A stretch of 64,000 bases of DNA from Porphyra umbilicalis (taxonomy: Eukaryota; Rhodophyta; Bangiophyceae; Bangiales; Bangiaceae): NCBI GenBank assembly GCA_002049455.2, contig KV919027.1, positions 46,965 through 110,964 on the forward strand. The letters are read 5' to 3'. The notes under the pieces are model-generated. The model was not told where the DNA came from. It was given only the letters and a program-made list of their open reading frames with translations, and did not search any database. A program made the translations under genes and the position numbers. This document shows, one piece after another, positions 1 to 64,000 of the stretch. How positions within the stretch are numbered: the stretch's first letter is position 1; every line of letters begins with the position of its first letter.

Positions 1-1771
1 GTAGGCTCTCAAAGGATGTTAAAGCGCTGAGACACATGTCAGTGTTTCTCTATTCCTTCAGAATTGCGCCGCTTTCTTCGTCTCTGGCGATCCGGAACTG
101 GCTCTGACCACATTCTTATGGAAGAGACGTATTGATCCAATCTGGTATCCCAAGGAAAAGCACTTTCGTTCGCGGGATAAGAGCATCACTTGCCCCCCAC
201 CAACCCCGCCCACGTTGACCAACGGCCAAAACCGTCATCCAGACTTACCCGCACCACCGATGACACGCATTTAGTTGCCTAGCCACGTCGAGTACGGCGT
301 ACAGCGTCATCAGCGGGCTACTTAATCCACAAAAAGGCGTTAAAGACGACGGCTGGATGTAAGGAGCGGCGTCTATCTCTCAATCGTACTGTCGAAGCCG
401 CCTGAAACTGTGCCATAAAAACGCTGATAAAGTAGGCTCTAGGATGCGTCCGGGCGGAGCACAGAATGCTCGTTCCATTGCCGAGTTCTGTGCGCGCCAA
501 TATAAGACGCGCTCATGTACCTTCAAGCGTGGAATCGACCTTTATCGCATTGCCAACAATCCGAGGCTGTTTCGCTAGTGCACCTCGCGGACAGCACGTT
601 GTGCCAAATCTCCCAACTAGCACCGATAGCATAGCCGACGCCACTGCTAGAATGAAGAAAGCTGTTTCAACAGTTCCTCGGTACGCATGAAAGTTGTGGA
701 TGGCAAAAAACTTATGACCGGATACATGCTGCTTCAAATAGCATTTGGCTGTGGCAAAATCTATTTTGAGCAGGAATAGAAGAGTTATATCCGCGGGATA
801 TCCTCCGGGACCCATCTGACTACTCTAGCGCTTACAAATCGCACTGAATGATACGCGCCTCGTAATTCGTTGATTCTCGTCGTTTTCCACCTTCAAGTAT
901 AAAATTGTTCTGAAACCTTGCCCGTTTCAGGGAATGATTTCGTTGGCACAGTGAATACGTGCACTCGTCCTCCTGTTCCAGCGCCTGCTTCGTGTCAAAA
1001 ATCGTCGGGAGAGATGCATGCGTGCATTTGGCCATACCGCCTGGCCCCCTGGAGCTGGTGTTTTCATGGGAGCGTGTTGGTCGTTGCTAAGGTGTATCCC
1101 TTTACCGATTATTCTCACGTCTTTGGATCGTCGGACATGTTGTCGTCAAAAGACGGGACGTGAGAGTGATGCTACGGCGGCAGTGTTTACCAGGTATGCT
1201 CGGGCGGCCCATCCTTCTCGGTCAGGCGTTCATGACTGTCCATGGTGTGTAGGGCGTGGGGTTCCGATCGATCAAGTCAGGCCGACATCAGTATACTTCT
1301 TGAAGATCTCTTTTGCCAGATTCTCACAAATCCGTGACGTACTCAAAGCCTCTTCACCAATGGATCCAAAATCCGAAGCCAACAGGTCACCTGTGTGAAA
1401 CGTGTTGCCCTATCGTTGGCTCTTCAACTGCAGAGCCAAAACTTAGCCCGCCACCTCTCAAACGCGAGCCTCCCAAGTCTGTCGAGGGCGTCGGCGCCGT
1501 TTTGTGGCCAATGCGCCCTCAAAATGTCCTGACGTGAACGCCCTTATCCCTAGATCGCGTGTGACCGATCACATGGGGCGTGGTTTCTCTTTGACAGAGG
1601 CAGGAATCCAATGATGATCGTGCCCAAATGACAAGAGAAGGGCGGTCAGAACGTGTTGAATGTCTCAATTAATTCGACTCGTTCTGGAACTATTCGCACA
1701 CAGATTAGGCACTTCGGGTTTGGAGCTCGCATGAGGCAATTAAGCCGTCCGCGTCGGTTTACTTCACACCA
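1..1771. other. Region without a recognised gene
   Basis: Mixed-composition sequence with only short, unrelated open frames on both strands. I see no domain, RNA gene or clear repeat. The transposase relic that begins near 1,772 may extend somewhat to the left, but I could not find a terminal inverted repeat. Confidence 0.5.
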
Positions 1772-3490
1772 ATGTCTTCCCGTACCTTCCAGCCCCGCGT
1801 TCGAGCACAACTCTTCGTCTGTCTGCTTCACGTTCCGATGTTGGACGCACACGATGCAGGCAACATACTGGCCATTGCCACGGCGTTCACCAATGTCGAA
1901 TACGACGACGTCGATGCCGCCGTACTTGGAGCTCAGTACCACATTGACTTGCTCGCGCATGCGAGTGATGTCTTGGAGAGCAACCCGCGTCCGGGGTCTT
2001 TTCCGGGCAAGTCCCTCAAAAAGAAGCGTGATTTTCATTTGAGAAAGGCAGCTCACCTGCGAGACTATTTTGGTCTGGGTGGCCAACCACCCATTCATGA
2101 TGAGACTGAATTTGAGCGCCGGTTCCGCCTACCTTGTATGGCTCTCGACAGCTTGTATCGCGCCATGACATGTGAACCGTACTTTCAGCAGCGGGTCAAC
2201 GCCACAGGGCAGCCCCAGTCGTCCGCATTGGCGAAGTCATCGGCTGCTCTGAAGGTACTGGCCTACGGTGAGGCTTCTGCCCGCCCAGATGAGTACGTCC
2301 GTTCGTCTCATTGAAGCACTAATCAGACTGTCCGGCACTTCGCTCGCTTTCCAGTTGACAAAATCCAGCCTGCGTACCTTAGCAAGCCCACACGAGCAGA
2401 TTTGGACCGTTTTATGAAGGAGTACGATGAGGCAGGCTTCCCGGGGTGCATGGGGTGCGTCGACTGCTCGCACTGGCAATGGGATAACTGCCCATTCGCG
2501 CAGCATGGACAATACCAGGGTGTGTCTAGGAAACAAACTATTGTGATGGAGACGGTGGCGGACAAGGATCTCTAGTTTCGTATGTTCTCTGTGGCTTTGC
2601 CAGCGCTAAGAACGACATACACGTCATAGCTTCTTCTCCCCATTTTCTGTCGATGATTGCAAGTACCTTTTCTTCCCCTATTCTCTACACATTGAATGGA
2701 GTCGAGCGGACCTTGCCTCACTCACTTTGTGACGGGATCCATCCCGAGTATTCGGTTCTTATGGGTACATCAAAGGGACACGGCGACAAGGAGAAGTCTT
2801 TGCCTTTTGGAAAGAGGGGAGGCGCAAGGACGCCGAGCGCATGTACGCCGTCTATTTCCAGGAGTGGCAAATTATGGCGAGCCCGTCGCGCTCTCGGCAC
2901 GTCGAGACGACGATCGACATCGCCACGTGCTGCGCCATTCTACATAATACAGTTCTTGCTCACTGCCGAAAAGAGAAGCACCTTCCCTCGCCGTGTATGA
3001 TCGAAGACCCCTCCACACTCGCGTTTGTGCTGAGCTTTCCACTGTCTTTCTCCATAACGGTGCCGAGTCAGATGCTGACATTTCTTTCGACGTCTGTTTC
3101 TGCACAATACCGCGACCGCCTTTTTGCTTTCCCTTCGCAATCGTGTCTCGTGCAGTGAGACGCCCTGAGCTATTCCCTCCAGGATCAACTGCCAACACCG
3201 GTGGGCTGGGTCCTGGAACCGGCTGGGGTGGCGGCGCAGCAAATGGCGGAGGCCACGACGAGGATGAAACCGGCAACCCCGGACACGCAGGTGTCGCCGG
3301 TGCTGCTGTCGGCGGTGCCGATGGGAATGCCGGCGGCGCTGCACCGGCTAGAACCGACGCCGAAGATCTACGGGAGGCCCACGTGCTATGTGTGCAGTCT
3401 GAACATAGCCAGGTGACCAGCCAAGCCGAGCACGATAAGCTCAAGACAGACTTCATCGAAAATATATGGTCAAAGCGGTCAGACGCCTAG
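1772..3490 (+). pseudogene. Dead PIF/Harbinger-type transposase (copy 1)
   Basis: Relic of a DDE transposase of the 'plant transposon protein' (PIF/Harbinger-like, DDE_Tnp_4) type, which in this family cuts and pastes a transposon in the nucleus. The N-terminal helix block (DYFGLGGQPPIHDETEFERR) is open from 1,772. The frame is broken by TGA at 2,312 and TAG at 2,572, then jumps frame about three times. The three catalytic acidic positions are still readable, each in a different frame: Asp in GCVDCSHWQW, Asp in AKNDIHVI, and Glu in RRKDAERMYAVYF. DGIHPEYSV and CAILHN are further family blocks. The last part (2,993-3,490) is a Gly-rich linker ending in LKTDFIENIWSKR, like the usual C-terminus of these proteins. 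It is a second member of the family seen at 10.8-12.6 kb, not an identical copy. Family assignment is firm; inactivity is certain as read. Confidence 0.85.
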
Positions 3491-3639
3491 CCAAAGCCAG
3501 CAGAGGACTGGGCGGAGGCTCTAGAATCATAAAAAAGACTCAACGACAAACCATGTGAACCACTTGACAGTAAATGCGCAGTTGCAGAGAGAAAAACTTT
3601 GCAATACACCACGGAGTCGTTCATCCTGCAGCGCAAATC

Positions 3640-4270
3640 ATCGCAGCCCCCGCGCGCCGCCACCACCCCCCCAAGCCGCGCGCTGCCACTTCGCGGTTTT
3701 CGCGCGGCGGCCTCTTGCCGCCGTCGCGGCCATCGCCGATACAACCGCCACGCGCAGCACCGCCGCTCCCGAGCGCCACCACCGACACCCCGCGGCGCGT
3801 CACCGCTTGGCTTTATGCGCGCAATGGTGGCGGCGGCGTCGTCGCCGCGGGCCAACAACGGCGCCGCCGCCGTCCACCAATCTCAGAAAGGGCGAGGGGG
3901 GAACAGCCAACGTCTACGGCTGCAGCGCTGCCCCCGCCTCCCTGCGGCGGGTGCAGCAGGCAAACCCACCGCGGCCGCCGCAGCCGCCACGTGCCGCCGT
4001 GGCCTGCGTCGCTGCCACCACCGCCACGCGCAGCACCGCCGTCCCCGAGCGCCGCCTCTACCCCCCCCGCCACGCGCCGCGGCTTGGCGTGGTGTGCGCG
4101 GTGTCGGCGGCGGTGGCGGCACCGCGCGCTAAAAGCGGCACCGCTGCCGACCGCCAATCATGAAAAGGGGGGGGGGGGGGCCGCCAGCGCCTATGGCGAA
4201 AGCACCGCCCCCCTCTCCCCGGCGACCCGGGCGGCCTTGCGCAATGTCGCGATCGATTGTGTGCGACGCG
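3640..4270. repeat. GC-rich duplication, about 276-bp unit, two diverged copies
   Basis: The block beginning ccgccacgcgcagcaccgcc recurs 276 bases later (3,745 and 4,021), and the following block around ccaatc, a run of A/G, then gccagcgcctac recurs about 278 bases later (near 3,866 and 4,144). The unit is a multiple of three or close to it, so it produces long open frames on both strands. I do not regard these as genes. Confidence 0.55.
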
Positions 4271-4709
4271 GGCGTTGACGCTGCTCTGCGAGGTGGCGTC
4301 GGCGTCGAAGCCGTTCACGCCGTGTCGCGTAGCCGCGGCCATGCTTGCGTCCTGCAACGGCGACTGAACCTTTGCGCGAGGCCGGAAGGGCGGTCCGGGG
4401 GAAGCCGCCAGCGGATTCTGGGAAGGAAGATACTGCCGATTGGCGTCGGCGGCCCTGTGGCCACCCACCCTGTGCCTAACACGACTCTCTTTCGCTTCTC
4501 CTTCACTCTCCCCGCTACAGTCACCTTGCCCTCCTCTCCCTTCCCTGCGCATCCCCCGGGCTCCACCGCGACCGCCACGCCCATCAGCACGCCCCCCGTG
4601 CCCTGCACTGCGCCCCCCGCGCACGCTTTCACGGAAAACCTGGGCGCAGTCCTCTCCGGATAAAGGCGCGTCGTTCTCAGATGGTCGCTGCAGGCCCAAG
4701 ACGGCAAGG

Positions 4710-4963
4710 TGCGCTCCGACGTCGTTTCGATTGCGTTCGAAGTCACTGGCACGCGCGCCGACCCGCACGGCACGGCCAACAGCTTGGGCTGGCTCTACTG
4801 TCCAAGAAGCCAGACGTTCAGCCCGCGCCGTCGTGCGGCGCGCCAGCGCCTCAGCGTAGCGGTCTGCGAAGACCTGCAGTCTTGTAACTTGGGCGGCCTC
4901 GCGCTTTCGTGTCGTCGCGGCAATGTCCCCGGCGTAACGGGCGCTCCTGTCCTCTGCGGCCAT
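4710..4963 (-). pseudogene. Coiled-coil ORF fragment, possibly a transposon accessory protein
   Basis: Starting at an ATG at 4,963, the minus strand encodes a charged helical stretch (AEDRSARYAGDIAATTRKRE, then VTRLQVFADRYAEALARRTT) that reads like a true coiled coil rather than a GC-rich shadow. It continues as low-complexity sequence to 4,058. The composition resembles the C-terminal helical tail of the Myb/SANT-like accessory ORFs that travel with Harbinger transposons, such as the one at 6.6-8.0 kb here, but there is no diagnostic motif. Upstream sequence in a neighbouring frame (to about 5,160) contains stops. Probably a decayed fragment; function unknown. Confidence 0.35.
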
Positions 4964-5163
4964 CTTGGCCGCGATTCAGGCCGCAGTCCGATCGAGGGTG
5001 TCTCGTGCAGCTTTGTGGCACGCATCGCCGCCGAGTTGAAGAACATAGAGCGCTCCGTGTGCCTCAGAGCTCTGGCCTTGCCAGCTGAAGTGTCAGTCGA
5101 TTCTTTCACCCGCTTGTTCAGGGCGGTAGAAGAGGCCAATATCCCGGGGTGCTCCTTCATCCT

Positions 5164-6560
5164 CTTGGAACCTCTCGAAAGGGCGCCGAGCTGGCGCGCA
5201 GCCGTAGGCTACGCAGCGTCGCCCTCCTCCGATGCGCCTCCCTTCGCAACCGCTGCTGCGAATCCATCGCTTACTTTACGAGCAAGGTGCACGGCCGGTG
5301 TCCGGTCGACAAAAGCATTACCGGGCATCGAAATATGCAGGGGGCGTGGGGAGGGAGCAGCGGAGAGTGGGAGCTGCTGAGAAAAGCGTGGATGATGGCG
5401 CAATAGTGACCAAGATGAAAAATGCCGGAACTCACAGCAAGAGCCGAGAATGCTAGCTTCGTAATCATGCTCTCGGATATTGTATCGTGCGACAGCCGTG
5501 TCAATGTCGTTCGCAGTCATCCCAGTGTGTGGGACCGAAATAATCCCCGTAAGGCATACAATCAACCGTATGCATGCAGGTGCAATGTGATCAAGCCAGC
5601 GGGTGCGCACAGCGGTAGTACTGCGGGCCTCTCAATCACACGGATTGTCCCTGGTGTCCGGATAGCTTTCTCGTTGAGCCGACATTTTCAATACGGATGC
5701 CCTCAAAAAAAGCGAGCGACTGCAGGCCCGTCCCCACGTCAACACTGTTAGACTTCGCGATCTACCCCTTAGTGATTCCCCAGCTTCTCTCTCTCCTTCC
5801 ACCCAACACCCTTGGTCATTGCTTTGAAAATGTGTTCGGTGGGGCTGCCTCGAGGCCGATCCAGGTGCGTGCCGGTGCTTTTCTCGGGAAAGGGGACGGT
5901 CCTGACGACGACAGCCGGCAGCGCAGAATGCGACCACGGCTAACGATGCCACAACGGTGGAGGGTGCGCGATTAGGCTGCCATCAATCGTCGTGAGAATT
6001 ATTCGAGCTCCGAGCTTATAAGCCTCACTTGCACCCAAAATCTTGGGCGATTGACCACGGTCGCTCATAGCGCAAGTTTGCACGGCCGACGCTCCCGGTT
6101 CTGTCTGCAAGCCACGGGTCACGCAATCCATTGGCGTCTGTTAATTTGAAACGGAGCCACGGGTTTTCCAAACGCCTGGAGTTGCTTCGAAACAGGCCAG
6201 TTTGGAGTGGCGCGCCTCCAAAGCGGCCTGTTTAGAGTAGTGCTGCCGTCGAGGATCCACATTCAGAGCAATCGCGTGTGAGAGACACGAGTTCGATTAA
6301 ACGACAAGAATGTGTGACGAGAGTCTGTTTTTGGACCGTCAGACCATAATTTTGAATCGCATCCCAGCCACTACAGCCCGTTTGGCAAAAGAATGCCACG
6401 TTCAGGTGTTTGGGTGTTTGGATGTAATGGTGGAGACGCTTTCACCCCGATTTCTGTTCTATCCATTTTTCATGATCTTTCGGAGTATGACACAGCTGGC
6501 AAGGAAATGGGTCGCGAGATCGTGTGGTCCGCGGCGGAGCGCCCGAAAATGTCCAAATCG
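5164..6560. other. Region without a recognised gene
   Basis: Short open frames only, no domain. Two similar half-sites, 'caggccagtttggagtggcg' and 'cggcctgtttagagtag', lie close together near 6,195-6,240, but the copies are short. Confidence 0.45.
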
Positions 6561-6575
6561 TTACTACTGATGGAG

Positions 6576-7998
6576 CGAGAACGCAGTTGTTGGGACGGAT
6601 CAGCCCTCAAACCAATTTTGGGGCCAGTGGCGGGCGGTCTCTGTCAAGAACGCGCCTGTCGAGCCGGAGACTGGTCGTTGCGCTCACCGGACGGTCGACG
6701 CTGCCAAGAACGAATGGAGCCGCAACGTCTCAAAAATCGTTAGAAAGCTGGCGAGGTGCGGCCAGCACGTGAAGAGCAGTCAGCCGACTGGCAACCTGCC
6801 CGATGACGAGGTTGTCAAGATGGAGGCGGCAATGAACAACGGTATGGCCGTGTACAGTGCTGTGCTAAGTGAGGCGTTGACGAAGCTCTCCTCAAGTGAC
6901 CGACCGAAGAAGGGGCCAACCTGCCCGTGAATTGAGCATTCCTAGGTGCTGCGCAAGAGTGATAAGTCCAGCGCCGCCACTGGTGCACTGGCGGCAGAAA
7001 CTGCCGCCGGCGGGGATGGGACGGCTGTAGAGGCCACGGGCGACAGCCCGAACCTGCGAAGGGGCTTTGCCGAGCGCCCGGTCGGGGTCAAGACCGCCAA
7101 GATCTATTTGGCCGACGCGCGGGCGGCCGAGATGAGCGCGGCCAGAACGGACGCCAACGTCGGGGTCGTGCTCAACCGCATTGCCGATGCGTCCGACGGT
7201 CGAGAAGACGAAGCTCGCTCGGCCAATAAGCTCGATGCAGATCGGATTGCAATGAATGATTTCGCTGATCCGGCACATTTCGATTCACCAGAGGCAGCAC
7301 AATTCCTCATGGTGCTGGGGAAGACGATGATGCTGACGCAAGCGCGGGCAGCGTTGGCTCGTAGCCAAGCGCCAGGCAGCGTCGATGCTCCTGCTTCCGA
7401 GTCTACTGACACTCCCGCTCCCATCAGCGCTGGCGCGGCAATGGCGAATGGCCCAGTCGGCGTCGAGCAAGCGGTGGCTGGAGGAGCACCGAGCGGGGCC
7501 GGCGCCCCCGCCAATGGCGGTCGTGGCGACGACGGTGCAGGTGGGACGGTCGCCACCGAAGGCACTCAAGTGTCAGCGGTTCGTGAGACGCCCGTGTTGG
7601 GCGCGAACGACCTGGCGGACTGCAAAGGTGCACAAGCGGCCGGTGCCGCTGTCGGTGCCTCAGCTGCCGTTGCACCCGACGGTGCAGCCCGAGGCGTGCC
7701 TGAACGCGCGGCCGCCGCACATCCTCCGGTAGCCAGGATCGGCGGAGGAGGTCGTGGTGTGAAGTGGGTTGCTGGTGCTGCCGTCAGTGGATTGAAACCG
7801 GCAGGCAGTACGCGCCCTGCAGCTCTTCGCGCACCTTCAACATCGAGCCCGGCAATTGTAACCTGGACTTCCAAGCGCCGAGCTGGTGCAGCACGCGCAA
7901 CTGCCGCAAAGAGGAGTCGCACTGTCCCTGAATCAGCCGACTTGAGTGCAACGTCCTCGGCAAATGATCCGAATTCGACGACTGCGCCGAAATGGTAG
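6576..7998 (+). pseudogene. Myb/SANT (trihelix-like) ORF of a Harbinger-type transposon, broken
   Basis: In PIF/Harbinger transposons a second ORF with a Myb/SANT-like DNA-binding domain helps the transposase bind the ends and enter the nucleus. One frame reads SENAVVGTDQPSNQFWGQW, then KNEWSRNVSKIVRKL, then SSQPTGNLPDDEVVKMEAAM, which is the trihelix-like pattern of these proteins. After two in-frame stops (TGA at 6,928, TAG at 6,943) the same frame continues as GFAERPVGVKTAK and an Ala-rich charged helix. That part matches the 'RPxGxKxAK' segment of the NAM-associated C-terminal domain. The rest, to 7,998, is Ala/Gly-rich. The domain start lies beside a TGA just before 6,576. It could belong to either transposase relic nearby; the 10.8-12.6 kb one lies 2.8 kb away, tail to tail. 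Confidence 0.7.
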
Positions 7999-10768
7999 AA
8001 GTATAACTTCGTGATATTGCTGAGAGCGGTGGTCCTTTTCGAAAACGTTTCCCTCTGATGTACTCTTGTGCCAGACCTTTTTGTGTGGGAAGGGTGCATG
8101 ATTGGCTTAGACTAATGACGGCCATAGCACTTGACCAATCGTCCTGGCAGCGTCTCCTACAGTCGCTCTCATGCATGAGACAACAGCCTCAGTCATGTTT
8201 TTCCCACCCCGTTCCCTGCCTCCTCAAGACAATCTTATCATCACGCGCTGGCAGAGGGCACCTTGTCCGTCGCCCGATGCTGCGCTCACACCGTTCTGCT
8301 CGCATTACTGCAAGTCCTTGAAGGCCCCTGCGAATGAACGGCACACAAACGCGCGGTGAAGCGCTGCTGCGGGGCACACACTCCCAGCAAAGACCTCCTG
8401 CAGCGCCTTTTGGCCTTAGCCTCCCATGCACCTAGCCCTGCCTGCACAGGTGCTTCCCTGCCGGTGCGCAGAAGAGCTGCATGCAGCTGCGGTTACAGCA
8501 CGACGCCCCCCCTAGCGCAAAAACGCGGCACTCTTCCCTAGTTCTTTCGCGGCGATCTGTGGTACGGGTACACCGCGCCCCCCCTCCTGGTTTCAAGAGT
8601 TGCATCCGCTTTGGTTGAGAATTTATGTGGCCTGCATAGGTATGTCATGAAAGGACCGTTATACTGGTGTGCTATGCTCCGTAACTCAGTTTCGCCCACG
8701 ACGTGAAACTCGTGCTGCGGCAAGTGGTACAGTGACGCTTGCGTCAAGAGCTAGAAAGCCGTTGCTCTGTACATCGTGGTACCACATTTCTAATCGCAGC
8801 GCCGGAGTTGATCGGAATGCTTACTTCAAGTTACTTAACAGTAAAATTGGGTCGCGATAAATTGGGACATCACTCCCGATTCATATTGGTTTGTATTTTT
8901 TGTCTGCGTACAGACGAAGGGATCGTCCGTGAGTGAGCGCTCGTAGCGCGGCTGGCATGTATTCACGGTAGCACCGCCCACGCCCCTCCACCCCCGCCAC
9001 GCTACCGCGCTCTTCATGCACCGAAAGCGTCTCATGCAACCAAGCTCGTGAGGTAAAACCGCGCCGCACACGCGGCAAAATTCCACTCCGTAGATCACAG
9101 CAGACCTCTGGTCCGCAGTTGAATCCGGAGCGGCGGCAGCGCGGCGACGGTTCACATCAACGGCGGCTGCACCGCGTGGTGGAAGTGGTGCGACGCTGCG
9201 ACTGGGGCACGGCGATGGCCCATATTCTGAAGCCGCGACGGCTACCGGCAGCACGGTCGACTGACAGCACTCCCGCCGCAGGAGAAGCCTCCGGCGCGGC
9301 GCCCCCCCGTCGAGCCGGTGCCGGCCTCCGCGGCGGCAGGACGCCGGCAGCGGCGGTGCTATCGCTCTCGAACTCTCATCTGCGTCGCTTTGTGGCGCCG
9401 GCGCGCACGACCGCCATCTCCCGCTTTTAGCAGCCCACGAAAATGCACGGGGAGGCTCCTGACGTTAAGAAGTGCCGCAGCGGCGCATTTTCTGTTGCCT
9501 TTTAGCGGCACCACACTTACGGCAGTGTCAACGCCGCCCACCACAACTACACTAGCCGCATTACATTGTGAGTCGTGGGTGGCGACCGTCGGCGGAATAC
9601 GCCACAGCCAAACACCGCGGAGCCAAGGCGCAGACCACCCGTCAGGGATGTGCGCGGGACCATGGCATCTTGTGCCTGGGCGCACTGATTGCAGCTGAGT
9701 GCTACTGCACCGCCTGACAGTTTGAATGTGAACCAACCGCTTGGGCGCGTGCCAGACGCCGCCGTTGTTGCGGCGGCGGTTACGGTATTGATGATGGGGG
9801 CTATCAAGCCGTACCTCCGCCTGTCGTTGGATACTTTCGGCGCCTCTTGTAGTACATCTTCGCCCGCAATTGACAAATTGCAACCGGTAGCCCCCTTGAC
9901 TGGCCAAAGCCCAAGTAGTGTGCGAATTGGCCTGTGGCATGCCCTTTGAGGTGTTGCTTCCGCATTGTTTCTTTTTATATTGTTTGTTTGCTTGCCTTTC
10001 TTATCCGTCGGCCGGCACTCTATACGATTGCTTGAGATCGGACGGTCGATCGACTAGTGCCCTCGTTTGTACTAAATCACCATGGGTCCGGGGTTGCCGC
10101 CGTGGGCACCACCCGGCTCTCCATCGGATGCCCTTCAACAAAAGGTATTTCTTTCTCGCCGCAACGGCGATAGAACTGGCTTTTTTTGCTTGGCTACGGT
10201 CGGTCTCAATACACAGGTGTTTGATACAACGTTATTAATACCACACCTTTCCTCAATACGCCCGTTACCCCTTGCCATGCGCGAAGTTGCCGCCGGTCTG
10301 CATCCTTATCGCGCAGGGGCCACCCGTGCGACCGCCGCGTTGGCCAATGGCACCAAGACTGCGGCGACCACACCCAACGTCTATTTGTCGTGGTTGGAGC
10401 GACGGATGGCCTGGAATGCACATTGACCGGGAAGGTGGAGAGATGGGGAAGAAAGGCGCGGTACGATGAATCGGAAGGATGAGAAGCAGGGAGGGTGAGG
10501 GACGTGACGAAGGCGTCTCAACACATCACGACACAGTACTGATTTGTGCACCAGCGACACACCGAAACGCATCGAGACGAGGGCTCTCCTCGAATCTGCA
10601 AGTCACGCAACTTCGTGTGAGGGGCATTTTGGAGGTTTGGGACATTGTGACAGGCGCAGTCAAGTTCCGACGTTCGAAATTCTAGATGGAAACGGTCAAA
10701 AAGTATCGGAATGGTCATTAATTGAGGCTAATGTACTCGTATAGAACAAGGAGCTCCTCCCGCGCCTC
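7999..10768. other. Region without a recognised gene
   Basis: Patchy composition with a GC-rich patch around 9,000-9,420 and AT-richer flanks. The minus-strand frame at 8,835-9,254 contains FCRVCGAVLPHELGC, a Cys/His arrangement that looks faintly zinc-finger-like, but it is too short and isolated to call. No RNA gene or repeat array was recognised. Confidence 0.4.
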
Positions 10769-12557
10769 CTAAATCCGGACAGCCAGATCACTGCGGAGAG
10801 AGTGGTGTTCCACTGCGTCCGTCCCACGACCCCATGCCGCCAGCATATGCCCAAAGCTGCCCGAAAAAGGGGCCGCAAGGGCGAGCACGCTGCGCAAGGT
10901 GCTGCTTGGCATAGGACCCAGGATTCCCTCTGTACCTCCGCCGCTACCGGTCGAGCCTGGCGGCCTCACATCCACACCATCGACACCGTCCTCGCTGGCA
11001 GCTGGCGGACCCCCGCCCGCACCAGCTTCCCCCCCGCCCCTGCTGATAGCGGGCGGCGCCCCACCAGCACCACCTCCACCGCCGCGGCCGCCCGTCGTGG
11101 GTGGTGACACCCCCGCACTACCCCCCCCGCCTTCCCTGCCAGCAGCGAGTGGGGCTCCGCCCATACCCGCACCATCCAGGTCATCACCGCTACCGCAGAT
11201 GGGCGGCATGCGACGCCCATCGCATCCGCTTCCGATTTTGCCGGCGGTCGGCAGCGCGCTATTCGTGCCTGACCCTGTGACATATCCGCCCCCGTCGCCG
11301 TGGACGCCCCCTCCGTCGCAGTCTCCGGTCCCTCCGCCAGCGCACCCTCCATCACCCACATCGGCTGCCGGTGCCACACTCACAGGGACACCCCCAGCGG
11401 CAGGCCGGGCATCACTTCGATCGGCGTAAGACGCCGACTGCGGGCGTGAACCGTAGCCGTTCCGTCGTAGAACGATGATCATGTAGTGCATAATCGCCAT
11501 TGCACGGGCGGTGGTCACGATGTTGGCCATGTAGAAGTCCCGGGCAGGGCCGAGCGCCACGAGGAAGCGAACGGTCATTACAGCGTACAAGCGCTGGACA
11601 TCTTTGCGCAACGCTTCTTGTAGACAGTTGAATGCCCGTTCCACGGACGTCAGAGGGATGGGGTACGGAGCCCCAAAGAAGGGGTACTTCCGGTACATGC
11701 CGTCCACGAGGTTGAGGGGCAGGGTGCAGGGCCGGGCGTTGATGGAGAATGGGCGAGCAGGAGGCCAGACACCTGCACACACGTCAGAAAAAAGAGGCAA
11801 AATATCCAACACATTTAAGTCATTCACGGAACCGGGAGCACAGGAAAAGAAGTGGTGAATGTAAATGTGCTCATCACAAGTGGTCTCCATCACAATACGG
11901 CAGGTCCCGAGGCGGTCTTGGTACGCTCCCGCGTGCCCCTTGGGAAGTGCTGCCCACTGCCAATGACAGCAGTCGAAGGACCCAATGCAGCCAGGCAGGC
12001 CCCGCTCCTCGTTGCGCGCCGAGATGACCCGGCACTCGTCAATCGTCGGCTTGCGCAGATAGGTCGAGTGATAGCGCTGCACAATCGAGCGCATGAGGCG
12101 CCCCACGGCCCTTCAAATGGTCTAGCCCAAGAGGCGGACGTACTCGTCAGCACGGTCTGCTGCCTCTCCGTAGACGAGCACCCGCAGCGCGCCAAAGATC
12201 TTTTGAAGAGGGTGTGCCTGCAGCTGTTCCGTTATGTTTATTTGCTGCTGGAAGATCGGTTTGTCCTTCGCATCATCGTCGAGTCCATAGAACAGCACCC
12301 GTGGCATGCGGAACCGGCGCTCAAAGTCCGCCTCGTCGTAGATGGGCGGCAGCCCGTGCAAGCCACAGTAGTCGCGCATTATGTTGTGAACGCCTGAGCA
12401 AGTGTCGCAGAGCTCGTTTTGACGTCACCCACGGCTAGAGCCACCCGTCCTTGCCCGTAGGACGAGACTGGAGACAGCCGCCGGCCGGTGTAGACGGATG
12501 CTCTGCTCGAGCCACCGCAATCTCATCGTCATCGTGGTCAATCTCCGACGGCGCCAT
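10769..12557 (-). pseudogene. PIF/Harbinger-type transposase (copy 2), catalytic Glu replaced
   Basis: Second transposase of the same family, on the minus strand. The likely start is ATG at 12,557 (MAPSEIDHDDDE). The N-terminal block MRDYCGLHGLPPIYDEADFE follows with a frame interruption (stop at 12,435), and then two stops (TAG, TGA) lie at 12,107-12,124 in the same frame as the catalytic part. That part is uninterrupted from 12,106 to 10,769. It carries GCIGSFDCCHWQW (first Asp), GSVNDLNVL (second Asp) and VDGMYRKYPFFGAPYPIPL. At the position of the catalytic Glu, where copy 1 has KDAERMY, this copy reads KDVQRLY, so Glu has become Gln. A Gly-rich tail of about 200 residues follows. Inactive as read. 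It is more intact than copy 1, so probably a younger insertion of a related subfamily. Confidence 0.85.
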
Positions 12558-15500
12558 TCGACGGGGCCCGAGAAAGGCGGTGTGGAAAAGCATGGCGGGG
12601 GGCTTCAGGAGGAGGAGTAAAGGCCGGACGAAGTGTGCGGAAAGCAACAAGGCTCAGTGAGGCAAGGGTACAGCCACAAACGGACGAGTACAGAAGCATC
12701 ACACCAGCATCTCTTTTTTGATCAAGGAACCACGTCTCTGCCGCTTGGTCGCTGGGACCCAACGGTATTGTTCACAGAGAAGTGGGAAGAAAGAATCTCG
12801 CTTTGGAACCTGCTTTGCTGCTCAGGATGACACATCAGACCTCTTCCGCAGAGAGTCCCGTGCCGGCAAACAAGCGGCCACAAAAATACAATCAGAATGG
12901 GAGATTCGCGACCCAGCCGGAAGGTCTGTTGGCGGACAGTAGAACCGGTCACGCAAAGAGCAATGCCAGCGAACCCCACCTCTAAGCCGCCTTTGGTACA
13001 AAGGCCGCCCTATTCAGCGTCCGCTTCTTTTGAGTGCCCGCTGCTGCTACCCGATCGGCGTGGCGGTCTGCACGACCACTCACACAGACACACACCAGCA
13101 GCCAACAGGCACACCAGTCGCGCCCAACCACCTAGCTCTGCCTCTTGGTTTGTGAGTGGTGTAGTGAATGCTGTGTAGGAGAGAAGCCGGCAGATTGAGC
13201 GGTACACACAATTATCCAGCCACCTTCTCTTCTGGCCACAGAGCCCAGATCCCACTCGGGCAGGCGCCGGGTCAATCTGCCCACCGGCGCCCACGGCGAA
13301 CCTCAGCAGAGCTTCACACGCACTTGCCGTCTCAAATGGTGCTGAGGCGTCGATGGAACCACCCTGCTGTATCTGGGGGTGGCCACGCCTTTGCCTGCCT
13401 TCGGGGGACTTCTATGCAGTTTTTTGAGCGTGCAACCCCAGGCCTCCCGCTCCCAGCACATGAGTGAGCGACATCGGCCAACGGATCTTGCCAGTCACTG
13501 AGACCTGCAGTAGCTGGCGTCCCGCGCCACACATTGTGTCTTGTGTGATCCTTGTTGAAATGGACGAACTCACGAATTGCTCACGGACCGATGTCTGACT
13601 CCCCCTGTGCTGTTGCCAGCAGGTGAGAAGCGAGCAGGCCTGTGGTCGAAGCCGCCCCAAGCGCGGCCGTGGTCCTCCACCCGGGAGGCGCGAGGAGATC
13701 CCCAATCAGTTAGCTAAATGCCCTACTGAGAGCCCACCTAGGTGGCTTGGTGCTCGGCAGCAGACCCATAAAGAATGCGAGAAGACGACACATGCCAGAC
13801 GGGATTCGGACGTGAGCTGTAGGCAGTACCCATACATCCAACCGGTTGCCTCGCGTCGACGCCGTCTGTCACAGACGTTGGCAACTTTTCCTGTGCCTCA
13901 CTCCAGCTGTGTGGCCGAGCGGTGGTCCATGGCGCCTCCATCTATTCTCTTTGGCGTTAAAGGAACATTTCGCGTTGATGCGAGCGATCTTCAACCCCAG
14001 CGGCCTTTCGGGCCACTCACTTGTTCAATGGCTGGCGTGCCCTCGGGAGTGCAGATGTTTTCAGCCCTGTCTGAAAATATTCCTCACCTACCAATAGGCT
14101 GGTCTGATTGCTGGTCATGCATCATGGCTGATGACGAGCGTTGACAGAAGTCAAACAGTTGTCCAAGCACATGTTTTCGGGTGTTGACATTTTTTTTCCT
14201 GATCGAAGTCGCGCTTTGTGCCTACAGTGCGCCACGCCTGATGTTCTTGTATCAATCCCGCCGTGCACAGGGCGGATGCTGCATCTGGAGGGCCTTTGGG
14301 TCACCGCCTCTTCAAGGCATGATGCAGAAGTCAACCTCCGGCGTCAACGAGAATCGTCCGGAGGCCCGCTGAGCTCTCACAGACACCGTATAAGGGCTGC
14401 TTCGCAACACACGCCAGGCTGGATGAGGACGTGCACCCCGTCGGTGTTGGGGCGCTCGCACAGGTCCCAGTCGCGTGCGATCTCCAAAACACAGTGTGTA
14501 CGAGTTCGAGCCACGAGAAAAAGCCCATGTCGTGCACTTGATGCTTCAACGTGGCTTTCCTGTCTATTGCAACTACTGCACGGCCTGCATGGTTCTGGAA
14601 GGTTGCGAAAGATTTGGACGGATGCGTCATCCAATCCTCAGTGACGGGCAAATACCTTTGTCAGAACACAGCAAAGCCTGGCTATCGCTATTGACAATGT
14701 ACAGTAGCCCAATTCTTATTCAAATACCGGAGCTGTCCGTGCAGAAATAGCATGAAGGGCGTGATTAGCCGCCAGGGCGTGCACGTGGCATCGTGTAGCC
14801 TAGTAAATGGCACATAGCCCCAAGTTCGTGTAGGATCTCATCTGAATCGGACCCCCATTGTATTCTAGATATTACCTCTGCAATCGATCGTGGGGGCTCC
14901 TTCCAACGCCTGAGAGGGGGTAGAACTGCAAACGATTTAGATCCAAGTTCTCTTGTTGACGCCATTGTGATGGGGCCACTTATCCTGCGTTCTGCTGCTT
15001 ACCGTCATTTTCTCATCCGATTTGATGCCTTTTGTAGCCTCCTTATTGCTCGGGGCGACCTCGCATTCAGGCGTGTGGCGATTGGGAGGGACCAAACGTC
15101 GGCGTCATGCTCGGCGCTGGCTGCCGGCACGCCGACTGCGGCGTGCCCACGAGCTGACGCGCCGCCGGCGCCGCCCCGCGGGCGGGCCAGTTGGCTGGTG
15201 TGGCGGCTGCGGCCGCGCGCGCCGTGACCGAGAGGCATGGGAACGTGTGTCCGTCGGCGGCGGATCCGACAGCCGATCAGGCGGGAAGAGCCGCCGCCGC
15301 CACCACCGCCACCGCTGTCGCCGGCTGCCAAGCCGAGATATGCAGCGGACTGTCGGGGGGCGCCGCCGCGCTGGTTGCGGCGGAGGGGGGACGTAGCTAC
15401 GGCACCCCTTTCTCCAGCACCCAATGGCCACCGGCCCACAGCGCCAGGACCAGTGATGCGCGGCGCCGTGGCAGCGGTGCTCGGTGCGGCAGCAAGGCGT

Positions 15501-15620
15501 GCCACGCCGCGGCACACCCCCCACCACCAAAGGCCGCCACGCGGTTTCCGCCGCCACAATCCGGGCCACCGGCCGCCGCGCCGCGCGCAGCGCCGCGCCG
15601 CAGAGGGGAGATAACCTGCC
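12558..15620. other. Region without a recognised gene
   Basis: About 3 kb with only unconvincing frames (for example 13,623-14,144 plus and 14,141-14,644 plus), none with a domain, signal peptide or consistent codon pattern. Probably intergenic or deeply decayed transposon sequence. Confidence 0.45.
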
Positions 15621-15627
15621 GTCGGTG

Positions 15628-16434
15628 ATGGAGCTGGACGGCGCAGTGTCTCCACCACCACCCTCGCAGATGCTCCCAGCGGGTGGCTGCATGGTCCTCG
15701 CGCCCGGGGCGGGTGTCGCGTCCATACCCGCCTTCGCCAATGCCGGGGGCCTTGACACAACGGGCGCCTCCGTGCCGGTGGTCGCGGGTGCTCAGGAGGC
15801 AGCGGCGGCGTGTTGCGCGTCTGCGAATAGGCGACGATACACTCCGTCTTCGTCGGCGGCAGTGGCGGCGGCCCGGTCGACCGGGACAGTTTCCACCTTC
15901 ACCGCCCCCACCGCTGCCACCAAGCGCAGATTGAACATGCCTGGCGCGCCTCTGGGGGTGGTAAACCAGCTGGCGGAAGCCGGGAATGGTGACCGATGTG
16001 TGGCTGCGGGCGATGGCGGGGACGCTGCGGCTGTGCAGCAGTCTGTGCCTCTACAGGCGGCGCCAGTGGCCGCGGCGCAGCGAGCGGTCCCGCGTCAGAC
16101 GGCCACCTCTGCTGGTAGCACCACGACATCGGTGGGGGAGGGTGCGCGGTTGGCGGTATGGTACGCTTCTGTCCTTGCCGCTCGCTCACAGACCCTAAAG
16201 CCGCGCGGGAACGCGGCACAGCGGCGGCGGTTTCGTGGAGCGGTGGAGGTCGCCGGCAGGGCAAAGGCCGCCGCGACAGCCACCGCCGCCATGCAAAGGT
16301 CATTCGCGGCGCAGGCGGTGGTGGCGGCAGCAGCAGCGGGCACAACGGCATCGCTGCAGCAGCGGTTGTCACTCAAAGCTCGTATGTTCAGAAATTCACT
16401 GCTGCCGGATACATGTCAGTGCCAAACAGCATGA
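15628..16434 (+). CDS. Hypothetical Ala-rich ORF, weakly supported
   Basis: An ATG at 15,628 opens a frame of 268 codons to 16,434 (MELDGAVSPPPPSQ at the N-terminus, ending NSLLPDTCQCQTA). It is rich in Ala, Ser and Thr, has no recognisable domain, and carries short basic patches (TKRRLN, AQRRRFRGAV). The region is GC-rich and open in several frames on both strands, so the ORF may be a compositional artefact. I list it because the frame outlasts its GC-rich core into average-GC sequence and begins at a true ATG. No function can be assigned. Confidence 0.2.
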   Translation: MELDGAVSPPPPSQMLPAGGCMVLAPGAGVASIPAFANAGGLDTTGASVPVVAGAQEAAAACCASANRRRYTPSSSAAVAAARSTGTVSTFTAPTAATKRRLNMPGAPLGVVNQLAEAGNGDRCVAAGDGGDAAAVQQSVPLQAAPVAAAQRAVPRQTATSAGSTTTSVGEGARLAVWYASVLAARSQTLKPRGNAAQRRRFRGAVEVAGRAKAAATATAAMQRSFAAQAVVAAAAAGTTASLQQRLSLKARMFRNSLLPDTCQCQTA

Positions 16435-18590
16435 TGGAGTCGGATTTTGCCCATTCTGACTTGGTAGATGTGAGCAGGATCGTCACCTTGCCCAGAAGGG
16501 AAAAAATGTCAAGCGCCGCACGACTTTGGTTTTTGGCACACTACTCACCCAAGAGTTGTTGCTCTTCTCCATCAGGCACGCCCAGGCATCATGTGCGTGG
16601 CAGCAGGAGGTCCAACAAAAAAAAAAAACACCACGTGACAGTCGACCGAAGAGTTCAAGTAGGATAGAGGACAGTCCCTCGTCACGTCGGTGTTCTCAGC
16701 ATGGTACAACAAGGGCTCCTTCGTGCTCAGATGACATCCTTCTTAGTGCCCTTCTCGCGTGCCCGGCGACCGATGAGAGCTTTGAACGAATTTGGTCCGA
16801 ATGAACCTTGTAGATTATTCTTATTGGATCCAGCGGTTTTCTATTCAATGACTAGGTGATGTGCTGCCTGAGTACAGCACGACACAGCCGCAGCACCTTG
16901 CATGAAACAACGATTGAAAGACCTGAGAACGCTTTAAGTCTGACCGACACGGCTCCCAAGAAAGCGACCGTGCATGAGATTTCAATTAAAATACACGGAT
17001 TAAAAGCTCTGATATGAGCAGTGTCTGATTATCTGGTGATGGCCGCTTTTTGATCCGCTAGTCACAACCTCTGGTGCACGGTCTCCTCCATGGGCCCTGA
17101 CTATCCGAGGCCAGAGTCACTGTCCGCACGCCGCCACTGTCTCACAGCCCCCCCCTTCCGACCCAGTATTCGAACAAGGGAGAGTTCATGCGTTGGCACT
17201 ATGGGAGAGCGAGCTAGGCGGCGTAAGCGCGTGAGAAGAAAAGGCATGAGGTCACCATCATTGTGCCCACCGTTGCGTCGGTAGTCAGCCATGTGGCTGT
17301 GCGTGGGCACCTGCTGTAGGCAGCTCCGATGGTCCGGACCGCAGCTGGGCGCTTGAAAAAGAGAGTAGAACATCTAGGAGCTGATTGCTTGAGTGTTCTG
17401 GATTGTACGTCAAGGCGATGCTAGCAATTTCCAATCCAATAGAGCACGGGCCTTTCAATGGCACTGCCCCATCTTGTGGATAGCATCTGTGCGCTTCTGT
17501 GCCTGCTGATATCGATTCCCACTGGTTTGTGTTGGAAGAAACACTGCTGCTGGTCGTCCCTACTGTACTCGTTCCTTCTGACAAGCTGTAAACAAAATGG
17601 GAGTTCTTTGTTCGCGCGTTGCTCGTAGTCTAACAGGGACGCCTTGGCAGATGACACGTCGGCCGCGGCGTGGTGCGCAGCCAAGCAGAAACGCACACAA
17701 GACGAAAAGTTCTGTAGCGGCAACTGGCTGCCAGTAGGGAGTGCAGAAGAGACGGCCCCAGTAGCAGGGAAGCGGGACGCGGTGCGGGATCGAGACAGCA
17801 CTGTTGGAGCGGTGGTAATCGGCCACGTCATGTCCCTGATGACGTCAACACGTCGGCAGGCTATTGTGGGTCACATTGACGACCCGCCCACAACGCAAAC
17901 TTGCGCCCCCGCCCCAATCCCACCCAACGCCCCCCCCAAACCAACCCAACCCCCGCCCGAACCCCCCCCAAGCCCCTCCCCAACCCCCCACCCAGCCCCC
18001 GCCGTAGCACCCCTCGCCCAGAGAGCCCCCAGGATCTCTTGTAGCCCCACCCACAATCTCTTGTAGCCCACGTGTCATCGTGGGTCGTTTTTTTTTTGAT
18101 GCGACCCCCCCACATTGTTGGCAATGATCTCAGTGCCAACGTGGTCACCGGTCCACAAATGCCGTATCATGATTGGCCCGAGCGTCCTGCACGTTTGCTG
18201 ACGGCACTTTTTCGCCCGACGCGTCAAGGAATCGCGAAGTGCCCATTTTTTTGAAATCTGCCACTTCTTGAACTAAAAAGAACCGAAGTTGCGCATATTT
18301 TGGGTACTTAACCCTATCGGAATAGAATGCTCCCGCCAAAGGTCTAGGAACTCACTGCGACAGCATGGTGGCTCACTACCTGGCCTGGGGCATCTGTCAG
18401 GGGGGTCACGGGTCCAAGGAAGTAAGTAACAGATACAGTGAGTAAGTATGGAACCTTTTTGGGAGAAACAGTGCCCTGGACTTCAAATTACACTACCTGA
18501 TCCACACACGAACTTACCTCCCACCACTTCGTTGTGGAGGCAGACCGAGGCGTCGCCGTACAGGACCCTGCCCACAACAGGCTTGACGTC
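16435..18590. other. Region without a recognised gene, with a C-rich tract
   Basis: Mostly moderate-GC sequence with no domain-bearing frame. Between about 17,884 and 18,012 the plus strand is almost purely C with A/T interruptions (runs such as cccccccc between aa or aacc), so the minus strand is G-rich. Just after it, 'atctcttgtagccc' occurs twice (near 18,033 and 18,054). This could form G-quadruplex or i-motif structures, but function is unknown. Confidence 0.4.
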
Positions 18591-18599
18591 CCATGATGG

Positions 18600-20410
18600 G
18601 GGCGTCGGTGAGGATGTGTGAGGCGACCGCCCCCCTGCAATTTGCCGCCACGAGCGGGAGTGGAGAGCCGCTGGTGCCGTTTCCGGCTTCTTGGAGCTGC
18701 CTCCCCCCTCCGCCACCCCACCAACGACTCGGCGGCATTGCCGCCGGTGGCGGCGACGGGCGTGGGCGCGTGCCTCGGGGTTGTCGGGGTGCTCCTTCCT
18801 CTTTCTTAACATCTTTCCAGGCTGGGGGGGTGGGCGGCGCGACGAGAAAAGACGCCGTCAGGGTGGGGGACCTGCGTTTTTGGTGTCTCTGTGGGGGGGT
18901 CGTGGGCTACGGGCGGCGGCACTGCTCCTCCCCGCCTGCGGCCCCCCCGCGACATATGGCGGGGGCGGCGACGGGGATGTGCCGCGTCGCCACTCCCCCG
19001 CACGTTTCTGCCACCAGTGGTAGAGGGAAGCCGCCGGTACGGATTTTAGCTTTTTAGAGCTACCTCCCCCCTCCGGCACCCACTGACAACCCCGCGTCGT
19101 TGCCGCATGTGGCGGTGACGGTCGCGGGCAGGTAGCTCAGGGTCGCGGCCGTGCTGCTGCTTTCTTCTTTGGCCTCTTTTCAGGTGGCGGTAAGGGCGAC
19201 GCAACGGGGCATGGCGCAGACGCGGTGGGGGACATGTGCTTTTGATGCCTCTGTGAGGGGTTCGGCGGCAACGGGCGGCGCCGCCGCTCCTCCCCGCATG
19301 AGCCTTCCCCGCAACATGAGGCGGGGGCGGCGGCAGGAATGGGCCGCGCGGCCACCCACCCGTACTTTGATGCCACCAGCGCGGGGAGGCAGCCGCCGGT
19401 ACGGTTTTTGGCCTTTTGGTGGCACCTCCCCCTCTCGCCACCCACCAACGACTCGGCAGCGTTGCCTCCGGTGGCGGCGACGGGCGCGGGCGCGTGCCTC
19501 GGGGTCATCGGTGTGCTCCTGCCTCTTTTTATGGCCTGATTTTGGCTGGCGGGGTGCACGACGCGATGGGGCATGGCGCAGTCGGGGTGGGGGACCTGCG
19601 TTCTTGGTGTCTCTGAGGGGGGGTCGGCGGTGACGCGCGGCGGCGCCGCTCCTCGCCGCCGGCGGCGCCCCCGCAACATGGGTTGGGGGTGGCAGCGGGC
19701 ATGTGCCGCGCGGACACCCCCCCGCACTTCGAAGCCACGAGCTCGGGGGGGGATCCGCCGGTACGGCTTTTGGCTATTTGTAGCAGCCTCCCGCGTCCGC
19801 CATTCACCGACGCCTCGGCGCCATTGCAGCCGGCGGCGGTGACGTGCGCAAGCGCGTGGCTCAGGGTCGCGGAGATGCTCCTGCCTCTTTCTTGGCCGCT
19901 TTTTGGGCTTGAAAGGTGCGTGGATTGTTGTGACACGGTCCCGTCGGGATGGGGGACTTGCGTTTTTGGTGCCTTTGCGTGGGGGTCGGCGGTGACGGGC
20001 GGCGCCGCCGCTCCTCCCCGCCTGCGACGCCCCCGCGACGTGAGGCGGGGTCCGCGGCGGGGATGTGCCGCGCAGCCACCCCCCCGCACTTTGACGCTAC
20101 CAGCGCGGGGGGGAAGCTGTCATTACGGCTTTTTGCTTTTTGGAGCTACCTCCCCCCTCCGCCACCCACCGACGATCCCGCCACCTGGCCGCAGGAGGCC
20201 GTGACGGTCGCGGGCGGCTGGCGCGGGGTCTTGGTGGTGCTCCTGCATTTTTTTTTGGCCTCTTTTTGGCTGTAGGGTGGGGGTCACGCGACGGGAGATG
20301 GCGTTGCCGGGGTCGGGGACCACTTTTTTTGGTGCCTCTGTGGGGGGGTCGGCGGCGACGGGCGGTGCCACAGCTCCTACCGCCACCGCCACGGCGGCGG
20401 CCACCCGCTC
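18600..20410. repeat. Tandem satellite, five diverged units of about 360 bp
   Basis: A marker block (ggcggcgacgggcgtgggcg and its variants) recurs at about 18,729, 19,092, 19,451, 19,810 and 20,171, spacings of 363, 359, 359 and 361. A second block (variants of gacgggcggcgccgccgctc) recurs at about 18,905, 19,273, 19,631, 19,990 and 20,351 with the same period. Each unit contains a tttttgg-type T tract, a ggtgtctctg block and a cctcccc block. Units are clearly diverged from one another, so the array is old or its units were never homogenised. The many open frames here on both strands are by-products of the repeat. Confidence 0.85.
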
Positions 20411-20911
20411 CCCCCCCTCGGTCAGGGCCCCCCGTTTTCCTCCAGGCGCAACTTTCAGTACCCACTTCACCTCCCCCGCATCTGCAGTGGCGTCTGCCGC
20501 CGCGGGCACGTACAGTCTGCCGGTCGGAATCGTCGCTGTCGCCATCGTGAATTGTGTGACGGTCCGTCACATGGCCCCCACACTCCGGGATCCAGATTCC
20601 CCGGAAATATGCCCCACTAACGCATATTTCAAATTGTTCCGTTGGCGACCCACTTGTGATCATCTCGTGGCTCACCAACCACAACCGCAATCCCAATACT
20701 TCCCTGGGATTCGTAACCCCCTCGAGCGGGCCCCTACTTAAGGGCCTAATTTTGTGTAAACCCAGCTTGGATTATCGACTTATGTTACTTTGTGCCCCTG
20801 ACTCCGGGGCGCCGCGAGGGTGTCACGTAGCACCCTTCCCCCCCGCCTCTACTCAAGGCGGTATTCGAAGCTTCGGCCGTCCTCCGGGTCATGGGCCCAG
20901 TGGGCCCTGAG

Positions 20912-21036
20912 GAGAGGGCTTTCCGTGGGTCCTTTGAGGGTGTCTGAGGAGGGTTTTCCGAGGGTCCTTTGAGGGAGTCTGGGGAGGGTTTTCCGAGGGT
21001 CCTTTGAGGGTGTCTGAGGAGGGTTTTCCGAGGGCC
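20912..21036. repeat. 35-bp minisatellite, about 3.5 units
   Basis: The unit gggtcctttgagggtgtctg followed by aggagggttttccga starts at 20,927, 20,962 and 20,997, with partial units on either side. The units are nearly identical, so the array is young. It is G-rich on the plus strand. Confidence 0.85.
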
Positions 21037-21737
21037 CGAGGGGAACGGATGGGATAAGAGGGTGAGGCGTGAGTGTCGCCTCGAGGCCTTCGACGCGGGC
21101 AAGTAAACTTCCGGTCACACAACTCGTGTTAGTCGCTCGGGGCGCCTTCCCCCGGTCGACGCCGTGCGTGTGTGCTCTTCGGGGTTTCCTTCCGGGGCGG
21201 GTATTCCCCGACAGGACTACCCGGCGACACGGTTTGGCTCGCCCTCCCCCCAACTGGGTGGGGTGGGCTGAGCGTGTTGTCACAAATTGGTCGCGATTGT
21301 GCCAGCAACGTCGCCGAGGACGAGCCCTCTTGCGGCCTCGTTGCACTTTGTGCGGATACCCAGTGGCGTCGGCGACGCCAGTCGTGCCCTCTCCCCCGGC
21401 CCGCCCGCACGGACGGCTAAGGCCCTTGGCGGGGGATGTACTCGGTGGTCGCGAGGCGCCGCGGCGCGTCCCCATCCGCGCTGAGCGGCTTCGGACGGGG
21501 CCGCGGTCCTCGCCGCCATCGCTTTCATGCTCCCTGCCCATTGTGGCGGCAAAAACGGCCACGGCAAGACGCAGCAGCGTCGGCGGCAACCATGCAGGCT
21601 TGCGGGGGGGGATGTAGTGGCGGGCATACATCTACGAGACGGGGGTGGCGGTGGGGTCAACGGGAAGCCGCCATACAGTTGAGATAGTTTCACAGGCACG
21701 ACGATGGGGTGTGGCAAAAAAGATGTTTACACATGCT

Positions 21738-22895
21738 CTACGGCTCTCTGTCAACCCACTCTATCACACATGTCATATTTTTGACAACCATTTGTCCCTG
21801 GTAGAGGTACATAAAAAGTCGGTCGTTCTGCACGTGATGCGCCTTTCCAACCTCATCCTCATCCATCGCCGTCTCCATGCCGTGGTGGATTAGGTCCTGC
21901 CGCAAGAGCAACACCGATCCCGTCCTCAGAGTGAGGACGTCAGGTCGTCCAACGTCGCCGCGCGGCACCTTTCAGTGTTCTCGTTGGCGAAAGACGCGGT
22001 GGCTCCCCGAATAGACTGTCACGCCGGTGTTTTCCTGCAACGCAATAATCAGGGACGCCGAGGGGAGGTCCTTGTGATGGAGCCACGGCTTCCAAGCGTC
22101 AGTGTGCGCCGGCTGAAACCCACAATATCCAGTAGTGCGCAGGTGCGCTCGCCGACCGCCCGCCACGCTCCGACCTCGTCGAGCAACTCGGTCCTCGGAA
22201 TACGCGTCGGCTTTTAGACCTTCATGAGGCGAGCGTCCTCCATACGACGGCTGCCGATGTGCGTGTCGCACAGGTTGCGGGGGCAGCCGTTGAATAAAAG
22301 ACGCATCTCGAGGTTTTTTTGTCGTTGTAGCATTTCCAGCAGAGGAACGACCGCGGGGAGGGGAAGCACGCCCTCCATCACCAGGTAGCCGTCGGAAGCC
22401 GCTCCAATCAGGCTGCGCAGATCGCCTACGCCTGGCACAGCTGCCCAGCTGGGCATAGACGCCACGTCCCAGCAACGACACGGTCGACGCCGATTGACCT
22501 CCAACGCCGACTCACCTGTCGCTCCAATCTTGTCGTCGGAGGACGCATGGGCAGCGCCCCGTGGGTTGGTGCCGCCAGATTACCCTGCACGGAGATCCTC
22601 TTCCGCGGCTACCGTGGCCGGGGCGACGCCGGAAGCGACGACCTCGTCTTCGTCGGTCTCCTCAAAAAGGGCCAGTGCAAGCACCCTCTCGGCGAGGAGG
22701 CCGTCACGTGCGGTGAGCGCGGGGGCAGGCAGGGTGCCGGGCAGGAGCGTTGGGAGCGGGGGTGGGGGCACGTCATTGAGCAGCTCGTGCCCAGGTGCGG
22801 GGTTGCCGCGCGAGGGAATCTCATGTTGTGGCGAATCGGCAGCAAGCGACGCGTGCTCCTCCCGGCGCCGCTTCCCAGATCGGCGGCTTCTCACC
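21738..22895 (-). pseudogene. Broken 2OG-Fe(II) oxygenase-like gene
   Basis: Minus-strand gene remnant starting at an ATG at 22,895 with a basic, nuclear-signal-like N-terminus (MVRSRRSGKRRREEH). After a low-complexity stretch and a TAA at 22,580 it continues in the same frame to a helical segment (DGYLVMEGVLPLPAVVPLLE). A stop follows (TAA near 22,216), and then a one-base frame shift near 22,118. Past the shift comes a double-stranded-beta-helix-like part with AHTDAWKPWLHHKD (a candidate His-x-Asp iron pair), VYSGSHRVF, a stop (TGA near 21,970), then GSVLLLRQDLIHHG (candidate distal His) and NDRLFMYL (candidate 2OG-binding Arg), ending at 21,738. Order and spacing fit phytanoyl-CoA-hydroxylase-like dioxygenases. 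Possible short introns could explain one stop but not all the lesions. Substrate unknown. It could also be a transposon-borne oxygenase. Confidence 0.5.
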
Positions 22896-23317
22896 ATGGT
22901 CAATAGGGTAGGGGGGGGAGAGGGAAGGTGAAGTGGAAAAGGTATCGACACGACTCCGAATGTCAACATCAGAAAGGAGAGGGCGACAGTCGGACATCCA
23001 GAAAGGAAAGCACGAATTTTGCGGTTCACCCAATATATCTCGCACCGGCCGTGTTTCCCACCAATCAGCAGCCGCGTTCTGCGGCCATGAGGTAAACGAG
23101 GAAGATTGCTACTCAGCCGTCGGACAGGTGGCGTCAGGGCCACGGCTTACATTGACCTCCTCTGAGCCGTCAGCTCTATGCGATTGACGGCCACGAGAGG
23201 CTGCCGTTCTCTCTCACTGTGGTCCACAGCACCGCCGAGAGTACCGCCGCCGCTGGCCCACTTTCGTGCTTGCCCCGCTCTGTCTGTTGCTGATCCTACC
23301 TTTTGCGGCTGTACTTT

Positions 23318-23650
23318 GTTCTCGGTTGGCTGTTCACGCCTTGGTGCGCGCCACCACCGCGGCGGTTGGCTGTTCCTGTCTCGGTGCGCGCCACCACCGC
23401 GGCGGTTGGCTGTTCCCGTCTTGGTGCTCGCCACCACGGTTGCGGCTGGCTGTTTCCGTCTCGGTGCGCGCCACTACGGTCGCGGTTGGCGGTTCCCGTC
23501 TTGGTGCGCGCCGCCACGGTCGCGGTTGGCTGTTCCCGTCTCGGTGCGTGCCACCGCTGCCGTGGTTGGCTGTTCCCGCTTCTGTGCGCGCCGCCTCGGC
23601 CACGGTCGGCACGTCCCGCTTTGGTGCGCGCCGCCGCGTCTGTCGCCTGC
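23318..23650. repeat. 40-bp minisatellite, about eight units, open in all plus frames
   Basis: The core 'ggtgcgcgccaccac', then a gcgg-type block, then ggttggctgttcccgtc recurs every 40 bases: 23,341, 23,381, 23,421, 23,461, 23,501, 23,541, 23,581 and 23,621. Because 40 is not a multiple of three and the unit lacks stops, all three plus frames and parts of the minus strand stay open and encode the same 40-residue cycle in shifted phase. That explains the overlapping ORFs from about 23,180 to 23,845, which I do not call as genes. Confidence 0.88.
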
Positions 23651-23850
23651 TTGTTTGGTCGCCCCGAGGTGCGTTCTTGCTTTCTACACCAACAGTTCCG
23701 GGTGAGATGCCGGGATTGCATCAATGGTGAGTTTGAGGCCTGCCAGGGACACAGCGTCGAGGCAAGGGCCTCGCTGGTCACATGCCCTTTCGAAACGATA
23801 GCTCCTCGGCAATGTACTGACTCTTTTGATACACTTGTCGTGTGATTTTC

Positions 23851-26300
23851 TTCTTTTCCCGTCGTCCTTTTGCGTCGCGTACTGCGCGCTGGTACATGCT
23901 GATGCTGCCCGATGCGTTGCGGTCTGTTTTTCTGATCTGGTTCACAGACAACACACGTTTATCGTCATCTTTGACGGAAGCTGTCAAGGTAGACTGCTGA
24001 TTTCGTACGCGACAGGGCAGTGCACGTATGTTCTCCACGACATCTGAGCGTGTGCAATATTGTATGAGGTGTGTGCCCAGCAGGGAAACTGATGGGCCTC
24101 TTTATGCGTACTGGTCACGTCCAATGCCACAATGGTGTTATGCAGGGATTTTCATCAACGTCAGGAGACGCACAAAAGCACTCTACTGGGGTGCGCAAAG
24201 GGTGTACTGGGGCGTACTGCGGCCTAGAATTTGTACCGAGAAAGTGAAATCAATGCTGGGGTGGCGCGGGCTCCACTGGCCTCTCACCAGCCCATGGAAA
24301 CGCAGGCTACAAGTGGCGCCCTCAGGGCGGAGCCACCAACGTGCCGTTTGGGACACTCTAATGGTTAAATGAAAGTGCCACGTGAGTGCATCTGATTGGG
24401 TCCGCGACGGCGTTCGACGGACGAGCAAAGATCCGCAATGGAGTTACGCAGAAAGGGGGCTACTACCAGCGAAAGAGGAACACATTGGAGGGATCATCGC
24501 TGAATATGCGAACAGGACCGGTGAAAGACTGCCGGTCGCAATCCGTTCGCTCTTGATTCCATAGTACGCCACATGTAGGAAAGAGGGCCGCCGGCTGCGA
24601 TTCCGCCGCGATCGACGCGCAGACCAACACCGATCGTGTGATTGAAGGGGACACGTTCGTAGTTGACATGGCCAATATGGCCCGAAAACCCGGTCGTCGG
24701 CGCGATCGTCGTGCCACGACTGTGTCCACCACGTGCCAAGTCTGGCGTCCAAGAGGCTCTGGCGCAATCTGGCACAATCTGGCGCCTGACGGGGGTCCCT
24801 CCTGCAGCCCGAGGGCTCCAACGTTGATGTGCACGTGCGCTGGTGGTCCATGCCCGCGACGGGATGCCCGAGCGGGGGTGTTGCACCGCTGTGATTGAGG
24901 CCCAGTTCCACGCGAGAGAGGCCCCACGGCGACCCCCACAGGCACCAAAACGAGCCGTGGCAGTGCCTCGATTGTAGTCAGATGTCACCGGCAGACGGTA
25001 TTGTTTTGCTTCCCCTGGGAGGCACGCGTCAGCCGTCCAGGCACCGTGCACGCAGATGGTGCAGCGATTGACTGTTTTCTATATGTGGTCAACGTGCACG
25101 TGGCGCCTCTCGGGGTGCCAGTCAGCTGAGGTCGAAGTCGGCATGACGCACGCACGTGCTGTCGGCGCCGGTCGGTGTAGGGGTGCTCCATCCGTTGTGA
25201 TCCGGCACCGATATGTCCAGGAGAGCTCCGCTACCCACCCGCCTTTGTCGCCGCGCGCATCTTCCCGCCCCCCCCACCCCCACCCCATCCTCCGACGTCC
25301 ACGCACACGCGGCGCCGCGTACGCGCCGGCGCACGGCGAGTGTCCATCAGGGGCTTTTGAATCTGTCACTTTTCATAGAATCTGAATATACTCCAGTTGC
25401 GCTGACATGCACTCAGATTTGAGTTTTTGATGATATCATGTATCTGGACTCGGATCTGACCTCGTCGGTCGGATTCAGGATCAGCATTATATTCGGATAT
25501 GTTATCGCTCCGATTTCGATTGTAATCTGTGTACCTAGAGTGAGTATATTCCGTCCGAGGACACTTCTGCGCAAATAGGGATCGACGCATGTACCAACGA
25601 GAGGTTGTCCGACGACGCCGCCAACACAGTCTAGCGCCAGCCAACGTACGTTTTGAGGTGGTCTCAATCTCCTGGGAAACTGGAGTGGTATGGTGTACCG
25701 GCACAATTCCAGCGTGCAAACTAAAAGCTACAATCTCGTCGTCGGACACAGAAAGATTTGTGGTGCTGCGGGCAGTGCTCCCCAAGTCACGACGAGTGCT
25801 CGTCGGGGTGCAACAGTGGTCGACGCTGGAGGGTGTTGTGACAGCAAAGAGGCGCAGTTTTTATGCAACGAGAAGCAGGGCGGCAGGGCTGCTCCTCACG
25901 CGAAGGGGATAGGATCATGCTGCGGATACCCAAACACCTTCACGTCGTGGTCCGGGCATCCGGCTCAGGTGTGCCAGACACATTTCTCTCTTATTTGCGA
26001 AGGTCCAGCTCCTATCGCATATCTGGTAGCCAATATTGGCATCTTTTTCGCCTGCGGCGTCGCAAGGGCTGCCCCAGACTGTTGTTGTAGCGCACAGCCG
26101 ATTCCGGGAGTCGGATAAACTCAGGCAAAGTATCTCCACTCTGATTACATTATATCCTGACCTCAGAGAATTATTGAGGCACATTATAATCGTCGGTGCA
26201 TGGACAGAGTACATTAAGAATACGCAGCTACGGCATGAATATGGATATATCCGAGTATACTGTGCGGATATATCTAGCTCAACTTTATCCACCTCAGCCC
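23851..26300. other. Region without a recognised gene, with AT-rich patches
   Basis: No recognisable coding domain. Two AT-rich patches (about 25,375-25,560 and 26,110-26,290), rich in atccga/tcggat and tatatc words, stand out against the GC-rich surroundings. The second lies directly upstream of the Ala-rich ORF and could hold its promoter. A frame at 25,589-25,912 contains NVRFEVVSISWETG, which loosely resembles KVRSDVVSIAFEVTG in another frame near 4,710; too short to interpret. Confidence 0.4.
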
Positions 26301-26309
26301 CTGGTGGCC

Positions 26310-28797
26310 ATGGATTCCTCTTCGAGCGCGGGCGACACCGGCCGGGCGCGTGTCACGCCGCTGGCGGCCAGCACAGTACGAGGCATCGCGCGCGCGAGTG
26401 CAGAGGCCACGCGGCTGCGCGCCGAAGCCGCAGCGGCATCCACGGTGGCGCGCGACGCGGCCGTGGCACTGAAGGCTGCGCGCGAGCGGGAGAAGGACCG
26501 CGCGTGGGCCATCGAGACCGGCCGGAAAGCCGGTACAAAAGAGGTACTGCGGCGTCAGCGCCTTCAAGCCGCCGCGTCGCCCGGCGGCTCAACGGCGTCG
26601 GCGCCGGCCGCGGCGATGCAGCTGCAAGTGGGAGCGGTGGCGGCCGCCCTCAATACAGGGCAGAAGAACAAGGCGGCGGCTGCCGTCAGGGTGAAGGCGG
26701 CGGCCGCCGTGGTGGAGCAGCAGCCTGCGGGCGCGGCGGCGGCAGGCCTCAAGAACAAGGCGGCGGCCGCCGTCAAGGCGAATGCGGAGAAGCAGCCGGG
26801 CGCGGGCGCCATGGCGGCCGCCGTCAAGGCGGAGGCGGCGGCCGCCGCGGAGGAGCAGCAGCTCGCGTGCGCTGCAGCGGCCGCCGTCAAGGCGGTGGCG
26901 GCGGCCGCCGCGGAGGGGCATCCGCGCGCGGGCGCGACGGCGGCCGCTGTCAAGTACCAGGCGGCGGCAGCCGCCGTCAAGGTGAAGGCGGAGAGGCAGC
27001 CGGTCGCGGGCGCGATGGCGGCCGCCTTCAAGGTGGAGGCGGCGGCCGCCGTCAAGGCGGAGGCGGCGGCCGCCGCGGAAAGGCAGCCGGTCGCGGGCGC
27101 CGTGGCGGCCGCCGTCAAGGTGGAGGCGGCGGCCGCCGTCAAGGCGGAGGCGGCGGCCGCCGCGGAAAGGCAGCCGGTCGCGGGCGCCGTGGCGGCAGCC
27201 GTCAAGGCGGAGGCGGCGGCCGCTGCGAAGGAGCATCTGCGCGCGGGCGCGGCGGCGGCCGCCGTCAAGTACCAGGCGGCGGCGGCCGCCGTCAAGCACA
27301 TGGCGGAGGCCACCTTCAAGGACGATGTGGCGGCCGCCACAGTGCAGCGGCAGCTCGCGGGAGCTGTGGCGGCCGCTGCGGAGAAGCAGCCCCTCGCGGA
27401 CGCTGCGGCAGCCGCCGTCAAGGCGGTGGCAGCAGCCATCGCCAAGGCAGAGGTGGAGTCCGCGGCGGAGGAACAGTCGCTCGTGGGAGCGGTGACGGAC
27501 GCCGTCAAGGCCCAGGCGGCGGCCGCCGTGGAGGAGCAGCCGCTCGCGGGCGCGGTGGCGGCCGCCGTCGAGGCTGTGGCGGCGGCCGCCAACGAGGCCG
27601 AGACGGGGGAGGTGCAGCCACTGGCGGGCGCGGTAGCCGCCGCCGTGAAGGTCAAGGCGGAGGCCGTCGTCAAGGTCAACGCGGCGGCCATCGTCAAGGC
27701 CGAGGCGGCGGCGGCTGCTGCGGACGAGCTGCCGCTCGCGGGCGCGGCAGCGGCCGCTGTTAAGGCCGTTTCCACGGCAGCCGCGGAGGAGCTGCCGCTC
27801 GCGGGCGCGGCAGCGGCCGCTGTGAAGGCCGTTTCCACGGCAGCCGCGGAGGAGCAGGCGCTGGCCGGCGCAGTGGCGGCCGCCTTCAGGGCAGAGGCGG
27901 CGGCGGCCGCCGTGGAGGAGCATCCGCTCGCGGGCGCGGTGGCGGCCGCCGTCGAGTCAGAGGCGGCGGCCTCCGTCAAGACAGAAGCAGCGGCCGCCGT
28001 CAAGGCCGTCGCGCAAAGCGGCTCGACGGCCTCGTGCACGTCGTACGAGTCCAAAACGATCTCTCCTCACTATGCGCCGACGCCCACGATATCGTCTTCG
28101 ACATCTTGGCTTGTCCCATCCTCGGGCTCGGAATGGTTGCCGTCGGACGACAGTGCGTCGACGTCTACCGACGCGGAGTTCAAGACGACGGCCGCCGTCG
28201 CGTCGGAGAGCAAGACGTCGGCCGCCGTCGCGTCGGTACCCTCGCCAGTGGGTGGCATTAGGCACATGTCAGTGACCGACGCTGTGGAGGACATGAGTGC
28301 CATCGATTGGCGGTCATCGTGCCAGCGCGTACGCTGGAGCGCGTGCGGGACGCGCCCCCGCACCACTGGCGACGGTAGGCACCGGCCTACTGCCGGCTGC
28401 TCCCGCTGCCGTGCCGCTGCGGAGTGCCCTCGGGGCTGGGGCAGCGGCAGCTCCTCTTCGCGGCGCGCCTGGAGCCAGGGGCAAGTCGGCGCTTTCTGTG
28501 CAGGTGATGGAGGGCATGAATGTGGCTGTCAAGCCCAAGTCACTGACGTGCTCTTTACGTCAGCACGTCGCATGCCACCTCGCCAGCTTTGGTGTGGAGG
28601 TGCACGGTCACGCAGCAGGCACTGCACGTGTGCCGCATGCGCCGCATGCCGCTGATGGGCAGAGGGATGGTCGCGTGGGGTACGAGTGGTACATGCACGG
28701 TCACGGTGGCGGTGACGAGACTGATATTAGGCGCCGTCGTCGGGTGCGGGAGCTTGCGGCGTCCGCCGGGAGGCTCCAGAAGCGCCAGCGTCTGTAG
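26310..28797 (+). CDS. Ala/Lys/Glu-rich helical repeat protein, probably two exons
   Basis: Unrecognised protein. I chose the ATG at 26,310 (MDSSSSAGDTGRARVTP) because it follows an AT-rich patch and precedes a charged helical region (RGIARASAEATRLRAEA, then AAREREKDRAWAIETGRKAG). From about residue 100 to 570 come imperfect repeats of the type QPVAGAVAAAVKVEAAAA plus VKAEAAAAAER. Two adjacent 29-residue (87-base) units near 26,997-27,170 are almost identical. All length changes between units keep this frame over about 1.4 kb, which argues for real coding. The predicted structure is long Ala-rich helix with alternating Lys and Glu. After a Ser/Thr-rich acidic tail, a plausible phase-0 intron (gtacgc at 28,329 to cag at 28,503) joins to a second exon (MEGMNVAVKPKSLTCSLRQH, then RRRRVRELAASAGRL) ending at 28,797. 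Without splicing the frame ends at 28,655. Function unknown; structural, chromatin-like or stress-protein roles are only guesses. Confidence 0.5.
26610..28010 (+). repeat. In-frame GCG/GCC-rich repeat inside the Ala-rich ORF
   Basis: Imperfect tandem units, the clearest being two 87-base units around 26,997-27,170, built from gcggcggccgccgtcaaggc-like blocks. Because units are multiples of three, the antisense strand and a second sense frame also stay open (minus strand 26,564-28,054 and plus strand to 27,763). Those are compositional shadows. Confidence 0.7.
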
Positions 28798-28799
28798 TG

Positions 28800-29439
28800 C
28801 GCCTTTTCCATAGCCTCTGTAGTGCGTCTTGTCTGTGTAAGTGGGTGTAGGTGAGAGCGTACGCATATTGAGATAGAGGGACGGTATTAATGCTGACCTC
28901 CAAAAAATGGTGGTTGCAGAGTGGTTGCAATCATTCGACAGCGTACGTGGACCAATGGAAAGGCTAGAAATCATGCGAGTTCCTTACACAGTCTCATCAT
29001 GCAGCTGTGCGCACTGAAAACGCTCATCAGGATCTCAAGAAATCTGAAGAAGTTTGTTGATCTCATGAGAAAACACAGGTCTGGCCCAGAACCCTCTCCA
29101 TGCCCTCTCCTGGACCAAGCAAGCGGCCCAAAAATCTCAGGAAATCTCATTGTGGGTTGCAATGGCTCTGCGTGACTGGTGCAAGACACGCTGATTGGCT
29201 TACAAGATTACTGGCGGCAACTCTCAGCCGATAGTTCGATCGTGGCTTGTCGAACAGCCACTCCGACATCTTTTCTATGACGTCGGCTTTGCCTCCCTTC
29301 TCTCTGCAACCGCCCATTTTTGCAGGTTAGCAATAGATATTCGAAACCTCGGCTGGCAGGACATTCGAATCCCTTCCAAGTTCGACCGACCCGTCCTCCT
29401 GCGGCTCCTGGGAGGGGTAAACTATAATTCTTTGTTGTA
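28800..29439. other. Region without a recognised gene
   Basis: Moderate-GC intergenic sequence with short open frames on both strands. Variants of 'tctcaagaaatct' and 'tctcaggaaatct' occur three times near 29,030-29,150, but no structure is clear. Confidence 0.4.
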
Positions 29440-29571
29440 CAGCCGATCTCCCAAAAATCCCGCACTGCAACTGTCCCCAAAGTTTTCCATATCGGCCTCT
29501 ACGTGGTCGTAGAGGCTGATTTTGAACTCTTTTGCCACAGGTGGCATGCGGACATTTTGGGAGAACGGCTG
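29440..29571. mobile_element. Foldback MITE, 132 bp, TA-flanked (copy 1)
   Basis: Starts CAGCCGATCTCCCAAAAATC and ends with the reverse complement type GAGAACGGCTG, flanked on both sides by TA (29,438-29,439 and 29,572-29,573). The two arms pair over most of their length, meeting around cggcctctacgtggtcgtag. Length and sequence match the copy at 51,383-51,514, although the arms here have more mismatches, so this copy is older. A TA target duplication and CAG-type termini suggest mobilisation by a Tc1/mariner-type transposase encoded elsewhere. Confidence 0.85.
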
Positions 29572-29573
29572 TA

Positions 29574-30330
29574 GGGCACCCAGCGTGCAGTGGCCCACAA
29601 TACCATCCCCTCGTTGGTGCACCCCTGTGTCGCCGAAGTAGCTGGCCATGTCGGGAAAGAAAGAGCCGCCGCGGAGTCGAAGTCCCCGTCGAACAGGACC
29701 AGTCGGGGGTCTCTCCCCCCACTGACCAAGTTGCAGCCCACCCTCGGCCCCGCGCTGCTCGCTTGCTAGAGAAGGAGAGGAAAGCACCTTAGTTTGTTTG
29801 TGGGACAAACACACACCACTGCCACACCACTGCGGCTTCCTGTGACCACTGCCCCTCCCCAGCTGGCTCGCACCTCTCGTTATGCAGGGTTCCCCCCGTT
29901 CCCTCCCACCGGCAGCGCACCCGCTCCCTCCTGAAGGTCTTCCCCAAGACGGCCTCTATGCAATCGCTACACCCCCGCGATCAACCCCACCACCACCGGA
30001 CCGCCCGCATACCCAACGGTGTGGCTCATGCCGAGCAACACCGCCGCCTCCAGCCACTGGGCCGACACAGCGTCCGCCCCCCCCCCCACCCCCCCCCCCC
30101 GCCTGCCTCGGCCGCCACCGCCCCCAACCCCAACCCAGTCAATGGGAGCACAGCCCCCCCCCCAACACAGAGTAGCACTTGCGCGGCGGCCGCGAAAGTG
30201 CCCAACCCCCTCCCGCAACCAACACCACCCCAGCTGGTGGCAGTGGCGAAGGAGGCGAAGGAGGCGGGGAAGACAGCAGACGCGGGGGCGGCGCGGAAGG
30301 CGGCCGACGCGCCACTGGGCTCGCCGCCAA
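29574..30330. other. Pro/Gly-rich GC sequence without a recognised gene
   Basis: Contains a C-rich stretch (30,075-30,165) that yields proline-rich open frames in more than one frame. No start, signal peptide or domain lends support. Confidence 0.35.
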
Positions 30331-31210
30331 GCGTACAGAAGCGCGGGCCATACGTGCGGGTGCCGCGCGGGCGGGGCGCGTGGCCGCCGCCGTTGCGCGG
30401 CCGGGCACAGAACCCGTGCCGCCGGCCACACAGGGAGGGGCGGCGGGCCCGGCCAATGGCGCGACGGCGCGGGGCGTGGCCGCGTCCGCTGCGGCGCAGC
30501 ACGCGGCCGCGTGGCGCCCGCCGCGGTGCGCACCGTGGGCGGGGCGCCAGCGGCCGAGCGCAAAGAAGCGCGGGTGAGACGTGCGGGTGCCGCGCGGGCG
30601 GGGCGCGCGGCCGCCGCCGTTGCGCGGCCGGGCACAGAACCCGTGCCGCCGGCCACACAGGGAGGGGCGGCGGGCCCGGCCAATGGCGCGACGGCGCGGG
30701 GCGTGGCCGCGTCCGCTGCGGCGCAGCATACGGCCGCGTGGCGCCCGCCGCGGCGCGCACCGTGAGCGGGGCGCCAGCGACCGAGCGCAAAGACGCGCGG
30801 GCGAGACTTGCGGGTGCCGTGCGGGTGGGGCGCGCGGCCGCCACCGTGGTGTGGCCGAGCACAGGCCCCGTGCCTCTGGCCGGACAGGGGGGCCGACGGG
30901 CCCGGCAAATGGCGCGACAGCGTGGGGCGTGGCCGCGTTCGCTGCGGCGCAGGATGCGGCCGCGTGGCGCCCGTCGCGGCGCGCACCGTGGGCGCGGCGC
31001 CAGCGACCGAGCGCAAAGAAGCGCGGGCGAGACTTGCGGGTGCCGCGCGGGTGGGGCGCGCGGCCGCCACCGTGGTGTGGCCGAGCACAGGCCCCGTGCC
31101 GCCGGCCGCATAGGGGGGGCGGCGGGCCCGGCCAATGGCGCGACGGCAGGGGGCGTGGCTGGGTGCGCGGCGGCGCTGCATGCGGCCGCGTCGCGACCTC
31201 CACAGCGTGC
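30330..31210. repeat. GC-rich satellite, 226-227-bp unit, about four copies
   Basis: The block around 'gcggccgcgtggcgcccg' recurs at about 30,497, 30,724, 30,950 and 31,176, spacings of 227, 226 and 226. Each unit also holds 'gggcgcgcggccgcc' and 'cccggccaatggcgcgac' blocks. The unit is not a multiple of three, so the reading frame changes each unit; the long overlapping ORFs on both strands (up to 575 codons on plus, 550 on minus) are therefore artefacts of stop-poor GC sequence. Confidence 0.82.
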
Positions 31211-32110
31211 GAAGTCAGTAGCTCGCTGTCCGCTCGTCAAGCTGGAAATGAGTCTAACGGGGGGCTGTGGTCCCCACTTCCGTGGGGCCGGCCACTGCGG
31301 CCGGCCAATCCTGAAGTCGGCGGCCGCGCTTGGGGCTAAAATAGAGCGGCGCGCGTCCGTGCTGTCGGCTGCGCGCCGCTCGCTGAGAAAGCTGGCGAAG
31401 ACTCGCGCGGGGGGCGCGGCCGCCGTCTCTATATTGGCGGCCCCACAATTCGCGGCGGCAGGCGCCCCCGACGCGCCAAAGACCCCGCGCGCGGTCGCTT
31501 GGCGGCCGCCACGTGGCGCACCATGTGCCGGTCGCCGCCTGCCCAGCTCACAACGAGGTGCACCGGGGGCCCGGCCGCTTCGGCGGCGTGGGCGGCCCCA
31601 CACTCGGTGGCTGCGGGCACCGCGACAGCCCGTGAGCCAGCTAGCAAGGAGGGCCACGAGGGGCGCGGCCGCGGCCATGCTCTAGGCGGCCGCTTAGGCC
31701 GCGGCCGGGGGTAAAGAGTCGCACGGGCAACCCGTGGCCGCGCGCGGCCACTTGGCGGCCGTCGCTTTTCATCGCGGTGTGCCCCAGCCTGTAGCCTCCT
31801 GACGGAGCGGCAACTGCCGGCGAGCACGGGCGACCCCTCGCGTGGCGCCTGCGTGGTTGAAGAAAACAGCATGTGGGTCGGGTGCGCGGGCCACCTGAAT
31901 ACGTGGTGTCCGTCTGCGTCTGTTGCGGACAACAGGTCGCAGGTTGGTCATTCACGCACGCCGCATGGGTGGAGGATGTGTGGTGTCGTGATGCGGACGT
32001 CGGGTGCAGGGGACGCGGTGCGATGATGGGTCGGTGGGCCTGGTTGATGGTACGGGTCGGTGCCATTATATACGCCTTCTGCTCCTAGTCGTTCACCCGT
32101 GCGTCTCGAC
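31211..32110. other. Region without a recognised gene
   Basis: GC-rich to 31,760, then moderate. Palindromic 'gccactgcggccggcc'-like stretches occur, but nothing codable or tRNA-like was recognised. Confidence 0.35.
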
Positions 32111-32119
32111 CACCATCGA

Positions 32120-32560
32120 AACTAGGGCCACTGGGGGGGGTGGGCAGCGCGCTGTGGCCGCCCCCGTGGGGCTGACCTGTCCCCACCCCGTAAATCGGCC
32201 ATCCAGGCACAGGTGGCAGTCGAGGACCTCAATTTCAGGCCAGTGTGGGGGGGTTCCGGCCATCGTGGCTGCCGGCATCCTGATCGCTCCTCCCCACCCC
32301 CCAAATCGGCCCTCCGCGCACCGGTGGCCGTCGATGACCCTCAAAACTGGGCCGGCTGGGAGGGGTCCGGTCGCTGCGGCGGCTGCTGTGCGGCCAGCCG
32401 CTCCCCTTGCCCGAAAGCAGTCATCCACACAGTGGTTGCCACCGAGCACCCTGAAAATTGGGGCTGCTGGGAGGGGACCCGTCCCTGCCGCCATCGCCAG
32501 GTGCCTGCGGGGTTCCCCCCACCCCGAAAACAGCGACGTACGAGAGGGTGACCCTCTTAA
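32120..32560. repeat. Tandem repeat, about 112-bp unit, 3.5-4 diverged copies
   Basis: A block of the type ccccaccccgtaaatcggcc recurs near 32,181, 32,292, 32,405 and 32,517 (spacings about 111-113), followed each time by a catccaggcac/catccacaca-like block, a cctcaaaactgggccggctg-like block and a ggctgctg-type block. Units are diverged. One plus frame (32,213-32,551) stays open but has no other sign of being a gene. Confidence 0.65.
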
Positions 32561-32599
32561 TCCATACAAAAAGCAAGGGGCCTCACACCGACCGTGCTA

Positions 32600-35510
32600 T
32601 GGCTGGGCCTCGGTGTGGTCAGCCGCTCCACGCCTCGGCGCGCTGCCCCGTATCTTGATCATGCGTCACGTACTGTCTGAAGTATGACCGCCGGACGTTT
32701 GACGCACCCTGCATCGTCGCACCGTGTGAACTGTGACCGACTGATGAATCACATGCCCTGCCTCGCCCAAAGTTTCGCGAGACATGACACCATGTGTGAC
32801 AAACGACCATCGGCCTGCGTGTCATGGGCACCCGTCACGTACTGACGCTTCGCGCAGGCCGGCCGTCACCTGTCCATCACACTCGTGCCCAGACGCCTCT
32901 CGGTCAAAATTCTACCACACGTGTTCCCACGCGTCGTCCCATCACCCGCTTTCCAGGGGCCCGCTGGCCACGTGACTAGTACCTGCTGCTGACACATGGC
33001 GGCGTCTTGCAGTGGCCGCGGGGACCACCCGTCCCGATATCTCCGCGACAGCAGACCGGGGCCCGACGTGGACCGGGTCGCCAGTGTGAGCCGCCGCCCC
33101 CAGCCATGGACTGGTGGGCCACTGTCGGACGCGCCAGGGCATCACGAAATCACATGTCGCTTCATTCCACGGCATCGCTCCTGCCTCGTCATTCTCGGTC
33201 ATCCCCACCGATCGTACACCCCGCACGTGGCACCCTCTTGGAAGCGTTGGCGATCGTCGTTTGAGTGATTTCGAACCTCCAAAACACCGCATTGGCCTTC
33301 CAAGTTGCGTTTTGGGCGTCGAACGGCCCCCAGACGTTCCTATATCACCCCCGATATGCGAACGGTCGACTCGCGTTCGACGCGATTCATCTTTGAAAGT
33401 AATGTACTTACTCGATTGCGATAACTGCTGGATATTCAATCTAGCGCCAAACGAGGACGCGTTCGACGGCCTTTCTGCTTCCACCAACGCTTGTTCGGCC
33501 ACGTCGCACCATATATGCCACGTCTCTGCAACGTGTCATAAATATGGCGTCGAACGCACGTTGGTGGCTCCGCCCTCAGTCCTGGTGTTGTCCCCGCCGA
33601 CGGCGGTGGGATTCGGCGTGATTCCCTGTCATGTAGCCTCGCCGGATCGATAATGTAGCCTCACCGGGTCGAGAGGGAATTTTCGTGCGTGAGACGTTTC
33701 AATGCCTCGATGCAAGGCCTGGACGAGACTAGTCACGGATCAACTCCGGCGGTTCATCGCTGGATTTCTGGAACGCTGCGCTGCGCTCTACGTGGCCCTC
33801 ACTGAACCCCCAGTGATACCCCAGGTCAGATCTCACCGTAACATCTGCATCTGCTTACAAGACTGCGGCCACGCCAACGCCTCCGCTTCGTCGATGCCAA
33901 CGTTGACGGACTCTCCATCGACGCCTGATACGCACCCCCCCCCCACACCGGCCGCAGTTACTCAAGGGCGCCCATGCCCCCACTCCGTCACTGCCCTACA
34001 CACACCCACCGCCAGCAATCATTCGGCCGGTCATATCTCGTAGTAACTGACGTCACCGGCTTGCAGACTGCGCCCACGGCCACCCATCCAACTAGTTGAC
34101 CGAAAAGTAACCCTCTCAAGAATGCCCCTAAATCGGGTGTAGAAGTTACTTGTCAGCCGAGGTGTCATACTTCAGTGTGCTGTTCTTTCAACTATCCGCC
34201 ATGTGGAGACCTGCAAGCTTCGTGTGTGGACCCAGCACTCCTCACCATCAGTTGTGCGGAGGGCGGCACGCCTTATGCGGGGATCTCGACCCTCATTTGT
34301 TGACACTGCGAGCCTTACTGGGTGGTCAATGGTCATCTGTTCTCACAGACATAGGCTGGGATCGGATTCTTAGTGGCCGCGTTCCGACTACCCGTTGCTT
34401 CGGGCGATCATCGATTGGTGCAGCGTATGTCGCTCTTCGGAGGGTCAGCCGACGTGGAAGCTCCCCGGGGAACGGCGTCCAGTGGGCCATTGGCCCTCAA
34501 TGGTACCACCTGGTCGTGCCCCCCACCCTCCGGCAGCCCTCGCGAACCCTCGCCCCCCCGCATCCCCTGCGCCTGGAAGGCGTTCGGCCGCGGTACAGCT
34601 ACCGCTGACGGCTACCGCCGTCGTCGTGCATGAAGGAGGGGCCGGGAGTCACGCCGGCGTCAAAGCTTCCTCTACCGCGTACGGATCCCGTCACGCCCGA
34701 GCTGCGCGTCGTTGACACCCCCCTCGCCCGTCTTGTATTTTTTTTTCTCAAGTACGTTAAGTGTCGTGAGGACTAATAGGACAAGGAGAGTGGTATGATG
34801 TGTGCACTGCGTATCGTTTGGTCCGCCGTTCTCCCTCCGTAAATGTGCACCCGTCCAGTGATGTGCTTCTTCTCTCTCTGCCCATGTGGCCTTTGCCGCC
34901 ACCTTTTCCCGTACTGCCGCTCTTCTCCTACTGCCTGTTTCCTGCCCACTGCTCTTTTCCCTCCGCTGCCTCCTTCTCCAATACTTCCCCTTTTATCCTT
35001 ACTACCCATTGTTCTCCTACTGTACCATGTACTTCTACAGTCTCATTTGCTCCTACGGCCCCTGTTACCTCTATAGTCGTTGCGGACGGCGCGGATGCGG
35101 ACGGCGAGAGGGTAGGGCGCTGCATGTGCTGATCTCCCTGTCCTTGCTTCGTTCTGGCTTTTTGGGTGCGTTTCGGGTCGGGTGGCGAGGGGCGGGGGAA
35201 GAGCGCGAGGAGGTAGGAAGAGGGTGTACTACCCCCAGCCAGAGGGCGCTACAGATCCATAAAAGACGCTTCTGTTTTCTGCAACGTATTCAGCTGGTGC
35301 GGCCCTGTACGATAGCTCTCCAGCTGGCATCACGTATCAGACTGCTGATTGAATAGGAATCCAGCCCAGGCACGCTCGCAATCGTGGCACCGAGGGGGGC
35401 CACGTGACTTGTCTCAGCAGGTGCGGTGATGCCCCCAATTGGAGCTGTGAGGGGGGGGGGGGCGGCTCCCGGACATGTCGTTGAACAGTGTCAGAACCGT
35501 GCTGGCCGCG
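32600..35510. other. Region without a recognised gene
   Basis: About 2.9 kb of moderate-GC sequence with many short frames but no domain, intron signal or repeat array. The words 'gtcacgtactg' and 'cacgtgg' recur a few times around 32,660-32,980. Confidence 0.4.
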
Positions 35511-35514
35511 TACT

Positions 35515-36470
35515 GTTGCTCTAAAATTCCCTGGACTTTAGTCTAGGGTGCTTTCTCACACCCACACGTCGAAAAAAAGTCCTTTTTTCTAGTGCACGTT
35601 GCGGGAGTACTTAAACAAACGTTTTTGGCGGTCCGTTTGGCTCCCTACGCCGTTGGAGGACGTCCCCCGGCGCTTTCTTGACTATGGGAACATGCACCGG
35701 GGCTGCCCGCACCTTTCTGTGAAGTTGCTAGAGGTGGCGACGTCTTCATCGTCCGTACGGTCCGCGGAAGCAGAATCGTGGTTAAAAAGGTGCGTGAGGG
35801 CAGGTGCGGCGTTTACGGGGTCGTGGGGGTAGGTGGGCGCGGCCACGAACGGCCGTGATGTCGCAATTCCGCGGTAGTTGGCCAGAATGGGGCTCTGCGG
35901 GCCCTGTGGGAGACGTCGGTTTTGATTTTTCAAATAGGGGGTCGTGTCGGCGCCGAATGCGCTGCGGCCTGCGTGGTCGCGTCCCTTCCCGCAACACCCG
36001 CGCGCGGCGGGTGGGGGCGGCGGCCACCGCCGCTGGCGGTGTTGCCGCCGCGCCTGCCGCCGACGCGGCGGTGAGCAGTGGACGACCGTGCGCACGACGC
36101 GCGCCCGCACACGGCAGCGAGTGGCGCCCGCGGCCGCGGCGGCCGCAGCCGCGGCGGTGCCGGCGGCGGCGGCGGCGGCGGCGTGGCGCCCCTGCTATTT
36201 TCTCGCTCCACCCCGCCGCCCGCCCCCCCGTGCCATCGACGGCTTCTTCCCCCCCCTCCCCCTCTGGCCCCACATACCCCCCCCTCCCCATCTACCGCGT
36301 CGCCGCTGCGCACGTGCGCATCGCGCAGCTCGGCCTCGAGTCTGCGCTGCGGCAAGCGACGACTGCCCATCCAGCGTCGGCCGGTGGTTGCTCGAATGGT
36401 GGCGGCAGTGCCTCGGTGGCAGCCGCCGCCCGCCACGGCGGTGGCGGCCGCTGCTGACCCTCCGGTGGGT
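35515..36470. repeat. Duplicated segment, copy A (intact TA site)
   Basis: Collinear with 51,255-52,290. Shared landmarks in order are 'ccctggact' with a short imperfect palindrome, 'agtgcacgttgcg', 'gagtactt', 'cttgactatgg', a near-perfect block 'ggtggcgacgtcttcatcgt' continuing 'ccgtacggtccgcgg', 'gtggttaaaaaggtgcg', and after a gap the GC-rich block 'ggcggcggccaccgccgct' with 'gcctgccgccgacgcgg'. The TA at 35,646-35,647 is the unoccupied version of the site where copy B carries a 132-bp MITE. It is likely a dispersed repeat or non-autonomous element; I could not define its ends. The minus strand of both copies reads ADRTDDEDVATSS in one frame, perhaps a coding relic. Confidence 0.7.
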
Positions 36471-37204
36471 GCGGCAGGAGCCCCTCGCGGCGATCACCTA
36501 CCCCCCCTCGGACGAAGACAAAATCGCTGGTCGTCGAGGAGCGTGCGGGCGGCCGCTCTCCACCAGTGGGCGGGTACCCCCCCGACGGCAGCAGCTGCCG
36601 CTCGTGCGGGCCGCGGTGGACGCCGCGGCGGCGGTGGGCGGAGCGCCCCCTACGCCAGCAAGCGGTGGTCACGTCGGCGACCGCCACCACCGCCGCCATG
36701 GCCGCCTTCCTCGTCTCCTTTTTTCTGATCTCCCGCTCGTACGTGCGCTCCCAAGCGGCGCCGGTCGTGCAGGTGACGCTCACCCGGGAGGCGGTGCTCG
36801 ACTTGCCTATGTATCTTTCGTCGTGTGAAAACAGTTCTATCGTTTTACAAGTCCAGGGTGTTTTCGCGAACGCGCTTTCAGTGCGAATATGCCATCTATA
36901 CTGATAGTGTAGACACTGTGGAAAAGCGGGGTCGAATATGGCCCAGTACAGCCATTTCAGACGTACTGGCACCAATCTGAAAACCGCCGGGATAAGTCCC
37001 CAAGTAGCGTGGTACCGTTTCGCGACGATGGAAGTAAGGAACGTTGCTAAATTGCAAGTAACCTCGGTTTTTTGTGTTACTTACTCGCTAGGTGTGTTAC
37101 TTACTTCCTTGCACCCGAACACCCATCTGTCAGGCGCCGCCGCCAGCGCCCACCACACGCTGCCGCATTCCTCCGTCCTCCGCTCTCTGCACCCACTGCG
37201 GGTG
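36471..37204. other. Region without a recognised gene
   Basis: GC-rich to about 36,790, then AT-richer. Near 37,072-37,110 'gtgttacttactc' and 'gtgttacttacttcc' form a short direct repeat about 130-190 bases before the MYND gene start, a possible but unproven promoter element. Confidence 0.4.
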
Positions 37205-37275
37205 CCCCGCCAGTCCCTTCCTCCTGACCCTCATTTCCTCCTTCCTCCCCCCCTCCTTCCTCCTCTCCCCTCCAC
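37205..37275 (+). promoter_or_regulatory. Pyrimidine-rich leader of the MYND gene
   Basis: The 70 bases before the ATG at 37,276 are almost all C and T on the plus strand (blocks such as cctccttcctccccccctcc). This is consistent with a 5' leader or initiator-type promoter region. Function is inferred from position and composition only. Confidence 0.35.
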
Positions 37276-39197
37276 ATGGAGGTCCTCCGTCAATGCACTG
37301 CGCCCATCGGCCGGCAGGTGGGCCACATCCTCTCTGCGCTCGGTGAGGACGCCGTCGACGTGTCGTACCTAACGCCGGCCACCTGCCACGCCCTGCTGGT
37401 GGCGCCCGGTGTGGGGGCGGCGCTCCTAGAGTTGCTCCTTGATGGTTTGTCCACCCCCGTAGTCGTCACCACTGCCTGCTGCGCGCATCTCGATGAGGTG
37501 TCCACCCCTGCGGTCGTCACCGCTGCCCACCTCGCGGGTCAAGTGGCCATGCCGCCGAACCGGATGCGTGCCTTGGTGGCGGGCATGGTCCTCAACACGG
37601 CCCTCTGTTCGTGCCGCTGCGCTGATGAGGCGCTGCTGCCACTGGTGACCGCGGCGGTGGGGGGCCTGCCGCCCCAGTTCTGGGCGCGCCTCAAGGTTGA
37701 CCCCAGCGGCCCCGAGAGTTGCTTTTGTGTCGCCCTCGAAATCGTCCTCGCGTGCGCCCTCACGTCAGACGCCAACCCGCCGCCGCTGGAGCCCGGCGGT
37801 ACGCCGGCGTGTGTTGCGTTTCCCCCGTTTGCCATCGTGCGGGAGCGCGTCGTGGCGCTGCCGGCCGAGGCGCTGTCGTTTTGCGTGCAGCGGCTGACGT
37901 ACGTCTCTGGTCGGGTTGTTGACGGCCTGCTATGCTCCGCCCCCCAGCTGGGCAACGCCCTCCTCACCCTGTGCGCGGTGTGCCCCCTGCGCTTCCTCGA
38001 CGTCCCGGCTGTGCTCGACACTCTCACCGCGGCAGTCGTGGTGCTGGCGGAGCGGCGCCACGCGGGTCGACCCGCGGTGCTGCTGTACCTCCAACGTGCC
38101 ATCCTCCTGCTCTACAGGCTGGGGGAGGTTGACGTGGCCGGCGTGCGCCACACGGCGGGCCTCGCGCGCGCGCTGGCGGCGGCGTACCACACCTTTTCGG
38201 CCGCGCCGGCGGCGGGCTCCGCGCTCGAAGAAAACCTGAATGCGGTGGTGCAACTGCTCGTCCTGGTCTCCCCTGCCGTCCCCGTCGTGGCGGCGTCCGT
38301 CGAGTTAATGGGTGTGCTCGTCGCGCTCGCATCTGCCACGGCCACGCCGGGGCAGCTGAACCGCTCCAACGCCGCCGTGTGCCTCGCCCTCCACGTCTCC
38401 TTGCGGCACGCAGACGGCGGCACGCGGGGGATGCCCGCCTCCCTCAAGGCAGCTCGGCGGACGTGGCGCCGCCTCGGCTCCACCCACCCCATCACCGCTG
38501 CACGGGAGGAGGCGCGCGCGTTGGCGGTCTTGTGCAGGGCGGGGGTTGGTGGCTTGGCGGCCGCGGGGCTCCCGCCGTCGGTGACTGCCCCGACGGCCCT
38601 GGTCCGCTTCGTGCGGAACCCGATTGACTGCTGTTGGGGGTGTGGGGCGACCGCCAAGGCGGGCGCGCCGTCGCGCTCCCTCCAGCACTGTGCGGGATGC
38701 AGGGTGGCGGTGTACTGCTCCCCAGGCTGCTCCGCCACTGACTGGTGGGCGGGCGGCCACAAGCAGGTGTGTGCGGCGTGGAGGCGGTACGGGCGGCAGC
38801 GCGTGCTCAACTGCCAACGCGCCACCTTGGACGCCGACCCGGCGGGCGGGCCGCGCCTCAGCGCCCGAGCGGCCCTGCGCGCCCTGTGCCCGCTGCGCGG
38901 TTCGGACCAGACGTGCGAGTGGAAGGCGTGGGCGTGGCCGCCCGCCATTGCGGCCGAGGTGGTGGCAGCGGGCCTCCCCTTGGCCGAAGTGGTTTGTGTG
39001 GTGGACCCGGTGGGGGGGGGCTCGGCGTCTTGGCGGCGGCCGAGTACGCGGCATGGCCGGGGGCGGTACCGGCCGTGGTGCTGGCCGCCCCGTTGGAGAG
39101 GCACGGCGGGCGGGTGTTGCGGGTGGCACGCTGGGCGCACCCGCACCACCTCCAGTCGTATGGGCCCCACTCGTTGGGGTTGACGGCGCCATCGTGA
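37276..39197 (+). CDS. MYND-type zinc-finger protein
   Basis: Starts at ATG 37,276 after a pyrimidine-rich leader. The first 440 residues are Leu/Ala/Val-rich and probably a helical repeat (armadillo/HEAT-like) scaffold with no clear catalytic domain. A complete MYND finger follows at about residues 451-495: CWGCG, then LQHCAGC, VAVYCSPGC, DWWAGGHKQVC. All zinc ligands of the C-x2-C / C-x2-C / Y-C-x3-C / H-x3-C pattern are present. MYND fingers bind short Pro-rich peptides in partner proteins, often in transcriptional or methyltransferase complexes; no SET domain is seen here. As read, the frame runs to a stop at 39,183, but from the G run at about 39,009-39,020 onward the neighbouring frame (GVLAAAEYAAWPGAVPAVV, stop at 39,197) is far more protein-like. 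I infer a one-base error or real indel there. No intron needed. Confidence 0.8.
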
Positions 39198-39199
39198 CG

Positions 39200-39900
39200 G
39201 CCAATGGTGGGGCGGCGGGGGCCTGGAGCACTGGCACGCGGTGCTTCCCCCTTCCCGTCCTCCCTCCCTGGCTGCCCACAGCCTGCCCCACCTCGGCGCC
39301 GACCACCCCGCGCCTGCTGGGGGGGGGAGGATGCAGACTGGGGGGGGGGGGGCGTGTGCTTGTATTTATTCTAGGGTGGGGTGCGTACCCATGGCTTTTT
39401 TCGTGGCGGCGGTTGATGGTACCGTCCGTACTGGTCGGAGACGGGTGGTGGGGAGGAGGACCCTGCTGCGGATGGGGCCCCGGCGTGGCGGGGTACCGGA
39501 CGGGCGCTAGCGAGGCGGCTCGTGCGCCCGCTTTAACGCGGTCGCGGGTGTCCCCTCCCCACCCAACCTGGAATGCACGTGGCTCGTCGGTGGCTGCCCC
39601 ACCACCACGGGCACCCACCCCCGCCTGCGCCGCCGCGCAGCAGGGCCCCTTTGCCGTCCCCCCCCCCCCCCCCCCCCGCCAACCCAATCCCGCGCACACC
39701 CCCTCCCCCCCCCCACGACCCCACGTTGCTCTGGCGGCGCGGGTCTAGATGCGCCGGGAGCGGCGCCTCCCCCCCCCCCCCTCCACCCGCCCCCCGACCC
39801 GCCAACGACGCGCGGCGGTGGGGCGGCAACCCCGCCCGTCGGGCCGCCCATAACGGCGGCGGGGGGGGCCCCCGCCCCGCCGGCCGGCCGCGGGGACGTG

Positions 39901-39933
<33 letters not shown>

Positions 39934-41050
39934 GCGGCGGCGGGGCGGCGCCGCCCCGGCGCCGCTCGGCGGCCGTGACGGTCGACCGCCCACGGGGGGC
40001 GGTGGCGGCAGCGCCCGCCGCCCGCGTCGACACGCGGCCGTGCGGTGCGTGGGCCAAACGGCGGGAGGGGGGGGGGGGGGGGGACGCCCGCGACGGCGGG
40101 GGGGGGGGGGGACTCGCCGTGTGGGCCGCGCTCCAATTTGGGGGGGGCGGCAAACGGCGCGGCGGCCAAGCCCTGGATTCCGTCGCCCGCCGGGGGCGCG
40201 CGCCCCCGACGTCGCCCGCGGGCGGGGGCCCCCCCCGTTGGAATGCGGGGCGGGGGACGACCCCCCCCTCCGCGGCGCGTGCGCCGGCGGCGCCCGCCCC
40301 GCCGGCGGCGGTGCGGCGACCCGCCACCGCACGCGGTGCGTCACGGCCGCGGCGGCCGCACGCGGTGCGTCACGGGCGGGTGCCCGTGGCGGCGCGGCCG
40401 CGGCCGCGTGCCGCGCCGACGCCACTGTCTGCATGACGTGGCGGCGGCGGCGGCGGGCGGCGGCGGGTCGCCCGGTCGGCCCGCCGCCGCCGGCGCGCGC
40501 GTCGGCGGCGGCGTGAGCGGGGGGGGGGGGTGGGTGGGTGGGGGCGGCTTTGGAAATGGGGACGGTGGAGGGGGGGGGGGGGGGGGGGGGGGGACAGGCC
40601 GCGCCACCCACTGGCGGCGCGCGTCGACGGCGCGTCGTTGCGGGGGGGGCGGTCGGCGGGGGGCCCCCGCCCCCGCCGCCGCCGCCTTGCATTCCATGAG
40701 CGTGGGGGGGGCGGTGCCGCCCCCGCCGCCGCCCTTTCCAGCCCCGCGGGCGGCGCCGCCGCCGCGGGCGCCGCGCGCGGGCGCGCGGGGGGGGGGGCGG
40801 CCGCGCGTCTCGCGGTCCGCCGCGGCGGGCGCGCCGCGGTGGAGGCCATATCAGGCGGCGAGCGTCGTGGGCGGCACCCCCCCCCCCCACGCGCCGTTTC
40901 CCCACGGGCGTCGTCCCCCGCCCCTCCCCCCGCCGTCGCTGCTGCCCGTCCCCCTCCCGCCCGGGTCGTCGTCCGCCTCGCCCCTCCCGTTTTGAACCCC
41001 CCACCGGTCGACGCCGGTCGGTGGGGCGCCCCCCCCCCCCCCCCCCCGCG
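39200..41050. other. G/C homopolymer desert between two genes
   Basis: Extreme composition with long single-base runs. C runs lie near 39,660-39,677 and 41,035-41,047, and G runs near 40,069-40,081, 40,098-40,110 and 40,571-40,593, with (ggc)n around 39,905-39,935. Nearly every frame is open, giving ORFs of several hundred codons on both strands, none with a domain. The plus strand is C-rich on the left and G-rich on the right. I treat this as non-coding, though the far right may hold the promoter of the gene starting at 41,056. Confidence 0.55.
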
Positions 41051-41055
41051 CCCCC

Positions 41056-42829
41056 ATGGGCGTCCTGACACGGCGGCGGCGGCTGGCGCCGCTGCTCCTC
41101 CTCGCGGCGGTGTTGACTCCGCCCCCCCCCCCCCCACGGCCGCCGCCGTGTGCCTCTTCACCCCCACCCGCTGCGCGTGTAGTATGCCCGACGCGCCCGC
41201 CACGTGCCTCCGCCCCCTCCCCGGCGTGGCGCCCCTCACGTGCACGGAGGCGCCGTGCAAGCTGGCGTGGCGGTGCGACTGCCTCGGCACCGCCACGTGC
41301 GCGCATGTGGAGGTGGTGCGCTACGAGGCCGTGCCGGGGGCGGTGGGGGGGGGGCGGGGGGGTGCTCTGCCGCCCCTCGGGGTGGCCGGGACACGCCGTG
41401 ACGTGGGTGGCCGACGGGGTGGCGGGGGCGACGGAGACGCCGCCTCCGACGGTGGCGCCAACGGCGTCGCCGCTGCCGCCGACGGCTTCTCCATCGCCGC
41501 CCCCGCCGACACTGCCCCCTTCCCCGTCGCCGCCGCCGCCAACGCCGTCGCCGCTGCCGCCCACGCTCACGCCGTCGCCGCCGCCGCCGACGCTCACGCC
41601 CTCGCCGCCGCCGCCGACGCTCACGCCGTCCCCGCCGCCGCCGACGCTCACGCCCTCGCCGCCGCCGCCGACGCTCACGCCGTCCCCGCTACCCCCGACA
41701 CTGCCCCCTTCCCCGCCACCCCCGACACTGCCCCCTGCCCCGTCGCCGCCGCCGCCAACGCCGTCGCCGCTGCCGCCCACGCTCACGCCGTCGCCCACGC
41801 TCACGCCGTCGCCGACGCTCACGCCGTCGCCGACGCTCACGCCGTCGCCGCCGCCGCCGACGCTGACGCCGACACCTTCCCCCCCCGCCGGCTCTGGTAC
41901 CTGCCCGACGGCAAGCACGTCGGTGTGCCGCGAGTGGGTGTCGATTGGGATCGCCGGCTCCCCGCCGGCGTGCGTCCGCCCGTGGCCAGTGGAGAGCGAC
42001 GTCAATGACGCGTACGGGTATGGCGCGTGGCAATCGTCCAAACTCGGGGGCAACCTACACGACTATATCAACGTGCGGTTTGTGCACGTAACCTCGACGG
42101 ATGCGGTGCGTTTTTTCGTTTTGATTTTTTTTGCGTTGCCGCTCCGTGGCGGTGCTCGGTCTCTTTGTCATGGGCACACGAGTGGGGGAGGGGTACGGAT
42201 GTGGCTTGTGCGGGGTGGCTCCACTTGCCACGCTGTGGTACGGGACACAAAGCGGACGACTAACATGGGCGCTTGCGGGTCGGGCTGCTCCTTGTCACCA
42301 TCTCTGGATTCTCCTGCGGGTCGTGTCGCGCGCGGGCCACCCTCTCCCCCCGGTTCCCCCACCGCAGCTGCACGTGTGCGTCATCTATGGCGACGGCGTT
42401 GCCAAAAATGACGGCTCTGAGTCTGGCAGCCGCACCGCGGATGTGACCATGTCGACGGTGTGCGACTCGTCGGCGCTCGCGTGGGACGTCAAAGACGACC
42501 CCGTCGACTCGTACACGCCCGCGACGAGCGGCGACCGCCTTTCCGCCTCGCACAACTGGGTGGCGTCCCTGTCAGACGGTTGGTGCACGGGCCCCATCTC
42601 GACCGACGACCGCGGGGTGGCCATGGACTGGTCCCGCATCTCGCGCGTCGTCGGCGTCAACTACCAAATGTACGACGCGGCCAGCGATACGACCGCGGCG
42701 GCGGGGCAGTGGACGTTTGCGGCCGACGAGCCGGGGGGGCCAGGCGGCAGCATCGACGCGTATGGGCGGAAAGCGTGGGGGGGGGTCGTGCCGACCGTCA
42801 CGGTGCGGGGCGTCTGCTCGTGCCCGTAA
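41056..42829 (+). CDS. Secreted Cys-rich protein with Ser/Pro/Thr repeat linker
   Basis: Starts at ATG 41,056 with a clear signal peptide (MGVLTRRRRLAPLLLLAAVL). Then come a Cys-rich domain (TRCACSMPDAPATC, TCTEAPCKLAWRCDCLGTA), a linker of SPPPPTLTP and SPTLTP repeats (about 41,440-41,880), and a C-terminal domain (TCPTASTSVCREWVSIG, then LGGNLHDYINVRFVHVTSTD). A phase-0 intron (gtgcgt at 42,106 to cag at 42,367) leads to LHVCVIYGDGVAKNDG and the end GVVPTVTVRGVCSCP. As read, exon 1 shifts frame at a C run (41,122-41,135) and shifts back at a G run (41,344-41,367). The two compensate, so this looks like miscounted homopolymers, or a variable tract. The layout of two Cys-rich domains joined by a Pro-rich rod is typical of algal cell-wall or extracellular-matrix proteins; I recognise no named family. 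Confidence 0.7.
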
Positions 42830-43024
42830 CCATGCACCTGGGCGGTAGGGTGGTGCGTGTTGTTCGCCACGGAGCAGAGGGGTGGGGTGCACCAAGAGGA
42901 GGCAAGACGTGGACCAACGCCATGGTATGTCGGTCAAAAGAGTTTTTCGGAGCACCCGCGTCATCGATGCTATGGTCGACGCCACTGTTGCCGCGGATGT
43001 CACCGCCGCCGCCCCCACCGCCCC

Positions 43025-44079
43025 TCACGGGGTCGGCTCCCCCACCGTCACCTCGGGGTGGAAGAGCAGCACGTCCTCCTTGCGCTCCGCGTTAAAGAGG
43101 ACGGGCTTGTACCCACGGGCGACGAGGAACGCCATGGCCCCCGCCATCGGATCCTCCTCCTCGAGCGCAATGACGTCAATCCGCACAGCGTCCCAGTCAA
43201 TTCCCCTAAGGACCTCGAGTTCCGCCCCCTCCACGTCGAGGCTCAAAAAGTCAACGTGCGTCAGTGCCGCCCGCCGCAGCACCGCGCCGCCGGTGGTGCA
43301 CTCAAGGGTCCGCCGCGGGGCGGTGCGGACGCGGCGCTGCCATTCGGCGCTTCCATTGACGTTCTTGTTGGTGTCGGCAATCCCAGAGAGGCCCAGGTAG
43401 TCGATGAAGGAAACAGTTTTGGGGACGTCTGAGAGGCACAGGGGGACGAGGTCGCACGTGCGGAGGTCGTGGAGGGCGCGGAGGTAGCGCGTGTTGGGCT
43501 CGACACAGATGCCTTTCCAGCCGAGGCACGTCTGTGACAGCACACAGCAGCGTCCAGTCGGGGGGTACGCGCAGCAACCAGATGGAGCAGCACGTGGGCG
43601 AGCAGTACGGCCAGGCCAGGCAGCATCCGCGTGAGTAATCCCAGACCAAACAGCACCTCCCTGGCCTTTCCCCCCAACCAGCGCCATTCCCCAAAAACCA
43701 GCTTTCATCCCCCCCATCCTTCCCCCCCATCCTCGCCCCCCCCACTATACACCTCCTCTCCCCGACGTACCTCAAAAACATAGGTGTTGCTAATATCCAC
43801 TGCTTCGTTGGCAGCTACGTCAAAGAACACGCCCGGCCGCCGTAGCGCCTTGAAGTGGTTGCTCCACAACCACGCGTCCTGTCCAAACTGGCCAGTAAAG
43901 CGGGGTGGCGCCCCTGCCCCACAATTCGCCGGCGTCGTCGGGCGGCACCCGCCGTCGCCCGCCGCCCGTGGGTCCGCCAGCAGCACGTCACACCACGCCG
44001 GCCGCCCAGGCGGTAGTGGGAAGCCCGTCAATGGGGATGCGGGCGCGCCCGCCACCGCCGCGGGCGTCCCCAGCGGGCG

Positions 44080-44112
<33 letters not shown>

Positions 44113-44304
44113 GGCGATGGGGGTGGCGGTAGCGGCGGGGACGGCGGCGGCAGGGACAGAAGCGCCTGGAGCGACGGCTCGAATGCGCACGGCAGGGAGG
44201 GAGGTGGGGAAGAGGGTGGCCAGCCCGACCAGCGCGCCCCCCGTCGTGACCGACAGGGCGGCGATGAGGGCGACGCGGCCGAGCCGACGGGACCGCGCTT
44301 CCAT
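43025..44304 (-). CDS. FkbM-family methyltransferase with N-terminal membrane anchor
   Basis: SAM-dependent methyltransferase of the FkbM type, a family that usually O-methylates sugars or small molecules; substrate here unknown. Exon 1 (44,304-43,771) starts MEARSRRLGRVALIAALSV, a signal-anchor followed by an Ala/Pro-rich stem. It suggests a type II membrane protein of the secretory pathway, possibly acting on glycans. It reaches RFTGQFGQDAWLWSNHFK and FFDVAANEAVDISNTYVFE. The intron (gtacgt at 43,770 down to cag at 43,532, 239 bases, phase 0) joins cleanly to TCLGWKGICVEPNTRYL in exon 2, then DFLSLDVEGAELEVLRGIDW, and ends at 43,025. The joined protein is 346 residues and colinear with the family. 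Odd point: the SAM-binding loop, usually FDVGAN-like, has Ala for Gly (FDVAANEA). It converges on the previous gene with about 195 bases between the stops. Confidence 0.85.
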
Positions 44305-44666
44305 CGGGGCGACCGTGGGTCCGCGGCAGGCGGGTGCGACGGGAGGAGGAGAAGGGGCTCAGGGGGGGGATGCGACTCGGCAGTGACGGTGGGGGCGGCG
44401 GTGGGGGCGTGGGTGGTGGTCGCGCTGCGGGTGGGCTGAAGGGGACGGCAAGGCCAGTGGCAGCAGCGCCCGACAGCAGCCACCACCGGCGTGCGAGGCG
44501 CAGAACGTTGTGGGTGTGTCTGATGGCACCGCAGCGGACGCGCGTGTAACTGTATTGGCTAATAGATCTTCCTCTCGTGATATCGAATTCGATTGTCCTT
44601 GCACGGAACCATTTTAATACAGGAGCATCTCGTCCGTTCACAACAAAGGCCAGCACTGAATGATTT

Positions 44667-44893
44667 GGCATGTCCCAGAAGAATGATTGGATTCGAGAAA
44701 ATATCACAGCAAGTTACAGCATGCTGTGACTGTGCTGTGACCGTGCTTCAAAATGAACTTGCAATCTCAGGGCTCCATGATGGGTCTGCGAGACAAGAGT
44801 GATCACAGCAATTTTAAATTCTGTATCTTTGGGTGAACTGCTGTGACATACCGTGGGGTTTCCTCGCATCCGATCATTCTTCTGGGACGCGCC
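44667..44893. mobile_element. MITE-like element with about 33-bp inverted termini
   Basis: Left end GGCATGTCCCAGAAGAATGA and right end whose reverse complement is GGCGCGTCCCAGAAGAATGA continue to pair for about 33 bases with few mismatches. A subterminal 'atcacagcaagttac' is mirrored by 'gaactgctgtgac' on the other side. The internal 120-150 bases are AT-rich with several gctgtgac words. No clean target duplication could be read (ttt on the left, ata on the right), so the element is old. Superfamily uncertain. Confidence 0.7.
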
Positions 44894-44899
44894 ATACCA

Positions 44900-46180
44900 C
44901 TCCCTTGGACTGGGTCACTCAAGGAGCAAGAACGCCGACTGTCCGTTGCTCGAGGCAAGGCGGTGACACTCGTACGAGTGTCGCCACGATCGTGAAGGCC
45001 GCTATGCAGATGGATCTACTCAACGGCCTTTCCTTATGCGACGTCAGCGAACGCCCTGCACTCTTGTCCGTTTTGAACACCTGCAGTTTACTTCTCTGTC
45101 GCAGAAGTAGCACTCTAGAGTGGCCGACGCGCCCGGGGTGCACGGGTCCCCACCCTGTGTGGATCAAAGGCTGACGGCGCCTCTCACTGGTAGCGGCGAG
45201 TGCAGGCCGCGCGCGTCCGTGTGTGATCCTGCCCTGTTTCTGCGCAGCTTAGAGTGGCTTGATTGCATGCCTGCGCTTTTCCAGGGCGCATAGTCATTCA
45301 CACTGGTGCAAGGTGAAGTGTCTATCGGCTGAATGGCAGATCAATCAACAGTTATGTAGCAGCGATGTGCGACTGCCTGGTCTCGACATTTCGACTCGTT
45401 CCTTCCAGACTGATACCTAAGTTCGCTGTGTTTGCGGATGTAATTTAAGGCCTGAAGATCATATTTCAACATTCTGACAAGGACGAAGACGGCACTGAGT
45501 CATCACCACACGTGTGGCACGGCAGATCGCTGCAGACAGCGACTCGTTGGTTGCTGCTCTGCCATCTCACTCTGCAATGCCGCTTCGAGTGCCCCAGACG
45601 GACGGTGCAGTGGGGTGAGTCGAGATCCATTCAATTCGACTGTGGCTCAGTGGCACGGTGCCCAGCCGCCCGCCACGCCGTGACCGTTGACTGGCGTCAA
45701 GGTGTTGGTGCCAGTATACTGGGATAGGAGCCAAGGCGGCCCCACATTGACCAAAAGTGAGCAGACGCGGGGAGCCCCCAAAGGGAGCGGGCGCGTGGCA
45801 CAGATGTGCAAAGACTCGACGTGCAACGCAGAGGGCGTGGCCGCCCATGGCCCGGAAATGAAAATCGAGTGGCCGAAACAAAACAGTGCTGAGAGTTGCC
45901 AAGAACGCCATACGCATATCATTGGCAGGAAGCAGAGCATCTCAAGCCTTTGATGGTAAGGGTGTCAAAGCTCGAGTGGCTGGTGGCAAGGGGGCCTGGG
46001 GAGGAGTCCATGGCACTCAGGGGGTGCCGGAGGGGTTTATCATCGAGTAGGCTCGCAGAGCCAGCGTCGTCGACCGAGTGGCCGCGGCGCCCGTGGTCTC
46101 GGGCGACGTCAACAGACAAGCAGTAGAGGCGTCCGCCGCAGCCATGGCGACGGGCGCTCTCAAAGAAGAAAGGTCCATGG
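44900..46180. other. Region without a recognised gene
   Basis: Moderate-GC sequence with short frames only. The stretch 45,919-46,263 on the minus strand might be part of the same unit as the ORF at 46,185-46,865, but no splice signal or domain supports this. Confidence 0.35.
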
Positions 46181-46184
46181 TCCC

Positions 46185-46865
46185 CTATAAGATGGAGGTT
46201 GTAGAGAAAGGATTCACAGATACGGGGGTGGGGGGGGGAGAGAATGATTGCGCGATCAGCCATAGGACTAGCGAGTATGCTGTGGTGGGCAGTGATATAA
46301 AGATGGAAAGGGCGAGCAAGGGAAGGAAGCCTGCCTCGTCGAGGGCGTCGGCGCGGGAGGGGAAGCGGCCGCCGCGGCGCGCGCCAGCGTGGCGCCCGCG
46401 CGGGCCGCCGCCCCAGTCCGTGGCATCGTCCTCCCCGTACGCGTCGTCGTCGACGGCAGCAACGTAGGCGTCCGCGCCAAATGCAGGGACGCCACCGACG
46501 TCGGCGCCGTCACGGGCAGGGGGGATGACATCTCCCCCGCCGGCAGCTGCGACCCCGGGGGCCGCGCCACCCTCCCCAGTGCGCCCGACGGTGGCGTCGG
46601 GGGCGGCGGTGCCGACGTCAGGCGCCGCGCCGCCGCCACCGCCAACTCCAGTTGGCGGTCGCGCCGCGTCAACCGCCGAGGGAGGGGCTGCGGCGGCTGC
46701 GGCATCGTTCTCGGCAATGGTGAGCCGAGCGGACGACAGGGCTGTCTGCGTCTGCGACAGGCCCAACTCGGCGGCAGCCAAGCGGGCGCGCAGTGCGTCG
46801 AGCTCCGTCGCGCCGGTGGTGTCCGCGCCTGAAGGGGGAGGCGTGGAGGGGGAGTCACCGGCCAT
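46185..46865 (-). CDS. Hypothetical coiled-coil ORF next to the retroelement, gag-like
   Basis: The minus strand opens at ATG 46,865 (MAGDSPSTPPPSGADTTGAT), followed by a clear coiled coil (ELDALRARLAAAELGLSQTQ, then TALSSARLTIAENDA), an Ala/Gly/Pro-rich acidic part and a hydrophobic end. Length 226 residues, no named domain. N-terminal Pro/Ser segment plus coiled coil is the layout of many retroelement gag-type proteins. It lies head to head with the reverse transcriptase ORF, about 110 bases away. In a single intact DIRS-type element gag should be on the same strand, so this may belong to a second, truncated and inverted element. Confidence 0.35.
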   Translation of the reverse strand: MAGDSPSTPPPSGADTTGATELDALRARLAAAELGLSQTQTALSSARLTIAENDAAAAAAPPSAVDAARPPTGVGGGGGAAPDVGTAAPDATVGRTGEGGAAPGVAAAGGGDVIPPARDGADVGGVPAFGADAYVAAVDDDAYGEDDATDWGGGPRGRHAGARRGGRFPSRADALDEAGFLPLLALSIFISLPTTAYSLVLWLIAQSFSPPPTPVSVNPFSTTSIL

Positions 46866-46976
46866 GGCGTGCACCCGGGAGTACCGGGTGGAGCGGGATC
46901 ACGAGCCACAGGCAAGCAGCCTGGGAGGGGGGGTATTTCTTGCAAGTCGATGTGCCCACACGACGAGAAGAAATGA

Positions 46977-48530
46977 ACGCTGCAAGACCTCGCCCAGGTC
47001 TTACGACCGGGCGACGCGCTGCTGCAATGGGACGTGCAAGACGCATACCACCACCTGACCCTGCGCCCGGCGGACCGCAATTTCCTCGCGTTCCGGACGC
47101 TCGGCCGCACGTTCATCCCCATCACGATGCCGTTTGGCCTCCGCGTCGCCCCGCTTACATGGACCAAGATCATGCGCCCGGTTGTCCAGCACCTGCGGTC
47201 GCTGGGCTTTCGGATGATTGCGTATGTCGACGACTTTGGCGGGGCGCCGCCGGCGGAGCCGGGCGAGCCCGCGACGGCGCCGCAAGCGACGGCGGCTTAC
47301 ACCCTCGTCGCGGCGCTGTTCCGCCGTTTGGGGTTGCGTCTGCACCCGACCAAGGGAGTCAGCCATGGGCCGACATGCATCCGGCTGCTCGGGCACGTCA
47401 TCGACACCGTCCAAGCCGAGTTCCGGCTGCCGGAGGACCGGGTCGACAAGCTGGTGGCGATGTCGGCGGCTCTGTCCCGCACGGCATCCAGTCACCGCCG
47501 GTGGGTCAATTTCCCGGCGCTGCGCCAGTTCTGCGGCACGGCCGTGTCCACGACGCTGTCGGTCCCGGCCGCCCGCTACCGCCTGCGCAGCCTGTTTACG
47601 GCGCTGCAATGCCGAAACCCACGCAGCGGCGACGCCCGGCTCGGCCACCAGGCCCTGCGGGACCTCTACTGGTGGGTGGAGCTCCAGCGGTGGGCGGCCA
47701 CGGGTCGGGCGATCTGGCCAGGGTCGGCGTCTATGCTCCTAGACACCGACGCCAGCCGCCTCGGTTGGGGGGCAGTGCTCAACCAGGCCGCGGAGGCTCG
47801 CGGCTACCACTCGGCGGACCGCAATGGGCTGCACATCAACTGCCTGGAGCTGGGCGCCATCACCCTGGCGCTCCAGTCCTTCCGAGCGCTCATCCCGGCG
47901 GGCACGGTAATCCGCTTGCGCACGGATTCGATGGTGGCACTCGGAGTCCTGGAGGCCGGCTCTTCCCGCTCGCCGGTGCTGATGGCCCAGTACCGGGCGC
48001 TGCACGAGCTGTGCGACGCGATGCGCGTCGAGTTGCGGGTGGAGCACATCTCCTCCGTGCTCAACGACTGGGCGGACCGCCTCTCCCGAGAGAACGACTC
48101 TACGGACTGGACGTTGAGCAGTGCGGCCTTCCAGCAGCTGGAGCAGCGGTACGGCCCCCACTCGGTCGACCTCTTCGCCACGGAACTCAGCACGCGTTGC
48201 CTCCGGTTTTACGCCCGCCGCCACTGCCCGGGGGCCATTGGCATCAACGCCCTCCGCCACCCATGGGCGGGCGAGAACGCGTGGGCCAACCCGCCCTTCC
48301 ACCTCGTCGGCGCGGTGGTCTACCGCATTGTGGCCACGCGTGCGACTGTCACCCTGGTTGCCCCAGTGTGGCGGGCGCAGCCGTGGTGGCGCGCGGCGGT
48401 GGAGGCGTGCTGGGAGTGGCAGATGTTGCCGGCGGCGGAGGGCGTCTACCCGTGCGATTCGCGGTCGGACGCGGCGCCGCGGGCTTTTTGGCGGACTGCG
48501 GTGTTCCGCTTCGCGCCAACCCCGCTTTGA
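46977..48530 (+). CDS. DIRS/PAT-like retroelement: RT, RNase H and DAM-like methyltransferase
   Basis: Reverse transcriptase with the DIRS-type motifs ALLQWDVQDAYHHLTL (first catalytic Asp), MPFGLRVAPLTWTK and IAYVDDFGG (YxDD box). An RNase H follows with all four acidic positions: LLDTDASRLGWG, NCLELGAI, RLRTDSMVAL, LNDWADRLSR. After it comes YGPHSVDLFATELSTRCLRF and GENAWANPPFHLVG. The NPPF motif marks the adenine-methyltransferase-like domain found after RNase H in DIRS1- and PAT-like elements and not in Ngaro. The frame is open only from just after a TGA at 46,974; the RT N-terminus before LQDLAQVLRPGDAL is missing or in another frame, so this copy is probably 5'-damaged, or the ORF depends on an upstream frame. 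Ends at 48,530, overlapping the recombinase frame. Confidence 0.88.
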   Translation, partial: TLQDLAQVLRPGDALLQWDVQDAYHHLTLRPADRNFLAFRTLGRTFIPITMPFGLRVAPLTWTKIMRPVVQHLRSLGFRMIAYVDDFGGAPPAEPGEPATAPQATAAYTLVAALFRRLGLRLHPTKGVSHGPTCIRLLGHVIDTVQAEFRLPEDRVDKLVAMSAALSRTASSHRRWVNFPALRQFCGTAVSTTLSVPAARYRLRSLFTALQCRNPRSGDARLGHQALRDLYWWVELQRWAATGRAIWPGSASMLLDTDASRLGWGAVLNQAAEARGYHSADRNGLHINCLELGAITLALQSFRALIPAGTVIRLRTDSMVALGVLEAGSSRSPVLMAQYRALHELCDAMRVELRVEHISSVLNDWADRLSRENDSTDWTLSSAAFQQLEQRYGPHSVDLFATELSTRCLRFYARRHCPGAIGINALRHPWAGENAWANPPFHLVGAVVYRIVATRATVTLVAPVWRAQPWWRAAVEACWEWQMLPAAEGVYPCDSRSDAAPRAFWRTAVFRFAPTPL

Positions 48531-49534
48531 GGAACGACGTTCAGCGGTGGGATCTGCTCTTCTCTCGCGTCGCCCGCCCCCTCGTGGCAGACCTGCCCGA
48601 TCCTGCTGCCGCGCTCCGCCTCCTCTCCCGTGGCTACCGGCCCAAAACCAAGCTCTCCTACATGAGCAAGTGCCGCGCCTTCTTCACCTACTGTGCGCGG
48701 CATCGTCGGGACCCGCTGCCGGCCACGTCGGCCACAATGGTCGGCTACATCCTGCACGAGCTGGAACGGGGCGCCTTGGTGCCGCCGTCGCTGGCCAAGT
48801 ACCTGTCGGCGGTGTCGTCATTGCACCGCCTCGCGGGCCACGCCGACCCGGTGAAGGACCCGCTGGTTCAGCTGGCCCTGTACGGCCACCGCGCCCATGC
48901 CCTGGAGGCGGCTGGTGGGGAGCTTGCGCTGCAGCGTATGCCGCTGCCTGCCGCCTTTATCCTTCGCGTCTGTGACCTTGGGCTGGCCACTCCGAATGCC
49001 TTGTTGCGGCTGCAGTGCGCCGGCCTGGTCCTCGCATTCATCCTGTTCAACAGGCCGGGCGCGGCGGCGTGCATGCGGCGCTGCGATGTGCGCTTCACCA
49101 CGCACGGCCTGGAGCTCCAGGTCGTCGACTTTAAGATGGCGCTGCGGACGGGACGGGAGCGCCTCGCGTTCACGGTGCCCATAGACGTCGAGCCGGCCAA
49201 GGTCGACAAGATTGCGACGCTGCTCCGGCTGGTGGTAGCCGCGCACGACGCGGCGGGGCGTGCTCCGGCGGCCATGCTGTTCGCTGACCCGGCCGAGCCG
49301 CCCGCCCAACGACGGTTCTGGCTTTCCGCACGCGTCACCAACGTCTGGCTGCAGCGGTTGCTATGCCTCCTCCCCACCCCGGCGCCCCTTGGGGGCCGCT
49401 ACCAGGGACACTCCTTGCGCAGCGGCGCCGGCACTGAGGCGTACGCCATCGGCTTGCCGCTGCCAATGATCGCGGAGATGATGGGACACGCGTCGACGGA
49501 CACCACCCTCCGCGCGTACGTGCGCACTCGCTAG
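48530..49534 (+). CDS. Tyrosine recombinase of the DIRS/PAT-like retroelement
   Basis: Tyrosine recombinase that in this class integrates a circular cDNA, replacing the DDE integrase. The core-binding part runs from LSRGYRPKTKLSYMSKCRAF to LHRLAGHADPVKDP. The catalytic part keeps every residue: Arg in FNRPGAAACMRR, Lys in VDFKMALRTGR, His-x-x-Arg in GHSLRSGAGTEA, His in MMGHASTDTTL and Tyr in RAYVRTR at the very end. The frame is -1 relative to the RT ORF and has no ATG between the RT stop and the core domain (first ATG 48,662, inside the helix bundle). It is therefore probably reached by frameshifting from RT or by a non-ATG start. The open frame itself extends back to about 46,793, but that part is shadow. 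Intact as read. Confidence 0.88.
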   Translation, partial: RNDVQRWDLLFSRVARPLVADLPDPAAALRLLSRGYRPKTKLSYMSKCRAFFTYCARHRRDPLPATSATMVGYILHELERGALVPPSLAKYLSAVSSLHRLAGHADPVKDPLVQLALYGHRAHALEAAGGELALQRMPLPAAFILRVCDLGLATPNALLRLQCAGLVLAFILFNRPGAAACMRRCDVRFTTHGLELQVVDFKMALRTGRERLAFTVPIDVEPAKVDKIATLLRLVVAAHDAAGRAPAAMLFADPAEPPAQRRFWLSARVTNVWLQRLLCLLPTPAPLGGRYQGHSLRSGAGTEAYAIGLPLPMIAEMMGHASTDTTLRAYVRTR

Positions 49535-49597
49535 CGCCCGTCGCCGGCAGCCTGGGAGGTGCTGGGGCGGTACGCCCCTGCTCTTCTCCGACTGTGA

Positions 49598-49631
49598 TGG
49601 CACCCTCCCCCCGTCGGTCATCCTCTGGTTA
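49598..49631. repeat. 34-bp direct repeat, first copy
   Basis: Begins tggcaccctccccccgtcgg and ends tcctctggtta. Perfectly identical to 50,395-50,428, 797 bases away. It lies 64 bases after the recombinase stop and is a candidate internal copy of a split direct repeat. Confidence 0.75.
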
Positions 49632-50394
49632 TGTCCTAAATGGCCATTGTTCCTGTAACCGGACAAGTCCCGATTCCCCCCGCAGCTGCGTGTGGGTCGG
49701 GCGGCGCCCGGGGCCTTTGGCCACCAGGCGACCGACCCGGGCGGGTGTCTTCCCCGCCTGCTGGTGCCGCAGCCGTGGCCTTCATCCTACCACCGCCTAC
49801 GCCGCACGGCGGGCGGCGACGCTGACGCCGGTGAGCGGCTACACGGATGCGTGGCTGGCGGTCGGCCGGTGCCAGTGGGGCCCCAGGGTGGGGGGGCCGG
49901 TCGCCTCCCCGCCCGTCCTCCCCCGCCGCCGGTGGGCGGCGGGGGGGGGTGCGCAGCTGCCGCCGCCGACCCGCGGCGGGCGCCGCTGCGGTGTCGCCCG
50001 TGGACGGCGGTGCCGTCGGCGGGCTGCGGCTTGGAGCCGGATGGTGCTTCAAGAAGCTACGACGAGCGTCTTCCTCGCCGGCCGCTTTGGCCGGCAGCGT
50101 TCATTTCTTCTCGTCGCCCTCCCTCCATCCCTCGACGGCGACGTGTCGCTGCCGACTATGCACGTTGCTACCGACGCTGTGGTACCGTCGGTGGTGTGTT
50201 CGTTTTGTCTTGTGGATGACCTATGGGGCTTGGCGCCCATATTCTTCTCTCCCGCATGACTGCGCCGCCGTTGGACGGTCGCAAGCCATGCGCACTAACC
50301 CGCTTTGTTATTATTCCGTAGGGCCGGGGTAGCCGGTCAACTAGTCGCCTTGGGGGGACTAGCGTAGCCTACTTTGGAATGAAAATCACGTTAT

Positions 50395-50428
50395 TGGCAC
50401 CCTCCCCCCGTCGGTCATCCTCTGGTTA
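50395..50428. repeat. 34-bp direct repeat, second copy
   Basis: Same 34 bases as 49,598-49,631. It would mark the right end of the retroelement if the split-direct-repeat reading is correct. The sequence in between (49,632-50,394) has no gene. Confidence 0.75.
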
Positions 50429-50548
50429 CCTGGCCTTTAGGACAGGGTGCTCTCAAAGTGTAGTGATGCACACATATACTTAGATCAAGGGACTTGCTCT
50501 CCGTTTCAGAGGTGGCAGTCTGCATTCGGGATCTGAGGGCGTACAGTA

Positions 50549-50677
50549 TTGTGCTTCTCACAAAAACTGGATCCGCAACATCCGCTTCAGCATCATGAAC
50601 CGCCCCCTGAGCCAATGAAACAGTGATTTTGCAACGGAAGCTGATGCACCGAGGTCCAATTTTTGTGAGAAGCACAA
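50549..50677. mobile_element. MITE, 129 bp, TA-flanked, about 26-bp inverted termini
   Basis: Starts TTGTGCTTCTCACAAAAACT and ends with its near reverse complement; TA lies directly outside both ends (50,547-50,548 and 50,678-50,679). A second internal inverted pair (gcttcagcatc with gaagctgatgc) lies inside. TA target and short inverted termini again fit Tc1/mariner-type mobilisation. Sequence-unrelated to the 132-bp MITE family. Confidence 0.8.
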
Positions 50678-50679
50678 TA

Positions 50680-51254
50680 TCAGTGTTGGAAGGGTCGCGA
50701 TGACGCTAAAAGCGAATGAAGTTACGTGGCTGAGAAGGACTGTCCTGCCACAGGGGTCACTGGGCCAGGACGGCGCCTGCCCCCGCGCCCCCCCCACCGC
50801 CCCGAGTTGCGCACGGCGACCGCGCGCAGCGACATCCGGGGTTTGACCCGGCCACGATGACCCGCAGGCGATCGTGCCTGCGCGCCGGCTTCTGTTGCGG
50901 GTGGTGGTTGCTGACGCCACCTAGCGGCGCGGTTGGAGGCGCCCCATTGCGCGGCGGTCGGTCCCACCTGCCCGCCCGTGCGCCGTGTCGGCCGCCCCGC
51001 CCGCCGTGCGCAGGTGCGCTGCGCGGCAGAGTGACGGCCCCGCCCGTGGGCGTCGCGCGACGCCGGCGGGCCGCTGCCGCTGCGGTGGCGGAGGCAGCAC
51101 CCTTTTCCCCGCCCCACACCCTTCCCACCACGGCAACGTAGCTGTGCGTGCCCCCGAGCGCGCTCGCGGCCATCGAGCCGGCGGGCGTGCCCGGTGTCGA
51201 TGCGCCGCCGAGCGCGCCACCGCCCTGAAGGCCAGGGTATTGCACGCACGTGCC
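50680..51254. other. Region without a recognised gene
   Basis: GC-rich sequence with open frames on both strands but no domain. Confidence 0.35.
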
Positions 51255-52136
51255 TGGAATTTCCTGGACTGTAGTACAGGGTACTATACACACCCGCACG
51301 CTGAAAAATAAGTTGCCTTCTCCAGTGCACGTTGCGCGAGTACTTGACCAAAACCGTCCCGGGCGGGCCTTCTTGCGTCCTACAGCCGTTTTCCCAATAA
51401 TCCCGCACTCCAACTGTTGCAAAAGAGTTCTAAATCGGCCTCTGCGGGGTCGTAGAGGCCGATTGGGAACTCTTTTGCAACTGTTGGAGTGCGGGATTTT
51501 TGGGAGAACGGCTGTACGTTGTCCGGCGACGTCCCCAGCTTGTCTCTTGACTATGGAAAGAAGCGCACAGGTCCGCCCGAACATCGTACGAGTTTGCTCG
51601 AGGTGGCGACGTCTTCATCGTCCGTACGGTCCGCGGGAGCAGATCGTGGTTAAAAAGGTGCGAGAGGGCAGGTGCGGTGTTTTCGGGGTCGTCAGGCCGG
51701 GTTGATGGGGGCCGCCATCAACCGCCAAGCGAGGCGGCGGCGGCCGGGGCGGCGGGTCAAGTGGAGTCGACCAGCTCCGCACGTCATCCGCCATGCAATG
51801 CGGAGCTGGAGGTGGGGGGGGGAGTGCGGCCGGGGGCGGCGGCGGCGGCGACGTGTCGGCTGCCGCGCTGGTGACGCCGTCACGGCGGCGGCGGCCAAGG
51901 CGGCGAGACGAGCAGCTTGTGGTGGGCCATGCCGCCCGTCCATTCTTTTCGCGGCCGCCCAGCCGCGCGCCGTGTACTACGCGCGGTACACCCGCGTGCG
52001 GCGGGTGAAGGCGGCGGCCACCGCCGCTGCAGGCGTTGCCGCCGCGCCTGCCGCCGACGCGGTGGTGGGCGGTGGACGACCACGCGTGGGACGCGCGCCC
52101 GCACGCGGGGGCCACCGGCGGCCGCGGCGGTGGCAG

Positions 52137-52183
<47 letters not shown>

Positions 52184-52186
52184 ACG

Positions 52187-52219
<33 letters not shown>

Positions 52220-52350
52220 GCGGTTGTGGCCCCCGCAGTGGCGGCGCGTGGGCGTCGTCCGTCTACCGCCACGCGCAGCTGCCGCAGTCGGATGCGCGAC
52301 CGCTGCTGCCGTAGGGGCTACTCGGGCACCCCTGCGGCGGCAGCGGCGTC
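51255..52350. repeat. Duplicated segment, copy B (carries a MITE)
   Basis: Second copy of the segment at 35,515-36,470, about 15.7 kb away in the same orientation, with the same landmarks in order. It is interrupted by the 132-bp MITE at 51,383-51,514. Most of its right half (52,100-52,230) is (ggc)n. The 20-base block ggtggcgacgtcttcatcgt is identical in both copies. Right boundary uncertain. Confidence 0.7.
51383..51514. mobile_element. Foldback MITE, 132 bp, TA-flanked (copy 2, with empty site in the window)
   Basis: Near-perfect foldback. The left arm starts CAGCCGTTTTCCCAATAATC, and the right arm's reverse complement starts CAGCCGTTCTCCCAAAAATC and continues to match for about 60 bases, leaving only a short loop (around ctctgcggggtcgtagag). 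TA flanks both ends (51,381-51,382 and 51,515-51,516). The related segment at 35.6 kb has a single TA at the corresponding place (ccctacgccg versus cctac...tacgttg), which is the expected pre-insertion site. The arms are better matched than in the 29.4 kb copy, so this insertion is younger. Confidence 0.92.
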
Positions 52351-53700
52351 GCTGCCGCCGCCGCCCGTTGCGTGGTGGCCGTCGGAGCGGTCACGCACGA
52401 CCGCCGCGGCGGCCTCCAGCCGGCGGGCGTCCCCACCGCCGCCCGCGGTGGGGCACTGTCGGATCATGCACGGCAGTGGCGGCGCTGGCTTCGGCCTTCC
52501 CCCCCCCAATGGCGTGGGGTCCGGCCGGGATTGGGGCACGTCCGACCCTGCCCCCCGCCGCCGCTGGTCCTCGCCCCCACCATCGGGTGCCCCCCGTCGA
52601 CGCTGCGCGTATGCGCGCGTGGGGGTCGCCATTGGCGGCCGCCCCGATGGTCGCCGGCGCCGCAGTTTCGGCCCTCCCGCCGCCCCTCGTGGCAACATCG
52701 GCGGGTACGCGGCGGCCGCCCCGTCAGCCGATGGGGCAGGGGCCCCGGTCGGGCGCACCCCGAGCCGCCCCCCGCACCGAGGCGCGGCGCGTGTGCGCGC
52801 CGGCGCCGCGGTAGCGACGCGTCGCCGCCGCCGCGCACGCGCGGACGCGCCGCCGATGACGGCTCAGTCGGGGCGTGGCGGCGCGGCGGGCGCCGGCGCC
52901 GAGCGCCACGTCGACGCGGGGGATGCGAGGCTAACTGCTCGCACCACGTGGGTGGGAACGAGTGAAGACGGGATGGGGGGGGAGTCGACGCCCGCCGCGG
53001 TCGGCACTTTGCGCTCGTGCCCCAACTGGCGGCCTCTCCGCCCACGCTGCCAGTGGGGATGGGCGCGTACGTGTCGTTGCTGCGGCATCCCCATGGTGGG
53101 CTCTGGGCACCACGACGGACAAGTGGGGGGGTGCTCGCGCAACACCGCGCGGATGCCGAGGCGGACCACCCGGTTTGTTCGCCGCTCATGTTATGTCCGC
53201 AGGGCCGCGGAAGCAAACCAGCGGACGGCCCGCCGCAGGCGGTCTGATTGTTCCTTGGACCCTGCGGCTTGCTGTTTGCCAACGGGTGCGTAAATCCAGA
53301 CGAGGCCGGGCTCGTGCCGCGGTCATGGCCCATCCACACCAGACACCCTGGCAACGGTCCCCACAACGACTGCCTCCCGACACAGCTGCCTGGCGCACCC
53401 CAGGGCCCTCTCCCGTGAACCAGGAGCATTGTCACAAACAGGCCACGCACGTCCCGTGCGTCACCTGGACCTTTACAACAGGGGCACACACGAGACCCCA
53501 GCGGCGCCCGTGCGCAGCCCCGCCCGTCTCGCAAAGCGGGCCCGCCCGCCCGCCCGCGTCGGGCGCCACCGCCCCCCACCCTCAGCCCCAAGGCACGCGC
53601 CCAATTTTTTCTCTCTTTGGCCGCAGGGTACCGCCCCCCCCCCCCCCCCCCCCCGCCCCCGGTCATACCCCCCCAAACTCCATCACGACCAGCCCGACAA
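52351..53700. other. GC-rich region without a recognised gene
   Basis: Long frames exist on both strands (for example 52,464-53,951 minus) but none carries a domain or start that stands out. A C run of about 20 lies near 53,634-53,654. Confidence 0.4.
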
Positions 53701-53718
53701 TCTGCCCCGCGTCTGCGC

Positions 53719-53846
53719 TCACCACTGGCTGCACGACGCCGCCGACGCCGACGCCGCCGCGCGTAAACGCAAAGCGCACGACGCCGCCGCGGGCGGGGAA
53801 CCCCCCCCCCCCCGCCCCCCCCCCCGCCCCCCATCGGACCCCCCAC

Positions 53847-53881
<35 letters not shown>

Positions 53882-54264
53882 GACGCCGGCGCGCCGGCGC
53901 CCTCGAGCGCCGCCGCCAGCGCGTTGCGGACGCCCATGCAGTAGGGCCCATCGACGGTATCCCACAGGAGCGTGCCGAGGGGCAGCGGCGGCGCCCCCGC
54001 CGCCGCCCCCCCCGTCGGCCGCGCGCCGACGAGCACGCCCGCCACGTTGAGGGTCAAGACGCGCGCGAGCGTCGACGGCCGCGGGGGGGGGGTGGGGGGG
54101 GGGCGGCGGCGGCCGCCCGCCCGCCCCCACCCCCGGAGCCGGCGGCGGCGGTGGCGGCGGCGGCGGCGGCGGCGCACAATGCCCCGGGACGGACGCGAGG
54201 AGGTACGTCATGAGCTCATTCTCCGCCTGCCGCAGCACCCCATCCGTCGCGGCGCCAGCGCCGT

Positions 54265-54309
<45 letters not shown>

Positions 54310-54697
54310 GGGCGGCGCCCCCCCCACCCCCGCGCCGCCGCCCCGCGCATTGGCAGAGCTGCTCGTGTGGTCGGCCGCGTCGGCGGGGGGCGCCTTGCCC
54401 GCCTCGGTCGCGGCGCCGACGCCCGCCGCCGCGCGGGCGGCCGCCAGCTCCGCCGTCAGCCGCGCAATCGCCGCGTCGCACTCGACGAGGGCGGCCGTCT
54501 TCGCGTCCACGTCCGCCATCACCTCGTTCCAGCGGCGCTTTTGGGAGGCGCGGAAGCGGCGGGCCGACTCGCGGTTTTGTTCGCGCTTGATTTCGCGAAT
54601 CTCCTCGGCGGTGCGGGGGGCGCCGCCCCCGCCGCCGCCGCCCCCGCCGCCGCCGCCGCCACAGCCGCCGCCGCCACGGCCGTCGCCGCCGCCGCCG

Positions 54698-54732
<35 letters not shown>

Positions 54733-54939
54733 ACTCGCCGGCGGATGCCGCGGGTGCACGACGCCGACGGGGGACCACGGGGTGCCCGGCGCGCCGCCCC
54801 CCCCGCCCAGGTACGAGGAGCGCTCGAGGACCGGCGAGAGGCTCAGCGGCGGCTCTGACGCCGGCCGGTAGTCGACGCGGAGGGCCTTCCCCCCCCCCGG
54901 CGCAACGACCGACGGGGAGTAGAGGGCCGGGGAGAGCAT

Positions 54940-54972
<33 letters not shown>

Positions 54973-55147
54973 CAGGGGGTGCCCCGGACTCCGCAGCGGC
55001 GGAATGAGGCACCCGCCGCCGCCGCCCCCCGCCCCCGAGTTGGGCGCCCCGCCCGTCAGGGGCGACGGCAGGAGCGACGCGGAGAGGGGCGTGCGCGGCA
55101 GCCCCCCGCCGACGGTCATGAGCGGCGGCAGGCGGAGGCCCGACGCG

Positions 55148-55188
<41 letters not shown>

Positions 55189-55758
55189 CCCGCCCGGCGC
55201 GTGGTCCATCACATCCCACGCGCGTTTGAGGGTGCCCCCCCCCGCCGACAGCGGCGGGTGCAACGCCGTGCCGGGCGACCGCGGGTACCCGCCGCCGCCC
55301 GCGGAGAGGGGCATGGACGCGATGGGGGGGAGGAGCGGCTTGCGTGGCCCGTCGGCCGTGTGGGGGGCCCCATACGGGGGGCGCGCCGCGCCCCACGGGG
55401 AGGCCAACCCGCCGCCGCCGCCCATGCCGCCGCCGCCCGCCGCCCAGCCGGCCGACGCGCCCGGGCGGAGGGGGCGCGGCGGCGCCCCCGCGCCCCCGCC
55501 GAGCCGCGGCGTCGCGGCGGCCGACTGCGGGTGCGGCGGCGGCGGCTGACCGCCGAGCGGCCCGACGGCGGGAGCCGTGCGGGCGTCCCACCGCCCGACC
55601 GGCGGCGGCGGCAGCGCCGCCGACGGCGTCGTTGGCGACGACAAGCCGGGCGACGGCGGCACCGCGTCGGCGGCGGTGGCGCCGACGCGGATGGCGCTGT
55701 CGGGAAGGAGGAGGGAGGAAAACTCTGACGAGCGCCGCCGCGCGTTGAAGGACGTCAT
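53719..55758 (-). CDS. bZIP transcription factor
   Basis: Likely start ATG 55,758 in a good context (ccaccATGa), giving MTSFNARRRSSEFSSLLLPD. About 380 residues of Gly/Pro/Ser-rich, probably disordered sequence follow, then the bZIP: REIKREQNRESARRFRASQK with the Asn-x7-Arg DNA-contact signature, then KRRWNEVMADVDAKTAALVE and AAIARLTAELAAARAAA. The zipper is weak: the positions usually Leu are Val, Lys, Cys, Leu, whereas the alternate heptad position is Val, Leu, Ile, Leu. After the zipper the frame runs into GC-rich runs and stops at 54,208. Protein-like sequence continues in other frames (GVLRQAENELMTYLLASVPG near 54,200-54,245, LGTLLWDTVDGPYCMGVRNA near 53,925-53,985). The real C-terminus therefore needs two frame corrections at homopolymers, or short introns. 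A run of 29 C (54,942-54,970) encodes Gly. Confidence 0.75.
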
Positions 55759-55759
55759 G

Positions 55760-58700
55760 GTGGGGGTCGGCCCGTTGGCGCAGGTGGGGGGGGTGGGGGG
55801 GAGACGCGGGCGGCCGTCAACGTTGGCAGCGTGTGCGGGCGGGCCGACGGTCGTCCGCGCCGTCAATGTGTTCACGTCGTCAATGTGGGGTGGAGGGGAG
55901 AGGGCGGAGGAGGCCGTCGGCACGACGGACGTGCACGCCCCGCTCACCCGGCCGACGCCCGTAACGCCGGGGTGGACCGCGGGGAACGGCCCACCAGGCG
56001 AGCACGAGCGCACGTGCGCCGCAACAAGAGCCGATCGAGGGGTGAGACGGGCGGTGTGCCCCACACCTCCCGCGGCACGAGCTGCGCCGCGCCCCCCCCC
56101 CCCCGTTTACCGACAATCGCACCGCCGCGGCACGCCGCGACCGACCGGCCCTGCCGCGGGCCGGGCGCGCCCCCCCCGCGGCGGAGCGCAAGCGGCGGGC
56201 GGCGCACGCGATGCGGCCCCCCCCCCCCCCCCCCAGGCGCGCCCGCAAGGGCAACGCACCCCCCCCCGCGCCGCGCACCGCCTGCGGGTTGAGATGACGC
56301 CGGCCAGCAGTGCCGCAGCGCGGGGCCAGCCCCCCGACCCGACCCGCCGCGTCAGCGGGAGCCACGTGCGGGGGCGCGGCGGATAAGGATGGCACGTCGT
56401 CCGCGGGGGGGGGGGGGTGCCGTTGGGAAGCGAGCCGGCGGTGGGTCTGCGAGGTCGTCAATAAAAAAGGGGGGCGCCGCGCACACACACCCGGTCGCGG
56501 CCGGCGCGGCGGAGCGGGGCTCGGCAGGGGGGGGGTGACGGAGACGCGCTGACGACGCTGCCCGCCGCCGCGAGTGACCGTCCCTCGCGCGCCGTGACGG
56601 CTCCGCCGCGCGGCAGGAATCGCGCCGCCGGCGGCGGCGCCGCCAAACGCGCCGCGCCGACGCCGGTGGCGGTGCGCACGCCCCCCCCCCCGCACGGTCG
56701 ATGCGGCCCACCACCCCCCCGAGGCCCCCCCCCTGCCGACGCGCCCGCCGATGGGGGGCGCATCCCAGGCTCTGTGGCCAGACTGCGTGGCGGGATTGGG
56801 GGGCGCGCTGACGTGTGGGCGCGTCGGCGTCCGCCGCGTGGTGCCGGGAGGGGGGGGGGCGCCCGCCACCCGCCGCGTTGCGTCAGCAGCCGCCCCAGAC
56901 GGTCGGGCCTGGGCGGGAGGCGGCGCGGGACGGCCAGACGGGCGACCTACGGTCCGCCTCCGACGCCGCGCGCCCGACCCGCACCCCAACCGACGACGGC
57001 CGGGCGTCGCGTGTGCGTTCCACCCCGTTTGGGGGCGGGCGCGCCGCGCCGCCACTGGGTCTGCGGTCCGCTTTCTGCTCCCTCCTCACACCTCCTCACC
57101 CCTCTTTGCGTCCGTCTGACGGCGCGGACGGGCGGCGCGCTCCCCCCCAAACCGGTGCTCGCCCGGCAGCGGCGCGTCTGTGTCCAGTGTCTCCCGCCGC
57201 TGATGCCGCGCCGACACGACGTGGAGCCACGCAATGGCCGCCACCGACAGCCGCGTCGTCGCTGACCCCCCCGCCCCCGGTCACCCGTCGGCGACTGGGG
57301 CACCGAGCGCGTGGCAAAGCGGGGCTGACTGGACGCCCGCTACCGGCCGCCGCCCGCCGCCTCGACACCCGTCGAGCGGGACGCGGCCCGCGCGTCGGGG
57401 CGTCGGGACAGACGTGGGGTTGAGGCGGGCCCCTTGGGAAACCCTTTTTCGTCCAGTGACCGACGCAAGCCGACCGTCCAGCGGGGCGAATTGTTGGCGG
57501 CCAACCGCGCGGGAGCGGTCGGCCTCTGCCGGTCGACGCTGCCAGCGTCGACCGGGGAGGCCCAACGACGCCGCGTTGCAAGGCGGTATCAGGTGGCCGG
57601 GCCAACGTGCAACGTCGCGGCGGGCATTGCATGGCCACCGCCCGTGAGAGAGGCTCCTCAAGCTCAGACAGTGGGCGGGAGCTGCTACGAGCCACCCGCC
57701 CCGGTGGCACGCGGGTGGAATTGCCGCGTGCCACGTGCTCTCATTGTCAGCTGCTGCCGTCATCGATTTTTGGGATCTGGCCCTGATTGGATCCCAGCGA
57801 TGCGCTGGCGCAGCGTCGATGCTGCGGTCGTCAGCTTCGGGGTGAATCCTCATCGGCGGGGGTGTTCGGTGTCCGGATCGGGTGCCCGGTTGGAACTGAT
57901 GGGCGTCTGATGGGGCGATTTGCCGAGTGGGCCCGGGCTTCATCGGACTCCATCGGCGTAAGTCACGAGACCGAGATTGCTGACGGCTTTTCTGAGACCA
58001 ATCAGATGCCCAATAAACACATCATGCCGCAGGAGCCTTTCGGAAGGGAATGAAGCAGGCAAGTTGCAAGTTGGTTTCTTGAGAGGTGTTGATCATGGCC
58101 GGTGACACCTGTCCAAGAAACGCGCGCACGGCCACTGGGTGTGTTTCTCTGTTTCTTCACCATGCATTCCTAAACTAGCTCAGCCAGGACAACTGTGATG
58201 TCGTGCGCGTGCTGTCTGGAACCAAACAAAAGTGCTCATGGCGATGCTTATGCGACCCAGGGCAAGACGTGAACTAATAGAAGTGGGTGCGCGGGGCTGG
58301 TCGCTGCGGCCGGCCGGCCGCTTCCTGTGCACAAGCGGTCGGGACGCGTCCACCGCAAGCCCCATCGACCTCTATGACAACGACTGGCCCACTCCGCCGT
58401 CTCCCCCCCCATCCGAGGACCGGCCACCATCATCATACGACAATGCCACCCCACTGCCACAGGTGTGGACGCCCGCCACCGCCCCTTGTCGCATCACCGC
58501 GCCGCCTCAGCGACCGACACCAAGAGCGCCCCCCGCCCCCGTCAAGCCCTCGTGCCCCCAAAATTGCTGCACAGCGAGTAACCACTCGAAAAGAAGGACG
58601 ACGGGACGCATCGGCTCCGCCGCAGACAACCTCGAGGACGCTGTCGCACGCCCCCGGCGATGCCATGCCGCTGCTCCTTCCTAGCTGTACATGATTCGAC

Positions 58701-61700
58701 GTCCCACGACGCCCTCCGGCACTGCCAACTCCGCAAACGTGGATTCGGCGAGTGTGTCAGCGACGGTGAAGACGGCGTGCGCCGCGTGCGGCGGCCGTCG
58801 CCTCCCGCCAGCCTGCCGTCTCACCCCCAATATGGACGACGCACCATTCCCCCCGTACACCATGACCCTCATATCGGGAACCACACAGTGGGGAGGACAA
58901 CGACGGCGGCGGCGAGAGAGGGTGCCAATCAAACAGCCGCCCGCGGCAGCCTCGCAGCGGCCGGCGAGACGGCTGCAACGGGGTGGCGCCGTCGCCTTCA
59001 TAAACAATCCACAGCCCGCGTCGGCGTGTCCGCTGGCGGAAACGGAAAACACGCCACCTGGCGCCCTTGGACGCGGTGCCGGTGCCGCGCCGCGCCGCCG
59101 GGCCGCCGGCGTTGTCAGTTATTGGTGTCGAAAGCGTTCAGGTTGATGACCATCGTGCCAATGGGGGTGATGGAGATGGTGGCAAGCAGCAAGCCGCTCG
59201 CAGCGGCGGTCTGGTAGTGGAGGGGGAGGGATGCGGGGAGGGGGTGGCAAAGGGTGAGGGCGCCCATGTGCATCGCTGGCGAGAGGCCAAACAGTCACAC
59301 GGCGATCAGACGACGAATCTGTCGAAGGCGTCGAACCAAGGCCAGTGCATTTGGCAGCCAAAGACACCATGTTCGATGACAACTCGCCTTCGACGTTGTC
59401 CTTAGCCTCTCACTTGGCTTTCTTTACATCAGCAGCCTTGCATGACGAGCCTCGGCTGTCGGCTGTTCGGCCCTGAACTCCGCGCGGGGCTCGTGAGAAC
59501 GCCCATCCGCACCCCTGTTCGGTGGGAGACCGCTGGCCGCGCGTTGGACCTCATCGGCTGCCGTCTGGCCCGATCGGAACGCGAATCCGATGGGAAAGTG
59601 CGCCTGATGGCGGCAGGTGGGGCCCGTTGGTCGATTCACCAAAAAGCTGACGGGTGGGCTGGGGAGGACCGGCTGTCTCGGCTGTCGTCGGCTCGCGCCG
59701 GCCATCCCCCGCCGTGCGCTGGCCGTCTGGGAGGGCGATGCGGGTGGCCATCATGGCCACCCAATGATTGGTCATCTGGACTCCCAGTCCTGAAATCTTG
59801 CGGCGGGGCCGCGTCAGCCAGCGAGGGGTGCTCCGCCGCGCGGTCCCGCGCGCACCAGACCGCAGCGGCCCCATTCCACGCACGGTCGCGTACCGTGCGG
59901 TGACCGCACGTGCACGTAGTGGCGTTCCCTGGACGCTGCGCCACGCGCCGCCAGCGCGTCGAGCCGTGCCGGGCTGGCGGGGAAGACAGGTCGGTAGACA
60001 TGGGAGCGGCAATCAGAGGGCCGGCCCTAACTGACCCAATTGATTGTGTATGTGTCAGTAAACTTCATATTTATTTCACAGATATCTGAGGCCCGGAGCA
60101 AGCCCTCGGCGAGTCAGGCATTTCAACAAGTACATGGGAAGGCTTGCCTCGACAATCGCGCAGGCAATGCACCTCAACTGGGACCAGCATCGAGACCGTC
60201 GGAAGCACGAGCGACAAGCCCAGAGCTATTGTCCCTGACGAAGAGCTGGATCATCTTCTATCTTTTTCCACGCTACGACGCCGCCACTTGCAGGACTGCG
60301 ACTTTAAAGGCCGCAAATGAACATTCCGTGAGAATTGCAAGCACAGCCGAGCAAAAGGGGCGCGCTTTGAGTATGACACCAGAGTCGCTTCCCCGACAAC
60401 TTCGGGTACAGACAGGTGCAAGCATCGATTACGGTGATCCAGAATGGCATCGCTGATCCAGAGTGGCGTCAGGGACAATAGAGGGCGTCGCCTCGAGCGC
60501 CACGTCATGGTTCTTGTTCAAAGTGTAGCGAAGAAAATGGTGGTCCCATGGCGATAGGCCGCACGCACTGGGTCGCCCTTGTGGCACTTGTGCACAAAGA
60601 TGTGCTGTCCAGGGTTCACCAGACCTCCGCTTTGTTTCTTGTACGAAACGATCAAGTATCCAAATATGTCGCTTTTCTCCTCGCCTTGAGGTCCGGCGTC
60701 CATCCCCATCCTCCTGCAGAATGCCAGGTGTCGCGTAAGCCAGGTGGAGACCCGAGGCTGTGGAGGGGATTGGCATTGTGCCTGTATCTCTCGCTGCCAG
60801 CGGAGGGGTCAGGATGCGCGGTAGCGGCGTCATGGCTGCGAGAAGAGTCAAAGATCATTCTGGCGAGAGTCTCGACGAAGCTGTGTGCTGCACCGGTTTC
60901 TCAGGCGGACGCAACTACATTACAAAGCCACTTGTACTGTATATTTAGTGTTCGATAGATTGATCCAATCTCACAGGCGTGAAATCAGTAGTGATTTTTA
61001 CAAATTTGTCCCGAAATAATCGAAACAAAAGTATTTCGGTTTATCGATTTCCCATTGCGCCGGTAGACTGCCACCAGCTAGGCTGCCGCCGAGTATGGGC
61101 CACAACGTGGCTACCTTCGCGCCGGGCCCGTCCGTCCACCGCTCTGGCCGCACGTAGCGAAGCGTCCGCGGCACAGTGTGGGGCCTGACGTAGACGGAGG
61201 CAGCCACCAGCGCCATGCGGGTCAGTGTCAGCGGCGGTGTGCGGAGACCCGGCCGCCGCGTGAATTCCATGTCTTTTCTCAGACCGTGTTTCACCCATTT
61301 CTGATAAGCAACCTCGGTGCGCCACTTGGTCGTGCCGCCAGCCCGGTCATGACCGTGACGTCACGGTGAGAGCCCCGCACCACGCGCTGTTGCAAGCGGA
61401 GATTGCAAGGCGGTGCTGGACCCCTCCCACCGCACGCGCCTGCTCGTCCGCAGTGGAGGCGCCTCAGCCGCTGTGCTGCTTGCCGGTCAGTCGTGCGTTG
61501 CGGCGGGCCCCGCGTTGGGGGCGTGGAAGTGGCGCCGGGACTGACAAGCGCGTGCGGCATTTTCCGCGCAGGAGTGCCAGACGAGAACATTGCGTCGCGC
61601 CAGTCGGCACACACGGCAGTGGGGAACAGGACAGCGTGAACTGGCTGGTAGGACTTGCAACAGTCCTGGACGAGACCGGGCAGACCGCACTCTGTAGAAA

Positions 61701-62429
61701 AGGAGGGAATAACGGGAACACGGATAGCACTGCCGCGGGCCCCCCGGAAGTCATGACTGCCAAGTTGGTCGGTCAGTCGGTCGCTATCCGCGCGCAAGGA
61801 AGGGGCTGTAGCCGTTTGTTCTGAAACCGTCCCGGCTGGCGCAAAGGGTCGACGCGCATCGTCACCATGATTTTGACCTTGATGGCGGCTGCGATTCCTC
61901 TCAATGGTGTGCTGTTGCCACGCTCGGCTCTGTCTCGTGTCTTGCGACAGTAGCTGCTCGAATCGTTCATGCACTAGACGCCTAGCCCTGACGCTACACC
62001 TTGAACGGACATGATCGCGCACGCCAGACCAGACCAAGGGTCAGAGAGTGATGCTAGGAGTAGCTTCACGCTACAGCCCGGCGTGTTTCTCTGCTGGTGT
62101 GCCTATTCGTTCCCAACCAACAGCCATGGGTACCCGCTCTCGGGACCTCTCTCGGATACGCGTGGCCGAGTGGCTTCTGTGCGCACCCTTTTTCATACCT
62201 GTCGCCTCCCTGCCGCGCCGGGGCGGCAACGAAGTGGAGGCAAAGTGTCGCTCTCGCCCTTCCACACAGCAGAAAAGAATAGGAGAGCGATGCCATCGAA
62301 CTCGTGATATATTCTCAAAACAGCCACGTAATCGTGAGATTCAGTACAATGCTCTCCTGAGATTGCAAGGCACGACTTTGACGTGCTCTTGGCGACGTGG
62401 AGCACCTACGCACAGCCACTCGGGCACGC
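55760..62429. other. Long intergenic region, nothing recognised
   Basis: About 6.7 kb. 55.8-57.4 kb is GC-rich with G/C runs and open frames lacking domains. 57.4-62.4 kb is moderate-GC with short frames. Frames at 58,660-59,217 (+), 60,429-60,851 (-) and 61,291-62,037 (-) were inspected; none has a motif. Near 60,437 'tgatccaga(a/g)tggc' is duplicated in tandem. No tRNA or rRNA was recognised. Confidence 0.4.
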
Positions 62430-63503
62430 TCACTCGAGGTAGCGCCGCAGCACGTCGACGACCGCGTCTGCGTCCCGCCCCGGCGTCAACATACTAAAGT
62501 GCGTGGCGCCCGGCAGCAGCGTGTAGTGCACGTCTGTCGAACCACGCAACACCCGCCGCAGTAGCCGCGCCGACGCGTCCACCAGCGCCGGCCGCCCAAT
62601 TTGGTCGGCGCCGCCCGCGACCAGCTCGACGCGGTAGCGGCGGCGGGTGCGGGACAGCACCCCCGACAGTCTCAGCAGCGCCGGCGCACCTGGCAGGTAG
62701 CCCTGCGCGGCCACCACCCCGTCCAAGTGCACCCGACTGACCGCCGCCACGTGCGACGCCGCCGCCGCACCGGCGCTGTGGCCAAAGAGTACCACCTTGC
62801 CGCCGGCCGGCAGCGCGCGGCGCTCGGCGGCGACGATCGCCTCGACGCGGCGGGTCGTAAAAAACAGGCCGAGCGCGTCGTTGGTGGCGTCGGCGTCGAC
62901 GAGCGCCTCCTCAAAGCCCGCCACGGTCGTGGCCGCGTCGGCCACCCCGCGGCCGATTGCCTCGTCAAAAACGGGCGTCAAGTCAAACCACAGGTGAAAG
63001 TTGGGCGGGTGCGACGGGGACACAGTCGACGTGTAGCGGGGAGCAAGGGGGAACACCCACCGCACCGACGCAAAGGCGGTCGGTGCCGACCGCAGGAGCG
63101 TGTGGAGGAGCGTCTGGTAGATCCACGGCCCCTCCGTGCGGCCGTGGAGAAAGATGATGGAGGCGGTGGCGGCGCACGGTGGCTCAAGGACAATGCCACC
63201 CAGCGGCGGCGACGCGTCACACCGAACCATATGGTCCGTGCCCGGTGCGCGAGCGCCGCAGGTAAAAGGAGTGGCGAGGGGGACTTCGTCAGGCGTCAAG
63301 ACGCCTGTCGAGTCATTCCACGTCGTGTTGGTGGCAAGAAGCGCGCGCAGGGCGGGCGCGGAGAGGAAGGCCTCCCGCTCCATCGGGTAGGGAGAGGGTG
63401 GGGTTGGCGGGAATACGTACGGCTCCCCCGCGCGGGCAGCGGCTGGTGCGGCCGCGACGAGGACCGATGCCAGCAAGAGAGCAGCAACCGTGGCGGATGC
63501 CAT
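62430..63503 (-). CDS. Secreted alpha/beta hydrolase, acyl-protein-thioesterase/carboxylesterase-like
   Basis: I chose ATG 63,503 because it opens with a signal peptide (MASATVAALLLASVLVAAAP, cleavage probably after AAARA); the frame extends upstream to 63,773 without other support. The 357-residue product is of the phospholipase/carboxylesterase type that hydrolyses ester or thioester bonds. Visible features in order: ASIIFLHGRTEGPW (oxyanion-hole HG), RWVFPLAPRYTSTVSPSHPP and HLWFDLTPVF (the WFD block of acyl-protein thioesterases), VVLFGHSAGAAAAS with nucleophile Ser243 in GHSAG, VAGGADQIGRPA (candidate Asp), and LLPGATHFSML (candidate His). Catalytic triad complete and in the usual order. 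Cytosolic thioesterases of this family lack a signal peptide and are about 230 residues, so this is an enlarged secretory version with an unknown substrate. Single exon, no disruption. Confidence 0.85.
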   Translation of the reverse strand: MASATVAALLLASVLVAAAPAAARAGEPYVFPPTPPSPYPMEREAFLSAPALRALLATNTTWNDSTGVLTPDEVPLATPFTCGARAPGTDHMVRCDASPPLGGIVLEPPCAATASIIFLHGRTEGPWIYQTLLHTLLRSAPTAFASVRWVFPLAPRYTSTVSPSHPPNFHLWFDLTPVFDEAIGRGVADAATTVAGFEEALVDADATNDALGLFFTTRRVEAIVAAERRALPAGGKVVLFGHSAGAAAASHVAAVSRVHLDGVVAAQGYLPGAPALLRLSGVLSRTRRRYRVELVAGGADQIGRPALVDASARLLRRVLRGSTDVHYTLLPGATHFSMLTPGRDADAVVDVLRRYLE

Positions 63504-63787
63504 TCTGGCGCTGCTGCTGGAGAAAAGGACGCTATCGAGGGAGAGCCAAGCGGGGTACTTTCTCCAGATGCGAAGCAAAGCTGGCCGTCGGAGCGCAACC
63601 CCAGGTCGGATCCACGCGTTTATGTGCGCGCCGCGCGGGACGGCCATACTGCTGGCCGCGCCGCCACGCGCGAGCACGCCGCTCGCACCCATCACGGGCA
63701 GGCGAGCAGCACCCGCACGGCGGGGATGGAAGCCTCGATAAGAGGACGGGCGGGAACAATGGCGCATGTCCACCTTGCGGTTTGAAT

Positions 63788-63875
63788 GATGGTCACCGCG
63801 CGCGCGTCTCGTGTTGGATGATGGCCACCGCGCGCGCGTCTCGTGATGGATGATGGCCGCCGCGCGCTATGGGGC
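63788..63875. repeat. 32-bp tandem repeat, about 2.7 units
   Basis: Unit gatggccaccgcgcgcgcgt plus ctcgtgatggat, starting at 63,788, 63,820 and 63,852. It lies about 285 bases upstream of the hydrolase start. Contains alternating CG that could adopt Z-DNA. Confidence 0.7.
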
Positions 63876-63938
63876 CAATGGCAGACGGGCCACGCAGACC
63901 TCGATGGGGGTGGGCAACCGGATGGACTGCACAATTGG

Positions 63939-63996
63939 ATTCAACTGATTTTAATCACAATGGTATCATTCAACTGAATTTGATCACAACGACACT
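63939..63996. repeat. 29-bp AT-rich direct repeat, two units at the window end
   Basis: 'ttcaactgattttaatcaca' at 63,940 recurs as 'ttcaactgaatttgatcaca' at 63,969. It may continue beyond the window. Confidence 0.6.
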
Positions 63997-64000
63997 GGAA

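Follow-up and report, generated by a model that had tools for sequence, protein, structure and literature searches.

Question and proposed answer

The window, the 64,000-nucleotide stretch of the Porphyra umbilicalis genome analysed here, has a GC content of 65% and contains two similar segments, at 35 kb and at 51 kb. Twelve phycobilisome-linker matches on eight contigs of the assembly, like this GC content, are in keeping with a red alga. Only the second is interrupted by a near-perfect foldback. What is this foldback, and did it arrive before or after the surrounding sequence was copied? The foldback is very probably one member of a high-copy MITE family. Such a MITE would rely on a TA-targeting transposase acting in trans, and this one inserted into an older dispersed repeat after the subfamily of that repeat had spread.

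Structure and fold of the element

The element is 132 bp long (51,383–51,514, forward strand) and is bordered by a TA on the left (51,381–51,382) and on the right (51,515–51,516), which form the target site duplication; the coordinates in the first-pass annotation were correct. Its ends are CAGCCGTT...AACGGCTG. The inverted repeat spans the whole element, thus terminal inverted repeats are present, and a transposase gene cannot fit between them. Folded together with the right-hand TA, the foldback was predicted to form a single hairpin of −70.9 kcal/mol, against a mean of −16.4 for shuffled sequences (z = −19.3), and none of 200 shuffles folded as well. Against the consensus drawn from the copies read, the window copy agreed at 128 of 132 positions (97%). 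The mismatches in its hairpin are regularly spaced (positions 16, 33 and 50). A family pattern of such spacing was rejected, because of these positions only 33 is mismatched in the consensus.

So strong a hairpin could mark a microRNA-like or antisense RNA gene with no transposon involved, and Rfam matches to MIR5387 and mir-9261 (E about 3e-9) point in that direction. However, all five Rfam matches listed were below the gathering scores of their families, and a long hairpin of whatever origin could give such scores. The numerous dispersed copies, the flanking TAs and the empty sites fit an insertion instead, which makes an RNA gene highly unlikely.

Copies of the MITE in the genome

Searching the genome with the MITE gave 675 candidates. 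The best 40 were scored, and all 40 had the same 132-bp unit. These best-scoring copies, the window copy included, were read together with their flanks. They had the ends of the window copy in common, with few exceptions, for example single changes at loci L010, L018, L029, L030 and L109. The foldback of the consensus is mismatched at four of 66 positions, namely 33 and, close to the tip, 62, 65 and 66. Five of the 40 copies were equal to the consensus. The mean identity to the consensus was 98.3% for the 39 copies without an indel, an upper bound which overstates the youth of the family, because the copies read were the best-scoring ones.

The first-pass annotation had pointed to the whole assembly as the place to look for further foldbacks of this kind, and they were found there. 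Besides the 40 copies read, 465 occurrences of the exact 15-base end TACAGCCGTTCTCCC were counted across the 83.8-Mb assembly, with none for the reversed control. A relaxed 14-place pattern occurred 734 times (control 57). Facing pairs were 131–133 bp long in 17 of 25 cases among the first 100 listed places of the exact end, and in 23 of 30 among the first 100 of the relaxed pattern. Half of the listed exact ends (50/100) and 40 of the 100 listed relaxed ends had no facing partner within 6 kb. Copies with both ends recognizable number, very roughly, 150–200, an estimate by extrapolation and not a count.

The window holds an older 132-bp copy of the same family (29,440–29,571, forward strand), 84.8% identical to the consensus, with a TA on each side (29,438–29,439 and 29,572–29,573). 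Diverged or partial further copies were present at loci L010 and L014.

Target site

A TA was found on both sides in 38 of the 40 copies read, which agrees with the earlier description of a MITE with CAG...CTG ends and a TA target duplication. Among the 39 copies without an indel, 37 had both TAs, one lacked the left TA and one the right; the 40th, with a 1-bp deletion, had TA on both sides as judged by eye. As the first-pass annotation had it, the conserved ends stop at the TA, no further base being fixed among the copies read. The most skewed position was −4, with C in 23 of 39 copies. When the copy with an indel and a single member of a duplicated pair were left out of the 40, C stood at −4 in 22 of 38 (nominal p = 0.0002 for an assumed frequency of 29%, uncorrected for the ~20 positions looked at). 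G at +4 was found in 8 of 38, so that the C at −4 has no mirror image. With an uncorrected p value and no G mirror at +4, we make no claim of a target preference for C at −4.

Ten long open frames of the window were scanned for domains. The frame at 10,769–12,106 on the reverse strand matched Plant_tran (PF04827) with 126 bits, the mark of a PIF/Harbinger-type transposase. A foldback lying in the same window might be taken for a MITE of that group. PIF/Harbinger target duplications are, however, 3 bp long (TWA), and here TA alone is duplicated: position 3 is mixed on either side, with no third duplicated base. A PIF/Harbinger origin is thus extremely improbable.

The host repeat

The first-pass annotation had described the two similar segments as a duplication within the window. 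They did not arise in that way; both are copies of a dispersed repeat. A search with the 35-kb segment gave 41 matches, itself and 40 others at 94–98% identity (best 40 of 213 candidates scored). For the 51-kb copy, searched as a joined site without the MITE, the best 40 of 200 candidates scored were 89–95% identical. Between the 35-kb and 51-kb copies, identity in three pieces was only 75%, 80% and 84%. The two are separate members of the dispersed repeat and belong to different subfamilies.

The copy of the first subfamily (35,527–36,882, forward strand, ~1.36 kb) runs from TTCCCTGG to TTTCAGT, with Helentron-like ends. The copy of the second subfamily (51,260–51,712, forward strand) is the one interrupted by the MITE, and similarity to the 35-kb copy was also found at 51,988–52,180. 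All 30 first-subfamily loci read had the same start point (query 1–3). At the other end, 21 of the 30 agreed to within 2 bases, four stopped elsewhere, and five diverged at ~660 bp into GC-rich sequence. Flanks were different between most of the copies; L067 and L069 shared theirs.

On its 5′ side the host repeat carries a palindrome, borne out by the predicted fold, and on its 3′ side a matching subterminal AAGTCCAGGG. It starts with TT, and in 20 of 21 copies TTTCAG was followed by a T. A CGCG-AA-CGCG 3′ hairpin was seen by eye only; folding the final 60 bases gave a different structure as the optimum. By structure only, the host repeat resembles non-autonomous Helentrons. The Helentron-associated non-autonomous elements HINE/DINE-1 are described as having a palindromic subterminal repeat, T boundaries and a 3′ hairpin (PMC4067079), a structural likeness that concerns the host repeat and not the MITE.

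Empty sites and the time of insertion

In the alignment of 35,515–35,900 with 51,255–51,760 there was one large gap, of 134 columns, located at the MITE beside the shared TA, and every other gap was at most 7 columns. The aligner set the shared TA to the right of the gap, which is equivalent to a two-base slide. The site at 35,646–35,647 in the 35-kb copy, where TA stands once, is therefore a paralogous empty site. Both the place of the gap and the single TA had been predicted in the first-pass annotation.

The relatives of both copies gave the same picture. Each of the 40 alignments scored with the 51-kb joined site ran across the junction with no insert of this size. The ten that were fetched all had a single TA at the site, with 2–4 differences in 67–68 bases. 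In the first subfamily a single TA was present in 30 of 30 loci read, the 35-kb copy included. Because the host relatives examined do not carry the MITE, its insertion is later than the spread of the subfamily: the MITE entered the 51-kb host copy after that copy's subfamily had spread. Of the relative age proposed earlier, an insertion younger than its host sequence stands. The "duplication first" part does not, the order being subfamily spread, then MITE.

Some transposons are capable of precise excision. The foldback could accordingly have been ancestral to the host repeat and have been cleanly lost elsewhere, leaving a single TA. Such losses would have had to occur in 40 of 40 scored close relatives and again in every one of the 30 first-subfamily loci read, and the window MITE agrees with its family consensus at 97% of positions. 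We disfavour this order of events and give it almost no chance.

The foldback is short, has inverted repeats, occurs as dispersed copies of uniform length, and shows a target site duplication and an empty site; it is a MITE.

Mobilization and the search for an autonomous partner

The TA duplication, the CAG ends and the abundance of DDE_3 and DDE_1 domains fit mobilization by the IS630-Tc1-mariner/pogo group. A cut-and-paste, TA-targeting transposase of this group would recognize the CAGCCGTTCTCCC terminal repeats and move the MITE in trans. As the empty sites show, the MITE struck a TA in the older dispersed repeat and duplicated it, after the host repeat's subfamily had spread.

DDE_3 transposase domains gave at least 150 matches in the genome (150 of 359 candidates scored), and DDE_1 domains also at least 150 (150 of 258). 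The Tc1/mariner-type partner with matching ends proposed in the first-pass annotation was sought, and no autonomous element with the MITE ends was identified among the domain matches and end places listed. The first 30 DDE_3 loci had no stretch longer than 13 bp matching the MITE consensus. Because no autonomous element was found, the superfamily assignment is based on the TA duplication and the end sequence only.

Ends with the first 15 bases exact and four set interior positions different were found 11 times, a lower bound from a strict pattern. The best leads to a partner were three of these 11, on C69, C368 and C386, which have 26 of 29 terminal bases in common with the MITE consensus. Sixty-six MITE-like ends on contigs C1–C38, outside the 131–133-bp pairs, were compared with the listed DDE domains: within 6 kb, two had a domain inward and none outward. 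At the density of the 300 listed DDE domains, chance alone would give about 1.4 inward neighbours, so that the two observed are close to chance.

The parent might be a pogo-like (DDE_1) element, with a degraded copy extending from C5:250,009 onwards. An exact 15-base MITE-like end at this place faces a DDE_1 match 2.4 kb away, which lies inside an open frame of 479 codons. However, no opposite end was nearby among the C5 places listed with the exact and relaxed patterns. Four 97% copies of the C5 transposase (C132, C98, C347 and C40) had no such end, in lists complete for their patterns, and the number of neighbouring ends and DDE domains was near chance. The C5 end was rejected as a partner, its position near the domain being probably coincidental, and we judge a pogo-like parent of this kind unlikely. 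There is a similarly small chance that the MITE family is recently active while its autonomous parent is extinct in this genome, its mobility then being due to the transposase of a different family with only ~13–29 bases of the terminal repeat in common.

Elements of the maT type (PMC7325037) as well as Tigger, Lemi, Mover and Fot-like elements (PMC7386202) have been reported in red algae. The window encodes a 913-codon frame (46,793–49,534, forward strand) with a weak Phage_integrase match, below the cut-off, and a Phage_int_SAM_1 match just above it, possibly a tyrosine-recombinase element.

Comparison with known elements

The MITE family is new and of a familiar kind; it was set apart from Submariner, Stowaway and Emigrant by their descriptions. 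Stowaway and Emigrant-type MITEs of land plants belong to the Tc1/mariner and pogo groups; they are short, form hairpins, duplicate TA and reach high copy numbers. Ends of the Emigrant type start with CAG. The Porphyra MITE is like them in length, hairpin, TA duplication and number of copies, and like the Emigrant type in its CAG start. By description, they differ from it in end sequences and host lineage.

Among the descriptions seen, the closest precedent for both the element and the empty-site logic are the Submariner MITEs of Pandoravirus salinus, with a 243-bp consensus, 30 copies and a Tc1/mariner relative in Acanthamoeba castellanii (PMC4495683). Submariner is likewise near-palindromic, has no coding capacity and duplicates TA, and there, too, transposition was proved from a paralogous site that is empty and has TA once (PMC4495683). 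As described, it differs in length, number and genome, with 243 bp and 30 copies in a virus (PMC4495683). The Porphyra MITE measures 132 bp, its exact end is present 465 times in the assembly of a eukaryote, and no partner was identified among the matches listed. Publications on MITEs of red algae did not turn up in a literature search that had most subscription journals outside its reach. Among the 207 plant genomes of one survey are 14 algae, and the words red algae and Rhodophyta do not occur in its main text (PMC12550479).

For a high-copy red-alga MITE family, the results establish where the element ends and which target it uses, and they correct the assumption that a local duplication lies behind the two window copies. 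The insertion is a clean textbook case, in what is otherwise routine transposon annotation.

Further arrangements of MITE ends

On C68, two MITE copies lie ~1 kb apart in opposite orientation (90,342–90,475 and 91,396–91,529). Their flanks are near-identical in the 8 bases shown per side, and the pair is perhaps an inverted duplication carrying the MITE. Exact ends also faced each other over longer distances, enclosing 766–1,655 bp, at C3:719,981–720,830, C16:465,490–466,259, C21:78,438–80,096 and C22:217,191–218,756; these are possibly longer non-autonomous relatives. At C1:758,045–763,034, two facing TACAGCTGTTCCCC ends have a TA-to-TA distance of 4,986 bp, a possible full-length relative of the MITE.
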